Below, piece by piece: positions 1 to 55,400 of a stretch of DNA of 55,400 nucleotides. This DNA is from Actinomycetes bacterium (lineage in GTDB: Bacteria > Actinomycetota > Thermoleophilia > Solirubrobacterales > Solirubrobacteraceae). The notes beneath the pieces were generated by a model. The model was not told the origin of the DNA. It saw only the letters and a list, made by a program, of their open reading frames with translations, and searched no databases. Position numbers and translations under genes: made by a program. The stretch is taken from NCBI GenBank assembly GCA_021792455.1, contig JAJYUP010000006.1:1-55400 (forward strand), in the 5' to 3' direction. Each line of letters starts with the position of its first letter. Position 1 is the stretch's first letter.

Positions 1-2
1 AC

Positions 3-224
3 TCGAGCGACGAGGTGGACAGCCGCGCGATCGTCGCGCTCGCGGCTGGCCAGCCGATCGAGGTGCAGCTGCTCTACCCCGACCTCGGCATCGACGAGCC
101 GCTCGCCGCAGTGGTGCGCCGCTACCACCTCGACAGCGAGGCGCTGCATGCCGCCGCGCGCTCCGCGCTCGCCGCTCCCGACAGGGTGGTGACGCTCGAG
201 GTCAGGGACCGCGCCGTCGCGTAG
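3..224 (+). CDS. 3' end of an unidentified gene (cut by window edge)
   Basis: An open frame runs from the left edge to a TAG at 222-224. A GTG at 15 could serve as a start, but the frame is already open upstream, so this is more likely the C-terminal part of a longer protein. About 70 residues are visible. They are mixed charged/hydrophobic, with a segment reading VQLLYPDLGIDEP followed by an Ala-rich helix. I do not recognise a family. It lies next to transposase debris, so it may itself be truncated. Confidence 0.35.
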   Translation, partial: SSDEVDSRAIVALAAGQPIEVQLLYPDLGIDEPLAAVVRRYHLDSEALHAAARSALAAPDRVVTLEVRDRAVA

Positions 225-465
225 CGGTCGCGCGGGCTGCTGGGAGGCGCAGCATCCAGCCGCGCTGCATGTCGCTTCGGGCGGTGCAGAGAACCAGGCC
301 TCGCTTCGACAACGCCGGTCGGTCGATCGGCTGCCCGCGCTGTGACAGACCTCATGCGGCTGACATCCAACGCAACCCAGCGGTCGATCAGGCCGCCCGA
401 CCACTGGTCCGACCAGCAGCTCGCTGACTTCAGGCAGGCCTCGTATCCGCAATCGGCGCCACTTT

Positions 466-890
466 GCCCGGCGCCTGTTGGCAGCGTTGCCGCACGCACT
501 ATCTGCGCGATCTGTTGGCCAAGGTGCCCAAGGCAACGCAACCCTGGGTTGTGACCATGGTGCGCACGATCTTCGACCAGCCCGACGCCGACGAGGTGAA
601 CGCGCAGTTTGCCCGCGTCGTTTCGGCTGTGGCGCACAAGCTGCCCGAAGCCGCCAAGCACCTCGACGAGGCCAGAGACGACCTTCTGGCATTTGCCCCC
701 TTTCCGCGCGAGCTCTGGCGTCAGGTGTGGTCAAACAACCCCCAGGAGCGCTTGAACCGTGAGATCAGGCGGCGCACCGATGTCGTCGGCACGTTTCCTG
801 ATCGTGGCGCGGATGTGCGCTTGATCGGCGCGGTGCTTGCTGAGCAGCACGAGGAGTGGGCCGAGCAGCGTCGCTACATGGGTGCGGATT
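466..890 (+). pseudogene. IS256-family (mutator type) transposase, C-terminal fragment
   Basis: The translation from about 466 reads GACWQRCRTH, then LLAKVPK, then WSNNPQERLN and EIRRRTDVVGTFP. These are the conserved C-terminal blocks of IS256 transposases, including the final catalytic Glu in NPQERLN. Only about 140 of the usual 400 or so residues remain. The two catalytic Asp residues and the N-terminal DNA-binding part are absent, and the similarity starts abruptly. After RRYMGADLL, near 885, the frame runs into unrelated sequence. It is a dead remnant abutting the IS1634-like fragment. Confidence 0.8.
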
Positions 891-896
891 TACTCC

Positions 897-1372
897 TTAG
901 ACGGAAGTTTTTGAGCCTGGGTTCCTGGATCGCCCTCGGTGGCGGGGTTTCGGCGTTTCGGGGCTGGTTTGGCTTTGGCTACTTGCCGAGCTTGACGTGG
1001 CGGCCTTGGCCTTCGCGGCGGGAGAGCGTGTGGCGGGCGCGACCGGGTCCGCCGGCGTGAGCGGCGTGTCGCCGGTGTAGAGCATCGGCGCGAGGCGTGC
1101 CTGCACCTCGAAGCAGACGTAGTAGGCGAGCAGGAACATGAAGAAGTGGCAGCGGACACGCTGCTCGAGGTGGTGGCGAATAGGCCGCACGTCGAGTGAG
1201 GTCTTGATCGTGCGGTAGGCGCGCTCGGCCATCTTCAGTTGCTTGTAGACCCTGACGACCGCCTGGCTTGACAGTTTTGCTCGGGCGGGCAGGTGGTTCT
1301 GAGCACGTAGAGGCCGTCCAGCGCGGCCTCCGTCTCGATCTGCTCTCTCTTGCGCTCGTAGGTGACGGCGGA
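897..1372 (-). pseudogene. IS1634-like (IS4 superfamily) transposase, frameshifted C-terminal fragment
   Basis: On the minus strand the frame ending at TAA 897-899 reads VVRVYKQLKMAERAYRTIKT, then RPIRHHLEQRVRCHFFMFLLAYY. These blocks are typical of the C-terminus of IS1634-type DDE transposases. The preceding block (VTYERKREQIETEAALDGLY) is in a different frame, so there is a frameshift near 1270-1285 by a short T run. The upstream two-thirds are missing, cut by the IS that begins near 1371. The tail after the conserved part is low-complexity Ser/Ala/Lys. Confidence 0.75.
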
Positions 1373-1448
1373 CAGCACATCGTTCACCTCCGGCCGACAG
1401 CACATCGTTTACGCGGGCTGAGCCTGTAGCCGACGGCACATCGTTTAC
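1371..1448 (+). repeat. Left terminal repeats of the IS (three copies)
   Basis: Three near-identical 17-mers, GACAGCACATCGTTCAC (1371-1387), GACAGCACATCGTTTAC (1396-1412) and GACGGCACATCGTTTAC (1432-1448), are spaced 25 and 36 bp apart. They probably act as transposase-binding sites. Confidence 0.75.
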
Positions 1449-1503
1449 TTGGGCGTGAGCTGGCAGCCTCGCGTGCTCTTGTTCAGCGGGCGTGGAGATG
1501 TTC

Positions 1504-2150
1504 ATGTCGGATGTGGAGGCAGCGCTGCGCCGGCAGGCGGCGCGGCGGCGGCTGTCGGGGGAGTCGCCCGAGGCGATCGCCAGGGATATGGGGCATACCC
1601 GCCAGTGGTGGCCAAGTGGGCGGGCCGCTGCGACCCGGACGATCCCGGGTGGGCGGACGCTCGCTCCAGGACGCCGAGGCGCGTGGCGAACCGCACCAGC
1701 GAGCAGCTGAAGGCGCAGGTGCTCGCGATCCGAGAGCGGCTGGCGGAGAACCCGTGGGCGCAGATCGGAGCGGAGGCGATCGCGTGGGAGCTTGAGAAGC
1801 TCGGCGGGCCGGTGCCGGTCACCCGCACGATCGAGCAGATCCTCGCGCGCGGGTGTGAGCAGCCGGCGACGCTCGGGCACTCGACGTGTGTCCAAGGGGA
1901 TCCCCTACCCGGCGCCTGCGGCTCGACAACGGCGGGCCGTTCGTCAGCCCGACCGGCCTCGGAGAGGTCATCAGGGTCTGTCTGCACCAACAGGTCACGC
2001 CCGTGTTCATCCCGCCATGGGAACGGTGGCGCAATGGCACGATCGAGCATTTCAACGACACCTTCCAGCGCCGCTTCTTCCGCCAGGAGCGCTTCAGCGG
2101 CCTCGATCATCTGATCGAGCGCGCCGGGGAGTTCGAGCGGTTCCGCCACC
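1504..2150 (+). pseudogene. Integrase-core (rve) transposase of the 1371-2282 IS, multiply broken
   Basis: The translation starts MSDVEAALRRQA with a helix-turn-helix (SPEAIARDMGHTRQW). It changes frame near 1605-1615 to AKWAGRCDPDDPGW and ANPWAQIGAEAIAWELEKLGGP-like sequence, and changes frame again near 1880-1900. A DDE integrase core follows: LDNGGPFVSP (second catalytic Asp), then PPWERWRNGTIEHFNDTF (catalytic Glu). The stretch that should hold the first catalytic Asp is missing between about 1900 and 1915. The reading-frame breaks and internal deletion make it non-functional. Related intact transposases are usually around 380 residues. Confidence 0.75.
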
Positions 2151-2227
2151 CGCCGCCCAGGGCCTCTCATTCCACTCCGCCCTACGGGCTCCGCTCCACG
2201 AGAGGCCCAGCTACTGCCCTTCACCCG

Positions 2228-2282
2228 GTGAACGATGTGCTGCCGGTGATCCCTCACTGCTGCTCGTCAACGATGCGCTGTC
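2228..2282 (-). repeat. Right terminal repeats of the IS (two inverted copies)
   Basis: GTGAACGATGTGCTGCC (2228-2244) and GTCAACGATGCGCTGTC (2266-2282) are inverted copies of the left-end 17-mers, spaced 38 bp apart. Confidence 0.7.
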
Positions 2283-3050
2283 GGCTGTGAGCTAGCGAGC
2301 GAGGTGCGCAGCGTCGCCACCCCGGTCGCCTCGGCAAGCCCGGAGGCGGAGCGGGCGGTCAGCCAGTTCATGTCGCAGGGTCTGGCCGCCGGGCAGATCC
2401 AGCAGGCGGTCAACCTCGCAGACGATGACCGCCCCGACATCTCGGTGCTCTCCGATGAGTTCCTCGACTCGCTGGCCGCCGAGACCGAGCACCGAAACAT
2501 CCAGATCCGCCTCTTGGAGCGACTGCTGCGCGGCGAAATCGGCAGTCGCGGCCGTGTCAGCCGCGCCCGCGCCAAGCTGCTGCGCGAGCGCCTCGACGAG
2601 GTGCTGAGCCGCTACGAACAGCGACAGATCACGGCCGCGGAAGTGATCGAGCGGATGGCCGAGATGGCAAAGACGGTCCGCGAGGACCGCGATCGCCACA
2701 GGCAACTCGACCTCAGTCGCGAGGAGGCCGCCTTCTATGACGCGCTCGCTGGCGCAAGCGAAGACGGCGCGCTCAACGCCGACCCGGAGATCGCGAAGAT
2801 CGCCAGGGACCTCGTCAAGAGCATCAAGGACGACCTCGCCGTCGATTGGGCGGACCGGGAATCGAGCGAGGCGGCGATCCGCCTGAAGAACAAGCGGCTG
2901 CTGCGCCGGCACAAATATCGCGTGCCCGTCAAGACAGGCGGCAACGGCGGCGGGGGTGACGACCTCAACCGTGGCACTGAGCTGGTGCTCGAGCAGGCGA
3001 AGGCGCTCTGCCGTTACTGGCCGGAAGTGGAGGGGCGGTTGTTCGAGTAG
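2283..3050 (+). pseudogene. hsdR: hsdR remnant: C-terminal domain of type I restriction enzyme R subunit
   Basis: About 250 residues match the C-terminal helical domain (DUF3387) of HsdR: PDISVLSDEFLDSL, then IRLLERLLRGEI, ITAAEVIERMAEMAK, FYDALAG and VDWADRES, ending with a Leu-rich helix around ELVLEQAKALCRYW. The nuclease and SF2 translocase domains that make up the first three-quarters of HsdR are absent, because the IS ends directly upstream. GTG 2304 is the first in-frame start, but the frame is open to the IS boundary. No hsdM or hsdS is visible. It cannot be an active restriction subunit on its own. Confidence 0.75.
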
Positions 3051-3216
3051 TGGGCGCGCCAAGCAGCCGGGATGGAGCAACGTGCGACCCGCTCGGTGAG
3101 TTGCTCGCCCCGAAAAGAAAAGGCAATGCGGGCGAGCCCGCAAAGCCTCCACCGTCCATTATGCGGAGCCAGTTGCGCAATGTCAAGGGTCACGGTATGT
3201 CGAGACTTGCGCGTCG

Positions 3217-4086
3217 TCACGTCCTCTGGCGCAGCTCTGCGCGGGGACGCAGGTCGTCGATGACCGCGATGCTCCAGATCGAGAACGCTGGGTCGCCGCC
3301 GACTTCCCGCACCGCGCGGTATCGGAGGCGCGTGACCGCTTGGCCGAAGGGATCGAGCTCCCGCCTTGCTTCTCGTGTCATCTTCCCGACCCTGACGTTC
3401 CAAGCGATCGTGTATGCGACGATGTCCGCGAGCTGGACTCCCGTCGTGAGATGGCTGTGGACGAAGAACGGCTCTGGAACGACCCTCCCTGCCCGGACTT
3501 CACCGCGGCCCTCGTGGCTGAAGTAACGCGACATCTGGTCGACGAGCAGGTGGCTCTGGGTTCTCTCCAGCTCATCGAAGACGACTAGGCCGAGCTCGTC
3601 GCGATCTTCAAGGAAGTAGAAGTATCGCTCGAACAGGTAGGCGTAGTCCTTGCGCAAGAAATCGGTGCGCGATCGGGGCGCCTCGCGATCGACGACGCTG
3701 GCAAAGACTCGGCAACGGAACCGCTCGCAGATTCCGAGTACGTCTTCGACGAAGGCGATCTTGGCCTGCGCGAGCGCGGTCAGCTGCTCTCGAGTGGCCG
3801 TCGCGCCATCGGTGAGGCAGGTGTGCGCAAGCTGGCGACGTCGTGCGGGAGGTATTGGGCGGGCTTGGCGCGCATGGCGAAATACCTTGCGCTTCAGGAG
3901 CCGCTTCGCCTTCAGCTCGCGCTCCTCGCTCGCGTAGCGCCCGCCGAAGTGCGACTCCTCCGAGGCCTGCACTGTGCAGATGAGGTTCCACAGGTCGCGA
4001 TCCTCGACCGCGACGCCAGCAAGCACCTCGTAGGGCGAGTCCTTGAGGTCGTGGCCAGACTCGTCGAGGAAGAGCAGGTACGCCAT
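3217..4086 (-). CDS. DUF3800 domain protein
   Basis: This 289-residue protein begins MAYLLFLDESGHD, the hallmark N-terminal motif of DUF3800, a family with an RNase H-like fold and conserved acidic residues. Further matching features are a central LGLVVFDELERTQ strand and a C-terminal HSHLTTGVQLADIVAY segment, again typical (conserved Asp near the end). The length is normal for the family. DUF3800 genes are often found in defence islands and on mobile elements, which fits the hsdR remnant and IS debris here. Biochemical function is not established. The gene looks intact, with an ATG start at 4086. Confidence 0.8.
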   Translation of the reverse strand: MAYLLFLDESGHDLKDSPYEVLAGVAVEDRDLWNLICTVQASEESHFGGRYASEERELKAKRLLKRKVFRHARQARPIPPARRRQLAHTCLTDGATATREQLTALAQAKIAFVEDVLGICERFRCRVFASVVDREAPRSRTDFLRKDYAYLFERYFYFLEDRDELGLVVFDELERTQSHLLVDQMSRYFSHEGRGEVRAGRVVPEPFFVHSHLTTGVQLADIVAYTIAWNVRVGKMTREARRELDPFGQAVTRLRYRAVREVGGDPAFSIWSIAVIDDLRPRAELRQRT

Positions 4087-4329
4087 CCGGATAGCCTACG
4101 AGAGCGAGATGCGCGCTGAGATCGAGCGCCTCGCGGCGACATGCTCCAGCAGTCGCGGCCGGTTCGGGCCGGCGCTCTCGTTTAGCCCACTGAGCCCGAT
4201 CTCGTGGGCTAAACCCCCGGAAATCGCCCGCAAATGGGCACGATTCTGGCCCCTTACTGCCCGACTAATCCCATACAAACCGCATGGTTGAGCCAGATCC
4301 GGCCCATTCCCGCGCGATGGAGAGATCTG

Positions 4330-4371
4330 CTGAAAATCGTGGTGTCCTCGGTTCGATTCCGAGTCTCGCCA
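4330..4371 (+). other. 3' fragment of tRNA-Phe (probable attachment-site scar)
   Basis: From 4330 the sequence reads as the second half of a tRNA: anticodon loop CTGAAAA (GAA anticodon, Phe) at 4330-4336, anticodon-stem strand TCGTG, variable loop, T stem CTCGG (4347-4351), T loop TTCGATT, T stem CCGAG (4359-4363), acceptor strand TCTCGCC (4364-4370) and discriminator A. The 5' half is missing: the preceding bases do not pair with TCGTG, and no GGCGAGA acceptor strand lies upstream. Integrases commonly recombine at tRNA 3' ends, so this is probably an att remnant. The intact tRNA gene must lie outside the window. Confidence 0.75.
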
Positions 4372-4850
4372 CTGGCGGTGCGTGGCTTGGCCATGCGGGT
4401 TTGCGGGGGTCTTCGCTGGCGCCCCGAGGAGCCGTCCTCGAGGCCATTTTGCGCGCCAGCTCCTGCTCACGCCCCAATGGGCAGGGTTTCTTGAGGGTTT
4501 GGGGCGCGCGGGGCGCCTGCTCGGCGGCCGGCATGGCGCCTTCGCCGCTGTCGAGCCTTGCCTTCCCGGTCGTGTCGAGCTGTGTGTGTGCTGGCGAGCA
4601 ACCGGCCGGCTTCGTTGGGCGTCCGTGACCCTGGAGGCGATTTACGCCATGCAAGACGAGCATCCCCAAACCTTCCTCGGCAGCACACCTCCGCCTCCTT
4701 CGCCCGGCGCGCCTGGAGCTGCGGCCGGCAGGCGGCATCACGCCCGCAAAAGCGCTCGCCACGCCCGCCGGGCAGTGAAAGCTCGCCGAGCCGCCCGCCG
4801 CGGCCGTCGTGGTCGTGCTGAGCCACATCGGCGGCCGAGGTCGAGGTGGG
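4372..4850. other. Gene-poor stretch
   Basis: There is no convincing coding sequence between the tRNA fragment and the hydrolase stop codon. Short frames here are Arg/Pro/Ala-rich with no family signature. Part of the minus-strand translation near 4290-4400 is only the antisense reading of the tRNA fragment. Confidence 0.5.
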
Positions 4851-5720
4851 TCAACCACCCCCCGTCGCCTCGAATGTTCCTCGAGTGATGCCTGACTCGG
4901 CGACCGTGGGATCGCGGAGCAGCGGCTCGCAGCGAGCCGCGGTGAGGATGCTCTGGGCGACCAGCTGCGGGTCGTCGAGCATCGGGATGTGGCCGACGTC
5001 CGGGAGCACGACGAAGCGTGCTCCCGGTATCAGCTGGCGCGCGAGGGCGCCGTTGACCTCGACTGGGAACAGGCGGTCCTGCTCTGACCAGGCCAGCGTG
5101 ATCGGGCAGGGTGGCGGGTCAAGCGGCGTGAGCTGCATCGTCCGGTCGCGCAGCAGGTCCTCGGCGATCTCGCAGCCGAGCACATCGTCGGCGAGAGCGA
5201 GATATTCGGCCAAGCCGACGCGCTCGCCGTGGACGGCGTTGTAGCGCAGCGCACGGGCACGCCACTCATCCGATTGGGCGAGCTGTGGCAGCTTCGCGTG
5301 GGCGTGCCGTATGCCCTGGACCGCCGCGGCGAGCACCTCGGCGGCGCTCGCCGCGTGCCCGATGGTTCTGTCGCCCTGCTCGCCACCGCGCTTCCACGCG
5401 CCGGCGGGCGAGAGCGCGCAGACGCTCGACGCGCGACCGCGACGCGCGAGCTCGATCGCCACGTAGCCACCGAGCGAGTTGCCCGCGAGATGCGCCCGCC
5501 GCAGCCCGAGCTGGTCGAGCAGCCACTCGACGTCATCGACGACATGCTCGATCCGCGCCGGGCTGCAGGACGCAACCGGACCGCCGTTGTGTCCGAGCAG
5601 GGTCGGCACGATCACCTCATGATCCGCGGACAGCAGCGGCACGACATCGGCCCAGATGCGCTCACTGCAGAGGATGCCGTGCAGCAGGACCAGCGGCTCT
5701 CCGGAGCCTGCACGCAACAT
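4851..5720 (-). CDS. Alpha/beta-fold hydrolase
   Basis: A 289-residue protein from ATG 5720, which is preceded by GGAGG about 12 nt upstream. It has the alpha/beta hydrolase plan: LVLLHGILC oxyanion strand near the N-terminus, nucleophile elbow GNSLGGYVA, acid in SEQDRLFP and catalytic His in VGHIPMLDDP near the C-terminus. No signal peptide is seen, so it is probably a cytosolic esterase or lactonase-like enzyme; the substrate is not predictable. The open frame continues upstream to 5879, but that part is low-complexity and lies over degraded sequence, so the shorter start is preferred. Confidence 0.8.
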   Translation of the reverse strand: MLRAGSGEPLVLLHGILCSERIWADVVPLLSADHEVIVPTLLGHNGGPVASCSPARIEHVVDDVEWLLDQLGLRRAHLAGNSLGGYVAIELARRGRASSVCALSPAGAWKRGGEQGDRTIGHAASAAEVLAAAVQGIRHAHAKLPQLAQSDEWRARALRYNAVHGERVGLAEYLALADDVLGCEIAEDLLRDRTMQLTPLDPPPCPITLAWSEQDRLFPVEVNGALARQLIPGARFVVLPDVGHIPMLDDPQLVAQSILTAARCEPLLRDPTVAESGITRGTFEATGGG

Positions 5721-6045
5721 CGCTTCAAGATACCTCCATCGCGGGCTCGTCTTTCGCCGCGGGCTCGTCTGGCCGGAAGTCGCACACTGCGTCGATTGCC
5801 CGTTGGACGGCCGCGCGCAGCCGGCTCGCCGGCCAGCTCCCGCAGCGAGCGGTCTGCCAGGTTCTGCTGTGAGGCCCACACCGAGGCGCGCTCGGCCCGC
5901 TGCTCGACCTGTGTGCAGGTCACCCGCAGCTAACCATGCTGCTCGCGCACTTCACGTTCGAGCGCGCCAGACGCGACGACCACGCCGACGCGTCGACCTT
6001 CACCGAGGCGCTTGACCACGTCCCTGCGGTCGAGACCCACGGCGA
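5721..6045. other. Degraded sequence between the hydrolase and an IS481-like remnant
   Basis: The minus strand shows short coding-looking pieces in two frames: ASQQNLADRSLRELAGE near 5880-5825, then RAAVQRAIDAVCDFRPDEP ending at a TGA around 5725-5727. This suggests a frameshifted 3' end of some gene lying just before the hydrolase. I cannot name the family. Confidence 0.35.
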
Positions 6046-6237
6046 GCTGCGAGCCCTGTGGTCGGGGCTGCCGGCCGGTCCCTCCGAGCGGAAGCGGGCG
6101 ACCCACCTGCCACAGGCCGGCTCGCTGACTCCCGCAGCTCGGGCGGCCTGCCGCACGGTCCAGCCCTCCTCGACGACGCGGGAAACCATGAGCGCCCTGC
6201 CCTTCGGGCCGAGTGGTGCGTCAGCGTGGATCTTCAT
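6046..6237 (-). pseudogene. IS481-type transposase, N-terminal helix-turn-helix fragment
   Basis: From ATG 6237 the minus strand reads MKIHADAPLGPKGRALM, VVEEGWTVRQAARAAGVSE and WVARFRSEGPAGSPDH. This is the N-terminal HTH of IS481-family transposases (LTPKGR... W.. EAA.AAGVS... KW..RFR.EG). Only about 60 residues remain; the rest of the frame is unrelated, and the rve catalytic core is missing. Confidence 0.7.
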
Positions 6238-6313
6238 CCGGAACCCCGTCGGGTCCGAGTGTCATGACACCCTCAGGATCGAGGGAGGCTCCGATGAACC
6301 AAGTGGTCAGGTT

Positions 6314-6472
6314 CTACGCCTCAACGTGGTCAGGCTGTACACCCAGCCGGCTCAGTGTCTCCGTCTTCCCGGGCGAGCGGGTCATGCCCGCGACCCGATG
6401 CCCGGCGGCGAGCAGTAGCCGGATGAGACGGACGCCGATAACGCTGCTTGCTCCTGCCAGGAAGACCCGCAT
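6314..6472 (-). pseudogene. NAD(P)-dependent epimerase/SDR, N-terminal fragment
   Basis: From ATG 6472 the minus strand encodes MRVFLAGASSVIG with a Rossmann glycine motif (GASSVIG), then LLLAAGHRVAGMTRSPGK and a stop after about 52 residues. It matches the first beta-alpha-beta unit of atypical SDR NAD-dependent epimerases, which are normally about 300 residues long. The gene is cut off next to the IS481-like fragment, probably by its insertion. Confidence 0.65.
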
Positions 6473-7072
6473 GATGGGCGCGAACGCTACAGCCGCGAAA
6501 GCTCCGACGCGGTGGTCCGCGTGCCAGTGAGCGGGCCACGGCTGGGCGGGGACGCCTCGGCTGCTCATCTACGACGCAAATCACGCACACTCGCCGCCGT
6601 GTACACAGGCGCCTGGCGGGCGATGCTGCAGCGGCATCTCGCTCCCCGGCGTCGCAAGCTGCATGCGCAGCCGTGGCGGACCCTTCCCCGCGCCAGCACT
6701 CCGGGGAATGTCTATGTGCCGTGTACCGGCGCCGGGTGCAGCTGGGGTGGAGTCGGGCGGCACTCCTGCCGATCCTGTCCGGGATGAGCGGTATCGGTGC
6801 GTGATCCTTGATTCGCAGCCATTCACCTCGCAGCTGTCGATCGCCGGGTTCGCGCTGGCCGGTCCGGCTGGCATGGTGCAGGTCGGGCAGCTGATGGGAA
6901 GCTGTGTCTTTTGGGCGGGGTCTCCGAGCGTCAGCGCGAACCTGAAGCTCGACCTGCACTGCGGCCGCAGCGCACGCGCGTGGATCGCCGGTCGATGCTC
7001 ACGCAGCTGGCGCTCCACCGCTCCGCGCCGCTGTGAGCGCTCTCCGAGTGCAGGACTTCACCGGAGCGACGC
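6473..7072. other. No recognisable gene
   Basis: Frames are open on both strands because of the high GC content, but none shows a family motif or a convincing start. It is probably further debris, or the decayed upstream part of neighbouring genes. Confidence 0.4.
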
Positions 7073-7780
7073 TCAGAGAGGCGGCGAGGCGATCCCCGTG
7101 CGATAGGCATAGTTGACGGCCTGCGCGCGGTCACGTAGAGAGGCCTTGGCGAAGAGGTGGTTGACGTGGGACTTGACCGTAGCCACGCTCACGACCAGGC
7201 GCTCTGCGATCTCGGCGTTCGTCAGCCCCTCTGCTATGAGGGCGAGGACCTCGGCCTCGCGCGGGGTGAGCTCGTCCGGCAGCGCGGGGCCGTCTGCGGC
7301 GGCGTTCTGGCCAGGCTTGCACGAGCCGTGGCCTCCGCTCGCCACCGCCCTCACCACGTGGCGCTGCACCGCTGGGTCGAGGGCCGCCTCGCCCGCCGCC
7401 ACAGTGACGATGGCGGTGGCGATGTCCTCGCTGCTTGCGTCCTTTGTGAGGTACCCGAGCGCGCCCGCGCGCAGCGCCTCGAGGACGCTCTCGTCGTCGG
7501 CGAAGGTGGTGAGCGCGATCACGCCGACCTCGGGATGGCTTTCTCGCAGCCGTCGCGTCGCCTCGATCCCGTCCATGCGGGGCATGCGCAGATCCATGAG
7601 CACCACGTCCGGCTGATGCTTGGCGACGAGCTCCAGCGCCTCCTGGCCATCCGAGGCCGTCGCCACCAGCTCCACTCCGGCGAGCAGCCCCAAGAGCATC
7701 GCAAGGCTCTCGCGCACCAGGCGCTGGTCGTCTGCCAGAACGACGCGAGTCGTTTGATGCCGCTCGCTGGACTCGCTCAT
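7073..7780 (-). CDS. NarL/LuxR-type response regulator
   Basis: A 235-residue two-domain regulator. The receiver domain (about 10-130) has the acidic pair LADDQ, phospho-acceptor D63 in LMDLRMP, switch Thr in ALTTFADD and Lys in YLTKDAS. After an Ala/Gly linker comes the LuxR HTH (about 168-230): LTPREAEVLALIAEG, TNAEIAERLVVSVATVKSHV. The start overlaps the end of the upstream kinase by 4 bp (ATGA), so the two are translationally coupled and almost certainly partners. Its likely target is the divergent ABC exporter at 9256. Confidence 0.92.
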   Translation of the reverse strand: MSESSERHQTTRVVLADDQRLVRESLAMLLGLLAGVELVATASDGQEALELVAKHQPDVVLMDLRMPRMDGIEATRRLRESHPEVGVIALTTFADDESVLEALRAGALGYLTKDASSEDIATAIVTVAAGEAALDPAVQRHVVRAVASGGHGSCKPGQNAAADGPALPDELTPREAEVLALIAEGLTNAEIAERLVVSVATVKSHVNHLFAKASLRDRAQAVNYAYRTGIASPPL

Positions 7781-9108
7781 CGGCCCGCGCTCATCGGCCC
7801 GCGCTCATCGACTGCGCCCAACGACGTGCGGCGATCGACGGCGCCCGTGGCGGCGAGGTGCTGCTGCGCGCGGCCCCGGGAGGCCTGCGACCCGGTGGGC
7901 AGCCACAGCTCGACGCGAAAGCCGTCTGTGCTCGGCCCGGCGAGCAGCCTGCCGCCGAGCAGCTCGGCGCGCTCGCGCATCCCCGTCAGCCCGTAGCCGC
8001 CGGAGAGGCCGAGGCGCGTTGGGGGCGGTGCGCCGGCCGCGGCGTGGTCCTCGACCACAAGCACCGTGCGCCCCGGCAGATAGTCGAGCTTGACATCCAC
8101 GCGCTCCGGCGTCGCGTGGCGGCGGATGTTGGTGAGAGCCTCCTGCGCCGTCCTGTAGATGGCCAGGCGCGCGTCAGGAGCGATCTCGCGGGGCTCGCCT
8201 CCGATCACCACCGAGACCGGCAGGCCGCTCTGGTCGCGGAAAGCCTCGGCGAGCGCGCCGATGCGCTCGGGCCCGGGCATCTCGTCGCCGCGCGCGGCCG
8301 CGATCGAGTGGCGCGCCTCCTCCAGGCCGTCGGCGGCGAGCTGGTGGGCCCGGTCGAGCGCGCCTGCGAGCTCCGCACCCGCGTGGCGCTCACGGGCGAG
8401 TAGGCGCGTGCTCTCCAGGTGCAGCGCCAGCGCCGAGAGCGAGTGGGCGAGCACGTCGTGCATCTCTCGCGCCAGGCGTCCCCGCTCGGCCACGGCGGCC
8501 GCCCGCGCCTCGGCAGCGCGCGAGGAGTCGAGCGCGTCGCGCTGGCCGCGCACCTCCCGCAGCAGGCGAAACACCACGAACCACGGCAGCGCCGTGAAGA
8601 CGAGGACGGAGGCCATCGTGCCTGCGCCGCCAGCGCCGCCAGCGATCGCCGCCGCAAGGAGCAGGGCACCCGCAGCGCACCCGAACGTGGCTGCCGCGGC
8701 GGTGCGCTCCAGCCCGATCGCGGCGAAGCACGCCACCAGCGCGGGCCCCAGCTGCCAGGAGCCTTCCGGCTGGATCCCCCCTACGACGCCCGAGTCCACG
8801 GTGAGCGCGAGCAGCAGCACGATCAGCCAGACCCGCGGGCCCTGCACGAGAGGCTGCTCCATGCTGGCGGCGAGGGTCGCGAGGATGGCGAGAACGAGCG
8901 CGATGAAGACGACGAGCGCCGCCAGCAGCACCGTCGCCTTGGCGCTGCCGATACCTGGGTGCGGCGCGGTGAAGAAGGTCTTGGCTCCGAACGCGGTGAG
9001 CACGAGCAGGCCGATCGAGCGCATAACGATCGCCTCGATCGAAGAGCCGATGGGCAGCAGCCCATCGGCGTTGCCGCGTCTCAGCCAGTTGACGGGTGCG
9101 CCAAGCAT
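7777..9108 (-). CDS. Sensor histidine kinase, DesK/NarX type
   Basis: The N-terminal half has several membrane spans, roughly residues 25-50, 60-85, 95-115, 125-165 and 167-185. It is followed by a coiled linker and a HisKA_3 dimerisation domain with the phospho-acceptor His in RLAREMHDVLAHSLSAL (His217 counting from ATG 9108), then an HATPase_c domain with AQEALTNIRRHA (N box), LVVEDHA and GYGLTGMRERAELLGG (G boxes). A TTG at 9120 is possible, but ATG 9108 sits 11 nt after the TAACCT hexamer on the minus strand, which fits a near-leaderless message. It is in an operon with the response regulator. Confidence 0.9.
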   Translation of the reverse strand: MLGAPVNWLRRGNADGLLPIGSSIEAIVMRSIGLLVLTAFGAKTFFTAPHPGIGSAKATVLLAALVVFIALVLAILATLAASMEQPLVQGPRVWLIVLLLALTVDSGVVGGIQPEGSWQLGPALVACFAAIGLERTAAAATFGCAAGALLLAAAIAGGAGGAGTMASVLVFTALPWFVVFRLLREVRGQRDALDSSRAAEARAAAVAERGRLAREMHDVLAHSLSALALHLESTRLLARERHAGAELAGALDRAHQLAADGLEEARHSIAAARGDEMPGPERIGALAEAFRDQSGLPVSVVIGGEPREIAPDARLAIYRTAQEALTNIRRHATPERVDVKLDYLPGRTVLVVEDHAAAGAPPPTRLGLSGGYGLTGMRERAELLGGRLLAGPSTDGFRVELWLPTGSQASRGRAQQHLAATGAVDRRTSLGAVDERGPMSAGR

Positions 9109-9119
9109 CTGATGCCACA

Positions 9120-9125
9120 AGGTTA
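9120..9125 (-). promoter_or_regulatory. Putative -10 hexamer of the kinase/regulator operon
   Basis: TAACCT read on the minus strand ends 11 nt before ATG 9108. It belongs to the TANNNT-before-start pattern seen repeatedly in this window. Confidence 0.45.
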
Positions 9126-9243
9126 GGGACGCGAGGCGGGCATGTCATCGTCCCGCAGGCCGATCTCGTGGGCGTCCGGGTCAACCCATGGGTGGAGGCG
9201 CAAGTTCATCCCGCGCGCCGATGACAACGTCCCGACCTGCCCG

Positions 9244-9249
9244 TAGCCT
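9244..9249 (+). promoter_or_regulatory. Putative leaderless -10 hexamer of the ABC exporter operon
   Basis: TAGCCT is followed by 6 nt and then ATG 9256. There is no Shine-Dalgarno between them, so the transcript would begin at or next to the start codon. Confidence 0.55.
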
Positions 9250-9255
9250 GCGCGC

Positions 9256-10035
9256 ATGCTCCCGAGAACATCCCCTGCCAACTCGCCCGAAACCGTGGTC
9301 ACCACGCCTGCCTCCGCAACGATTGTGCAGGCGACGGAGCTCTCGCGACGGTTCGGCGAGGGCGACGCCGGCGTCGATGCTCTCAGGGGTGTCACCGTCG
9401 ATTTCCCAAGCGGCCGCTTCGCGGCGATCATGGGCCCGTCTGGGTCTGGCAAGTCGACGCTCATGCACATTCTCGCCGGCCTCGACCGGCCGAGCAGCGG
9501 GTCGGTCACCCTCGACGGCGTCGAGCTGAGCTCGCTGGAGGACGCGGCGCTCACGAAGCTGCGACGTGACAGGGTCGGCTTCATCTTCCAGACCTTCAAC
9601 CTGCTGCCGGTGCTGAGCGCGGAAGAGAACATCCTGCTGCCGCTCTCGATCGCGGGGCGCAGGCCCGACAGCGAGTGGCTGGCGCGCCTGATCGATGCGG
9701 TCGGCATCCGCGACCGCTTGAGCCACCGCCCCGCGGAGCTCTCCGGTGGCCAGCGCCAGCGCGTCGCGATCGCACGCGCGCTCGCATCGCGGCCTGCGGC
9801 CGTCTTTGCGGACGAGCCTACGGGCAACCTCGACTCGAAGTCCTCGGGCGACGTGCTGGCGCTGCTGCGCCACGCCGTCGACGAGTTCGAGCAGACCGTC
9901 GTGATGGTGACCCATGACGCGCACGCCGCCTCCTTCGCCGACAGGCTGCTGCTGCTCGCCGACGGCCGCATCGTCCACGATGGAGGCGCCGTCAGCATGG
10001 AGCAGGCGCTCGATCTGATGAAGGCGGCGGCCTGA
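9256..10035 (+). CDS. ABC transporter ATP-binding protein, MacB/LolD type
   Basis: This 259-residue ATPase has Walker A GPSGSGKS (60-67), Q-loop FIFQTFN (109-115), signature ELSGGQRQRVAIARAL (161-176), Walker B AAVFADEPTGNLD (181-193) and H-loop VTHD (218-221). The FQTFNLLP and ADEPTGNLD wording is typical of the LolCDE/MacB exporter branch. Its stop overlaps the start of the FtsX-like permease by 1-2 bp (TGATG), so the two form one unit. It energises export of a peptide, antibiotic or lipid-linked substrate; the cargo is unknown. Confidence 0.93.
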   Translation: MLPRTSPANSPETVVTTPASATIVQATELSRRFGEGDAGVDALRGVTVDFPSGRFAAIMGPSGSGKSTLMHILAGLDRPSSGSVTLDGVELSSLEDAALTKLRRDRVGFIFQTFNLLPVLSAEENILLPLSIAGRRPDSEWLARLIDAVGIRDRLSHRPAELSGGQRQRVAIARALASRPAAVFADEPTGNLDSKSSGDVLALLRHAVDEFEQTVVMVTHDAHAASFADRLLLLADGRIVHDGGAVSMEQALDLMKAAA

Positions 10036-12635
10036 TGGGCAAGCTGATCCTGCGCGGCTTCGCTGAGCGCAAGGTGAGGGCGCTGCTGACGGGCATCGCG
10101 ATCGCGCTGGGCGTCGCGCTGATGGCGGGCACCTACATCCTCACCGACACGATCAACCACGCCTTCGCCGAAGTCTTCGGCAACGCCTACAGGAACAAGG
10201 CCGTCGTGATCAGCGAAAAGGAAACGCTCGGCCGTGGCGACGGCCCCGAAATCTCGATCCTGGACGAAGCGACGGTCGACCACGTGCGCGCTGTGCCCGG
10301 CGTCGCGGCCGCCTCCGGCAGTGTGCAGACGCGCGCGGCGCTGCTCAGCGGAAGCGGCAAGCGGCTCACGAGCGGCGGCGGCGCGGGGCTCGTCGATGGC
10401 GTGCAGCCGGCGCGCTTTGAGTCCTTCACCGCGGCGAAGGGGCATCTGCCGGACGCCCCCGGCGAGGTGGCGATCGATCAGGCCACGGCGCAGCGTCAGC
10501 ATCTGAAGCTGGGGCAGCGGATCCTGATCGCAGGTCGCTCGCCCGCGAGGCGCTACACGATCTCCGGCATCGCGAAGTTCGCGGGCGCGGAATCCTTCGG
10601 CGGCGGCAGCGTCGCGCTTCTCACGCTTGCGGAAGCCCAGTACGTCTCAGGAGAACCGGGCAGGTACGACGGCATCAACGTCGCGGCGAGCCCAGGTCTC
10701 TCCCCCTCTGCGCTCGCTTCGCGAATCCGCGCCGTGCTGCCCAGCACGCTCGTGGTCCGCACAGGCGCCCAGGAAGCCGCCAACCAGACCGCCGAACTGG
10801 AAGAAGAGCTCGGCTTCCTGCGCACCTTTCTCCTGATCTTTGCCTATGTCGCGCTCGTCGTCGGCGCGTTCATCGTCTTCAACACCTTCTCCATCACCGT
10901 CGCCCAGCGAACGCGCGAGCTCGGCCTGCTGCGCACGCTCGGCGCCTCGCGCGGCCAGATCATGCGCTCCGTGGTGGCCGAAGGGCTGCTGCTCGGCGTG
11001 CTCGGCGCCGTCGCGGGGCTGTTCATCGGCATCGGGCTTGCCCCAGCCCTGGACGGGCTGTTCAAGGCGTTCGGCGCGGACCTGCCCGACAACGGCACGG
11101 TGCTGCAGGCGCGCACCGTGATCGTCTCGCTCGCCGTCGGCATCGTGGTCACCGTGCTCGCGGGCTTCTTCCCCGCGCTGCGCGCGACGAGGGTGCCGCC
11201 GATCGCCGCGATGCAGGAGGGTGTGCCGGCCCCGCCAAGGCCGCTGCCCTCCAGGGGACGCCTGATCGCACGCTTCCTGGGCCTGCTCATCGTGGCGCTC
11301 GCGATCTCGGCGGTGACGAAAAGCAAGGTGGTCCTGCCGATCCTGCTCATTCTCTGGGCGATCCGCGGCGCGATGCTGCTCTCTCGCGCGCGCCGGGCGG
11401 GCCAGCCGCGCCGCTGCCGCATGATCCCCGCGCTCGGTCGCGGCCTGGGCCTGATCGTCAGCTGGCGCGGGGTGATCGGGCGCCTCGCGCGCGAGAACTC
11501 GATACGTCAGCCCGGCCGCACGCTCCTCACCGCGCTCGCGCTCACGGTGGGGCTCGGGCTTGTCGCCTTCATCTCCGTGCTCGCCTCAGGTGCGAAGACG
11601 ACGATCGAGAGCGCCGTGGCCCGCTCCTTCGCGGGCAGTCTGATCGTGGACAGCGCTCAGCACGGAGAAGGGGGCATCCCTGCGGCGGTCGCGCCCGCGG
11701 TGAGGTCGGTCCACGGCGTCGGCGCCGTCACGGCCGTCGCGTTCACGAAGGGCACGGTGCGCGACCTCTCCAAGCACGGCGCGCCCGTGATCGAAGAAAA
11801 GAGCGCGATCACCGCGGTCGAACCCGAATCGTTCACAAAGATGTACGAGATCAAATGGGAACAGGGCTCGAGCGCCACGCTTCGCTCGCTCGGAGAGCGC
11901 GGCACGGTGATCTCCAAGAAGCTCGCAAGCGCTCATGGGCTGCATGTGGGAGACAGGCTCTCGGTGCTCACACCCTCCGGCCGTGTCGTGACGCTCACGG
12001 TGCGCGGGATCCTCGAGGAAGAAGTGCTCGGCCTGCTGAGGAGCCTCACGATCTCGCGCTCGCTCGCCTACTCCGCGTTCGGGCAGCGGCAGGACGGCGC
12101 AGCTTTCGTGGCCTACGCGTCCGGCGCGAATGGAGGAAGGGTGGAAAAGGGGATCGACGAGCTGCTGAGAAGGGAGTTCCCCCAGACCCACTCGCAGACG
12201 CCGGCGCAGTTCACCAAAGAAGAGAGCAGCAGGGTCAACCAGTTTCTGCTGCTCGTCTACGTGCTGCTCGCGCTCTCGGTGATCGTCTCCCTGTTCGGGA
12301 TCGTCAACACCCTGATCCTCTCGATCTACGAGCGCACGCAGGAGCTCGGCATGATGCGGGCGATCGGCGCATCTCGTCGTCAGATCCGCCAACTCATCCG
12401 CTACGAGTCGCTGATCACGGGTCTGATCGGCGGCGTGCTCGGCCTCGTGATCGGTCTGGTTGGCGCGGTCCTGGTGACCGAGCTCGCGCTCTCCAGCTCG
12501 GGCTATGAGCTCTCGATCCCGGCCGGCACGCTGATCCTGCTGCTTGCCGTCGCGGCCGCGGCGGGCCTGCTCGCGGCGCAGATCCCCGCGAGCAGGGCGG
12601 CGAAGCTGAACGTGCTCGACGCGCTTGCGGGGTAG
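10035..12635 (+). CDS. FtsX-like ABC transporter permease, duplicated type
   Basis: An 866-residue permease. One membrane span lies near the N-terminus (LLTGIAIALGVALMAGTYIL), followed by a MacB-type periplasmic domain. Three spans at about 260-390 carry the FtsX signature (TFSITVAQRTRELGLLRTLGASR). A second copy follows: a span near 495-520, another extracytoplasmic domain, then three spans at about 735-860 with LSIYERTQELGMMRAIGASRRQI. This fused two-FtsX layout is typical of actinobacterial exporters paired with a MacB-like ATPase. It overlaps the ATPase gene and is probably under control of the divergent two-component system. Confidence 0.93.
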   Translation: MGKLILRGFAERKVRALLTGIAIALGVALMAGTYILTDTINHAFAEVFGNAYRNKAVVISEKETLGRGDGPEISILDEATVDHVRAVPGVAAASGSVQTRAALLSGSGKRLTSGGGAGLVDGVQPARFESFTAAKGHLPDAPGEVAIDQATAQRQHLKLGQRILIAGRSPARRYTISGIAKFAGAESFGGGSVALLTLAEAQYVSGEPGRYDGINVAASPGLSPSALASRIRAVLPSTLVVRTGAQEAANQTAELEEELGFLRTFLLIFAYVALVVGAFIVFNTFSITVAQRTRELGLLRTLGASRGQIMRSVVAEGLLLGVLGAVAGLFIGIGLAPALDGLFKAFGADLPDNGTVLQARTVIVSLAVGIVVTVLAGFFPALRATRVPPIAAMQEGVPAPPRPLPSRGRLIARFLGLLIVALAISAVTKSKVVLPILLILWAIRGAMLLSRARRAGQPRRCRMIPALGRGLGLIVSWRGVIGRLARENSIRQPGRTLLTALALTVGLGLVAFISVLASGAKTTIESAVARSFAGSLIVDSAQHGEGGIPAAVAPAVRSVHGVGAVTAVAFTKGTVRDLSKHGAPVIEEKSAITAVEPESFTKMYEIKWEQGSSATLRSLGERGTVISKKLASAHGLHVGDRLSVLTPSGRVVTLTVRGILEEEVLGLLRSLTISRSLAYSAFGQRQDGAAFVAYASGANGGRVEKGIDELLRREFPQTHSQTPAQFTKEESSRVNQFLLLVYVLLALSVIVSLFGIVNTLILSIYERTQELGMMRAIGASRRQIRQLIRYESLITGLIGGVLGLVIGLVGAVLVTELALSSSGYELSIPAGTLILLLAVAAAAGLLAAQIPASRAAKLNVLDALAG

Positions 12636-12911
12636 CAGCTCCCTCAGGGTGCAGACGTTTTCGTGGACTGCGATCGAGTTGGTGCACCCGTCCGCCGCGG
12701 TCGCGGCAGCGCACAGAGCTGTGCGGCGCGCACCGAGGATCGGCCCTCAAATGCCGATGAGCTGCGAGAGTCAGACTGAAGGGCCGGTGCGTTTCGGCGC
12801 CGACGGGCGGATCGCTCGATCGAACTGCTCAGCACCGGCCCCGCCTCCGATTGCTGTGGTGCGTAGGATTGGTGAAATCGTTGCCGTCCACGCCACCGCC
12901 GGGGATGAGGG

Positions 12912-14360
12912 ATGAAGGAGCGGAAGGTCCGCCTGAATGCCGCAGGCCGCGCATCGAGCGGCTTGAGGACGATGGTCGACCCACAGCTGCCCGCAGGCCC
13001 CCGCGAGCCGCCTGTGCTGCAGACGCTGTGGTGGCTGACGGAGCCGATCTCCTTCATGGAGTCGTGCAGGCGGCGCTTCGGCGAGAACTTCACCGTGCGC
13101 TTCCTGGGCTTCAAGCGCCCGACCGTCTTCCTCTCAGATCCAGAGGCGATCAGGGCCCTCTACTCAGAGCCGAAGCACGGGCTGCCCCCTGGGCGCACGC
13201 TTGCGCTGCGGCCGGTCCTGGGGGCGCGCTCGCTGCTGCTGCTCGAAGGCGAGGATCACCTCAGCAGGCGCCGGCTGATGCTGCCGCCGTTCCACGGGGA
13301 GCGGATGCGCGCCTACGGGCCGCTGATAACAGAGCTGACGGAGCGGGAGGTGGAAGGCTGGCCGTTGCACAAGCCCTTCGCGCTGCTTGCAAGGATGCAG
13401 GCTTTGACGCTCGAGGTGATCATCACCGCCGTCTTCGGCGTCGTCGATGAGGAGCGCAGGCAGAGGCTTCGGCAGCTGCTGCCAAGCCTGCTGCAGCAGC
13501 GCTCCTCCCTTGCCCGCCAGCTTTCAGCGCTGATCTCCTCGCGGGGCGGCGGAGGCGATCGGCTGCAGCGGATCGCGGTGCTGCTGTCGATGATCGATGA
13601 GGTGCTCTATGAGGAGATCGCGACCCGGCGCGAGGAGACAGCGAGCCGCGGCGGCGAGACAACGACCCGTGGCGAGGAGGGCGCGAGCGAACCCCCTGCC
13701 GGCGCCCTCGGCTGCCGGCAGGACATCCTCTCGATGCTGATCGCGGCGCGCGGCGAGGATGGCGAGGCGATGGGTGACGAGGAGCTGCGCGATCAGCTGA
13801 TCACCCTTCTGCTCGCCGGCCACGAGACGACTGCGACGGCGCTCGCCTGGACGGTCGACCTGCTGCTGGCGCACCCGAGCGCGGAGCGGCAGTTGCGCGA
13901 GCGCCTCGGCAGCGCCGAGGAGGATGATCACATGCGCGCGGTGACGACAGAGGCGCTGCGGCTGCGCCCAGTCGTGCCGCTCGCAGGGCGCCGCCTCGCA
14001 GCTGAGCTGAAGCTCGACGGCCTCACCCTGCCGCCAGGCACCGATGTGACGCCTGCGATCTGGCTCGCCCACACCCAGGAGGACGTCTATCCGCAGCCAT
14101 ATGCGTTTCGCCCTGAGCGGTTCCTGGACGGCGCTCCACGAAGCTTCGCCTGGGTGCCGTTTGGAGGCGGCGTGAGGCGCTGCCTCGGCGCCGCCTTCGC
14201 TGAATTCGAGATGAAGATCGTGCTGAGCACGATCTTCCGGATGTGTTCGCTCGCCGCTGCGCAGAAGGGTGGCGAACGGATCGCGCGCCGCGCGGTGACG
14301 CTCGCCCCTGCGAACGGAACGGTGATCCAGGTGATGCGGTGGTGCGATCCTGGAGCGTGA
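12912..14360 (+). CDS. Cytochrome P450
   Basis: A 482-residue P450. The I-helix oxygen-activation motif AGHETT is at about 302-307, the K-helix ExxR at E347-R350 (EALR), and the heme loop PFGGGVRRCLG places the thiolate ligand at Cys424. Length and motifs are those of a complete soluble bacterial P450. A charged insert (residues about 238-270, alternating REET/RGGE) in the G-H region is low-complexity. ATG 12912 follows a purine-rich GGGGATGAGG; an in-frame ATG at 12972 (MVDPQLPAG) is an alternative. No ferredoxin gene is adjacent, and the substrate is unknown. A vestigial second P450 tail follows its stop. Confidence 0.92.
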   Translation: MKERKVRLNAAGRASSGLRTMVDPQLPAGPREPPVLQTLWWLTEPISFMESCRRRFGENFTVRFLGFKRPTVFLSDPEAIRALYSEPKHGLPPGRTLALRPVLGARSLLLLEGEDHLSRRRLMLPPFHGERMRAYGPLITELTEREVEGWPLHKPFALLARMQALTLEVIITAVFGVVDEERRQRLRQLLPSLLQQRSSLARQLSALISSRGGGGDRLQRIAVLLSMIDEVLYEEIATRREETASRGGETTTRGEEGASEPPAGALGCRQDILSMLIAARGEDGEAMGDEELRDQLITLLLAGHETTATALAWTVDLLLAHPSAERQLRERLGSAEEDDHMRAVTTEALRLRPVVPLAGRRLAAELKLDGLTLPPGTDVTPAIWLAHTQEDVYPQPYAFRPERFLDGAPRSFAWVPFGGGVRRCLGAAFAEFEMKIVLSTIFRMCSLAAAQKGGERIARRAVTLAPANGTVIQVMRWCDPGA

Positions 14361-14428
14361 GGAGGCTGGTGCTGGAACCTGCGAAGAGCACGGTGATGGA
14401 GGTGATGCGGCGGCAGGCGGGGCGGTAG
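14357..14428 (+). pseudogene. Vestigial C-terminal tail of a second P450
   Basis: In another frame, directly after the P450 stop, the DNA encodes RRLVLEPAKSTVMEVMRR and then TAG. This parallels the true P450 end (RRAVTLAPANGTVIQVMRW). It looks like the last 20 or so codons of a lost tandem paralogue. Confidence 0.5.
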
Positions 14429-14431
14429 CCT
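14426..14431 (+). promoter_or_regulatory. Putative leaderless -10 hexamer
   Basis: TAGCCT is followed by 6 nt (GCAGGC) and ATG 14438. Confidence 0.5.
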
Positions 14432-14437
14432 GCAGGC

Positions 14438-14803
14438 ATGAGGCGATCGACCCTGGTGAGGCTGCTGGCGGCGGGAAGGCTCGCGATCGGTGCCAGCGCA
14501 TTGCTTGCGCCCCGGAGGGCGGGCAGGGCGCTGGGCCTGGACGTGGAGGGCAACGCGCAGCTGCCCTACCTCGCGCGACTCGCAGGCGCAAGGGACATGG
14601 CGCTCGCATACGGGACCCTGCGAAGCGATGGGCAGGCGCAGCACCACTGGCTCGTCGCCGCGCTCGCCTCCGACACTGCGGATGCCCTCTCAGGACTGGC
14701 GGGCGGCATCTCAGGCTACCTGCCGAAGCGCGCCGCAGTCGTGACGACGGCCTCCGGGGCCGCTGCCGCCGCGCTTGGGGCGCTCGCCCTGCGCATGCGC
14801 TGA
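14438..14803 (+). CDS. Small membrane protein, DUF4267-like
   Basis: A 121-residue protein with three or four short hydrophobic segments: about 8-24, 48-60, 68-90 and 97-118. The central LARLAGARDMALAYG recalls the RLAGARD block of DUF4267/DUF4345-type small membrane proteins. ATG is preceded at 6 nt by TAGCCT. It lies between a P450 and a desaturase and could be involved in lipid modification, but no function is known. The family assignment is tentative. Confidence 0.65.
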   Translation: MRRSTLVRLLAAGRLAIGASALLAPRRAGRALGLDVEGNAQLPYLARLAGARDMALAYGTLRSDGQAQHHWLVAALASDTADALSGLAGGISGYLPKRAAVVTTASGAAAAALGALALRMR

Positions 14804-14937
14804 GCCGCGTCCCTCTCGAAGGCGGCACAGAGTGCGACTGGCGGTTGCGCAAGTGGCGGGAAACCCCCACCCCTCTTTGGGGGGATATCTGATGCGCTTC
14901 GGTGGCATGCCGCAGTGAAATCGGCATCGCGATCGAC

Positions 14938-14943
14938 GATCCT
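14938..14943 (+). promoter_or_regulatory. Putative leaderless -10 hexamer of the desaturase
   Basis: GATCCT is followed by GCAGGA and then ATG 14950. Its 6-nt spacing matches the other starts in this window and supports 14950 over the upstream GTG 14902. AGGA in the spacer could instead be a short Shine-Dalgarno for ATG 14956. Confidence 0.4.
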
Positions 14944-14949
14944 GCAGGA

Positions 14950-16137
14950 ATGAGCATGCTGTCAGCCGAGCCGCCGAGGTCGGCGGACTCTGCGACGCCA
15001 GAGCAGCAGGGGTCCAACATCATCACCGAGCCGTCGCTGACCAAGTCATCGCCAGCGCGTTCGCGCGAGGGCGCGGGGTGTGCCCCTGCGCTCGCTGAGG
15101 ACGCTCCCGGGCACTTTGAGGAAGCCCCTGCGCTCGCCGAGGACGCTCCCGGGCACTTTGAGGAAGCCCCTGCGCTCGCCGAGGCTGTGTGCGAAGCAGC
15201 TGCGCCCGCGATGCGCTCAGGAACGGCGCGTGATCATGAGCAGGCGTTCCCTCCCCTGCTCGACCAGGCAATCACCGCGCTGATAACGGTGCTGCCGCTG
15301 CTGCTGCTGGGCGTGGCGGCATGGCAGGCGTGGAACAGGGAGCTTCGCTTCGAGGATGTCGTGATCTTCGCGGCGATGTATGTGCCGGTGGGGCTCGGCG
15401 TGACGGTCGGCTTCCATCGACTGTTGACGCATCGGAGCTTCGAGACGAGGCCCTGGCTGCGCGGCCTGTTCGCGATCCTCGGCACGATGGCGATCGAGGG
15501 CCCAGTGATCGAATGGGTGACGACCCATCGCAAGCATCATGCCTTCTCTGATCGTCCCGGCGATCCGCACAGCCCGCATGGTCGCGGCGATGGCGTGAAG
15601 GGCGCGCTGAGGGGGCTGCTGCACGCCCACGTCGGGTGGCTCTTCGCGCGCGGCGATCGCAGCGAGCATGCCCGCTACGCCCGCGATCTGCTCGCCGATC
15701 CGATCATCATGTTCGTGAACGACACGTTCGTGGTCTGGTCTCTGTTGGGGCTGGCGATCCCATTCCTGCTCGGCCTGCTGATCGGAGGAACCGTCGACGC
15801 CGGCCTGACGGGCCTGCTGTGGGGAGGCGCGGTGCGGATGTTCCTGCTCCACCACGTGACGTACTCGATCAACTCGCTCTGCCACTACTTCGGTCGTCGC
15901 CGCTATGCGACGCGCGATCAGTCCCGCAACCTCGCGTGGCTTGCGCCGCTGTCCCTCGGCGAGGCGTGGCACAACAACCACCACGCCTTCCCAACCTCGG
16001 CATTCCACGGGATGCGCCGCGCCGAGCTCGACATATCAGGCCTGGTGATCCTGGCGCTCGAGCGGGTTGGTGCAGTGTGGGATGTGAAGAGGATCAGCGA
16101 CGATCGGCGGGCGAAGAAGGCCCTGGCCAGCGGCTGA
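14950..16137 (+). CDS. Acyl-CoA/acyl-lipid delta-9-type fatty acid desaturase
   Basis: A 395-residue membrane di-iron desaturase. The three His boxes are intact: HRLLTH (156-161), HRKHH (193-197) and HNNHH (341-345). Hydrophobic spans flank them (about 100-120, 128-150, 255-300). It inserts a cis double bond into membrane acyl chains. The N-terminal 90 residues are a low-complexity acidic extension containing a 14-residue tandem repeat (EDAPGHFEEAPALA) not found in typical family members. A DesK-like kinase and regulator follow directly, as in the Bacillus des-desKR arrangement, suggesting control by membrane fluidity. Confidence 0.92.
   Translation: MSMLSAEPPRSADSATPEQQGSNIITEPSLTKSSPARSREGAGCAPALAEDAPGHFEEAPALAEDAPGHFEEAPALAEAVCEAAAPAMRSGTARDHEQAFPPLLDQAITALITVLPLLLLGVAAWQAWNRELRFEDVVIFAAMYVPVGLGVTVGFHRLLTHRSFETRPWLRGLFAILGTMAIEGPVIEWVTTHRKHHAFSDRPGDPHSPHGRGDGVKGALRGLLHAHVGWLFARGDRSEHARYARDLLADPIIMFVNDTFVVWSLLGLAIPFLLGLLIGGTVDAGLTGLLWGGAVRMFLLHHVTYSINSLCHYFGRRRYATRDQSRNLAWLAPLSLGEAWHNNHHAFPTSAFHGMRRAELDISGLVILALERVGAVWDVKRISDDRRAKKALASG
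15097..15180 (+). repeat. In-frame 42-bp tandem repeat in the desaturase N-terminus
   Basis: Two essentially identical 42-bp units start at 15097 and 15139, each encoding 14 residues. Partial copies of the CCCCTGCGCTCGC edge flank them. The length is a multiple of three, so the frame is preserved. Confidence 0.85.
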
Positions 16138-16223
16138 GCGGCATCGGGGCGCGACGCACGCTCGGCGGCGCGAGCCACGCTGAAGCGGCAGTGCGCGCCC
16201 GCAAGGCGTGAGACGATGCTTGG

Positions 16224-17396
16224 ATGAGCGAGCGCGTGCGCCTGCCTCCGTCACTGTCAGCGCTGCCAAAGCATCCTGTGAGGTGGATGCCAGCGCTGGC
16301 CGCAGGGCTCTCGCTGCAGCAGTACGCAAGCTTCCTGCTGCGGCGCCTGGCAGGGCTTGCGGCGGTGCTGATGATCGCGATCTGGGTGCTGGAGGGCGAA
16401 GGCTACTTCTGGCCCGCATGGGTGTGGCTCGGCCTGTCCGTGCCAGTGACGCTCGACTTGATGGGACGCTGGGCGTGGCGCCACGAGCGGGGCGCCTCAC
16501 GCAGGGTCGCGTTGATGTGGGCGGTGATAATGGTGGGCTGCGGCATCCTCGTCGTGACGTGGATCCTGACGTGGCTGCTCGATGGCGTGAGGGAGTTCTG
16601 GCCGGCGTGGGGGCTCCTCGGCCTCGGCACCGCCGGCAGCGCCTACTCCCTGATCGCCCTCCACGACCGCCTGCTGGTCGCTCGGGGCAGGCGCGCGCTG
16701 AAGGAGCGGATCGACACGCTGACGCGGACGAGGCGGGAGGCGGTGGACGCCCAGGCGGCGCAGCTCTTGAGGATCGAGCGGGACCTCCACGATGGCGCTC
16801 AGGCGCGGCTCGTCGCCCTGACGTTGAAGCTGGGCAGAGCGGCTCTGAGGCTGGAAGACCGACCCGAGGTGAAGGCGCTGATCAACGAGGCCCAACGTGA
16901 AGCGGCGAGCGCGATCAGCGAGCTGAGGGACCTCGCGAGGGGGATCGTCCCGCCGCTGTTGGCCGACAGGGGGCTCGTGCCAGCCGTCGAAGCGCTGAGC
17001 TCCCGCTACGGCACAGGCACCGCGATCGAGGTGGACATCCCGTTCGAGGTGAGCCCTGCGGCGAAGGGCGCCGCCTACTTCGTGATCGCGGAGGCGTTGA
17101 CGAACGCGGTGAAGCATTCAGGCGCGAAGCACACCGCAGTGCGGATGTGCGGCGAGCGGGGCTGCTTGAAGGTGGTGATCTCAGACGACGGCTGCGGCGG
17201 CGCCGACCCGCTGGGCTCCGGGCTCGCAGGCCTGAGGGCACGCGTGGAGGCTCTCGACGGCACGCTGAGCATCGAGAGTCCTGTTGGACTGGGCACAGAG
17301 GTGTCGATGACGCTGCCATGCGCAGGCGAGCGCGAGCGACGCGGGGCTGCCGAGCGGCTGGCTGTGGGGCGGCATGCCGTTGGGATCGGCAGATGA
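16224..17396 (+). CDS. Sensor histidine kinase with duplicated 2TM sensor, DesK-like
   Basis: A 390-residue kinase. Residues 37-85 and 93-145 each contain two membrane spans, and each half has an aromatic FWPAW turn (62-66, 125-129), so the sensor looks like an internal duplication with almost no extracellular domain. The HisKA_3 phospho-acceptor is His189 in RIERDLHDGAQARLVAL. The ATPase domain has IAEALTNAVKHSGA, VISDDGCGGAD and GSGLAGLRARVEALDG. It overlaps the response regulator by 4 bp. With the desaturase immediately upstream, it plausibly senses membrane state. Confidence 0.9.
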   Translation: MSERVRLPPSLSALPKHPVRWMPALAAGLSLQQYASFLLRRLAGLAAVLMIAIWVLEGEGYFWPAWVWLGLSVPVTLDLMGRWAWRHERGASRRVALMWAVIMVGCGILVVTWILTWLLDGVREFWPAWGLLGLGTAGSAYSLIALHDRLLVARGRRALKERIDTLTRTRREAVDAQAAQLLRIERDLHDGAQARLVALTLKLGRAALRLEDRPEVKALINEAQREAASAISELRDLARGIVPPLLADRGLVPAVEALSSRYGTGTAIEVDIPFEVSPAAKGAAYFVIAEALTNAVKHSGAKHTAVRMCGERGCLKVVISDDGCGGADPLGSGLAGLRARVEALDGTLSIESPVGLGTEVSMTLPCAGERERRGAAERLAVGRHAVGIGR

Positions 17397-18049
17397 GGGT
17401 GGTGATCGCAGAGGATCTCGCACTTCTGCGGGAGGGCCTGGTCGCGCTCTTGAGGGAGAACGACATCGATGTCGTCGCTCAGGCGCAGGACGCCGAAGGG
17501 CTGCTGCGCGCGATCTCAGGGCACAAGCCCGACCTCGCGATCGTCGACGTGCGTCTGCCCCCGACGTTCAGCGACGAGGGGCTGCGCGCGGCGATCGAGG
17601 CGAGGCGCGCCTGCCCGCACCTGGGAGTGCTCGTGCTCTCACAGTACGTGGAGACGGCCTACGCGAGCGAGCTGATCGGCGGCAACAGCGCCGGCATCGG
17701 CTACCTGTTGAAGGAGCGGATCGGCGACGTGCGCGCGTTCCTGCAGGCGGTGGAGAGCGTCGCAGCCGGCGGCACGGTGCTGGATCGCGAGGTGGTGACC
17801 CAGATGCTGGACTCCGACAGGGGCCGAAGGGATGCGTTGAGCGCGCTGACCTCGCGCGAGCGCGAGGTCTTGGAGCTGATGGCGGAGGGCCGTTCGAACG
17901 CGGCTATCGCGGAGAGCCTGGTGGTGACCCAAGGCGCGGTGGAGAAGCACATCACGAGCATCTATTCAAAGCTCGATCTGCCCGCCTGCGAAGTGGACCA
18001 CAGGCGCGTGCTGGCGGTGCTGACGTACCTGCGCCTGGCCGACGGCTGA
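17393..18049 (+). CDS. NarL/LuxR-type response regulator, DesR-like position
   Basis: A 218-residue regulator starting at ATG 17393, which overlaps the kinase stop (ATGA). The receiver has IAEDLAL, phospho-acceptor D52 in AIVDVRLPP, the LSQYVE segment characteristic of one actinobacterial subclass, and Lys in YLLKERIG. The C-terminal LuxR HTH reads LTSREREVLELMAEG, SNAAIAESLVVTQGAVEKHI. It is the partner of the upstream kinase. Regulation of the desaturase is inferred from gene order alone. Confidence 0.92.
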   Translation: MRVVIAEDLALLREGLVALLRENDIDVVAQAQDAEGLLRAISGHKPDLAIVDVRLPPTFSDEGLRAAIEARRACPHLGVLVLSQYVETAYASELIGGNSAGIGYLLKERIGDVRAFLQAVESVAAGGTVLDREVVTQMLDSDRGRRDALSALTSREREVLELMAEGRSNAAIAESLVVTQGAVEKHITSIYSKLDLPACEVDHRRVLAVLTYLRLADG

Positions 18050-18155
18050 GGTGAGGCTGGCGGGCACGCAGATGGCTTGGGGCGCGCGGCAGGCGGCTGG
18101 CCTGAGGGTCGGCAGGCGGCGAGCCCGTCGCAGCCGCGGCAGAGCGGGCGCCCGC

Positions 18156-18161
18156 TAACCT
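18156..18161 (+). promoter_or_regulatory. Putative leaderless -10 hexamer
   Basis: TAACCT is followed by 7 nt and ATG 18169, with no Shine-Dalgarno. Confidence 0.55.
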
Positions 18162-18168
18162 TGCTGCG

Positions 18169-19098
18169 ATGCGTGCCCTGGCGGGAGATCGAGATAGACC
18201 ATCAGGCGTCTCGATCCAGGAGGTGGGCGACCCACAGCCGCTGCCATGCGAGGCTTTGGTGCGCGTGGAGGCCTTCTCCCTGAACAGGGGCGAGTGCCGG
18301 CGTCTGGGCGAGCTTTCGCCCAGGCAGCTGACAGGCTGGGATCTCGCCGGCGTCGTGGAGCGCGGCGCAGCCGACGGGTCAGGCCCCGCGGAGGGGAGCC
18401 GCGTCGTCGGCCTGACGCACGCCGGCGCCTGGGCTGAGCTGGCGGCGGTGAGGACCGACTGCCTGGCGGCTCTCGGTGAGGGCGTGGAGAGCAGCTGCGC
18501 TGCGACGCTGCCAGTCGCGGGGATGACCGCTCTGATCGCCCTGGAGGAGATCGGCTGCGTGATCGGCAAGCGCGTCTTGGTGAGCGGTGCGACCGGCGGG
18601 GTCGGCTCCTTCGCGGTGCAGCTGGCAGGGATGGCGGGCGCAGATGTGATCGCGGTGAGCCGGAGTGCAGTGCACGCTGGGCGGCTGGAAGAGCTCGGCG
18701 CAGGCGAGGTGGTGAGAGAGCTCTGCACAGACGGCGAGGATCTCGACGCTGTGATCGAGGGGGTGGGCGGCGCGAGCCTGGGCGCGGCGATCCAGCGGAT
18801 CGCCCCCGGCGGGACGATCGTCAGCTTGGCCTCGAGCGACACCTCTGAGGTCGCGTTCCCGTCCCGCTCCTTCTTTGCGCGAGCCCCAGGCGCGAGGCTG
18901 TACGGCCTGTTCTTGTTCTGGGAGCTCGAGCGGAGGCACTCCGGCACGGCGCTGCTCGGGAGGCTGGCGAGGCTCGTCTCACAGAACGAGCTGGACTGCT
19001 CGATCACGCTGGAGGACTCCTGGCACAACGCCGATGCCGCGATCTCCGCCTTGATGGAGCGGCGCCTGATCGGCAAGGCGGTCCTGCACGTGGAGTAG
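18169..19098 (+). CDS. Zinc-independent MDR oxidoreductase (quinone oxidoreductase-like)
   Basis: A 309-residue medium-chain dehydrogenase/reductase. The N-terminal GroES-like domain has [12 protein letters not shown] and GWDLAGVVE. The catalytic Zn ligands of alcohol dehydrogenases are absent, as in the quinone oxidoreductase branch. The NAD(P)-binding domain has [18 protein letters not shown] (Rossmann AxxGGVG). It probably reduces an enone or quinone substrate with NADPH in the cytosol. It appears to be transcribed alone from a leaderless promoter. Confidence 0.85.
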
Positions 19099-19143
19099 GG
19101 ACGGCTCGCCGGCGGCGAGGCGAAGCCTGTCGAAAACTGATCC

Positions 19144-19169
19144 TTACGTTATCGTCAAGTTGGTACTGT
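19144..19169 (+). promoter_or_regulatory. Possible operator plus leaderless -10 upstream of the MFS gene
   Basis: TACTGT (19164-19169) is followed by 6 nt and GTG 19176. Just upstream, TTACGTTATCGTCA (19144-19157) is an imperfect palindrome in an AT-rich pocket. It is the kind of site bound by TetR-type repressors of efflux pumps, but no regulator gene is adjacent. Confidence 0.35.
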
Positions 19170-19175
19170 CTGAGG

Positions 19176-20930
19176 GTGCGCTCAGCCGACCGCTCTGTGA
19201 CCGACGGAGGCCGACATTCCAAACGGCGTGAGCAGCCGCCCGCCGCGACCCTGAACGGTCGCGGCGACTCCTACAAGTGGATCGTCCTGTCGAACACGAC
19301 GCTTGCGGTTCTGCTGGCGACGCTGGATGCGTCGATCACCCTGATCGCGATGCCCGACATCTTCCGCGGCATCCACCTGGATCCGCTGCAGAGCGGCAAC
19401 AGCTTCTACCTGCTGTGGATGATCCTGGGCTTCCTGATCGTCTCGAGCGTCCTGGTCGTCTCTCTGGGCAGGCTGGGCGACATGTTCGGGCGCGTGCGAA
19501 TCTACAACCTCGGCTTCGTGATCTACACGCTCGCCTCTCTGATCCTGGCGGTCGACTGGCTGGACGGCAGGGCAGGCGCGACGTTCCTGATCGTCTTCAG
19601 GGTCGTACAGGGCATAGGCGCAGCGTTCCTGCTCGCGAACTCGGCGGCGATCGTGACCGACGCCTTCCCCTCGAACCAGCGTGGGATGGCGCTGGGCATC
19701 AACAACATCGTGGGCGTCTCCGGAACGTTCGTGGGCCTCGTCCTGGGTGGGATCCTCGCGCCGATCGACTGGCGCCTGGTGTTCCTGATCTCCGTCCCGG
19801 TGGGCCTCTTCGGAACCGTTTGGGCGTACCTGAAGCTGGAGGAGCTGAGCAGCCCGAGGCGAGCGCGGATCGACTGGGCAGGCAACCTCCTGTTTGCGAC
19901 GGGCTTGATCTCGATGATGGTCTCCGTGACGTATGGGATAAGGCCATACGGCCGCTCAGCGACAGGCTGGGGCAACCCGGTGACCGACGGCCTGCTGGCA
20001 GGTGGGCTGGCCTGCCTGCTGGCCTTCGCGGTCCTGGAGCGCAGGGTTGCCGATCCGATGTTCAAGCTCCCTCTGTTCAGGATCCGTGCCTTCACCTTCG
20101 GCACGCTCTCGACGTTCCTCTCAGCGGTTGCGAGAGGGGGCCTGATGTTCATGCTGATCATCTGGCTCCAGGGGATCTGGCTGCCGCTGCACGGCTACAA
20201 CTTCTCCGAAACCCCGCTGTGGGCGGGCATCTACATCCTGCCGCTGACGTTCGGGATGCTGCTGGCAGGTCCAGCCTCCGGCTACCTGTCCGACCGCTTC
20301 GGCGCGAGGCCGTTCGCGACGAGCGGCATGATCGGCGCCGCTCTGAGCTTCGGGCTGCTGACGCTGCTGCCGATCGACTTTCCCTACCCGGTGTTCGCGC
20401 TGGTGCTGGCGTTGAACGGCATATCGATGGGCATGTTCGCCTCGCCGAACCGCGCGGCGGTGATGAACAGCCTGCCCCCAAGCGATCGCGGCGCGGGCGG
20501 CGGCATGAACCAGACCTTTCAGAACTCCGCCCAGGTGCTCTCCGTGGGCGTCTTCTTCACGCTGATGGTCCTGGGCCTCTCGACAGACCTGCCAGGCGCG
20601 CTATCGAGTGGCCTGACCGCCCACGGAGTGAGCAGCGCAGGCGCGCATGAGATCGCAGGCCTGCCGTCGATCTCGATCCTGTTCGCCGCCTTCCTGGGCT
20701 ACAACCCGCTGGCGCACCTGGCCGGCAAGAGCCTGCTGAAGGGGCTCTCCCCCTCGAACAGGGCGATCGTGACAGGCCGCTCCTTCCTGCCCCACCTGAT
20801 CTCTGCGCCGTTCGAGAAAGGCCTCCACGAGGCGTTCTTCTTCGCGATCGCGGCGTGCCTGGTGGCGGCGGCGGCGTCTCTGATGCGCGGCGGGCGGTAC
20901 CGCGACGAGTCAGGCGACGCGGTACTGTGA
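19176..20930 (+). CDS. MFS exporter, DHA2 (EmrB/QacA) 14-TM family
   Basis: A 584-residue membrane protein. The first span (KWIVLSNTTLAVLLATLDASITLIAMPDI) carries the LDxxIxxxAxP motif of DHA2 drug:H+ antiporters. Motif A-like SLGRLGDMFGRVRIYN lies between spans 2 and 3, and motif C-like GVSGTFVGLVLGG lies in span 5. About 14 spans follow, with a second motif-A-like YLSDRFGARPFA half-way. The long loop before the last span (about 480-550) is typical. It exports an unknown hydrophobic compound. GTG 19176 is chosen because it is 6 nt after TACTGT; GTG 19197 is possible. Confidence 0.9.
   Translation: MRSADRSVTDGGRHSKRREQPPAATLNGRGDSYKWIVLSNTTLAVLLATLDASITLIAMPDIFRGIHLDPLQSGNSFYLLWMILGFLIVSSVLVVSLGRLGDMFGRVRIYNLGFVIYTLASLILAVDWLDGRAGATFLIVFRVVQGIGAAFLLANSAAIVTDAFPSNQRGMALGINNIVGVSGTFVGLVLGGILAPIDWRLVFLISVPVGLFGTVWAYLKLEELSSPRRARIDWAGNLLFATGLISMMVSVTYGIRPYGRSATGWGNPVTDGLLAGGLACLLAFAVLERRVADPMFKLPLFRIRAFTFGTLSTFLSAVARGGLMFMLIIWLQGIWLPLHGYNFSETPLWAGIYILPLTFGMLLAGPASGYLSDRFGARPFATSGMIGAALSFGLLTLLPIDFPYPVFALVLALNGISMGMFASPNRAAVMNSLPPSDRGAGGGMNQTFQNSAQVLSVGVFFTLMVLGLSTDLPGALSSGLTAHGVSSAGAHEIAGLPSISILFAAFLGYNPLAHLAGKSLLKGLSPSNRAIVTGRSFLPHLISAPFEKGLHEAFFFAIAACLVAAAASLMRGGRYRDESGDAVL
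20923..20928 (+). promoter_or_regulatory. Putative leaderless -10 hexamer
   Basis: TACTGT overlaps the MFS stop codon and is followed by 6 nt (GAACAG) and ATG 20935. Confidence 0.45.
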
Positions 20931-20934
20931 ACAG

Positions 20935-21576
20935 ATGGAGGAAGTCCTGGAAGGCGTCTTTCACTGGCGGGCGCGACATCCAAAGATCGGCTTCTTGGTG
21001 GACTCCTACTGGCTGGAGCGCGGCGGCGTCCTGATCGACCCGCTGGTGCCAGAAGACGTGGGGTTGGAGTGGTTCTCCGACCGCGCGCTGCCTCCTCAGG
21101 CGGTGCTGTTGAGCAACCGGCACCACTACCGTGACTCCGCGAAGTTCGTGGAGCGCTTCGGCTGCTCGGTCCACTGCAGCTCGAAGGGACTTGGCGAGTT
21201 CGGGCCCGACGAGCCCGTGACGGGCTTCGAGTTCGGCGAGGACCTCCCCGGCGAGGTCCTGGCCTGCGAGGTCGACGCGATCTGCCCCGACGAGAGCGCT
21301 CTCCTGATCGTGGCAAGCAGGGCGTTGGCGCTGGCCGACGGGGCCGTCCTGAGCCCAGAGCCCGCCTTCGAGCCGCAGCTGGGGTTCGTGCCCGATGCGC
21401 TGATGGACGACCCAGAGGGGACGAAGCAGGGCCTGCTCTCGGCCTACCGGCGGCTGCTCGAGGAGCTGGACTTCGAACACCTCCTGCTTGCGCACGGCGG
21501 GCCATTGGTGGGCAACGGGCGGGCGAAGCTGGAAGAGCTGGTGTCGAGCGGCGGTCGCACCGCCTTCGAGCTGTGA
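20935..21576 (+). CDS. Metallo-beta-lactamase-fold-like protein with degenerate metal motif
   Basis: A 213-residue protein whose N-terminal half (FLVDSYWLERGGVLIDPLVP, then VLLSNRHHYRDSAKF) follows the MBL plan. Where active enzymes have HxHxDH it has HHYRDS, so the second and third metal His are replaced. A C-terminal LLLAHGGPLVGNG resembles the last His-containing loop. It may be a non-hydrolytic member or use a different metal set. The start follows the MFS stop by 4 nt. The next gene starts within its stop (GTGA). Confidence 0.65.
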   Translation: MEEVLEGVFHWRARHPKIGFLVDSYWLERGGVLIDPLVPEDVGLEWFSDRALPPQAVLLSNRHHYRDSAKFVERFGCSVHCSSKGLGEFGPDEPVTGFEFGEDLPGEVLACEVDAICPDESALLIVASRALALADGAVLSPEPAFEPQLGFVPDALMDDPEGTKQGLLSAYRRLLEELDFEHLLLAHGGPLVGNGRAKLEELVSSGGRTAFEL

Positions 21577-22121
21577 GGCTGGCAGGGGTCTCGGCAATCT
21601 CGAAGCTGACGCGCGCATCGCCGGCGTGCGCGGCGGCGATGCTGGTCTTGGGTGCGACCCTGGCCTTTTCAGCCCGCCCTCCCGCTGCGGCTGCCGCCGC
21701 AGCATCATCCGCAGCGGTGCCCCAAGGGGCGACTGGGGCGGCGAGCAGTGCATCATCCGCAACGGTGCCCCAAGGGGCGACTGTGGCGGCGAGCAGTGCA
21801 TCATCCGCAACGGTGCCCCAAGGGGCGACTGGGGCGGCGAGCAGTGCATCATCCGCAACGGTGCCCCAAGGGGCGACTGGTGCAAAGGCGAGCACCCCCA
21901 CGAGCCGGTCCGGCCCGACACTTCGCCGCTCGGCGCCCGCGATCGCGCTGGCCGCGCTCGCCGCCCTGCTCGCGATCGGCTGCATCGCCTGGGGCGTGAT
22001 GCGCCTGCTCGCACTCGAGCCATCTTGGGCTCCGACGCTGCGCCACTCCTTCGCAGAGGCGGGCTTCCGGGTCTCCGCGACCTGGGCCGAACTGCTCGAC
22101 TGGCTGAGGCTTGGCCGCTGA
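21573..22121 (+). CDS. Repeat-containing membrane protein of unknown function
   Basis: A 182-residue protein from GTG 21573, overlapping the preceding stop. An N-terminal hydrophobic segment (about 17-45) resembles a signal or anchor. Four 16-residue Ala/Ser-rich repeats of the form SSATVPQGATGAASSA follow, then a second span (about 122-145) and a C-terminal amphipathic tail with LLDWLRLGR. The repeat block is the part between the two membrane segments. No family is recognised. It sits just upstream of nrdJ with about 100 bp between. Confidence 0.6.
   Translation: MRLAGVSAISKLTRASPACAAAMLVLGATLAFSARPPAAAAAAASSAAVPQGATGAASSASSATVPQGATVAASSASSATVPQGATGAASSASSATVPQGATGAKASTPTSRSGPTLRRSAPAIALAALAALLAIGCIAWGVMRLLALEPSWAPTLRHSFAEAGFRVSATWAELLDWLRLGR
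21702..21893 (+). repeat. Four 48-bp tandem repeats, in frame
   Basis: Units start with GCATCATCCGCA at 21702, 21750, 21798 and 21846, exactly 48 bp apart. The first three are nearly identical; the last diverges in its 3' third. They are coding (16 residues each), with no spacers, so this is not CRISPR. Confidence 0.9.
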
Positions 22122-22226
22122 GGGCGAGATGGCTGCGAAGCGTTCCGTCCGGCGCGAGCGCAACGATGTCCGGCCCGACTGAGAAGAGCTTCCAAGGACG
22201 CAGCGAGCCGTAGAGGAGGACGACCA

Positions 22227-25055
22227 ATGGATTCGATCACGCACACGACGAGCACAGACGAGGTCCTCCCTGGGCGCCCGCTCACCGTCAAGCGCTTCTA
22301 CACCGACTCTGTGACCCACCCCTTCGACGCTGTCGAGTGGGAGGTCCGCGACGCGCGGATCGGGCACGGCGGCAGGATCGCGTTCGAGCAGCGCGAGGTG
22401 GAGTTCCCGAAGAGCTGGTCCCAGAACGCGACGAACATCGTCGCTCAGAAGTACTTCCGTGGTCAGCTCGGCGACCCGGCGCGGGAGCGCTCCGTCAAGC
22501 AGATGATCTCGCGCGTCGCGGGCACCATCGCCACGTGGGGCGCCGAGCGCGGCTACTTCGCCTCAGAGCCGGATCGCGAGTCCTTCGAGCACGAGCTGAT
22601 CCACATCCTCCTCCACCAGATCGCCGCCTTCAACTCTCCCGTGTGGTTCAACGTCGGCTTCGAGGAGAGCCCGCAGTGCTCGGCGTGCTTCATCCTCTCA
22701 GTGGAGGACGACATGGAGTCGATCCTCGCCTGGAACACGAAGGAGGGGATGATCTTCAGGGGCGGCTCAGGATCAGGGATCAACCTCTCGAAGATCCGCG
22801 GCTCGATGGAGCCGTTGGCGAAGGGCGGCACCGCTTCAGGACCGGTCTCCTTCATGCGCGGAGCCGACTCCTGGGCTGGCACGATCAAGTCGGGGGGCAA
22901 GACCAGAAGGGCGGCCAAGATGGTCGTGCTCGACGTCGACCACCCAGACATCAGGGAGTTCATCTGGTGCAAGGCGAAGGAGGAGGAGAAGGCGAAGGCG
23001 CTGCGGGAAGCAGGCTTCGACATGTCGATCGACGGCGACGGCTTCACCTCGATCCAGTACCAGAATGCGAACAACTCCGTGCGCGTCACCGATGAGTTCA
23101 TGGAAGCGGTCGAGCGCGAGGAGCACTGGTCGCTGATCGCTCGCACTACGGGCGAGCCCGTCGGCGAGCCCTTCCCAGCGAGGGAGCTGATGAAGGAGAT
23201 CGCGGAGGCCGCCTGGCGCTGCGCCGACCCTGGGGTCCAGTACGACAGCACGATCAACCGCTGGCACACCTGCCCGAACTCTGGGCGCATCAACGCCTCC
23301 AACCCGTGCAGCGAGTACATGCACGTCGATGACTCCGCCTGCAACCTCGCGTCGATCAACCTGATGAAGCTCCGCCGCCCTGACGGCAGCTTCGACGTAG
23401 AGGGCTTCGAGCACGTCGTCGACGTGATGCTGCTCGCCCAGGAGATCATCGTCGGACCCTCGAGCTACCCGACAGAGGAGATCGCCGTCAACGCGCGCGC
23501 TTTCCGACAGCTCGGCCTGGGGTACGCGAACCTCGGCGCCTACCTGATGGCGGGCGGCATGCCATACGACTCCGAGGATGGCAGGGGAGTTGCGGCGGCG
23601 ATCACTGCGCTGATGACAGGCCGCGCCTATCGTCGCTCGGCGGAGATCGCCGCGGCGCTTGGCCCATACGAGCGATATGAGCAGAATCGGGACGCCCACA
23701 ACGCCGTGATGCGGATGCACCGGGACGCCGCTGAGGCGATCCCAGAGGAGATCTGCGCAGACGGCGCGCTGCTCACAGCGGCCCGGCGCGCCTGGGAGGA
23801 GGCGGTCGATCTAGGCGAGCGGTTCGGGTATCGCAACGCGCAGGCGACGGTCCTCGCTCCGACTGGCACGATCTCGTTCCTCATGGACTGTGACACGACG
23901 GGCGTCGAGCCTGACTTCTCGCTCGTGAAGTACAAGGAGCTCGTCGGCGGCGGCCAGATGACGATCGTCAACAGGACGATTCCGCTCGCACTCAGAACGC
24001 TTCGTTACAGCGATCATCAGATCGAGCAGATCGAGGCCCACGTCGCCGAGCATGGCACGATCGTCGGCGCGCCTGGACTCGCAGAGGAGCATCTGCCGAT
24101 CTTCGACGTCGCGGTCGGCGAGCGGGCGATCTCTCACGCCGGCCACCTGAAGATGATGGGCGCGGTGCAGCCCTTCATCTCAGGCGCGATCTCAAAGACG
24201 GTGAACATGCCGGAGAGCGCGACGGTGCAGGACATCGAAGACGCCTACCTGCAGGCGTGGCGGCTCGGGATCAAGGCGCTGGCGATCTACCGGGACGGCT
24301 CGAAGACCGCCCAGGCGCTGCGCACAGATGCAAAGAAGGAGAAGCCAGCCGACGTCGACGAGCTCGTAGAGCAGGCTGTGAGCAGGGCTCTCGCCGAGGC
24401 TGGTCCGAAGCGGAAGCGAATGCCTCAGGAACGCCAGTCGATCACGCACAAGTTCTCGATCGGAGGGCATGAGGGCTACATCACCGCGGGGATGTACGAG
24501 GACGGATCGGTCGGGGAGATCTTCCTCACCGACATCGGCAAGGAGGGCTCGACGCTGCGCGGGATGATGAACTCCTTCGCGACTGCGATCTCGATCGCGC
24601 TGCAGTATGGCGTGCCGCTCGAGACGCTCGTGCGCAAGTTCAGCTACATGCGCTTCGAGCCGGAGGGGATCACGAGCAACCCTGAGATCCCCTTCGCGAA
24701 GTCGATGCCCGACTACATCATGCGCTGGCTCGCCTCCCGTTTCCTGCCAGCGGACGTTCAGGAGGAGCTTGGGATCCTCACCCCAGAGGTGCGCTCTCGA
24801 AAGGCCGCGCAGGAGGCTGGCCAGGCGATCGCCGCATCTGACACCGCAGGTCCATCCTCAGGTGCGACTGAGGCGCAGGCGCGCAGGCCAGGGGCGCCGC
24901 CAAGCTCCACACTGACCAGCCGACCACCTGTCATCCCAGCGAAGCTGCGGGGTCTCGACCTGGGGCCTGCCTGCAGCCAGTGCGGCGGGATGATGCAGCG
25001 GACGGGGTCCTGCTACACCTGTTCTTCCTGCGGCAACAACACCGGCTGCGGCTGA
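22227..25055 (+). CDS. nrdJ: Adenosylcobalamin-dependent (class II) ribonucleoside-diphosphate reductase
   Basis: A 942-residue enzyme making deoxyribonucleotides from ribonucleotides using B12. Visible features are FNSPVWFNVGF with Cys151/Cys154 in CSACFIL (one redox Cys), the NPCSEYMHVDDSACNLASINL active-site loop (NPCSE at about 359-363, with radical Cys and Glu), PTGTISFLMDCDTTGVEPDF, and a C-terminal domain with Cys-rich tail CSQCGG, CYTCSSCGNNTGCG (about 914-942) that shuttles electrons. The length matches the NrdJ long form. A strong Shine-Dalgarno GAGGAGGA (22213-22220) precedes the ATG, unlike the leaderless neighbours. Only about 105 bp lie upstream and no cobalamin riboswitch is recognisable. 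Confidence 0.95.
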   Translation: MDSITHTTSTDEVLPGRPLTVKRFYTDSVTHPFDAVEWEVRDARIGHGGRIAFEQREVEFPKSWSQNATNIVAQKYFRGQLGDPARERSVKQMISRVAGTIATWGAERGYFASEPDRESFEHELIHILLHQIAAFNSPVWFNVGFEESPQCSACFILSVEDDMESILAWNTKEGMIFRGGSGSGINLSKIRGSMEPLAKGGTASGPVSFMRGADSWAGTIKSGGKTRRAAKMVVLDVDHPDIREFIWCKAKEEEKAKALREAGFDMSIDGDGFTSIQYQNANNSVRVTDEFMEAVEREEHWSLIARTTGEPVGEPFPARELMKEIAEAAWRCADPGVQYDSTINRWHTCPNSGRINASNPCSEYMHVDDSACNLASINLMKLRRPDGSFDVEGFEHVVDVMLLAQEIIVGPSSYPTEEIAVNARAFRQLGLGYANLGAYLMAGGMPYDSEDGRGVAAAITALMTGRAYRRSAEIAAALGPYERYEQNRDAHNAVMRMHRDAAEAIPEEICADGALLTAARRAWEEAVDLGERFGYRNAQATVLAPTGTISFLMDCDTTGVEPDFSLVKYKELVGGGQMTIVNRTIPLALRTLRYSDHQIEQIEAHVAEHGTIVGAPGLAEEHLPIFDVAVGERAISHAGHLKMMGAVQPFISGAISKTVNMPESATVQDIEDAYLQAWRLGIKALAIYRDGSKTAQALRTDAKKEKPADVDELVEQAVSRALAEAGPKRKRMPQERQSITHKFSIGGHEGYITAGMYEDGSVGEIFLTDIGKEGSTLRGMMNSFATAISIALQYGVPLETLVRKFSYMRFEPEGITSNPEIPFAKSMPDYIMRWLASRFLPADVQEELGILTPEVRSRKAAQEAGQAIAASDTAGPSSGATEAQARRPGAPPSSTLTSRPPVIPAKLRGLDLGPACSQCGGMMQRTGSCYTCSSCGNNTGCG

Positions 25056-25322
25056 CAGCCGCTGGCCGGCGCATCTCTGCGTCCTCGGTCGCTGCCGTGC
25101 GAAGCACGCCACGCTCCCTGCGTCCTTGACCTGCTTGGCCAGCGGCTGTCAGGGGGCCGAGGCCGATCGGGGCTTGCCGGCGCATCTCTGCGTCCTCGGT
25201 CGCTGCCGTGCGAAGCACGCCACGCTCCCTGCGTCCTTGACCTGCTTGGCCAGCGGCTGTCAGGGACGGGGGGCGCCTCGGGGCTCGTCAGCGCTCCCTG
25301 GGCTTGCCGGCGCATCTCTGCC
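25052..25322 (+). repeat. Direct and inverted repeats downstream of nrdJ
   Basis: A 90-bp unit (25065-25154) is repeated almost exactly at 25176-25265 (period 111 bp), and its first 17 bp recur at 25306-25322. CTGACAGCCGCTGGCC at 25052-25067, overlapping the nrdJ stop, is the exact reverse complement of GGCCAGCGGCTGTCAG at 25137-25152 and 25248-25263. Each unit also holds a small hairpin CGTGC-GAA-GCACG (25096-25108 and 25207-25219). There is no coding sequence. It could act as a structured 3' region or terminator, or be a mobile REP-like element. Confidence 0.8.
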
Positions 25323-25349
25323 AGAGACGCATCACCCGGAGCTCTGCCA

Positions 25350-25355
25350 GAATCT
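25350..25355 (+). promoter_or_regulatory. Putative leaderless -10 hexamer
   Basis: GAATCT is followed by 6 nt and GTG 25362. Confidence 0.35.
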
Positions 25356-25361
25356 CGGGCC

Positions 25362-25781
25362 GTGGCGGATCAGACGTTACAGGGCGGATGCCTCTGCGGG
25401 GCCGTTCGCTTTCAGGTGCGCGGTCGTCCCATGTCGGCAGGCTACTGCCACTGCACCCACTGCCGGAAGCGGACTGGCACAGGGTCGTCTGTCAACTGCC
25501 GGGTCGCCCAGGGCGACTTCACGCTGCTCAGCGGATCAGACTCGCTGCGGGCGTTCTCGCCGCCGGCATCGGGCAGGCCGAAGGTGTTCTGCGCCAACTG
25601 CGGGTCCGCACTGTTCAGTGGCGACCCCTTCAGCGACGCGGAGGTCGCGATCAGGCTTGGCGCGTTCGACGGCGATCCTCTCATCCGCCCCCAGTACAGG
25701 GCCTACGTAGACTCCGCCGCCGTGTGGGAGACGATTCCTGACGACGGGCTGCCTCGCTATCCTGGCCCGCGCCCCGCTTGA
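25362..25781 (+). CDS. GFA-domain (CENP-V/Gfa-like) zinc protein
   Basis: A 139-residue protein of the GFA fold, with the zinc-binding Cys pattern C10-x-C12 (GGCLCGAVRF), C29, C31 and C34 (YCHCTHCRKRTGTG) and C77-x-x-C80 (FCANCGSALF). The family takes its name from glutathione-dependent formaldehyde-activating enzyme, but most members, especially in mycothiol-using actinobacteria, have no demonstrated activity. It is a single gene, cytosolic, starting at GTG 25362. Confidence 0.88.
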   Translation: MADQTLQGGCLCGAVRFQVRGRPMSAGYCHCTHCRKRTGTGSSVNCRVAQGDFTLLSGSDSLRAFSPPASGRPKVFCANCGSALFSGDPFSDAEVAIRLGAFDGDPLIRPQYRAYVDSAAVWETIPDDGLPRYPGPRPA

Positions 25782-25800
25782 CGCGGCGCGCAGCGGCCGC

Positions 25801-26856
25801 CTATTCGTAGGCGGCAGGGGGCGCAGGTTCTTCCTTCGTCCCTTCGATCAAGGAGATCAGCTGCGCGCCGGTCGTGCCGCCGAGGACGCGCAGCCTTGGC
25901 AGCGTGTACGGGTTCGTCGTTCGGTGGGCCCAGCCTGGGATCACCGTCGTAGAGCCGATGAACCCCGCTTCCTTCACCATTTCGATCACCGCCGCGTTGT
26001 AGTGCCCTGAGGGGTAGCAGAACCAGTTCACTGGCACGTTGTAGCGTCGCTGCAGGGTGCGACGGGCGTCGAGCACCTGGAATCGCAGCTGCGAGCGGCT
26101 CAGAGCCGTCAGTTCGGCGTGGCTGTAGCCCTGGGTGTCGAGTTCCCAGCCTGCGGCGATCAGGCCTCTCACCTGTTCTTCGGAGAGACCGCCCTCCGAT
26201 GGGGGTAAGCCGCTCAGCTGGAGGTTCTCGATCGCCTTCCAGCCAAGGCGCACAAGGATTGGCAGTGCGTTCGAGTACTGCGACTGGTAGCCGTTGTCGA
26301 AGCTGATCACGACGGGCCTGCCGGCAGGCAGGGACGCGCCTGTCTGCCAGTGCCGCCACAGCTGCCCCAACGTCACGCCGACGAAGCCTGCCTTCGCGAG
26401 CGCATCCATCTGCTGAGCGAACTCCCGCTTTGGAACGTAGAGCCCGGGGTATGGCGCGTTTGGAATCGGAGGGTTGATCACGTGGTACATCAGGATGGGC
26501 ACAGAGACGTCCCTCCCCGCCTCAGGCAGGCGGCTGTCCTCGCTGCCGCTGCGTCGCGCTGAGGTGCTGCCGTTGCGCCTTCGGAGGGCACTGTGTCTCG
26601 ACTTTGCGGCCGCTGAGGTGCGCGCTCGTGAAGCAGCTGTGCTTCGAGAGGTGTGCGCCGCTGGTGCCTTCGATGCGCTCGAGCTCGAGAGGACCGCCAC
26701 GACGATCGCCGCGATCGCCGCGATCAGGCCGCTCAGCGCAAGGGCGCGCCTGCGCGCCCGTCGCCTCCGAGCGCGCTGCCGGCGTGCGTGCTCTCTGCGC
26801 GCCTGTCGCCCCTCTTCGCCCAAGCGCTCCGCTGCGCTCACGCGCCTTCCCATCAC
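25801..26856 (-). CDS. Polysaccharide deacetylase-like (NodB-fold) protein with degenerate metal site
   Basis: A 351-residue protein with a very basic N-terminus (residues 1-38), one membrane anchor (about 39-57) and a Ser/Ala/Arg linker to about 115, then a NodB domain: VPILMYHVI, motif 1 ISFDNGY (185-190), motif 2 TQGYSHAEL (241-249) and motif 3 FCYPSGHYN. Active CE4 enzymes have SFDDG and HxxxH; here the metal-binding Asp is Asn188 and the first His is Gln242. The catalytic Asp187 is kept. The domain is extracytoplasmic and may bind rather than deacetylate cell-wall glycan. It is transcribed toward the GFA gene. Confidence 0.85.
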   Translation of the reverse strand: MMGRRVSAAERLGEEGRQARREHARRQRARRRRARRRALALSGLIAAIAAIVVAVLSSSSASKAPAAHTSRSTAASRARTSAAAKSRHSALRRRNGSTSARRSGSEDSRLPEAGRDVSVPILMYHVINPPIPNAPYPGLYVPKREFAQQMDALAKAGFVGVTLGQLWRHWQTGASLPAGRPVVISFDNGYQSQYSNALPILVRLGWKAIENLQLSGLPPSEGGLSEEQVRGLIAAGWELDTQGYSHAELTALSRSQLRFQVLDARRTLQRRYNVPVNWFCYPSGHYNAAVIEMVKEAGFIGSTTVIPGWAHRTTNPYTLPRLRVLGGTTGAQLISLIEGTKEEPAPPAAYE

Positions 26857-26867
26857 TCATCACCCCA

Positions 26868-26939
26868 CTGCGTTCGGTCGCCTCATCATGCCTCAGCGCC
26901 CAACTGCGTTCAATCGCCTCATCATGCCTCAGCGCCCTG
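26868..26939 (+). repeat. 36-bp tandem duplication between two genes
   Basis: Two 36-bp units start with CTGCGTTC at 26868 and 26904 and share the core CGCCTCATCATGCCTCAGCG. They lie in the short gap between the deacetylase-like gene and ctaA. Confidence 0.8.
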
Positions 26940-26972
26940 CTGCATGTGGTCCACTCACCTCGCGCCAGAGCC

Positions 26973-27983
26973 TCAGGACACAGGCACGCTCAAACCCCTC
27001 ACCGTGCCCTTCTCGTCGCGTTCCCGACCCTCGCCTGCAGCTTCTGTGCTTCGCTTCAGCCGTCCCGCCGCAAAGGTGCACCAGATCACCGCGAACCACA
27101 CCAAGCAGGCGAGCGCGGAGTGGATCCAGACGAGCCATCCGGGCAGTTTCGCGTAGTACTGGGCCAGCCCCACGACGCCCTGGAGGGCCATCGCGACGCA
27201 CAGGACGGTGCTCCAGCGCAGCAGGATTGGGTCCCTCGAGCGCTTTCGGACAAGCCACCAGAAGAACAGGCACAGCACCCCGAGTGCGCCTGCAATCTCC
27301 GCGTGGCGGTGGATGACGAAGTCGAGCGTGCCTGGCCCGTCGAATTTCAGGCGGTTGATCACCTGCCCTTCTGAGCCGCCTGCGTCAGGTGCCGCTGCGG
27401 TTGCGGCGGTCCCTGCGAAGATCACGACGCAGGTCAGCAGGAACATCGAGCGCGCGGTGCGGACGAGCAGGCGGTCGCCGCTCAGAGGGCGCTCGCCTGC
27501 CTCGTGCAGAGAGCGCCAGAACAGCCAGGCAGCGGCGAGGATCACGATCATCGACAGGCAGAAGTGGGCCATCACCCAGCCGTAGTCGAGCTTGCCGAGC
27601 ACCGTCAGTCCCCCCAGGATCGCCTGGGCGATCACCCCAAGCGGCAGCAGGAGGCTGATCCGTGCGAGGTCGGGCCTGTAGGGGACGCGCCGGTATGCCG
27701 CAACCCACGCAAGTCCTGAGGCCATCACGACGGGAATGGAGATGACGCGGTTGCTGAACTCGATCAGCGCGTGGATGCGCAGAGGCGGGTAGATGTGGCC
27801 ATAGCAGCGAGGCCAGGTTGGGCAGCCAAGCCCTGAGCCCGTCAACCTCACCGCCTCCCCTGAGAGGACGATCAGGGTCAGCGCACCGAGCGCTGCGCCC
27901 GCGATCACTGAGTACTGCCTCGGGGTGACGGTGAAGCGCCTCCACCGTCGCTCGATCGCTTTCGGTCGCGGGGCGCTGCTCAT
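26973..27983 (-). CDS. ctaA: Heme A synthase, CtaA/Cox15 family
   Basis: A 336-residue membrane protein with about eight spans in two homologous four-helix halves. It oxidises the heme O methyl group to the formyl of heme A for cytochrome aa3 oxidase. Diagnostic features are the first extracellular loop with the Cys pair in GLGCPTWPRC, the EFSNR segment after it, and heme-ligand His residues in MAHF, IHRHAEIAG and WIHSAL. A conserved GLAQYYAKLP loop is also present. The C-terminal 25 residues are a charged tail. ATG 27983 is preceded by AGGAG. It is divergent from the PPTase gene across a GC-rich palindrome. Confidence 0.9.
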   Translation of the reverse strand: MSSAPRPKAIERRWRRFTVTPRQYSVIAGAALGALTLIVLSGEAVRLTGSGLGCPTWPRCYGHIYPPLRIHALIEFSNRVISIPVVMASGLAWVAAYRRVPYRPDLARISLLLPLGVIAQAILGGLTVLGKLDYGWVMAHFCLSMIVILAAAWLFWRSLHEAGERPLSGDRLLVRTARSMFLLTCVVIFAGTAATAAAPDAGGSEGQVINRLKFDGPGTLDFVIHRHAEIAGALGVLCLFFWWLVRKRSRDPILLRWSTVLCVAMALQGVVGLAQYYAKLPGWLVWIHSALACLVWFAVIWCTFAAGRLKRSTEAAGEGRERDEKGTVRGLSVPVS

Positions 27984-28008
27984 CGGCTCCTAAGGATTAC
28001 AAACGAGG

Positions 28009-28037
28009 GCGAGCGCCCGCGGCGGGCGGGCGCTCGC
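28009..28037. promoter_or_regulatory. Strong palindrome between divergent ctaA and PPTase genes
   Basis: GCGAGCGCCCGC (28009-28020) and GCGGGCGCTCGC (28026-28037) are perfect 12-bp inverted arms around a 5-nt GGCGG. The two flanking genes point away from it, so it cannot be their terminator. It ends 2 bp before the TATGTT hexamer of the PPTase gene, a position suited to an operator. Confidence 0.5.
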
Positions 28038-28039
28038 GC

Positions 28040-28045
28040 TATGTT
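28040..28045 (+). promoter_or_regulatory. Putative leaderless -10 hexamer of the PPTase gene
   Basis: TATGTT is followed by 6 nt (CGGCGG) and ATG 28052. Confidence 0.55.
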
Positions 28046-28051
28046 CGGCGG

Positions 28052-28828
28052 ATGGCTGAACGCAGGCTCGTCGATCTCTGGAGCGTGCACCTCGATTCGG
28101 TGCCCAAGAGCCTCTCAGAGCTGCTCTGCAGCGAGGAGCGCTCACGCGCATTGGGGCTCCCAGCGGGGACGGTGCGCTCGCGCTGGCGCGCCTGCAGGGC
28201 GGTGCTCAGACTGCTGCTCTCGGGGCGCCTTCGAGTCGATCCGCAGAGCCTCCGCTTCGAGCTCGGGGCGCATGGCAAGCCGCGCCTAGTCAGCGCAGCC
28301 GAGCACTTCAACATCTCCCACTCCGGCCCGCTCGCCCTCTACGCCTTCTGCGCTGATGCTGAGGTTGGCGTCGACGTCGAGCTCATCTCCGCTTCGTCGC
28401 GGCGGCGGAACGAGGTTGCGATCGCCTCCAGGCTGTTTGGGCAGGAGGCGGCGCGCCGTCTCGCCTCCCTGCCGGAGCGTGAGCGCTCTCTCGAGTTCCT
28501 CTCGCAGTGGGTGAGGCATGAGGCGGTCGTGAAGTGCATCGGCTGCGGCATCGGGCACGCCCTCGACGAGCTGCGAAGCGAGGACCTGCCCTCCGTGCTC
28601 GACGTCGAGCTCGATTCGGCTCTCGCCGCGGTCGCCGTCGCTTCCAGTGCGGCTGAGGTGCGCATGCACGAGTGGACTGTGCAGCGGGCTGAGGGCGACG
28701 AGGTCAGTGCCGAACCGGGCCTCACTGGGGCTCGGGTTGCCTCACTGGGGCTCGGGCGTGAGCTGCCTCACTCGGGCGTGAGCTGCCTCACTCGGGCTCG
28801 CGCTGCCGACCTCGTGCGCTGTATCTGA
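28052..28828 (+). CDS. 4'-phosphopantetheinyl transferase, Sfp type
   Basis: A 258-residue enzyme that loads phosphopantetheine from CoA onto carrier proteins. The motifs run in order: HGKPRL (74-79) and FNISHSGPLALYAF (86-99), the Mg-binding GVDVE (106-110), and the WVRHEAVVK block (153-161) corresponding to WxxKEAxxK, with Glu157 and Lys161 kept and the first Lys replaced by His. The last 45 residues are low-complexity and encoded by 20-bp tandem repeats. The final 41 bp overlap the 3' end of convergent rmlC. No polyketide or peptide synthetase is in the window, so its carrier is elsewhere. Confidence 0.85.
   Translation: MAERRLVDLWSVHLDSVPKSLSELLCSEERSRALGLPAGTVRSRWRACRAVLRLLLSGRLRVDPQSLRFELGAHGKPRLVSAAEHFNISHSGPLALYAFCADAEVGVDVELISASSRRRNEVAIASRLFGQEAARRLASLPERERSLEFLSQWVRHEAVVKCIGCGIGHALDELRSEDLPSVLDVELDSALAAVAVASSAAEVRMHEWTVQRAEGDEVSAEPGLTGARVASLGLGRELPHSGVSCLTRARAADLVRCI
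28720..28800 (+). repeat. 20-bp tandem repeats in the PPTase 3' end
   Basis: CCTCACTGGGGCTCGGG recurs at 28720 and 28740, and CCTCACTCGGGCGTGAGCTG-like units recur from 28766 and 28786, giving a 20-bp periodicity with one 26-bp step. The period is not a multiple of three, so copy-number change would alter the PPTase C-terminus. Confidence 0.7.
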
Positions 28829-29378
28829 AGGGCAGCTGATCGGCGATCTCGGCGAGCCTTGGCGCACCAGCATCGCGCTCTGAGGCGGTGAGCGTCAGGT
28901 CGGAGGGCCAATCTATCGCCACCTCTGGATCGCACCAGGAGATCCCCTTCTCGAGCGCGGGATCGTAGTAGGCGCTCTGCTTGTAGATCACGTCAGCTGT
29001 CTGCGAGAGCACGCAGAAGCCGTGGGCGAAGCCGACAGGCACGTACAGCAGGCGCATCTCAACGTCGTCGAGATGATAGGCCTCCCATTCGCCGTAGCTT
29101 GGCGAGCCCGCCCTCAGGTCGACGAGCACGTCGAGGATGCTTCCCCTCCCGCAGCGCACGAGCTTTGCAACACCCTGCCCGACCTGGAAGTGCATGCCCC
29201 GCACGACGCCTCTGCTCGAGCGGGAGTGGTTGTCCTGGATGAAGCTCTCATCCTCAGGGATGCCGAGCTCCTCATGCCACTGCTGCCTGTAGGTCTCGCA
29301 GAAGAAGCCGCGCTCGTCGGGGAAGACTCGCGGCTGGATCAGGATTGGGCCCTCGAGTCGCGTCTGGATGGTCTTCAC
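28788..29378 (-). CDS. rmlC: dTDP-4-dehydrorhamnose 3,5-epimerase
   Basis: A 196-residue cupin of the RmlC family. The N-terminus ILIQPRVFPDERGFFCETY, the core HSRSSRGVVRGMHFQ with catalytic His63, VDLRAGSPSYGEWEA, PVGFAHGFCVLS and the YKQSAYYDP segment with the catalytic Tyr are all present. It epimerises C3 and C5 of dTDP-4-keto-6-deoxyglucose on the way to dTDP-rhamnose or a related sugar. rmlA, rmlB and rmlD are not in this window. It is the last gene of the minus-strand polysaccharide operon, and its 3' end overlaps the convergent PPTase gene. Confidence 0.9.
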   Translation of the reverse strand: MKTIQTRLEGPILIQPRVFPDERGFFCETYRQQWHEELGIPEDESFIQDNHSRSSRGVVRGMHFQVGQGVAKLVRCGRGSILDVLVDLRAGSPSYGEWEAYHLDDVEMRLLYVPVGFAHGFCVLSQTADVIYKQSAYYDPALEKGISWCDPEVAIDWPSDLTLTASERDAGAPRLAEIADQLPFRYSARGRQREPE

Positions 29379-29390
29379 AGGCCGCGGAGC

Positions 29391-31484
29391 TTACCGTTGC
29401 GGCGATCCTGCGTCAGCCACCTGGGGCCGCGCCAGGCGCGCCATCAACGTTGGCGCATGGCTGCGGATCAGCGAGATCGTCTCTTGGTTCTCTGCGCCTC
29501 TGACTGTGCGGCTCTTCGAATGCGCCTGGATCCGGTAGATCGCAAGCATTTCTGCGACGTGCGATCCATACCACCGTCGCTCTGCGAACCTCGCCCACAG
29601 GTCGTGGTCCTCACAGCAGTCGAGTCTGGGATCTTCACTGTAGCCTCCGACGTCGAGGATGGCTGCTCTCCGGATCAGAGCCATCGCGTCGATGTAGTTT
29701 TTATCCATCAGCCGTTTCTCATCCCATGGCCAGACGTTGTGGACGGCCCACATCTCGCCTTCGCGCAGGACGGCCTGCATCGGGTATGAGAAGGCCGCGG
29801 AAGGGTCCGCTTCGAGCGTGTCGAGGAGGCGTCGAAGCGCGGTGGGAAACACGATGTTGTCAGCGTCCATCACGAACAGGAACGCGCCTCGCGCATGCGA
29901 GATCAGCTCGTTGCGGGCGTGCGCGACGCCGAGGTTGATCGGGCTGCGCCAAAGCTTCGCCGGCAGCCACGGATGCGCTTCGATGAAGCGCTGCGCGAAC
30001 GCTGCGGATCCGTCGTCTGAGGCGTCGTCGAGCGCGAGCACCTCGAAGCTGACCCCTTCGGATGCGGCGATGCTGTGCAGGCAGGACTCGAGCTCCCGCT
30101 CGTAGTTCCAGACGGGGACGATGACTGAGACGGTCGGGGAGGCTGTCGCGAACGAGGCGCTCCAGCAGACCTCCACTGGCTCCTGTGGGGGCGTTCCAAA
30201 TCGCATCCAGTGCTCGATCGCATCGAGCCTGCGGCGGATCGCTGTTGTCTGAATCAAGAGCCGCTTCAGAGATGCCTCGGGGTGGCTCATCTCGCTGTGC
30301 TTGCTCTCCGGGTCGCTGCAAAGCGGCTCCATCCCGTGTGCGACACACTCAGGGTTGCTGCTTTGGCCCCTCGGCCCCCCTGCTCTCGCAGCCGCTTGAT
30401 CGGCTGTTTCAGCGATTGGCTCCGGCCGCACGTGCGCGCCGGCGCGGAAGGCCTCTGCGCTTGCAGCCCGGGTGCTAGATGCTTGGGCGGGCGGGGGAAG
30501 CGTCCGGACGAGCGTGAGCAGGCGCGCAACTGAGCTGGCCATCTCGATCTCATTGCGCAGATGCGCGTAGGCGCGTGACCGCATCTCCAGCAGCGATCGC
30601 TCATCTGCGATCAGCTCGCCTGCTATCAGGGCGAGGTCTTCTGCCCTTCCGGTCAGATGGTGCTCGCCCGCCTGCAGCGGGGCAGAGTCGAGCGCATGCT
30701 CTGCGATGACGACGCAGCCGTTTGCGATCGCGGCGACCGCAAGCGGCCACTGCAGATGACGGCGCCCTTCGTCGTGGAGCATCAACAGGATCTCGCTGTT
30801 CCGCAAGAGGCTTCGAAGGGAGCCGCCGAGCAGGTGGTCGTACTGCTCTGAAGCGCGATGTACGTCTTCTGGAGTGACGATGCGTGAGCGGTGGGGCCAG
30901 AGGTCGGCTGCCCAACTCGCGATCACCTTCTCGTTGCGCGAGCTGCAGGCGCCTATGTGGAGGATGTCGATCGCGCGCGCCTTCGGAGGGTCCGCGACGG
31001 CCTCGAGTGCCGCAGACCAGCCGACCTGGAAATGGACAGCATCGATGCCTCGCCGTGCAAGCTCCGTGCATCCGGCTCTGTGTGTGTGCATCGCGTGCGC
31101 GGCTCGTGCTGCAAGATCTGCGGTGTGCTCGAACGCGGCGCTCGAGGGCGGCTCGAGACAGAGGACGACAGACTGGCGCAGAAGATCGGGGTCGGCCTCG
31201 GTCAGCGCCCATAGGAAGCTCAACGGGGGTTGCAGGGCAAGAACGTTGGCGGCGATCGGGCCGGCCACAGGCAGCTTCAGCTCGACGGCTTCTGCGGTCG
31301 AGCCGATCGCCCTCGCACTTGCCACGATCGACTCGACGAACAGATGGCTGATCGGGTCGGCGTCGATCGGTATCGCGATGCGCAGCTCACTTGCGCGCAA
31401 CGAGGAGCTCGTGTCGCTGCCGGAGGGCGCCCGCAGAGCTCCCACGGAGGGCGCAACGCAGACATCTGTACGAGACCATGCCAA
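29391..31484 (-). CDS. Two-domain glycosyltransferase (GT-B-like module fused to GT2)
   Basis: A 697-residue protein. Residues about 30-330 resemble the CgeB-like/GT-B C-terminal module seen in the genes at 39126 and 40238 (a GCVVIAEHALDSAPLQAGEHHL stretch and a following charged helix). Residues 330-430 are a low-complexity linker. From about 445 a classical GT2 domain follows: SVIVPVWNYERELESCLHSI, LDDASDDGS, INLGVAHARNE, DXD-like FVMDADNIVFP and the acceptor-side CEDHDLWARFAERRW. It probably adds one or two sugars to the surface polysaccharide at the inner membrane. It lies 8 nt downstream of the coiled-coil gene and 12 nt upstream of rmlC. Confidence 0.85.
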   Translation of the reverse strand: MAWSRTDVCVAPSVGALRAPSGSDTSSSLRASELRIAIPIDADPISHLFVESIVASARAIGSTAEAVELKLPVAGPIAANVLALQPPLSFLWALTEADPDLLRQSVVLCLEPPSSAAFEHTADLAARAAHAMHTHRAGCTELARRGIDAVHFQVGWSAALEAVADPPKARAIDILHIGACSSRNEKVIASWAADLWPHRSRIVTPEDVHRASEQYDHLLGGSLRSLLRNSEILLMLHDEGRRHLQWPLAVAAIANGCVVIAEHALDSAPLQAGEHHLTGRAEDLALIAGELIADERSLLEMRSRAYAHLRNEIEMASSVARLLTLVRTLPPPAQASSTRAASAEAFRAGAHVRPEPIAETADQAAARAGGPRGQSSNPECVAHGMEPLCSDPESKHSEMSHPEASLKRLLIQTTAIRRRLDAIEHWMRFGTPPQEPVEVCWSASFATASPTVSVIVPVWNYERELESCLHSIAASEGVSFEVLALDDASDDGSAAFAQRFIEAHPWLPAKLWRSPINLGVAHARNELISHARGAFLFVMDADNIVFPTALRRLLDTLEADPSAAFSYPMQAVLREGEMWAVHNVWPWDEKRLMDKNYIDAMALIRRAAILDVGGYSEDPRLDCCEDHDLWARFAERRWYGSHVAEMLAIYRIQAHSKSRTVRGAENQETISLIRSHAPTLMARLARPQVADAGSPQR

Positions 31485-31492
31485 AGCAGGTC

Positions 31493-31858
31493 CTAGCCTC
31501 GTGCGAACAGCTGCGAGCGCAGCTTCCGTCCGGAGGCTGCAATCCGGCGCAACGGCGTCGTCAACCGCCAGCTCATGCTCCGCTGCATGGCATCGGCGAG
31601 CGCTTCCATGCTCTGCGAGGAGGCGCGTGCCTCCTCGAGCGCCTGCCTGTGCACCTCGAGCTCACGCTCGAGCTCGCCGATCCGCTGGTGCAGCTCCGCC
31701 TCTGCGCTGAGCAGCCTCAGATTGTCGAGCTCGAGCTGCTGCAGCGTGCTGCGATGGCGCTCTGACCGGCTTGCCTGCTGCTCAGCGCGCGCGCGGAGGA
31801 GATGCGCGACCTGCGTCGGCTGGGTCTCGCGATCACGAGCCGCTCGATCGTCTCTCAC
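31493..31858 (-). CDS. Small coiled-coil protein with SWRxTxPLR tail
   Basis: A 121-residue protein from GTG 31858. Residues about 15-92 form a strong Leu/Glu heptad coiled coil (QQLELDNLRLLSAEAELHQ, then RIGELERELEVHRQALEEA). It ends in MQRSMSWRLTTPLRRIAASGRKLR (residues 91-114 contain this stretch; motif at 94-104). The same motif closes the glycosyltransferase at 35054 (SVSWRVTKPLR), where it also follows a coiled coil. Here no catalytic domain is attached. It may be a scaffold linking glycosyltransferases at the membrane. It lies between a GDP-sugar dehydratase homologue and a glycosyltransferase in the same operon. Confidence 0.7.
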   Translation of the reverse strand: MRDDRAARDRETQPTQVAHLLRARAEQQASRSERHRSTLQQLELDNLRLLSAEAELHQRIGELERELEVHRQALEEARASSQSMEALADAMQRSMSWRLTTPLRRIAASGRKLRSQLFARG

Positions 31859-31982
31859 TCACGTTAATCTAACGCTCACTATCAGCGCACGTGCGATCAG
31901 GATCGCGCCGTCAGAGGTCACCTCAGCGCTCCGGCGAGCGCCTGTGCCTGCGCATCCGCCTGTGCCTGCGCATCGCCTCGCC

Positions 31983-33014
31983 TCAGCGGGGTGAGCGACC
32001 GATCTCGCCCCGCCTCAGCGCCGCGAGATCGGCGTCCACCATCCTCTCGACGAGCTGCTCGAAGCTGATCGTAGGGTGCCATCCGAGCAGCCTTCTCGCC
32101 TTTGAGGGGTCTCCGACGAGCGCTGCGTGCTCGCTGCGCCGTTCGAGGGCTGGATCGCGGCGCACGCACTGCTTTGCGTCGAGCCCGAGGTGGGCGAAGG
32201 CTGCCTTCGCGAACTCGAAGACGGTGTGCCCGATGCCGCTTGCGAGGATGAAGTCCTCAGGGTCAGGCTGCTGCAGCATCAGCCACGCTCCACGCATGAT
32301 GTCAGCCGCGAAGCTCCAGTCGCGGATCGCCTCGAGGCTGCCGAGGTTCACCGTCTGCTCGAGACCAAGCTTCACCGCGGCTGCCGCCTTCGTGATCTTC
32401 CGCGTGACGAACATCTCAGGCCTGCGCTCAGACTCGTGGTTGTAGAGGATTCCGGAGCAGGCGAAGATCCCCGCCTCTGTGCGCATCTGGCCCGTCAGCT
32501 GGTGGGCCGCGAGCTTCGCCGTCGCGTATGGGCTCACTGGCTGACAGGCGGTGAGCTCAGTCTGGGGGCTCTCACTTGCAGAGCCGAAGATCGCCGCCGA
32601 GCTTGCGATGAAGACGCGAGTGTGGAGGCTGTAGTCGCGGACTGCCTGAAGCAGGGTCGCGCAGGAGCATGCGATCGCCTCGATCGTCTTTGCGGGGTGC
32701 CGCCAGGAGTCAGGCACGAATGAGGGGGCGGCGAGATGGTAGAGCTCGTCGGGGCGCAGCGAGAGGACCACGCCCTCGAGGGCGTTGCTGTCGGTCAGCT
32801 CCCCTTCGATCAGCGTCACCCTCCCCCGCAGATGCTCTGCGCAGCCAAGGCTTCTCGCGCTGCCCCCTCTGATCAACCCTGTGACCTCATAGCCCTTCTG
32901 CAGCAGCAGCTCGGCGAGGTAGGAGCCGTCCTGTCCTGTCAGCCCCGTGATGAGCGCACGCCTGCCAGCGCCAGCTCGCTGCTCAGCGGGCATCTCGTCT
33001 GTCAGGTGCAGCAT
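31983..33014 (-). CDS. GDP-mannose 4,6-dehydratase homologue (possible GDP-4-keto-6-deoxymannose reductase)
   Basis: A 343-residue extended SDR clearly paralogous to the neighbouring gmd: ALITGLTGQDGSYLAELLLQKGYEV (Rossmann), the YNHESERRPEMFVTRKI block, and YxxxK in SPYATAKLAAH. Where dehydratases carry the acid Glu in the S/T-S-E motif (ASSSEMFG in gmd), this protein reads ASSAAIFG, so the Glu is Ala. That loss argues against dehydratase chemistry and for a reductase- or epimerase-like role on the gmd product. No intein is present. It starts 22 nt after gmd; ATG 32993 is an alternative start. Confidence 0.75.
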   Translation of the reverse strand: MLHLTDEMPAEQRAGAGRRALITGLTGQDGSYLAELLLQKGYEVTGLIRGGSARSLGCAEHLRGRVTLIEGELTDSNALEGVVLSLRPDELYHLAAPSFVPDSWRHPAKTIEAIACSCATLLQAVRDYSLHTRVFIASSAAIFGSASESPQTELTACQPVSPYATAKLAAHQLTGQMRTEAGIFACSGILYNHESERRPEMFVTRKITKAAAAVKLGLEQTVNLGSLEAIRDWSFAADIMRGAWLMLQQPDPEDFILASGIGHTVFEFAKAAFAHLGLDAKQCVRRDPALERRSEHAALVGDPSKARRLLGWHPTISFEQLVERMVDADLAALRRGEIGRSPR

Positions 33015-33035
33015 CTCGTCTCGAGCGGGCCATGC

Positions 33036-35042
33036 TCAAGATCTCGCGCCGGCGCGCAAGAGCTTCAGGTCGGCGTCGACCATCAGCCTGATCAGCTGCT
33101 CGAAGCTCGTCTTCGGCTCCCAGCGAAGCTCCCGCTTCGCCTTCGAGGGATCTCCGATCAGATGGTCGACCTCCGCTGGGCGCTTCAGAGAGTCGTCGAT
33201 CACGACGTGATCGTCGATCTGCAGTCCCGCCTGATCGAAGGCGATCTGCAGGCAGGTGCGCACGGAGTGGGCGAGGCCCGTCGCGATCACGTAGTCGGCA
33301 GGCTCGTCGCGCTGGAGCATCAGCCACATCGCTTCGACGTAGTCCTTTGCGTAGCCCCAGTCGCGTTCGGCGTCGAGGTTGCCGAGGCGCAGCTTCTCAG
33401 CCAGGCCGAGCTTGATCGCGGCGGCGTGCCAGGTGATCTTGCGGGTGACGAACTCGAGGCCCCTGCGGGGGGAGTTGTGTACGATGACCCTACCCACGCC
33501 TGCGCAGAACACGCCGCTTTCGGTCTCGAGATCGAAGACCCAGTCGTCGTCAGAGACGGGAGCGGGCTCAACGCGTCTTACCTCCGCAGGGCTGCGCACC
33601 AGGTGTGCGCCGTTGCCGCCGACGCGGACCGCGGAGCGAAGGTTCAACTGGTAGTAGGTGCGGCCATTGCGCTGTTCCGCGTAGACAGAGGCTGGCTGGC
33701 CCTGATTGAAGTAGAGCAGGCAGAGGCCCTGTGCGAGCACCGCGCTGTTTGTCTTGATCGACTCGCCGTTGCCTGCCTTCAGCCCGTCTCCGGCGCAGTA
33801 GCCAGCGAGGAAGCCCTTCTGGATCTCGCGAGTGGCGTTCAGGACCAGCGGCGGCACCTGCTTGAACGAGCTTCGCGTATACAGCTGCTCACGCAGCCAT
33901 GGGCCGACCGCAGGGGCCCCGGAGAAGTCCACAGCTTCGACGCTCGCTCGCTCGTCGAAGCCGGAGGTCCCCGACCGCGGGCGGGACTGGCCGAGGAAGA
34001 CCTGTGACCAGAGGCCCATCGCCCTCGAACGGATCATGAAGTCGTTGTTGGTCAGCCGAACATGCTTGCCGTCGCGTGAGACGTGGCCATCAGCTGCGAG
34101 CAGGCCGAGCAGCTCGGCCAGCTCTGGCGTCACGGAGGTCCAGCCAGGAGCGTCTGGCATCCACTGCCCGATCGCGAGCTCGTCGCCCTCCTGGACAGCG
34201 CGAGCGGATAGCTTCTCTCGGTCAGCGTCGAGCATCTGGTGGTGTGCGGTCACGTCCAGGACGCCACCGCGCGCATGGATCCGCAACAAGTCGTGATCAG
34301 CATCTGTGGCACGCCGTCTCGTCGCTGTGATCGCCTTCACGATCGTCCAGTCGGTTCCGTCCCATACCTCGAGCAGGTCGTCTGGAGAGTGCGTTTGGAC
34401 GCTGGGACCCTTGCGGCGCAGCGGCATCAGCTCCCGCGGGGTGGAGATCGCCACGATGCCGAGCTGCCGGATGATCAACGGTGTCTCGGCAGCGACGCAC
34501 TCGTGGTTGAACAGTATCCCGCTCGTCGCGTGCAGGTCGTAGGACTCCCTGTAGTTGACTGTGATGAAGTGCCCATATGCCTTCGCGACTCCATATGGGC
34601 TGCGCGGGTAGAAGGGCGTCGCCTCCGTCTGCGGGACCTCTCTCACCTTCCCGAACATCTCACTCGAGGAGGCCTGGTAGAAGCGCGCCTCTGGACACAC
34701 CTCGCGCATCGCCTCCAGCATCCTCGTCACGCCGACCCCTGTGAACTCCGCCGTCAGCGTCGGCTGGATCCAGGAGACCGCGACGAACGACATCGCCGCG
34801 AGGTTGTAGATCTCGGTTGGCTTCGCCGCGCGAAGCGCGTCGACGAGCGAGCGCTGGTCGAGCAGGTCGCCCTGATGAAGCGTGATCTTCTCGCGCAGGT
34901 GCTCTATGCGCTCGAACTTCTCCGTCGAGGAGCGGCGGACCATTCCATGGACCTCGTAGCCCTTTTGAAGGAGCAGCTCAGCGAGGTAGGAGCCGTCCTG
35001 ACCGGTGATGCCCGTGATGAGCGCGGAGGGGCGGGATCGCAT
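33036..35042 (-). CDS. gmd: GDP-mannose 4,6-dehydratase precursor interrupted by an intein
   Basis: The 668-residue frame consists of an N-extein (1-181), an intein (182-523) and a C-extein (524-668). Joined, the exteins give a 326-residue GMD of normal length: ALITGITGQDGSYLAELLLQ, the catalytic motif SSSE (residues 125-128), YxxxK in SPYGVAKAYGHF, and a restored FNHE-SPRRG motif. It converts GDP-mannose to GDP-4-keto-6-deoxymannose, the precursor of GDP-rhamnose/fucose-type sugars. ATG 35042 is chosen because it starts the Rossmann strand and lies 12 nt after the upstream gene's stop. Function requires protein splicing. Confidence 0.93.
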   Translation of the reverse strand: MRSRPSALITGITGQDGSYLAELLLQKGYEVHGMVRRSSTEKFERIEHLREKITLHQGDLLDQRSLVDALRAAKPTEIYNLAAMSFVAVSWIQPTLTAEFTGVGVTRMLEAMREVCPEARFYQASSSEMFGKVREVPQTEATPFYPRSPYGVAKAYGHFITVNYRESYDLHATSGILFNHECVAAETPLIIRQLGIVAISTPRELMPLRRKGPSVQTHSPDDLLEVWDGTDWTIVKAITATRRRATDADHDLLRIHARGGVLDVTAHHQMLDADREKLSARAVQEGDELAIGQWMPDAPGWTSVTPELAELLGLLAADGHVSRDGKHVRLTNNDFMIRSRAMGLWSQVFLGQSRPRSGTSGFDERASVEAVDFSGAPAVGPWLREQLYTRSSFKQVPPLVLNATREIQKGFLAGYCAGDGLKAGNGESIKTNSAVLAQGLCLLYFNQGQPASVYAEQRNGRTYYQLNLRSAVRVGGNGAHLVRSPAEVRRVEPAPVSDDDWVFDLETESGVFCAGVGRVIVHNSPRRGLEFVTRKITWHAAAIKLGLAEKLRLGNLDAERDWGYAKDYVEAMWLMLQRDEPADYVIATGLAHSVRTCLQIAFDQAGLQIDDHVVIDDSLKRPAEVDHLIGDPSKAKRELRWEPKTSFEQLIRLMVDADLKLLRAGARS
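33474..34499 (-). other. Intein with LAGLIDADG homing endonuclease domain inside gmd
   Basis: It encodes 342 residues from Cys1 (gmd residue 182, CVAAETPLI) to the terminal Asn (residue 523), followed by extein Ser+1. Splicing blocks are visible: block A around the first Cys, block B TxxH in DVTAHHQML (T265-H268), block F WVFDLETESGVFCAG, and block G VIVHN with penultimate His. Two LAGLIDADG-type motifs, LLGLLAADG (311-319) and FLAGYCAGDG (411-420), both keep their acidic residue, so the homing endonuclease may be active. The insertion point is between NHE and SPRRG, the most conserved substrate loop of GMD. Confidence 0.92.
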
Positions 35043-35053
35043 GGGTTGGGAGA

Positions 35054-36478
35054 CTAGCGGGCAGGGGGGTCGTGCGGAGATGGGCTCAGCACTCCGGATC
35101 GTGTCCGTCTGACGGCTGCCTTCACGCTTCGCAGCGGCTTCGTGACGCGCCAGCTCACGGAGTTGCGCATCTGCTCGATCACGGTTGCGCAGCACGCCCG
35201 CTCAGCGTTTGCCTTTGCGAGCTCCTCTGTCGCCTTTGCCACTTCTGCGCACGCCTTGCGCAGTTCCACGGACACGCGTTCAGCCCACGCGGCGGCATCG
35301 TCCCTGTCTGCCTCGAGCTCGGCGATTCGTGCGAGCGCCCGCCGGCTGTCGAGCAGCGCGCTTGCGAGCGCCTCTGAGACCTGATTGCTCCCGTTGCCCT
35401 CAGGCGAGGGCGGGGCCTGGGCGCGCGCCGCGCTCGATGCGAGCGGCTCGAGCCACTCGATGAAGCGCTCATCACCGTGCGAGAACGGGTTTGGCGGCTC
35501 TTCTCCGAGGCCGTCTTCGAACTGCAGCAGCGCTGTTCGATAGCACTCACGCATCCATGCGGCGATCGGCACGCCAGCGGGGGTGACCGTGTAGGTCGGT
35601 GCCGTCGAGCGTGCCCGCTCGTAGCCGAGCGCGAGCAGCCGCTGCGCGTACTCGCGCACCAGCTGGGCTGCGCCGGGTCGCTCCCTCAGATCCGCCCACC
35701 ACGCGGCGAGCGCCGCGATCGGCGTGAGGTGGTCAGGCTGCAGTGGGTCGAAGCTGCCTGCGAAGTGAAAGTGCCGCAGTCGCTCGCCGTCGATCTCAGG
35801 GACCTGTCCGTTCCACTCGATGTCGCGGGTGTGGAGGTTCCATCCAGCTACATTGCAGCCGCGGTCGCGGAGTATTTCGTGCTCGAACAGACATGGTGCG
35901 AGCGTCAGCCACGTCTGGTCGAACATGATGCTCGCCTGCGGTTCGAAGACGCAGTGCCGACGCGTGCGCCGCGCCCACCAGCGCAGCGCCTCCTCCGCCC
36001 CCTCGGCGGCTCCGACGAAGCCGGCGTTCAACGCCCCCGCGCGCAGGATCACCTGCTCTGGGCTTTCGCCCCGCGACAGCGGGTATGGGTCGAGCGAGTG
36101 CGGGCAGAGCAGCAGCGAGTGCCTCTCGCAAAGCGGCGCGAGCGGATCGAGATCTGAGTAGATGCGTCCGTCAGCATCGATGAAGAGCAGCGGCCCTCTG
36201 CTCTCTCGCAGCAGTGCGAGCAGCACGTCCGGCTTCATCGACGCGGCCAACCCCTGCGTGTTGTACATCGTCGCTCTCCGGTGGAGCTCGTCTGAGTCGA
36301 TGCCGATGTCCTGAGGCCCCAGCGTCCGAAGGCGAGCTTCGCCGCTCAGCGCCGCCCTCGAGTCCTCGTCGAAGACGAGGACGTGGATCGTCGAGCGTCG
36401 ATTGTGCGTGAGAAACGACTCTGCGAGCACGCGCGCGTGCGCGACGTAGTTGCTCGTTGCGATCGTGCAGACATCCAT
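35054..36478 (-). CDS. GT8-like glycosyltransferase with C-terminal coiled coil
   Basis: A 474-residue protein starting MDVCTIATSNYVAHARVLAESFLTHN, with a DxD motif at 101-103 (LLFIDADGRIYSDL) and NAGFVGAAEG, CNVAGWNLHTRDIEWNG and LRHFHFAGSFDP blocks. These resemble the nucleotide-sugar GT-A domain of family 8-type transferases. After about residue 375 it becomes a coiled coil (ELEADRDDAAAWAERV...) ending in SVSWRVTKPLR (440-450). ATG 36478 fits better than 36523, because the extra 15 residues overlap a probable promoter. It is the first gene of the minus-strand operon, followed by gmd after 12 nt. Confidence 0.8.
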   Translation of the reverse strand: MDVCTIATSNYVAHARVLAESFLTHNRRSTIHVLVFDEDSRAALSGEARLRTLGPQDIGIDSDELHRRATMYNTQGLAASMKPDVLLALLRESRGPLLFIDADGRIYSDLDPLAPLCERHSLLLCPHSLDPYPLSRGESPEQVILRAGALNAGFVGAAEGAEEALRWWARRTRRHCVFEPQASIMFDQTWLTLAPCLFEHEILRDRGCNVAGWNLHTRDIEWNGQVPEIDGERLRHFHFAGSFDPLQPDHLTPIAALAAWWADLRERPGAAQLVREYAQRLLALGYERARSTAPTYTVTPAGVPIAAWMRECYRTALLQFEDGLGEEPPNPFSHGDERFIEWLEPLASSAARAQAPPSPEGNGSNQVSEALASALLDSRRALARIAELEADRDDAAAWAERVSVELRKACAEVAKATEELAKANAERACCATVIEQMRNSVSWRVTKPLRSVKAAVRRTRSGVLSPSPHDPPAR

Positions 36479-36519
36479 CGTTTCGCGCTCGGCTCTGAAG
36501 TGCGGTCGCGCAACGCCTA

Positions 36520-36525
36520 GCATAT
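36520..36525 (-). promoter_or_regulatory. Putative -10 of the minus-strand polysaccharide operon
   Basis: TATGCT on the minus strand lies about 41 nt upstream of ATG 36478, in the short divergent region shared with the wzt promoter. Confidence 0.35.
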
Positions 36526-36590
36526 GGCACGGCAGCGTGCGGACACCGGCCGACCACGAGCCGGTTGACTGGTCGCTCGCGCTGGAAGGC

Positions 36591-36596
36591 TACCCT
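36591..36596 (+). promoter_or_regulatory. Putative near-leaderless -10 of wzt
   Basis: TACCCT is followed by 8 nt and ATG 36605. A TTGACT at 36565-36570 lies 20 nt upstream and could be a -35, though the spacing is long. Confidence 0.45.
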
Positions 36597-36604
36597 CTCA
36601 CGAC

Positions 36605-38215
36605 ATGTCCGATCCGCCGTTTCCGCCGATCGTCGTCGATGACGTCCACAAGCGCTTCGAGATCCCACGCGAAAAGGTGAGCACTCTGAAGGAGCGGGCG
36701 CTGCATCCGTTCAAGCGGGTGCAGACCGATGCCCTGCATGCGCTGAGAGGCGTCTCCTTTCAGGTTCGCCCTGGAGAGTTCTTCGGCATCGTCGGTCGCA
36801 ACGGATCGGGCAAGTCGACGCTCCTGAAGTGCCTCGCCGGCATCTATGGGGTCGACAGAGGGGGCATATACGTCAACGGCCGCATGTCGACCTTCATCGA
36901 GCTGGGGGTCGGGTTCAACCCGGACCTGCCCGCGCGTGACAACGCCCTGCTCAACGGCACGATGCTTGGTCTCAGCCCTCGCGAGGCGCGGGCGCGCCTC
37001 GACAGCGTCATCGAGTTCGCGGAGCTGCACGACTTCGTCGACCTGAAGATCAAGAACTACTCCTCTGGGATGCTCGTGCGGCTCGCATTTGCCGTGATGA
37101 TCCACGTCGATGCCGACATACTGCTGATCGACGAGGTGCTCGCGGTTGGAGACGCCGCCTTTCAGCAGAAGTGCTTCGACGAGTTCGAGCGCATACGCGC
37201 TGGCGGCGCGACAGTCCTGTTCGTGACGCATGACATGTCCGCCGTCCGTCGCTTCTGCGACCGTGCGCTGCTGCTCGAGCGGGGACGTCCCGTCCAGTTG
37301 GGCGACCCTGAGTCTGTCGGCAACAGGTACTTGGAGCTCAACTTCTCAGATCAGGCGAGGCTCGAGGAGGCGGAGGCTGCTGAGCGCGAGTCCGGCGCGG
37401 GCGGCACGCCTGCGCTTGGTGCGGCGCGTCGGCGTCGATTGGGTGCGGGGCGACTCTCTGGCTCCGACGCAGAGACGCTCGTCAGCTCGGCGTCGATCGG
37501 ACCGCTTGGCCCCGAACCAGTGGAACGGTCTGTGCCTGAGGCGATCGGGCTCCCTGAGACCGGCTCGATCGGACCGCTTGGCCCCGAACCGGTGGAACCG
37601 TCCGTGCCTGAGGCGATCGGGCTCCCTGAGACTGGGTCGATCGGACCGCACAGATCCGACTCGATCGCCCAGGCCCGTTCCCTGCCGATGCACCTGCCCC
37701 ACCGCGACTCACCTCGTCGCTCCATCTCCGCACCGGCGGGTGCCGCCAACGCACATCAGGGCGACGAAGCGGCTGAGATCCTCTCCGCCTGGTTTGAGGA
37801 CGAGCAGGGCGAAGCAGTTGATGTGCTCCGGCCCCGGAGCACCTGCAGCGTCGCGGTGCAGGTGCGCTGCCAGCGCGATCTGCACATGCCGATCTTCGCG
37901 GTATCGCTCGAGAACGGCCATGGAGACCGCGTCTTCACTGCGACGAACGTCGAGTCCGACTCAGCTCGCGACTCCTTCGCCGCCGGCGAGCTCGTCACGT
38001 TCCGGGTCTGCTTCACGAACGTGCTTGCGCCCGACAGGTATCACCTCACCGTGTCCGTCGCCAGCGAAGAGGGCGCTTGGCACGATCGGCGTGAGCGGAT
38101 GATCTCCGTCGTCGTCGCCGGAACGCGCAGCTCTGATGCGCTCGTCGAGCTGCCGTACGAGTTCGTCCTGCAGCGAGGATCACCTCAGCCGGCGCTGCCG
38201 ACAGAGCGGAGATGA
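36605..38215 (+). CDS. wzt: ABC exporter ATPase for surface polysaccharide (Wzt-like, with C-terminal domain)
   Basis: A 536-residue protein. The ATPase part has Walker A GRNGSGKST (64-72), the polysaccharide-exporter signature NYSSGMLVRLAFA, Walker B ILLIDEVLAVGD and H-loop VTHDMSAVRRFCDRALLLERG. A linker of about 110 residues contains two 24-residue repeats (SIGPLGPEPVE...). The C-terminal 140 residues (ILSAWFEDEQGEAVDVLRPRSTCSVAVQV... FAVSLENGHGDRVFTATN) form a beta-sandwich like the Wzt glycan-binding domain, which recognises the finished chain. It overlaps the permease gene by 4 bp. Confidence 0.9.
   Translation: MSDPPFPPIVVDDVHKRFEIPREKVSTLKERALHPFKRVQTDALHALRGVSFQVRPGEFFGIVGRNGSGKSTLLKCLAGIYGVDRGGIYVNGRMSTFIELGVGFNPDLPARDNALLNGTMLGLSPREARARLDSVIEFAELHDFVDLKIKNYSSGMLVRLAFAVMIHVDADILLIDEVLAVGDAAFQQKCFDEFERIRAGGATVLFVTHDMSAVRRFCDRALLLERGRPVQLGDPESVGNRYLELNFSDQARLEEAEAAERESGAGGTPALGAARRRRLGAGRLSGSDAETLVSSASIGPLGPEPVERSVPEAIGLPETGSIGPLGPEPVEPSVPEAIGLPETGSIGPHRSDSIAQARSLPMHLPHRDSPRRSISAPAGAANAHQGDEAAEILSAWFEDEQGEAVDVLRPRSTCSVAVQVRCQRDLHMPIFAVSLENGHGDRVFTATNVESDSARDSFAAGELVTFRVCFTNVLAPDRYHLTVSVASEEGAWHDRRERMISVVVAGTRSSDALVELPYEFVLQRGSPQPALPTERR
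37493..37636 (+). repeat. Two 72-bp in-frame repeats in the wzt linker
   Basis: TCGATCGGACCGCTTGGCC recurs at 37493 and 37565, and the motif starts again at 37637. Each unit encodes 24 residues. Confidence 0.85.
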
Positions 38216-39126
38216 GCGCCCCGATGGCTGCACAGGAAGCACACCGCTCGACCACGACGCACCCGTCGGATGCCTACGGTCACCGAATCAAGGGTCCGTC
38301 TGCGCTTGGCTCGAGCCCCCGCCGCATGTGGCACCTCACCTGGTCTCTCGCGCGCACCGAGTTCAAGCTCGCCTACTTCGGGTCGGTGCTCGGCTACCTC
38401 TGGCAGCTCATGCGCCCGCTCATGCTCTTCGGGGTCATCTACGGAGTGATCAGCGCATTCGACAAGAAACTCAGCGCAGGGGCGCCGCTGTTCCCGGTCG
38501 CGATTCTTCTTGGCATAGTGATGTACAACCTGTTCTCAGAAGGGACCGCTGGTGCGGTCTCATGTCTCCTCAACAGAGAGAACCTCGTTCGCAAGATCGA
38601 GTTTCCGCGGCTTGCAGTGCCGCTCGCGACTGTGATCACGTCGCTGATGAACTACAGCCTGAACATGATCCCAGTGGTCGTGTTCCTGCTCGCGGCGGGC
38701 GGTGCCATCAGGTGGACGTGGATTGAGGTGCCGGCGCTCGTGCTCCTGCTCACCGCCTTCATAACTGGGCTTGCGGCGGTCCTCTCCGTCAGCTACGTGC
38801 GCTACCGCGATGTGCGGCCGATCTGGGAAGTCGTGCTGCAGATGATGTTCTACGGCTCGCCGATCTTCTACTCGATATCGAGCCTGAAACATCTCACTCT
38901 GCTTGGCGTGAGGGTCAACATAGCGCACGTGATGATGGCCAATCCGTTCTCCGCGATTCTCGAGCAGATGCGTCACGTCCTCATCAGCCCGCGCTATCCG
39001 AATGCGGCACAGGCGATCGGAGGCCCCGCGATGCTGATGATCCCGGTGGGGATCGGGCTCGCCGTGATCGTGTTCGGGTTCCTGCTGTTCGACCGGGAGG
39101 CACCGCGCGTGGCGGAGCAGCTGTAG
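38212..39126 (+). CDS. wzm: ABC-2 type polysaccharide export permease (Wzm-like)
   Basis: A 304-residue permease with a cytoplasmic N-terminus ending in LARTEFKLAYFGSVLGYLWQLMRPL, the amphipathic entry typical of Wzm/TagG permeases, and about six spans (about 65-85, 95-115, 145-170, 175-205, 210-240, 275-300). It forms the membrane channel for the lipid-linked glycan, paired with the upstream ATPase (ATGA overlap). Its stop overlaps the GTG of the next glycosyltransferase gene, so all three form one operon. Confidence 0.9.
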   Translation: MSAPMAAQEAHRSTTTHPSDAYGHRIKGPSALGSSPRRMWHLTWSLARTEFKLAYFGSVLGYLWQLMRPLMLFGVIYGVISAFDKKLSAGAPLFPVAILLGIVMYNLFSEGTAGAVSCLLNRENLVRKIEFPRLAVPLATVITSLMNYSLNMIPVVVFLLAAGGAIRWTWIEVPALVLLLTAFITGLAAVLSVSYVRYRDVRPIWEVVLQMMFYGSPIFYSISSLKHLTLLGVRVNIAHVMMANPFSAILEQMRHVLISPRYPNAAQAIGGPAMLMIPVGIGLAVIVFGFLLFDREAPRVAEQL

Positions 39127-40208
39127 TGGCGGATCCGCCGAAGAGCGTGGGCCGCAGCGGGCGCGCGGGAGAGCACACCGACGGGACAGGGCCCGCCGAC
39201 TGCTCCCCGTGGAGCGTCAACGCGGTCTCAGCCCCCCGCGAGGCCTTTTCGCCTCGCCGAAGGCCGGAGCCGCTCACCGTTGCCTTCGTCGGGCAGAGCG
39301 TGTACTTCCGGCAATGCGCTCTGGAGCGACCCGTGGCCGGCATCGCGCCTGCCTTCATCGACTTCAGGGCTGGAGCTTCGCCGAACGCGCTGCGCGCGGC
39401 GCTTGCGCGGGTCGATCCCGATGTCGTGCTCGTGTTCCGCCCAGAGATCGTGCCAGAGGGCCTTTTCAGCGACCTGCGCTCCGTCACGATCGGCTATCTC
39501 ACAGAGCCGCTCCCACGCGCCGAGGGGGATTCGCACCCAGACCTCTGCGCACGACTGTCAGCTCTTCAGCGGGTCGATCCAGGCGGGTTCGACCGGATAG
39601 TCTGCTTCGATCCGCTCATCGCGCAGACTGCGAGCCGCATCCTGCCCGTCTGGCGGTCACTCCCGATCCCCGTGGCTGACGGCCTGTTCATGGATCCTCG
39701 CCCCCGCCGGACGCCTCCGAGGCTGCTGTTCATCGGACGGTCGACTGAGCATCGTGAGTGGATGCTCGCGCCGATCAAGCGCAACCATCTCATCACTCAC
39801 ATCGGGCATGGGCTGTTCGGCGAGGCACTCCAGCGGATGCTCGCCTCCTCCGACGTGCAGATCAACCTGCACAACAATCCCTACCCCACCTTCGAGAACC
39901 GCGTCTGCATCGCTCTCGCCGCCGGGCATCTGGTGATCTCGGAGCCGCTCAGCCCGTCCCATGGCCTGCGGGCGGGCGTCGACTATCTGCAGGTGCAAAC
40001 GCCACGGCAGCTCGCCCACCTCGCTGAGCAGGTCAGGGCATGTGACGGCGCATGCTTCGAGGTCCAGCTCTCCGGTCGCCGCGAGGCGGAGCGCTTCCGG
40101 GCCTCGCGCGTCTACCCGGAGCTCTTCCGCGACGTCGTCGAGGATGTGCGGGAGAAGGGCAGCGCGCGCCGCATCGGGGCTTCGGCCTCGAAGGTTCGGG
40201 AGGTGTGA
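39126..40208 (+). CDS. CgeB-like glycosyltransferase family protein
   Basis: A 360-residue protein starting at GTG 39126, inside the permease stop. After a 45-residue variable N-terminus it has a Rossmann-like half (LTVAFVGQSVYFRQCALERP) and a C-terminal GT-B-type half: PRLLFIGRSTEHREWML, SSDVQINLHNNPYPTFENRVCIALAAGHLVISEPLSPSHGL, then GVDYLQVQTPRQLAHL. These are features of CgeB/group-1-like transferases acting in polysaccharide loci. It is homologous to the convergent gene at 40238 and to the N-terminal module of the protein at 29391. Confidence 0.75.
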   Translation: MADPPKSVGRSGRAGEHTDGTGPADCSPWSVNAVSAPREAFSPRRRPEPLTVAFVGQSVYFRQCALERPVAGIAPAFIDFRAGASPNALRAALARVDPDVVLVFRPEIVPEGLFSDLRSVTIGYLTEPLPRAEGDSHPDLCARLSALQRVDPGGFDRIVCFDPLIAQTASRILPVWRSLPIPVADGLFMDPRPRRTPPRLLFIGRSTEHREWMLAPIKRNHLITHIGHGLFGEALQRMLASSDVQINLHNNPYPTFENRVCIALAAGHLVISEPLSPSHGLRAGVDYLQVQTPRQLAHLAEQVRACDGACFEVQLSGRREAERFRASRVYPELFRDVVEDVREKGSARRIGASASKVREV

Positions 40209-40237
40209 AGGAGTCTCACGGCCGCGTCGAGGCGGCC

Positions 40238-41164
40238 TCAGGTGCAGCCTGGGGTCTTCCGTCCGAAGGCCGCAACGTCGAGCAGCAGATCGTGAACGAT
40301 CCGTCTGAATGTTCGCGAGGCCCTGAACTGCTCCGCCTTCATCCGACCGCGTATGCGCATCCTCCTGTGGGCCTCTGGGAAGTCTCGCAGCGAGCTCAGG
40401 ATCGCCAGCAGATCCTCTGGCGCTTCGACGCGCAGGTAATCGATGTTCTCCTCCAGGCCGTGCGCGGGGCGCAGCGATTCGGAGATCAGCAGGTGAGCCG
40501 CCGCGAGGTGCGCGGCGGCTGGCCACCCGAATGCGCCCCCCCACGCCTCTGCCACGTACACGCCGACGTCGTATTCTGCGAGCAGAGCCGCGAGCTGCGC
40601 TCCGTTCACGCCGTGCACGATCTCCAGCAGGTCGTGCTCGTGCTTTGCGGGCATCAGCATCGCCTCTCTGTGGGCCGTCGAGGGCCCAATCGACATCGCG
40701 CGGGGAGCCCGCTCGATGGACCTCGCCTCTGCAAATAGGATGTCGCTCACTGGCGGGGGGATCGCTCGCCACACCTGCGCATCCCCGATCGCTGTGCCGC
40801 TCAGCGCCGGGTCGAATGCGAGAATGCGGTCGAGGGCGGCGCAGGAGCTCTGCGCCGCCTCGCTCGAGGGCGGCTCAGGGATGACGCCGAGCGTCACCCC
40901 CTGCAGACTCGCCAGCGCCGACGCTCGAAAGGAGCCTGGGTCCAGCACGACGCTCACCTCGCTCTCGAACGTGCACGCCTGCTCGAGCAGCTGGTCAGGG
41001 TCACCGCCTGGCGCCAGCGCGAAGAGCCTGCACGCTGTGAGCTGGTCCCTGGAGGGGGCCCAGTCTTCGATCATCGCCGCTGGCCCGATGAACGCGACTC
41101 GCCGAGACGAGTCGGCAGGCCGCCTCGTCTCTGGTGCGCTGCTCGCAGTCGATGTCCATCCCAT
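40238..41164 (-). CDS. CgeB-like glycosyltransferase family protein (diverged paralogue)
   Basis: A 308-residue protein co-linear with its tail-to-tail neighbour: RAMSIGPSTAHREAMLMP, LLAEYDVGVYVAEAWGGAFGWPAAAHLAAAHLLISESLRPAHGLEENIDYL. The region matching NNPYPTFENR is changed to EAWGGAFGWP, and the N-terminal half is shorter. It could have altered specificity or be losing function. It is divergent from the GT4 gene at 41222 with only 57 bp between starts. Confidence 0.65.
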   Translation of the reverse strand: MGWTSTASSAPETRRPADSSRRVAFIGPAAMIEDWAPSRDQLTACRLFALAPGGDPDQLLEQACTFESEVSVVLDPGSFRASALASLQGVTLGVIPEPPSSEAAQSSCAALDRILAFDPALSGTAIGDAQVWRAIPPPVSDILFAEARSIERAPRAMSIGPSTAHREAMLMPAKHEHDLLEIVHGVNGAQLAALLAEYDVGVYVAEAWGGAFGWPAAAHLAAAHLLISESLRPAHGLEENIDYLRVEAPEDLLAILSSLRDFPEAHRRMRIRGRMKAEQFRASRTFRRIVHDLLLDVAAFGRKTPGCT

Positions 41165-41221
41165 CGGGACCGGTACGATAGCTGCGGGCGGAGCACTGCC
41201 GACACCGCAGGTGTCATCGTC

Positions 41222-42487
41222 GTGAAGGTCGCGTTCATCCTCAATGACCTGCAGCTCTCAGGCGGCGTCGGCGTCGTCGTCGAGCATGCGTGCCGTCTCA
41301 GCAGGCTCGACGGCTGGGACGTCGCCCTCGTGCTCTCCCGGCAGCAGGAGGAGCCGAGCTGGCGCGGGTTCGAGCACCTCCCACATCTGCACGTCTGCTC
41401 CGCGCAGCAGGCGTTGGGCGAGCGCTACGACGTCGCCCTCGCCACCTGGTGGGAGACGACGTTCACGCTCTTTCGGCTCAACGCGGCACGGTATGCCTAC
41501 TTCGTGCAGAGCCTCGAGGACCGCTTCTACCACCACGATCACCCCGGGCGCCTCGGTGCCGCTCTCACCCTCGATCTGCCTGTCGCGTTCATCACCGAGG
41601 CGCAGTGGATCGCTCAGACCCTCTCCCAGCTGCGGCCGGACGCGCTCTGCTTCGTCGTGCGCAACGGCATCGACAAGGACGTGTTCGCCCCGCTTCAGCG
41701 AGTCGAGCGCAACGATCACGGTCCTTTGCGGATACTCGTCGAGGGCTATCCGAGCGTGTGGTTCAAGCACGTGCCGGAGGCGATCGAGGCGACCCGTGCG
41801 ATGGGGGAGCCCCATCAGCTCATCGCTGTCAGCGGCGATCCGGCGGGGGTGCGCGCTCTCGGGGTGCGCGACGTGCTTGGGCCGCTATCTCAACGGGAGA
41901 TGGCTGATGTCTATGCGCGCACCGACGTGCTGCTCAAGCTCTCGAGCGTCGAGGGGATGTTCGGGCCACCGCTCGAGGCCTTCCACCGCGGGGCCACCTG
42001 CCTCGTCACGCCTGTCAGCGGGCACGATGAGTATGTGAAGCACGGGTTCAATGGCCTCATCGCCGATTGGGATGATCTGCGCGGAACCGCACGCCAGCTC
42101 GATCTGCTCGCCCGCGACCGGGAGCTGCTGCACCGCCTGCGCTGCAACGCGCTGGAGACCGCGAGCGACTGGCCTGACTGGGAGCAGGCCAGTCAGCTCA
42201 TGGCGGCGGCGCTGCTCGAGATCAGGAGCTCACCGCCGCCAGATGCGGTCGCATCCAGTGCACGGCTGCTTTCCGACCTGCGTGGCGGCCTTGCGATATA
42301 CGACGGGCATCTGCGGGAGCGCAGGAGGTTCGCCGCGAGCGCGATGCGAATGGAGAAGCTGATCGGAAGGCTGCGCCGCAGCGTCATCCTCCGGCGCCTG
42401 CTCGCGCTGCGCCGGTTCAGGCTCGCGCGCCTCGCTGCCCGACCGGTGCGGCCGCTGACGCGGCGCATCAAGCGGCTTCTCGCGTAG
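41222..42487 (+). CDS. GT4-type glycosyltransferase
   Basis: A 421-residue GT-B enzyme. The N-terminal MKVAFILNDLQLSGGVGVVVEHACRL gives the acceptor-side Rossmann and glycine-rich loop. LRILVEGYPSVWFKHVPEAIEA and the C-terminal KLSSVEGMFGPPLEAFHRGATCLVTPVSGHDEYV place the nucleotide-sugar pocket (the ExxxxxxxE-like element is SVEGMFGPPLEAF). A basic C-terminal helix after residue 370 (RRRFAASAMRMEKLIGRLRR...) probably binds the membrane surface. The start is GTG at 41222. Confidence 0.85.
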   Translation: MKVAFILNDLQLSGGVGVVVEHACRLSRLDGWDVALVLSRQQEEPSWRGFEHLPHLHVCSAQQALGERYDVALATWWETTFTLFRLNAARYAYFVQSLEDRFYHHDHPGRLGAALTLDLPVAFITEAQWIAQTLSQLRPDALCFVVRNGIDKDVFAPLQRVERNDHGPLRILVEGYPSVWFKHVPEAIEATRAMGEPHQLIAVSGDPAGVRALGVRDVLGPLSQREMADVYARTDVLLKLSSVEGMFGPPLEAFHRGATCLVTPVSGHDEYVKHGFNGLIADWDDLRGTARQLDLLARDRELLHRLRCNALETASDWPDWEQASQLMAAALLEIRSSPPPDAVASSARLLSDLRGGLAIYDGHLRERRRFAASAMRMEKLIGRLRRSVILRRLLALRRFRLARLAARPVRPLTRRIKRLLA

Positions 42488-42760
42488 AGGTCGCACTCGC
42501 GTGATCCTGTAGACGGCCACATTCGTTCAGGCGTTGAGGCCGTCACCTCGAGCCGCTCTGTGGCTCGCACTCCTCGGCGCTGACCGCTGATCGGCGATGC
42601 GGTTGCTGGCGCCGGGTGAGCCGCGCGGCAAGCCTCGAACGACGATCGGGACTTGGCTGCATGCGGTCTGCCGGTGAGCCCGTATCATCTGCGCATCCGC
42701 TTCGCTTCGGTGCCTCACCCAACCGATGCTCGGTCGCGAGCAGACGCCCCAAAGTCGACT

Positions 42761-44302
42761 ATGGCCACCGATGTCAGACGACCATCATCGCGTCGAGCGC
42801 GGCGGCTTCGCAGGGCGGGACCCATTTCGAGGGCTCGCTCCCGGATCGGGGCGCTCCCGCGAGCGCTCATCCTCATCCTCATCGTCGGTGCGTTGCAGGC
42901 GCTCGCGTGGAACGTTGCTCTCCCCGCGTTTCAGGGACCTGACGAAGACGCGCACTTCGCCTACGTGCAGTACCTCGCCGAAACCGGGAAGCTGCCCAGC
43001 CCAAGCGTCGGCGATTCGCCTGTCTCCACTGAAGAGCACGATGCCCTCACCTATCTCAACCTGTTCTCTTTGAGGGGCGTGCTCGCAGCCAGGCCAGCAT
43101 GGAGTTCAGCGGACCTGCGCTACTGGCAGCAGATCGAGAAGACCTTGCCGCCGGGTGCTGCGGCCAACGGAGCGGGGGCCAACCCGATCGCGAAGGATCC
43201 GCCGCTCTACTACGCAATCATGTCCATCCCCTATCGCATGTTCGCCTCACTGCCGCTCCTGAAGCGGATCTTCGTCCTGAGGCTGTTCAACGCGCTCTGC
43301 TTCCTCGCGACGATCGCGCTCGTGTGGACGATTGCGGGTGATCTGTTCGGAGGGACCCAGTGGAAGCAGGTCGTTGCCGCCGGCGCAGTCGCCCTCGAGC
43401 CGCAGCTTGCGTTCATGAGCGCCGTCATCAACGCCGACAATCTGCTGATCGCGCTCACGACCGCGACGCTGCTTGCGGCGCTCAGGCTCGTGATGCGCGG
43501 ACCGAGCGTGGGCCGCGTCCTGACCATGTGTCTCCTCGCGGCTGCCGCAGCGCTCACGCACGGGCGGGGTCTCGTGAATGTCCCGGTGGCTGTGACCGCG
43601 CTCGTCGTGGCTTGGATCCGGTTCCGACCGGGTGTGCGGCAGGTCGCAGGGCAGCTCGCAGTGATGGCCGGGACGCTTGGCGGGGCCGCGTCCCTCTACC
43701 TGCTGTTCGGGACTCCAGGAGGCGGAGGAGCGGCATATGGCGGGCAGGTTGGGGCGCTGAACTCTGGCCCACCGTTCAACTTCCGTCAGTTTCTCTCTTC
43801 GATCTACCAGTTCTACTTCCCACGGCTGCCAGGGATGCGCCCACGACTGGGGCCCGCATACGGGTACCGGCAGGTTTTCATCGAAACCTTCTTTGGGGCA
43901 TTCGGATGGCTCGAGGTCACGTTCAAACCGCGCGTGTATGCGGTGCTCGAGGTTGCGTCCGCGATCGGGATCGTTGGGCTCTACACAGCGTTCGTCACGC
44001 GCTTCAGGAGCATCAGGCGGCAGTGGCCAGCGGTGATCGTGATGCTTTCCCTGCTCGTGACGAACATCGTCTTTCTGCACTACGTCTCCTACCGCGCGCT
44101 GCTCGGCAACGGCGGAACCAATCCGCTCATCGTCGGCAGGTACCTGCTGCCGATGATCTCTCTGTTCGGCCTCGCGATCGCGTTCACCGTCGGGTCGCTG
44201 CCGCGCAGACTCGGACCGCCGGTCGCCGCGGTCGTGCTTGCCGCTGGCGTACTGCTCTCGCTCACGGGAATCGGCATCACGGCGGTGAGGTTCTATGCGT
44301 AG
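42761..44302 (+). CDS. DUF2142 multi-span membrane protein
   Basis: A 513-residue protein from ATG 42761 with a basic N-terminus, then about 11-12 spans. The first extracytoplasmic loop reads FQGPDEDAHFAYVQYLAETGKLP, with the acidic pair and His expected of GT-C-fold transferases of the DUF2142 family. IAKDPPLYYAIMSIPYR is another family block, and GRYLLPMISLFGLAIA occurs near the end. It probably transfers sugars from polyprenyl-phosphate donors outside the membrane, a role fitting the nearby polyprenol-phosphate-mannose-synthase-like GT2. An upstream TTG at 42653 would add 36 atypical residues. Confidence 0.85.
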   Translation: MATDVRRPSSRRARRLRRAGPISRARSRIGALPRALILILIVGALQALAWNVALPAFQGPDEDAHFAYVQYLAETGKLPSPSVGDSPVSTEEHDALTYLNLFSLRGVLAARPAWSSADLRYWQQIEKTLPPGAAANGAGANPIAKDPPLYYAIMSIPYRMFASLPLLKRIFVLRLFNALCFLATIALVWTIAGDLFGGTQWKQVVAAGAVALEPQLAFMSAVINADNLLIALTTATLLAALRLVMRGPSVGRVLTMCLLAAAAALTHGRGLVNVPVAVTALVVAWIRFRPGVRQVAGQLAVMAGTLGGAASLYLLFGTPGGGGAAYGGQVGALNSGPPFNFRQFLSSIYQFYFPRLPGMRPRLGPAYGYRQVFIETFFGAFGWLEVTFKPRVYAVLEVASAIGIVGLYTAFVTRFRSIRRQWPAVIVMLSLLVTNIVFLHYVSYRALLGNGGTNPLIVGRYLLPMISLFGLAIAFTVGSLPRRLGPPVAAVVLAAGVLLSLTGIGITAVRFYA

Positions 44303-45026
44303 GCGCGCTCTCCGAGCATCGTTCACCCTGCCCGCTCTCTCGGCTGCGCTCGCGCTGACGCTGATCCTTGCGGGTGCCCTCGTATTCTTCCTCCCCTATC
44401 TGACCCGGCTTCGCCCCGCACTCGCTGGCGTGCCGGCGCCAGCGCCGCTTGTCTCCATCGCGGAATTCACAGTTCCACCTGGGCGAGCAGCCTGTATGAG
44501 CACAGTTGCGATCGACGCGGACGCCAGCCTCGTCGAGTTCAGCCTCAAGCCCGGTCCCCACGCCAAAGCTGGTGGGCCGCCCGTGGAGGTGACGCTGAGC
44601 GCACCTGGATATCACGCGAGCACAACCGTCCCAGGCGGCTACCCGGGAGGCCTCGCCACCATGCCGATCACGCCTCCACGTCAGTCAGTCATCGGCAGCG
44701 TCTGCTTCAGGAACGTCGGTCATTCATCCGTCGTGCTCGAGGGGTCGAACGAACCGCGCACGATTTCCCGGTCCAGTCTCGTCGTGGCGGGGAATCCGGT
44801 TGTCGGTGATGTGGCGCTCACCTTCGGCGAGCGCAGAGAGACATCGCTGCTCGCGCAGGCGGGCGAAGTGTTCGGGCACATCTCAAACCTCACCGAAGGG
44901 CTGCTGCCCGTGTGGCTCATCTGGGTCATCGCTGCACTTGCCGCGTTCGCGATTCCGATGGGCATCGTCGCAGCGTTCTACGTCGCTCTCAGAGATCTGC
45001 CAAGCGGCGACGGCGTGACGGCCTGA
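44295..45026 (+). CDS. Membrane-anchored extracytoplasmic protein of unknown function
   Basis: A 243-residue protein starting 8 bp inside the DUF2142 gene. It has one span near the N-terminus (about 12-38), a beta-rich extracytoplasmic domain (LVSIAEFTVPPGRAACMSTVAIDADASLVEFSL... VCFRNVGHSSVVLEG) containing two Cys that could pair, and a C-terminal span (about 205-232). The overlap argues for co-function with the DUF2142 protein, perhaps as an accessory subunit. No named family is recognised. Confidence 0.6.
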   Translation: MRRRALRASFTLPALSAALALTLILAGALVFFLPYLTRLRPALAGVPAPAPLVSIAEFTVPPGRAACMSTVAIDADASLVEFSLKPGPHAKAGGPPVEVTLSAPGYHASTTVPGGYPGGLATMPITPPRQSVIGSVCFRNVGHSSVVLEGSNEPRTISRSSLVVAGNPVVGDVALTFGERRETSLLAQAGEVFGHISNLTEGLLPVWLIWVIAALAAFAIPMGIVAAFYVALRDLPSGDGVTA

Positions 45027-45062
45027 GCCACGGCGACGCCTCGGTGCTCGCAACGTGCTGAG

Positions 45063-45109
45063 CCGCCGCTCATCGCCTTCGCCGTCGTGCTGAGTCGCCT
45101 CAGCGGCGG
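45063..45109. terminator. Possible bidirectional hairpin between convergent genes
   Basis: CCGCCGCT (45063-45070) pairs with AGCGGCGG (45102-45109) across a 31-nt loop, between the convergent genes ending at 45026 and 45112. There is no T tract. The support is weak. Confidence 0.2.
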
Positions 45110-45111
45110 GG

Positions 45112-46290
45112 CTACTGCCGCCGCAGCCCGAGGATGCTCAGCAGGAATGAGGAGAAGATGATCTGGACGCCGACGATGATGAGGGAGGCGGCGATCACTG
45201 CGAGATGTTCGTCAGAGAGCGATCCAAAGCCTTTCGAGATCCATGAGGCGAGGATGATCGCGCCGAGCACGATGCCGATCAGCATCACGGCTCCGCCAAG
45301 GAGCAGGCCATGCTCGAGCTTGAAGCGCGCCCTCGCCCTGTCGAACCATGGGTCGCGCTCGCCCATGAAGTAGGTTCCATAGGCGTGCGCGCAGAGGCCG
45401 AGCGCGAGCACCTGGGTGCCGACCATCATCAACAGCGCTCCGCCGATCAGCGCGTGTATGCCCCAGGTGCGCCCGAACAGTTCGAGGCCGCCGCCTACGA
45501 GCCCTACGATCAGCGCCCCGACCGCCGCCATCACAGCGCCAGGCATGATGAACAGGTGCGTTGGGCTGTGCAGCAGCAGGAAGCGGAGATGGCGCCAGCC
45601 GTCTTTGAAGCTGGAGAGCTTGCTCTCGCCGCCCCTTCGGTGGTACTGGATCGGGAACTCAGAGATCCTCAGCTTCTCCTTCGAGGCCCTTATCACCATC
45701 TCTGAGGCGAACTCCATCCCTGTCGTGCGCAGGTCGAGGCGCGGCAGCACGTCCTTCCGCAGCGCTCTCATGCCGCAGTGGGCGTCGTTCACCCCCGTTT
45801 TGAAGAGCACGTTGAGCAGCCCTGTGAGGATCGGGTTGCCGATGTAGCGGTGCAGCCATGGCATCGCGCCCGGGTGGATGTTCTCCATCCTGTCGCCCAT
45901 GACGAGCTCCGCTCCTGCGTCGAGCTCTGCGACGAAGCGGGGCACCTCGTCGAAATCGTATGTGAGGTCGGCGTCGGCCATGACGATGTACTTCCCCTTC
46001 GCGGCGGCGAAGCCCGCGAGGTAGGCGCTTCCATAGCCGCGCCTCTCCTCGCGGATGACGGTTGCACCCGCCGCCTTCGCGAGCTCTGCCGAGCGATCTT
46101 CAGAGGCGTTGTCGACGACGAGCACCTCCCCGCCGCCCGCGATGTTCTCGACGGCGGCAAGCGCAGCCCGGACGCACCGCTCTATGTTCTCCTCCTCGTT
46201 GAGGCAGGGGATGACGACGGAGACGGCAGGCCCCTGCCGTTCGGGTGAGCGATCTGTTGCGGGAGGCGTTGTCTGCGCGACGGTGCTCAT
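45112..46290 (-). CDS. GT2 polyprenol-phosphate mannose synthase-like, membrane-anchored
   Basis: A 392-residue protein from ATG 46290. The catalytic GT-A domain has VSVVIPCLNEEENIERCV, VVDNASEDRSAE, RGYGSAYLAGFAAAKG and the DxD MADADLTYD (D106, D108), then DAHCGMRALRKDVL and FPIQYHRRGGESKL. All are typical of DPM1/GtrB-like synthases. Four C-terminal spans (about 250-275, 285-305, 335-360, 370-390) anchor it. It would charge a polyprenyl phosphate with a hexose for use outside the membrane, for example by the DUF2142 protein. An ATG at 46335 is less likely. Confidence 0.88.
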   Translation of the reverse strand: MSTVAQTTPPATDRSPERQGPAVSVVIPCLNEEENIERCVRAALAAVENIAGGGEVLVVDNASEDRSAELAKAAGATVIREERRGYGSAYLAGFAAAKGKYIVMADADLTYDFDEVPRFVAELDAGAELVMGDRMENIHPGAMPWLHRYIGNPILTGLLNVLFKTGVNDAHCGMRALRKDVLPRLDLRTTGMEFASEMVIRASKEKLRISEFPIQYHRRGGESKLSSFKDGWRHLRFLLLHSPTHLFIMPGAVMAAVGALIVGLVGGGLELFGRTWGIHALIGGALLMMVGTQVLALGLCAHAYGTYFMGERDPWFDRARARFKLEHGLLLGGAVMLIGIVLGAIILASWISKGFGSLSDEHLAVIAASLIIVGVQIIFSSFLLSILGLRRQ

Positions 46291-46545
46291 CTGATCCGGA
46301 CCCGCTGAGGCGAGGCTCGCTGAAAGCGGCCGCACCTGGGAGACCTCTGGTTGTAACGCGCCGCCGGCCGGAAAGTGGCGCGCACCGTCCTCGGATCCTA
46401 GCGGACCCCACGGCAGTCGCGCCGAGCGGCGTCATGCCGACCGCCTTCGCACCAGCCGCCGTCCCACCGGTCGCCTCGATGTGAGGACGAGCACGCCCAT
46501 CGCCTGCGCGCCCCGCACCCGCCGCGCAGGGCATCCTATGTCCTC

Positions 46546-47721
46546 ATGCGCATATGCATCGTCTACGACTGCCTCTTCCCCCACACGGTTGGTGGCGCCG
46601 AGCGCTGGTACCGGAACCTCGCGGAGCGTCTGGCAGCCGACGGCCACGAGGTCACCTACCTCACGCTGCGTCAGTGGGAGGACGGCGAGCGTCCAGAGAT
46701 CGACGCGAGGGTGCGCGTCGTGGTCGCCGGCCCACGGATGGCTCTCTACACCGGGCCGAGGCGCCGCATCCTTCCGCCGCTCGTCTTCGGGCTGGGGGTG
46801 TCCGCGCATCTGCTCGTCCATCGTCGCGACTACGACGTAGTGCACACCTGCGCGTTCCCCTACTTCTCCCTGCTCGCCGCCGGCCTGTTGCGGCGGTGGG
46901 GTCGCTACACGCTCTGCGTCGACTGGTTCGAGGTGTGGAGCAGCTCCTACTGGCGCAGCTACCTCGGCGGGGTCGGCGGCATCATCGGCGGCTTCGTGCA
47001 GAGGCTGTGCGCACGTGTCCCGCAGCGGGCCTTCTGCTTCTCGCAGATGCACGCGAGCAGGCTCCGCGAAGAGGGCCTTCACGGGGAGATCGTGATGCTG
47101 CGCGGGCTCTATGTTGGCAAGAGCCGAGCCGCTGAACCGCGGCAGGCTGACCCGCTCGTGATGTTCGCAGGGCGCCTGATTCCGGAGAAGCGCGCGAGGC
47201 TCGGCGTCGAAGCGGTGCTCCTCGCGCGGCGGCAGATCCGAGATCTGAAGGGTGTCTTCTATGGCGATGGCCCTGAGCGCGACGCTCTGCAGGCCCTGAT
47301 AGAGCGCAATCACGCAGAGGCCTTCATAGAAGCTCCAGGGTTCGTCTCCGGCGAGCAGGTCGAGCATGACCTGCGACGCGCGGCGTGCCTGCTGCTGCCA
47401 TCGGAGCGGGAGGGCTATGGCCTCGTCGTCGTGGAGGCATGTGCCTACGCGACGCCAGCGGTGATCGTCGCAGCCCCTGACAATGCGGCAAGCGAGCTGA
47501 TCGAAGAGGGGGTGAACGGAGTGGTTGCCGCAGACGCCTCTCCAGAGACGATCGCCGCCGCGATCGTGTGCGTCTGGGAGGCAGGGCTGCCGATGCGGCA
47601 GAGCACCGCTCGATGGTTCGCCGACAATGAGCAGCGCCTCTCGCTGCACTCTTCGCTGCAGACGGTGCTCGAACGCTACTCGCCAACCGCGCGAGGCAAA
47701 CGCTGCTCGCCAACCGCGTGA
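46546..47721 (+). CDS. GT4-type glycosyltransferase
   Basis: A 391-residue GT-B enzyme. It begins MRICIVYDCLFPHTVGGAERWYRNLAERL, the start of the acceptor domain with GGAER. The donor domain has LVMFAGRLIPEKRARLGVEA, GVFYGDGPERDAL and the catalytic Glu pair in LPSEREGYGLVVVEACAYATPAVIV. A C-terminal duplication of SPTARGK/SPTA is visible (residues 379-391). It is divergent from the GT2 gene, with about 255 bp between the starts. Confidence 0.88.
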   Translation: MRICIVYDCLFPHTVGGAERWYRNLAERLAADGHEVTYLTLRQWEDGERPEIDARVRVVVAGPRMALYTGPRRRILPPLVFGLGVSAHLLVHRRDYDVVHTCAFPYFSLLAAGLLRRWGRYTLCVDWFEVWSSSYWRSYLGGVGGIIGGFVQRLCARVPQRAFCFSQMHASRLREEGLHGEIVMLRGLYVGKSRAAEPRQADPLVMFAGRLIPEKRARLGVEAVLLARRQIRDLKGVFYGDGPERDALQALIERNHAEAFIEAPGFVSGEQVEHDLRRAACLLLPSEREGYGLVVVEACAYATPAVIVAAPDNAASELIEEGVNGVVAADASPETIAAAIVCVWEAGLPMRQSTARWFADNEQRLSLHSSLQTVLERYSPTARGKRCSPTA

Positions 47722-47767
47722 GCGAGCGTCCCAGTGATCGCTGGCTGCGTCGTGCTGCGGCAACCCA

Positions 47768-47773
47768 TAACCT
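47768..47773 (+). promoter_or_regulatory. Putative -10 hexamer of the Gfo/Idh/MocA gene
   Basis: TAACCT is followed by 9 nt and ATG 47783; no Shine-Dalgarno is present. Confidence 0.45.
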
Positions 47774-47782
47774 TGCCTCTGA

Positions 47783-48778
47783 ATGCGCGCATCACCAGTG
47801 AGGGTCGCCGTCGCAGGGCTTGGCTACTGGGGCCCGAACCTCGCCCGCAACTTCGCTGCGATTCCAGGCTGCGAGCTCGCCTGGTGCTGCGATGAGGATG
47901 AGACGAGGCTCGAGCGCATCGCAGCCCAGCATCGCGGCGTCGAGGTGACGACGACGCTCACCTCGATCCTCGAAGACGACTCCGTCGACGCCGTCGCGCT
48001 TGCAACCCCTGTCGCAACCCATGCGCAGCTCGCCCTGCAGGTGCTCGAGGCTCGAAAGCACTGCTTCGTCGAGAAGCCGCTTGCGCGCTCGAGCGCTGAG
48101 GCAGAGATCGTGCTGCAGGCCGCTGAGCGGGCGGGCAGGACGCTGATGGTCGGCCACCTTCTCGAGTACCACCCCGGCGTGAGGCTGCTGAAGGAGATCC
48201 TTCGCTCAGGCGAGCTTGGACAGCTGCGCTACATCTACGGCAACCGCCTGAACCTCGGACAGCTGCGCAGCGAGGAGAATGCCCTCTGGAGCCTCGGCGC
48301 CCACGACGTCTCCGTTGTTCTCGCGCTCGCGGGGGAGGAGCCGACGGACCTCGCTGCGCACGGCGAGTGCTACATGCAGCAGGGCATCGAGGACGTCGTC
48401 TTCGCGTTCATGCGCTTCCCCTCCGGCCTTGCGGCCCACCTGCACCTCAGCTGGCTCGACCCCCACAAGGAGCGTCGCTTCACAGTCGTCGGCTCGAAGC
48501 GGATGGCGACCTTCGACGACATGGAGCTCGAGCGCAAGATCACGATCTACGACAAGGGGTTCGACGAGAAGGCGGACAGCTACGGCGAATACATCACCCG
48601 CTCAGGTGAGATCCGCTGCCCAAGGGTGAGCAACGAGGAGCCCCTCCGCCTCGAGTGCGAGCACTTCATCGCGTGCGTGCGCACCGGCTCTCCTCCACTC
48701 TCCGACGGCGCGAGCGGCCTCCGGGTCGTCAGAGTGCTCGAGGGGCTGCAGCGAGCGCTCGACCGATCGCGCCAGTGA
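47783..48778 (+). CDS. Gfo/Idh/MocA-family sugar dehydrogenase
   Basis: A 331-residue NAD-dependent oxidoreductase. The Rossmann motif GLGYWGPN (12-19) and the catalytic EKP (97-99) are present, followed by MVGHLLEYHPGVRLLKEIL, LWSLGAHDVSVVLAL (catalytic-pocket H-D) and a family-typical end, SDGASGLRVVRVLEGLQ. Close relatives (WlbA type) oxidise C3 of UDP-N-acetylglucosaminuronate before transamination, which would match the DegT aminotransferase encoded tail-to-tail next door; this exact substrate is inferred. Its last 50 bp overlap that gene. Confidence 0.88.
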   Translation: MRASPVRVAVAGLGYWGPNLARNFAAIPGCELAWCCDEDETRLERIAAQHRGVEVTTTLTSILEDDSVDAVALATPVATHAQLALQVLEARKHCFVEKPLARSSAEAEIVLQAAERAGRTLMVGHLLEYHPGVRLLKEILRSGELGQLRYIYGNRLNLGQLRSEENALWSLGAHDVSVVLALAGEEPTDLAAHGECYMQQGIEDVVFAFMRFPSGLAAHLHLSWLDPHKERRFTVVGSKRMATFDDMELERKITIYDKGFDEKADSYGEYITRSGEIRCPRVSNEEPLRLECEHFIACVRTGSPPLSDGASGLRVVRVLEGLQRALDRSRQ

Positions 48779-49832
48779 CCTCTCTCGCCTGCGCAGCGGA
48801 GAGGCTCGGGCTCATCGGGATCGCGAGGTGGCGTGATGCCGCCTGCTCTGTACCCTTCAGTGGCCTCGACGGGGCATACGCTGCCATCGCTCGCTGGCGG
48901 TGGATGGGGGTGCGGTAGTAGGCCCTGCAGCCATGCCCCTCTGCTGTGAGCGAAGCGGCGATCGCATCTGCCCTCTCAGCCTTTATCACGTACAGATGCC
49001 AGGCAGGCTCGCACCCCGCGCTCGCCCGCGGCAGGCTGACGAGATCGCCAAGCCCCGCCTGCTGATAATGCGCTGCTGCAGCGCGCCTGCCCTCCGCCCA
49101 GCGATCGATGTGCGGCAGCTGCACTCTGAGCACCGCGGCCTGGATCTCGTCGAGACGGGAGTTGCAGCCGATGAGCTCGTGGCAGACCTTGTCCTTCGAG
49201 CCGTGGAAGCGGAGCATCCTCACCCTCTCGGCGAGCTGTGGGTCGTCTGTCGTCACGGCGCCCCCATCGCCGAAGCAGCCGAGGTTCTTCGAGGGGAAGA
49301 AGCTGAAGGTGGCGATACGGCCAAGCGAGCCTGGACGACCATGAGCGCAGCGGGATCCCGTCGCCTGGGCGGCGTCCTCGAGGACGGGGACGCCAAGCGC
49401 CTCGATCTCCGCGACCGGCGCGAGATTGCCGAACAGGTGCACGGCGATCACGGCCTTCGTCCGCGGCGTGAGCACCTCCTTCACAGTGTCGGCTGTGAGG
49501 CAGAAGGTCTCAGGGTCGATGTCGCAGAAGACGGGCCTTGCGCCCGTCGGAGGGATCGCCTCAGCGCTTGCGAAGAAGGTGAAGGAGGGGACGATCACCT
49601 CGTCGCCATCTTTGACGCGGAGTGCCCTGAGCGCGATCGTGATCGCGTCGGTGCCGTTTGCGACCCCAATCGCGTGCTCTGTCCCACAGTAGGCGGCGAA
49701 CTCCCGCTCGAAGGCTTCGACCTCCGGACCGAGAATGAAGCGCGATCCCTGAATCACGGCCTCGATCCGCGCGAGGATCTCAGCTCGCAGCGGCGCGATC
49801 TGTCTCTGCGTGTCGAACAGCGGAACAGGCAC
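48729..49832 (-). CDS. DegT/DnrJ/EryC1/StrS-family sugar aminotransferase
   Basis: A 367-residue PLP enzyme. Signature elements are GPEVEAFEREFAAYCGT, GVANGTDAITIALRAL, VPSFTFFASAEAI, the PLP-contacting Asp153 in LEDAAQA and the Schiff-base Lys182 in FSFFPSKNLGCFGDGG. It transfers an amino group from glutamate to a 3- or 4-keto nucleotide sugar. With the adjacent Gfo/Idh/MocA dehydrogenase it could make a 3-amino sugar. The start lies 9 nt after the stop of the GT4 gene at 49842, so they are co-transcribed on the minus strand. Confidence 0.92.
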   Translation of the reverse strand: MPVPLFDTQRQIAPLRAEILARIEAVIQGSRFILGPEVEAFEREFAAYCGTEHAIGVANGTDAITIALRALRVKDGDEVIVPSFTFFASAEAIPPTGARPVFCDIDPETFCLTADTVKEVLTPRTKAVIAVHLFGNLAPVAEIEALGVPVLEDAAQATGSRCAHGRPGSLGRIATFSFFPSKNLGCFGDGGAVTTDDPQLAERVRMLRFHGSKDKVCHELIGCNSRLDEIQAAVLRVQLPHIDRWAEGRRAAAAHYQQAGLGDLVSLPRASAGCEPAWHLYVIKAERADAIAASLTAEGHGCRAYYRTPIHRQRAMAAYAPSRPLKGTEQAASRHLAIPMSPSLSAAQAREVTGAIGRALAAAPRAL

Positions 49833-49841
49833 GCGCCAAGG

Positions 49842-51143
49842 CTAACGTGCCGTCGATCCGGCCGCTGGACCCGCCCGCGACTCGCCCTGCCCTGAGGGTG
49901 CGCCTGCCTGCCCTGACAGCGCGCGCTGATAGACGGCGATCGTCTGCTTCGCCGTCGCCTCCCAGGTGAAGCGCGCCGCCTGTCTGCGCCCCGCCTCTGC
50001 GAGCCGCTCCGCCTCAGAGCGTTCGCGAAGCAGCTTCTCTATCGCCTCCGCGATCTGCTGCTCTGAGAGGGGATCGAACAGCAGTGCGGCACGGCCTGCG
50101 ACCTCTGGCAGCGAGGAGGCGTTCGAGCAGGCGACGGGGACGCCCCTTGCCATCGCCTCGAGCACAGGCAGCCCAAAGCCCTCATAGAGGGAGGGGTAGA
50201 CGAACGCGTCCGCGAGCTGCCAGAGGCCCTCGAGCTCCTGCTCTGAGACCCAGGGAAGCAGCAGCACGTCGTCGGCTGCGCCAAGCTGCTGCGCTCGCTG
50301 GGCGAGCTCCTGCTCGTGCGAGGTCGGATACCCCGGCATCACGAGCTTCGGTCGCTGATCTGGCGGGATCCGCGCGAGCGCGCCGATCAGGGTGATGAGG
50401 TTCTTGTGGGGCCGCTTCGCGGAGAGCGTGAGCAGAACGCGCCTGCCGCCGAGGCCCAGGCGCCTGCGCAGCTGCACCTCGCTGACCGGCTCCACTGCTC
50501 TGCTCCCCCTGAAGCCGAGGGGCACGACGTCGATCATCTGGGCGTTCGTCGACAGGATCTCGATCAGGTCGCGCTTCGTGCTCTGCGAGTCGGCGATCAC
50601 CCTGTGGGAGCGCCTGACCGCGAGAGGGACGAGAACCCCCATCCCCTTCGCGTGAAGCCCGCCATGCGCTTCTGGGAATCGCGCGTAGATGAGGTCATGC
50701 ACGGTGACGACGCGCGAGAAGGGGCCCCAGGCGGGTGCGGTGCTGCCGAGGCTGTGGAGAAGCTGAACACCCGCCCGCGCCGCCTGCAGCGGCAGCGGGC
50801 CCTGCTCCCCAAGCACCCACTGTGGGCGGCTGCCCGCATTCACAGGCACGAGCACTGAGCGGACGATCTGCCCCCAAGGGCCATCTTTTGCGGCCGCCGT
50901 CTCCCTGTTGATGAACGCCGTGAACGAGATCGAAGGCGCCTGCTCAACGAGTGCAGCGATCAGCTCCCGTGCGTAGATCTCCATCCCACCGGTCTGCTGA
51001 GGTACGAGGAAGATGAGGTTGAGGCCGACGTGGAGGCGCCGCGTCGGCGTGGCGGCGGCGCGGCCTGCGCCCGCCCGCCCCGGGATGCCTGAGGGGCGCC
51101 GCATCGACGTGGAGGCGGCGCATCGATCAGCGGGGGTGGGCAT
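49842..51143 (-). CDS. GT4-type glycosyltransferase
   Basis: A 433-residue GT-B enzyme. After a basic 36-residue extension it reads LHVGLNLIFLVPQQTGGMEIYARELIAAL. The donor domain contains [64 protein letters not shown] (catalytic Glu pair) and SSLPEVAGRAALLFDP, the wording of mannosyl/rhamnosyl-transferases of the MtfB/WbdA type. The start overlaps the 3' end of the methyltransferase by 17 bp; a later start (51104) is possible. It is related to the GT4 at 52026. Confidence 0.88.
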   Translation of the reverse strand: MPTPADRCAASTSMRRPSGIPGRAGAGRAAATPTRRLHVGLNLIFLVPQQTGGMEIYARELIAALVEQAPSISFTAFINRETAAAKDGPWGQIVRSVLVPVNAGSRPQWVLGEQGPLPLQAARAGVQLLHSLGSTAPAWGPFSRVVTVHDLIYARFPEAHGGLHAKGMGVLVPLAVRRSHRVIADSQSTKRDLIEILSTNAQMIDVVPLGFRGSRAVEPVSEVQLRRRLGLGGRRVLLTLSAKRPHKNLITLIGALARIPPDQRPKLVMPGYPTSHEQELAQRAQQLGAADDVLLLPWVSEQELEGLWQLADAFVYPSLYEGFGLPVLEAMARGVPVACSNASSLPEVAGRAALLFDPLSEQQIAEAIEKLLRERSEAERLAEAGRRQAARFTWEATAKQTIAVYQRALSGQAGAPSGQGESRAGPAAGSTAR

Positions 51144-52044
51144 CGATCTCGATGTTCGTCGCGAACAGCGTGAGCGGCCTCACTCCGTTGAGGGTCGCGT
51201 TCGCCCTCCAGATCGCCCTGCTTGCGCGCTGCAGACGGGGAGAGGAGATCGTGAGCGGCAGGAGGTTCGTCAATCGCACCTGCTCGACGGCGAAGCGATT
51301 GCGTTCCAGCAGCGCCCGGGCGCTGCTCGGAGTGTAGACGCGGTCGTAGGGCAGCTTGCCATGGTAGTAGAGGCCAGCGATCCTCGCGATCGCCTCGAGG
51401 TGGGAGAGCCGGTTCGGCAGCTTGTAGACGTAGAGCCGGCCGTCCCGCGCGAGGACGCGGTGAAGTTCTGCAAGGGACCGATCTGGGAACTGGACGTGCT
51501 CGAGCACGCCGCAGGAGAGCACAGCAGCGAAGCGGCCGTCCTCATAGGGCAGCCTCGCCGAATCGCCGCTGATCTCTATCGTGATCTCTGGGTGGCGCTG
51601 CAGCTGCTCCTGCCCCGTCAGTGGCGCTCCCTCCCTGTAGTCGAAGCCGTCGACGGCCACTCCCCGCTGCCGCAGCAGGTGCATGATCTGTCCGTGGCCG
51701 CAGCCCCAGTCGAGCACCCGTCCTCTCGTCTCAGAGGCGATCCGATCCGCGATCGCCTCATACTCGAGCATCTGGGCCCCTGAGCGGACGTTCACGTCGA
51801 TCCTCCGCTCGCCTCGCATGAGGCGGTGGATGCTACCGGCTATCGTGGGCCTTCCCTGCGAGTCCGCGCCGCCGAGTGCATCCTTCCCAGTCCGTTCTCC
51901 CAAGTCCGCTCTGCCCAGTGCATCGTTCCCAGTCCGTCTTGCGAAGTCCGCTCTGCCGAGTGCATCGCTCCCAGTCCGCTCCCCTGACCCCGCTCTGCTC
52001 GGTCTGCCGAAGTCGCTGAGACGAGTTGTCCCTCTCTCCTGCAT
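51127..52044 (-). CDS. Class I SAM-dependent methyltransferase with repeat N-terminus
   Basis: A 305-residue protein if ATG 52044 is used. The methyltransferase domain has motif I RVLDWGCGHGQIMHLL, motif II VDGFDYREGA, ISGDSARLPYEDGRFAAVLSCGVLEHV (motif IV) and a post-core LYVYKLPNRLSHLEAIARIAG. It probably caps or decorates the glycan. The first 75 residues contain three 14-residue repeats of the form RTGNDALGRAD. ATG 51819 would remove them; the 42-bp periodicity in frame supports the longer form. The 5' end overlaps the divergent GT4 gene. Confidence 0.8.
   Translation of the reverse strand: MQERGTTRLSDFGRPSRAGSGERTGSDALGRADFARRTGNDALGRADLGERTGKDALGGADSQGRPTIAGSIHRLMRGERRIDVNVRSGAQMLEYEAIADRIASETRGRVLDWGCGHGQIMHLLRQRGVAVDGFDYREGAPLTGQEQLQRHPEITIEISGDSARLPYEDGRFAAVLSCGVLEHVQFPDRSLAELHRVLARDGRLYVYKLPNRLSHLEAIARIAGLYYHGKLPYDRVYTPSSARALLERNRFAVEQVRLTNLLPLTISSPRLQRASRAIWRANATLNGVRPLTLFATNIEIDAHPR
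51875..52000 (-). repeat. Three 42-bp in-frame repeats at the methyltransferase N-terminus
   Basis: AGTGCATC recurs at 51875, 51917 and 51959 with the shared core CCCAGTCCG; each unit encodes 14 residues on the minus strand. Confidence 0.85.
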
Positions 52045-53180
52045 CAAATCTGACGATAGGCATCGACGCGCGCGCGGCGGCGGAGGTGCCGGCGGGGCGC
52101 GGACGTGTGGTGCGCGAGCTGCTGAGGGCGCTGACACGGCGCGAGGACCTGAATGTTCGCTACGTGCTCTACGCTCGCGAAGCGTGGCTGGACGCTCCGC
52201 TCGACGAGCGCTTTCGCTGGCGCCTGGTGAGCGCACGCGACCCGCTGTGGCACCTGCTCGTTGCGCGGTGCGCGAACCGCCACTGTCACGCCTTTCTGTC
52301 GAGCAACTCCTACCTGACGCCGCTCTTTCTGCGCATACCGACGGTGACGATCGTCTATGACCTCGTCACCTTCGAGCGCTCGATGCGGCCGAACTCGCGC
52401 TCCGCGCTGATAGAGCGCGCGACGCTCTCGCTGGCGGTGCGCCGCTCAGCCGCGGTGATCGCGATATCGAACGCGACCGCAGAGGCGCTGAACCGGCGTC
52501 TGCCAACGGAGGCGGGCAAGACGATCGTCGCCCCCCTTGGCGCGACGCTTCCGCCGATCGCAGACCTGCTCGCTGAGGAGGCGGCGAGGCTGCCGGCACC
52601 AGGATTCGTGCTCGCAGTCGGCACGCTCGAGCCGCGAAAGAACCTGCCAAGGCTCGTCGAGGCATACGCGACGCTCGCGCCTGACCTGCAGCGCCGCCAC
52701 CCTCTCGTCGTCGTCGGTGCGGTCGGCTGGGAGGCGGAGAGGACGCTGGAGGCGCTGCGATCGCTGCAAGATCGGTGTGTGATGCTCGGTTATGTCTCCG
52801 ACGCCGCGCTGTCAGAGCTCTACAGGCGCTGCGCGGTGTTCTGCTATCCATCGCTGGGCGAGGGCTTCGGTCTGCCTGTGCTCGAGGCGATGACAAGCGG
52901 CGCCCCCGTCATCACCTCGAACCTCTCGTCGCTGCCTGAGGTCGGCGGTGAGGCCGTCGAGTACGTCGATCCTTACGATGCCGGCTCGATCGCGGCGGGC
53001 CTGAGGCGCGTGCTCTGCGACGAGGACCACCGTCGCAGGCTCGCAGAGCTCGGACTCGCCCGCTCGAAGCAGTTCAGCTGGCGGCGGTTTGCGCAGATGA
53101 CGCTCGATGCGTTGCGGCGCGCCGCTCAGTCTCCTCAGGCGCAGAGTTGCGATCGGCCGGAGTCGCGCGATGTCCGCTAG
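52026..53180 (+). CDS. GT4-type glycosyltransferase
   Basis: A 384-residue GT-B enzyme. It starts [29 protein letters not shown] (acceptor domain), then [69 protein letters not shown] and [24 protein letters not shown], the usual donor-site blocks including the Glu pair. The only usable start is TTG 52026, because the conserved IGIDAR strand begins at about 52053. This places the start inside the divergent methyltransferase gene (19 bp overlap). The next gene begins 11 bp before its stop. Confidence 0.87.
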
Positions 53181-54180
53181 GCGACCGCCCGCCAGGCATG
53201 AGCCGCTGGTCAGCGTCGGTATTCCAACCTACAACCGTGCAGAGACGCTCTCGAGGGCTGTTCAGTCCGTGCTCGCCCAAACGCATCGCAACCTCGAGCT
53301 GGTGATCTCTGACAATGCGTCGGTCGATGGCACAGCTGAGCTGTGCCGGTCCCTGATGGAGCGCGATGCGCGCGTCAGATGCCTGCGCGCCTCCGTCAAC
53401 AGGGGGCCTACAGCCAACTTCAATGCGGTCTTCGAGCACATGCGCGGGGAGTATGTGATGGTGCTCTCCGACGATGATTGGCTTGATTGCAACTACATCG
53501 AAACCTGTCTGTCTGCCCTGCGGGCACACCCTGGCAGAGCGATCGCGTGCGGTGTTGCCCGGTATGTGCGCGGCAGCGAAGTCGTCAAGACCGGGCGCCA
53601 GATACAGCTCACAGACGCCTCGCCCGCTCGACGTGTGCTCTTCTACCTGCGGCAGGTCGACGAGAACGGCATCTTCTACGGTGTGATGCCAGCTGAGGTT
53701 CTGCGCTGCGCGGCGCCGATGCGCAACGTGCTCGGCAACGATTGGCTCCACGTCGCCTCAGCAGTGGCCCGAGGCACGGCCGTCACGCTCGCCGAGACGT
53801 CCGTGCGTCGTGAGCTCGGCGGGACGAGCGCAGACTTTCGCAAGCTCACGAGAACGCTCGGTTTGCCTCGCTGGCAGGCGCGCATACCCCACCTCGTGAT
53901 CGCGTGGCATGTCTTTGCCGACATCGGCTGGCGGGCTTCAGCGTACGGTGATCTCTCCTGGCAGGTCCGCCTCCGCCTGGCACCGGCCGCCGCCCTTGCA
54001 GCGATCCGCTGGCGGTCGCTGAGCTGGCACGTGACGATGCCGGCGTTCGCCGCACTTTCGAGGCGGCCGCGAGGCCAGCTGCTCTGGCGCGGCTTTCTGG
54101 CGCTCGCGCGTCTCGCCGGCAGGAGTGACTCGCAGGCGGACCAGGTGCCCGTGGGCGGCGAGCCTGACCGCAGCCGCTGA
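53170..54180 (+). CDS. GT2-type glycosyltransferase
   Basis: A 336-residue protein from ATG 53170. The GT-A domain contains LVSVGIPTYNRAETLSRAVQSVLAQ, LVISDNASVDGTAELC, RGPTANFNAVFEHMRGEYVMVLSDDDWLD (DxD) and NVLGNDWLHVASAV. The C-terminal 100 residues are basic and partly amphipathic (WRASAYGDLSWQVRLRLAPAAALAAI), suggesting membrane association. It overlaps the GT4 gene by 11 bp, so the two are translationally coupled. Confidence 0.87.
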   Translation: MSARRPPARHEPLVSVGIPTYNRAETLSRAVQSVLAQTHRNLELVISDNASVDGTAELCRSLMERDARVRCLRASVNRGPTANFNAVFEHMRGEYVMVLSDDDWLDCNYIETCLSALRAHPGRAIACGVARYVRGSEVVKTGRQIQLTDASPARRVLFYLRQVDENGIFYGVMPAEVLRCAAPMRNVLGNDWLHVASAVARGTAVTLAETSVRRELGGTSADFRKLTRTLGLPRWQARIPHLVIAWHVFADIGWRASAYGDLSWQVRLRLAPAAALAAIRWRSLSWHVTMPAFAALSRRPRGQLLWRGFLALARLAGRSDSQADQVPVGGEPDRSR

Positions 54181-54309
54181 GTCCAGGGCGTAAGTCGCGC
54201 CTGTGCCTGTGGGCCGCGCCGGGTGCGGCAGCGGTCACCCTGCTGGCACCGTGCCGCAGGCGGGCACGCCGCCCACTTCAACCCGCGCTCAGTCCGCGCC
54301 AACGGTCAG

Positions 54310-55113
54310 TCAGCGAGCGCTCGGCGTGCGGAGCGCCGCGTTTCCCCATGCCATCGCCTCGAGGTGACGGCGTGTGGCCGGGTCGGCCTCCTCGTACTGG
54401 CGCGTGCGGTTGTCGGCGATCAGCAGGTTGCGCTGATCGCCGCTTCGGAAGGTCGCGCTATGTGGCCAGCGCTCTGACGGGTAGGCCTGGCCGTTGCGTC
54501 CAGCCACCACCACCTCCAGACCACGTTCCCAAATCTGCCGGCTGATCGAGCGCCGTCCACTCTCCAGCGCCAGCGCCTGCGCCTTCGTGCGCACAGCCGG
54601 CCAGTCCAGCTCCAGCAGCAGGTCGCGGTGGAGCATGAAGCCGTTGGTGCGCAGGTGCGGGTTGGGGAATGGCGCGAAGTCGCGGCGCCGGCGACGTCGC
54701 AGCCACAGCGGGGCTGCGCTGTGAGCACTCTCGTAGGAGCCGCCCGTCCCGGTCATTCCGACTCCAGCGTCGGCAAGCGGCGCAGCGAGTGTCGCCAGCC
54801 AGCCGTCTGCGAGCGGTCTGCTGTAGGAGTTCAGAAAGCAGACGGTTCGCGCCTCGACCTGTTCTGCTGCGTGGCGATAGGCGGTCAGGTCCTGGACTGG
54901 CGCGTCGATTCGGATGCGGCGGCACGCGATCGCGTCCAGCAGGCTTTCAATGCTCGCCAGTCGCGCTGGCTTCACGCGCCCGAAGCCGTTCAGGATCACT
55001 GCCAGCTCATGCTCGCGACCAGCGGGCCGTTCGCGGTAGGCGGCGAGGAAGGACGCGAGCACGCGCGGCTCCAATCGTGCCCACACCAGGTGCACGACGC
55101 ATATCTCGCTCAT
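54310..55113 (-). CDS. Uncharacterised protein, possibly GT-A-like
   Basis: A 267-residue protein: MSEICVVHLVWARLEPRVLASFLAAYRERPAG, VQDLTAYRHAAEQVEARTVCFLNSYSRPLADGWLATLAAPL, GMTGTGGSYESAHS, NPHLRTNGFMLHRDLLLEL. The order (N-terminal strand, CFLNSYSRPL in the place of a DxD strand, then a TNGFMLHRD block) looks like a reduced GT-A fold seen in some polysaccharide loci, but I cannot assign a named family. It follows the partial glycosyltransferase at the right edge by 33 nt on the same strand and is likely co-transcribed with it. Confidence 0.6.
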   Translation of the reverse strand: MSEICVVHLVWARLEPRVLASFLAAYRERPAGREHELAVILNGFGRVKPARLASIESLLDAIACRRIRIDAPVQDLTAYRHAAEQVEARTVCFLNSYSRPLADGWLATLAAPLADAGVGMTGTGGSYESAHSAAPLWLRRRRRRDFAPFPNPHLRTNGFMLHRDLLLELDWPAVRTKAQALALESGRRSISRQIWERGLEVVVAGRNGQAYPSERWPHSATFRSGDQRNLLIADNRTRQYEEADPATRRHLEAMAWGNAALRTPSAR

Positions 55114-55146
55114 GTCTCGCGACTCTGCCCTTCGATCGGGTCGGTG

Positions 55147-55400
55147 TCAGGGAGCACCGAGCAGGCGGCGCAGGCGGCGCGCACGCTCGGCGATCGTCTC
55201 GCGCGAGTGGGGCGGCGGGGTGAGAATCGCCTCGATCTGCGCGAGCCCGACGGAGCGCGTGGCCTGGATGCGACGGCGCTTGGCGATGGTGCGCGGCAGC
55301 TGGACGACGACGGCGCTGAGCGCCGCAAGCTGGCGGGAGAGCTCCCCTTTGCGGGCGGCGTCGACCAGCCAGCCGGCCTGATAGCTGAGGATCGATGGCA
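55147..55400 (-). CDS. C-terminal end of a glycosyltransferase (cut by window edge)
   Basis: A minus-strand frame open at the right edge ends with TGA at 55147-55149. The visible 83 residues read SYQAGWLVDAARKGELSRQL, VVVQLPRTIAKRRRIQATR, and end ETIAERARRLRRLLGAP. A basic helical tail after SYQ, with LPRTIAKRRR, is typical of the C-terminus of membrane-associated GT2 enzymes. The start and catalytic domain lie outside the window. Confidence 0.55.
   Translation of the reverse strand, partial: PSILSYQAGWLVDAARKGELSRQLAALSAVVVQLPRTIAKRRRIQATRSVGLAQIEAILTPPPHSRETIAERARRLRRLLGAP

What the first reader, a model, noticed from the sequence alone, without database searches (positions are those of the whole stretch)
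31493..31858. Stand-alone coiled coil with a SWRxTxPLR tail shared with a glycosyltransferase
This 121-residue protein consists of a long coiled coil ending in SMSWRLTTPLRR. The glycosyltransferase at 35054-36478 ends with the same arrangement (coiled coil, then SVSWRVTKPLR at 35129-35161). From memory, similar tails occur at the ends of other polysaccharide glycosyltransferases. A free-standing copy suggests a scaffold or adaptor that gathers glycosyltransferases, perhaps by coiled-coil pairing and membrane docking of the basic tail.
Basis: partly seen in the sequence, partly recalled or inferred. Interest (0 to 1): 0.52.

Follow-up and report, generated by a model that had tools for sequence, protein, structure and literature searches.

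The report
Headless coiled-coil foot beside a glycosyltransferase
A small bacterial protein keeps only the rod and membrane-end tail of enzymes that cap surface sugar chains, and similar "headless" rods sit next to the same kind of sugar-adding enzyme in other bacteria, which suggests that the rod alone does a job in building the cell coat.

Summary
The 121-aa ORF (31493-31858, -) is a predicted single long helix ending in SMSWRLTTPLR, and the GT at 35054-36523 ends alike. The tail is a widespread, nearly always C-terminal module: 56 strict matches in 146 genomes of the family, plus hits in many phyla. Its usual heads are methyltransferases and glycosyltransferases, and it clusters with Wzt export genes (26/56 within 20 kb, against 1/60 for chance matches). 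A profile made only from these tails picks the coil end of two E. coli WbdD-type chain terminators (O9, O99) as the top 2 of 312 ORFs. I call it the coil-end "foot".

The 121-aa gene sits 8 nt upstream of a two-domain GT. In the family 18 of 24 homologues of that GT lie beside a foot gene: 14 carry a methyltransferase head (WbdD-like), 4 are headless. Headless partners are not one clade, no head remnant was found upstream, and an overlapping headless gene plus GT pair occurs in Amycolatopsis.

Best reading: a headless WbdD-type scaffold that docks the GT at the membrane, probably within a mixed coiled coil with the headed foot-GT. The scaffold idea is partly supported; pairing, docking and chain-length effects are untested.

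The parts
31493..31858 (-). CC121: stand-alone coiled coil plus foot (121 aa, GTG start)
31547..31579 (-). foot motif SMSWRLTTPLR of CC121, followed by 17 mostly basic residues
29391..31484 (-). GT697: two-domain glycosyltransferase (weak Glyco_trans_1_2-like region, then GT2); starts 8 nt after CC121; family often paired with a foot gene
35054..36523 (-). headed foot protein: N-terminal domain with no Pfam hit that reads like a GT-A enzyme (my reading), then coiled coil and foot
   Evidence: Pfam, NCBIfam and PDB sequence searches found no named family
35129..35161 (-). foot motif SVSWRVTKPLR of the headed protein
36605..38215 (+). Wzt-type ABC ATPase with Wzt_C carbohydrate-binding domain
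38212..39126 (+). Wzm-type ABC-2 permease
33036..35195 (-). GDP-mannose 4,6-dehydratase interrupted by a LAGLIDADG intein-like insert (true start probably near 35042)
   Evidence: boundaries not tested
31983..33014 (-). second GDP-mannose dehydratase / reductase-like protein
28788..29378 (-). RmlC-like dTDP-sugar epimerase, end of the presumed operon

Best explanation
CC121 is the non-catalytic half (coil plus coil-end foot) of a WbdD-type terminator, without its catalytic head. [quoted passage not shown] The coil most likely pairs in parallel with like coils: its own copies, and probably the headed foot-GT encoded at 35054-36523. Together they hold the two-domain GT (29391-31484) at the site where a chain is extended for Wzm/Wzt export. 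Shown here: the motif, its wide spread and C-terminal place; the head types; clustering with Wzt; the match to the WbdD coil end; the conserved pairing with this GT family; repeated headless cases. Inferred: membrane binding, oligomer partners, recruitment of the GT, any effect on chain length.
For: Family survey: 116 pattern hits in 68 of 146 genomes, 56 of them reading [ST]WR[LIVM]TxPLR-like. In 59 motif ORFs read from 54 fetched hits plus the window, nearly all have the motif 6-31 residues before the stop; two carry it internally. Wzt_C within 20 kb: 26/56 strict against 1/60 other hits, Fisher p 2.6e-9. Heads: about 21/56 methyltransferase, with GT2/GT4 families next; named sample of 76: 21 GT2, methyltransferases, also PIG-L 4 and sulfotransferase 3. 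A foot profile from 56 family tails, with no E. coli in it, ranks the O99 terminator (E 4e-5) and the O9 WbdD of strain HS (E 3e-4) first of 312 ORFs, exactly at the coil end. Homologues of the neighbouring GT: 18 of 24 have a foot gene within the flanks of up to 1.5 kb: 4 headless, 14 methyltransferase-headed (13 by Pfam, where one scan stands for the alike L103 and L104; L108 by reading its sequence). Headless rows: at least 4 changes on the GT tree, one clade rejected, AU p 2e-67. The G103 headless coil aligns to the coil and foot (residues 314-396) of the methyltransferase-headed partner in G109, whose GT is its nearest on the tree (E 2e-14; tree). Amycolatopsis: a 183-aa headless gene overlaps a GT697 homologue, 37% over 593 aa.
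Against: No orthologue of CC121 as a whole was found in 146 family genomes; the best other hits are E 4e-5, by coil and foot only. The coil signal is modest, and one of four headless coils (L054) is not above shuffles (32/200). Amphipathicity of the tail is only moderate (mean muH 0.44 against 0.32 shuffled, sd 0.16). Six of 24 GT homologues have no foot gene in the flank, among them the three weakest matches, and two further homologues in a phylum sample (G298) have none either. The strict motif is only half kept in WbdD (SRSWRMTKGYR) and O99 (SRSWMITKPYR), and a regex for it missed O99. The N-terminal ~30 residues of CC121 have no known counterpart. Genome-wide co-occurrence of motif and Wzt_C is weak (Fisher p 0.07).
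Confidence: 0.58

Rival explanations
1. Plain membrane adaptor: CC121 only tethers the two-domain GT to the membrane, with no mixed coil and no link to chain length or termination.
For: Direct gene pairing with the GT in window, G103, G039 and Amycolatopsis; basic tail, mean net charge about +6 from the W to the end.
Against: In three of the four family headless loci a headed foot protein lies in the same cluster (window GT; G103 1000-aa GT4 protein; G122 274-aa methyltransferase protein), which fits a mixed complex.
Confidence: 0.22
2. Decaying remnant: a methyltransferase-headed terminator lost its head and the rest is on its way out.
For: Headless and headed partners interleave on the GT tree; a frameshifted headed gene exists in G129 (L091), so decay does happen.
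Against: Intact foot, neighbour-like codon use, tight spacing to the GT kept (8, 8, 2 nt and a 4-nt overlap), recurrence in at least four lineages, no head debris upstream.
Confidence: 0.12
3. Chance or spurious ORF in high-GC DNA.
For: Short, GTG start without a clear Shine-Dalgarno (my reading), overlapping ORFs on the other strand.
Against: Two motif matches against 0.01 expected; correct-frame codon score highest of six frames; conserved partner.
Confidence: 0.03
4. The foot is a general localisation tag for many glycan enzymes, and the headless form acts as a competitor or regulator of foot-binding sites rather than a scaffold.
For: Wide variety of heads; foot sometimes internal with further sequence downstream.
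Against: Nothing here shows a shared docking site; pairing with one GT family is more specific than this predicts.
Confidence: 0.05

Closest known systems
WbdD (E. coli O9/O9a chain terminator; methyltransferase-kinase, coiled coil, C-terminal recruitment region)
   Same: Coil followed by an SxSW..T foot (HS residues 592-598; profile match); ABC-transporter locus with Wzm/Wzt; neighbour of a multi-domain GT polymerase.
   Different: CC121 has no catalytic head; only 17 residues follow the motif, against about 105 in WbdD; the partner GT is a Glyco_trans_1_2-like + GT2 protein, not WbdA (annotated mannosyl polymerase).
K. pneumoniae O4 ORF7, O7 ORF6 and O12 WbbB (coiled-coil terminators; PMC11231755, passages read)
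   Same: Coiled-coil protein as membrane-associated scaffold of a polymerase complex; modules variably split or fused.
   Different: [quoted passage not shown] their sequences were not compared here.
Methyltransferase-coil-foot proteins paired with GT697 homologues in the same family (e.g. L079, L082, L074)
   Same: Same genomic slot, same foot; coil similar in G103 against G109.
   Different: They keep the methyltransferase head.

Membership tests
WbdD-type chain terminator | catalytic head (methyltransferase, kinase or GT) at the N-terminus | tested here: not met
   No Pfam hit over its cut-off and no NCBIfam hit; no head upstream by tblastn
WbdD-type chain terminator | extended coiled coil | tested here: met
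   Single helix 3-119, heptad contrast 1/200 shuffles; prediction only
WbdD-type chain terminator | coil-end foot SxSW..T as in WbdD | tested here: met
WbdD-type chain terminator | trimer formation | not testable with these tools
   no multimer prediction on hand
WbdD-type chain terminator | C-terminal region binds membrane and polymerase | not testable with these tools
   tail is basic and moderately amphipathic; binding is inference
WbdD-type chain terminator | encoded with Wzm/Wzt bearing a C-terminal CBM | tested here: met
   Wzt_C at 37754-38140, 6.2 kb away
ordinary glycosyltransferase fragment | detectable GT domain or remnant | tested here: not met

The most novel reading that the evidence does not exclude
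Headless coil-foot proteins are true non-catalytic subunits that mix with headed terminators in one coiled coil. The ratio of capped to uncapped strands, rather than coil length alone, would then tune chain length and GT load, and bacteria would have evolved this several times by dropping the head.
Probability: 0.27. Interest if true: 0.75.

Novelty: new variant of a known kind. Interest (0 to 1): 0.55.

Why it matters
The SxSWRxTxPLR foot is an easy sequence flag for WbdD-like coiled-coil proteins across bacteria; none of the Pfam or NCBIfam hits listed describes the tail, and a search for six spellings of it found no paper (held library only). If the headless form works alone, scaffolding and capping can be separated, which gives a clean way to test the molecular-ruler model and points to glycan export systems in little-studied Actinomycetota.

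Tried and rejected
Truncated-GT idea: rejected as the main reading. L071 (53 aa) dropped as a likely chance match and the two L094 rows as copies of L093, so 56 of the 59 rows went into A1. L091 (147 aa) first looked headless; it is a frameshifted methyltransferase-headed gene and is not counted. L173 (111 aa), L195 (113 aa) and L183 (135 aa) look headless too, but their neighbourhoods are less clear and they are not counted among the four. AlphaFold of the headed GT failed (mean pLDDT 38) and no fold search was made. Viral contigs gave no relative. A phylum-wide sample of 396 genomes found the GT697 N-domain in 3 genomes (4 matches), so the pairing cannot be tested widely there; the two extra copies, in G298, have no foot gene in their 1.5 kb flanks. 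A PDB search with the foot profile found nothing convincing. For one search I scanned 76 of the 101 proteins listed: the longest were left out by hand for size, and 18 of the 120 loci had been left out before as chance or edge cases, plus one duplicate.

Full report
What is there. The window is contig C191 of an unnamed 3.15 Mb draft assembly, 83% complete. So the organism is most likely of the Solirubrobacteraceae; this is inference. The minus-strand genes run headed GT (35054-36523), GDP-mannose dehydratase with an intein-like insert, a second dehydratase-like gene, CC121 (31493-31858), two-domain GT (29391-31484) and an RmlC-like epimerase. Wzt and Wzm lie on the plus strand beside them.

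The observation. Both proteins carry the tail at the stated places, and nothing else in six frames of the window does. Chance expectation for the DNA pattern is 0.01. CC121 has neighbour-like codon use and is predicted as one long helix.

The tail as a module. In 146 genomes of the family the pattern gave 116 hits in 68 genomes; the reversed control pattern gave about 51 by my own count of the printed table. 56 hits read as S or T, W, then arginine (once serine), a hydrophobic residue, T, x, P, L or F. In the fetched loci nearly all sit 6-31 residues before a stop, in proteins of 92 to 1000 residues; two have the motif inside a longer protein. Strict hits lie near Wzt_C far more often than the other hits do (26/56 against 1/60 within 20 kb; the single one, SWRSTKPLR, looks like a real foot). 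By genomes the link is weak: 32 of 36 motif genomes have Wzt_C against 81 of 110 others, p 0.07. Heads are mostly methyltransferases and GT2 enzymes.

Link to WbdD. A profile from 56 family tails found, among 312 ORFs of two E. coli O-antigen regions, the O99 terminator first (E 4e-5) and the O9 WbdD of strain HS second (E 3e-4), both at the junction of coil and C-terminal region; the next ORF has E 0.77. A plain regex found no motif in O99, because it reads SWMIT; I report that as a miss of the regex. The names O9 WbdD and O99 terminator are mine: the records call both proteins methyltransferases, next to wzt genes labelled O9 and O99. From passages read: the C-terminal region of WbdD recruits WbdA and carries an amphipathic helix (PMC3482155, PMC3447403, PMC11231755), and coil length sets chain length (PMC5082667). 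In PMC3447403 the amphipathic helix is mentioned for the construct of residues 1-600, so its exact place relative to the foot at 592-598 is open. The primary papers on that region were not held.

The partner. The GT next to CC121 has homologues in 22 of 146 genomes, 24 matches. Within the flanks of up to 1.5 kb, 18 of 24 have a foot gene: 9 upstream on the same strand, 6 divergent, 3 convergent. Of these, 4 are headless (window, G103, G039, G122) and 14 methyltransferase-headed (and read by eye for G095). Six have none: G096, G062, G014, G114, G117 and one G111 contig end; the wider stretches changed this only for G014, where a foot gene lies some kilobases away. A rough estimate from the density of feet near Wzt_C (26 hits in at most 5.8 Mb) gives about 0.4 expected in these flanks, or somewhat more because contigs are short; this is my arithmetic, not a tool result. 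The pairing is thus to the GT family, not just to the cluster.

Headless forms. Spacing to the GT is 8 nt in the window, 8 in G039, 2 in G103; in G122 the genes diverge. In Amycolatopsis a 183-aa foot gene overlaps a GT697 homologue by 4 nt. No head remains are found upstream in any of them by tblastn with the headed proteins; for Amycolatopsis that search had no hit at all, not even the foot, so it is uninformative there. The test can see a broken head: in L091 the head is found in another frame. On the GT tree headless partners need at least 4 changes and are not one clade; several branches are long, so exact placement is unsure. The G103 coil matches the coil of the headed partner in G109, which is direct evidence that head loss (or gain) happened. 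A headed foot protein lies in the same cluster in the window, G103 and G122; in G039 a 921-aa GT with a C-terminal coil-like stretch but no foot lies just upstream.

Verdict. CC121 fails the membership test for a chain terminator, because the head is missing, but it has the non-catalytic half of one and occupies that protein's genomic slot. The most likely role is a scaffold for the adjacent GT at the membrane, perhaps in a mixed coiled coil. Membrane binding, pairing and chain-length effects are inference.

Noticed in passing
window 33036-35195 (-): GDP-mannose 4,6-dehydratase reading frame split by a LAGLIDADG intein-like insert (Pfam LAGLIDADG_3 at residues 358-396); boundaries not examined.
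   Followed up: no
window 37488-37649: A 72-bp in-frame tandem repeat (2.2 copies) in the linker between the ATPase and Wzt_C domains of Wzt.
   Followed up: no
L091:4976-5900 (-): Methyltransferase-headed foot gene of G129 that appears frameshifted between head and tail.
   Followed up: partly
A5 members: Foot also follows PIG-L deacetylase (4 of 76) and sulfotransferase (3 of 76) domains, which suggests other kinds of chain-end modification.
   Followed up: no
L183:4074-4478 (+), L195:7476-7814 (-): Further possible headless foot genes beside other GTs, in Jannaschia seosinensis and a Solirubrobacterales MAG.
   Followed up: partly
L090:2551-5784 (+): One polypeptide with methyltransferase-like head, foot at residue 301 and a GT2 domain downstream, a fused version of the pair.
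   Followed up: partly
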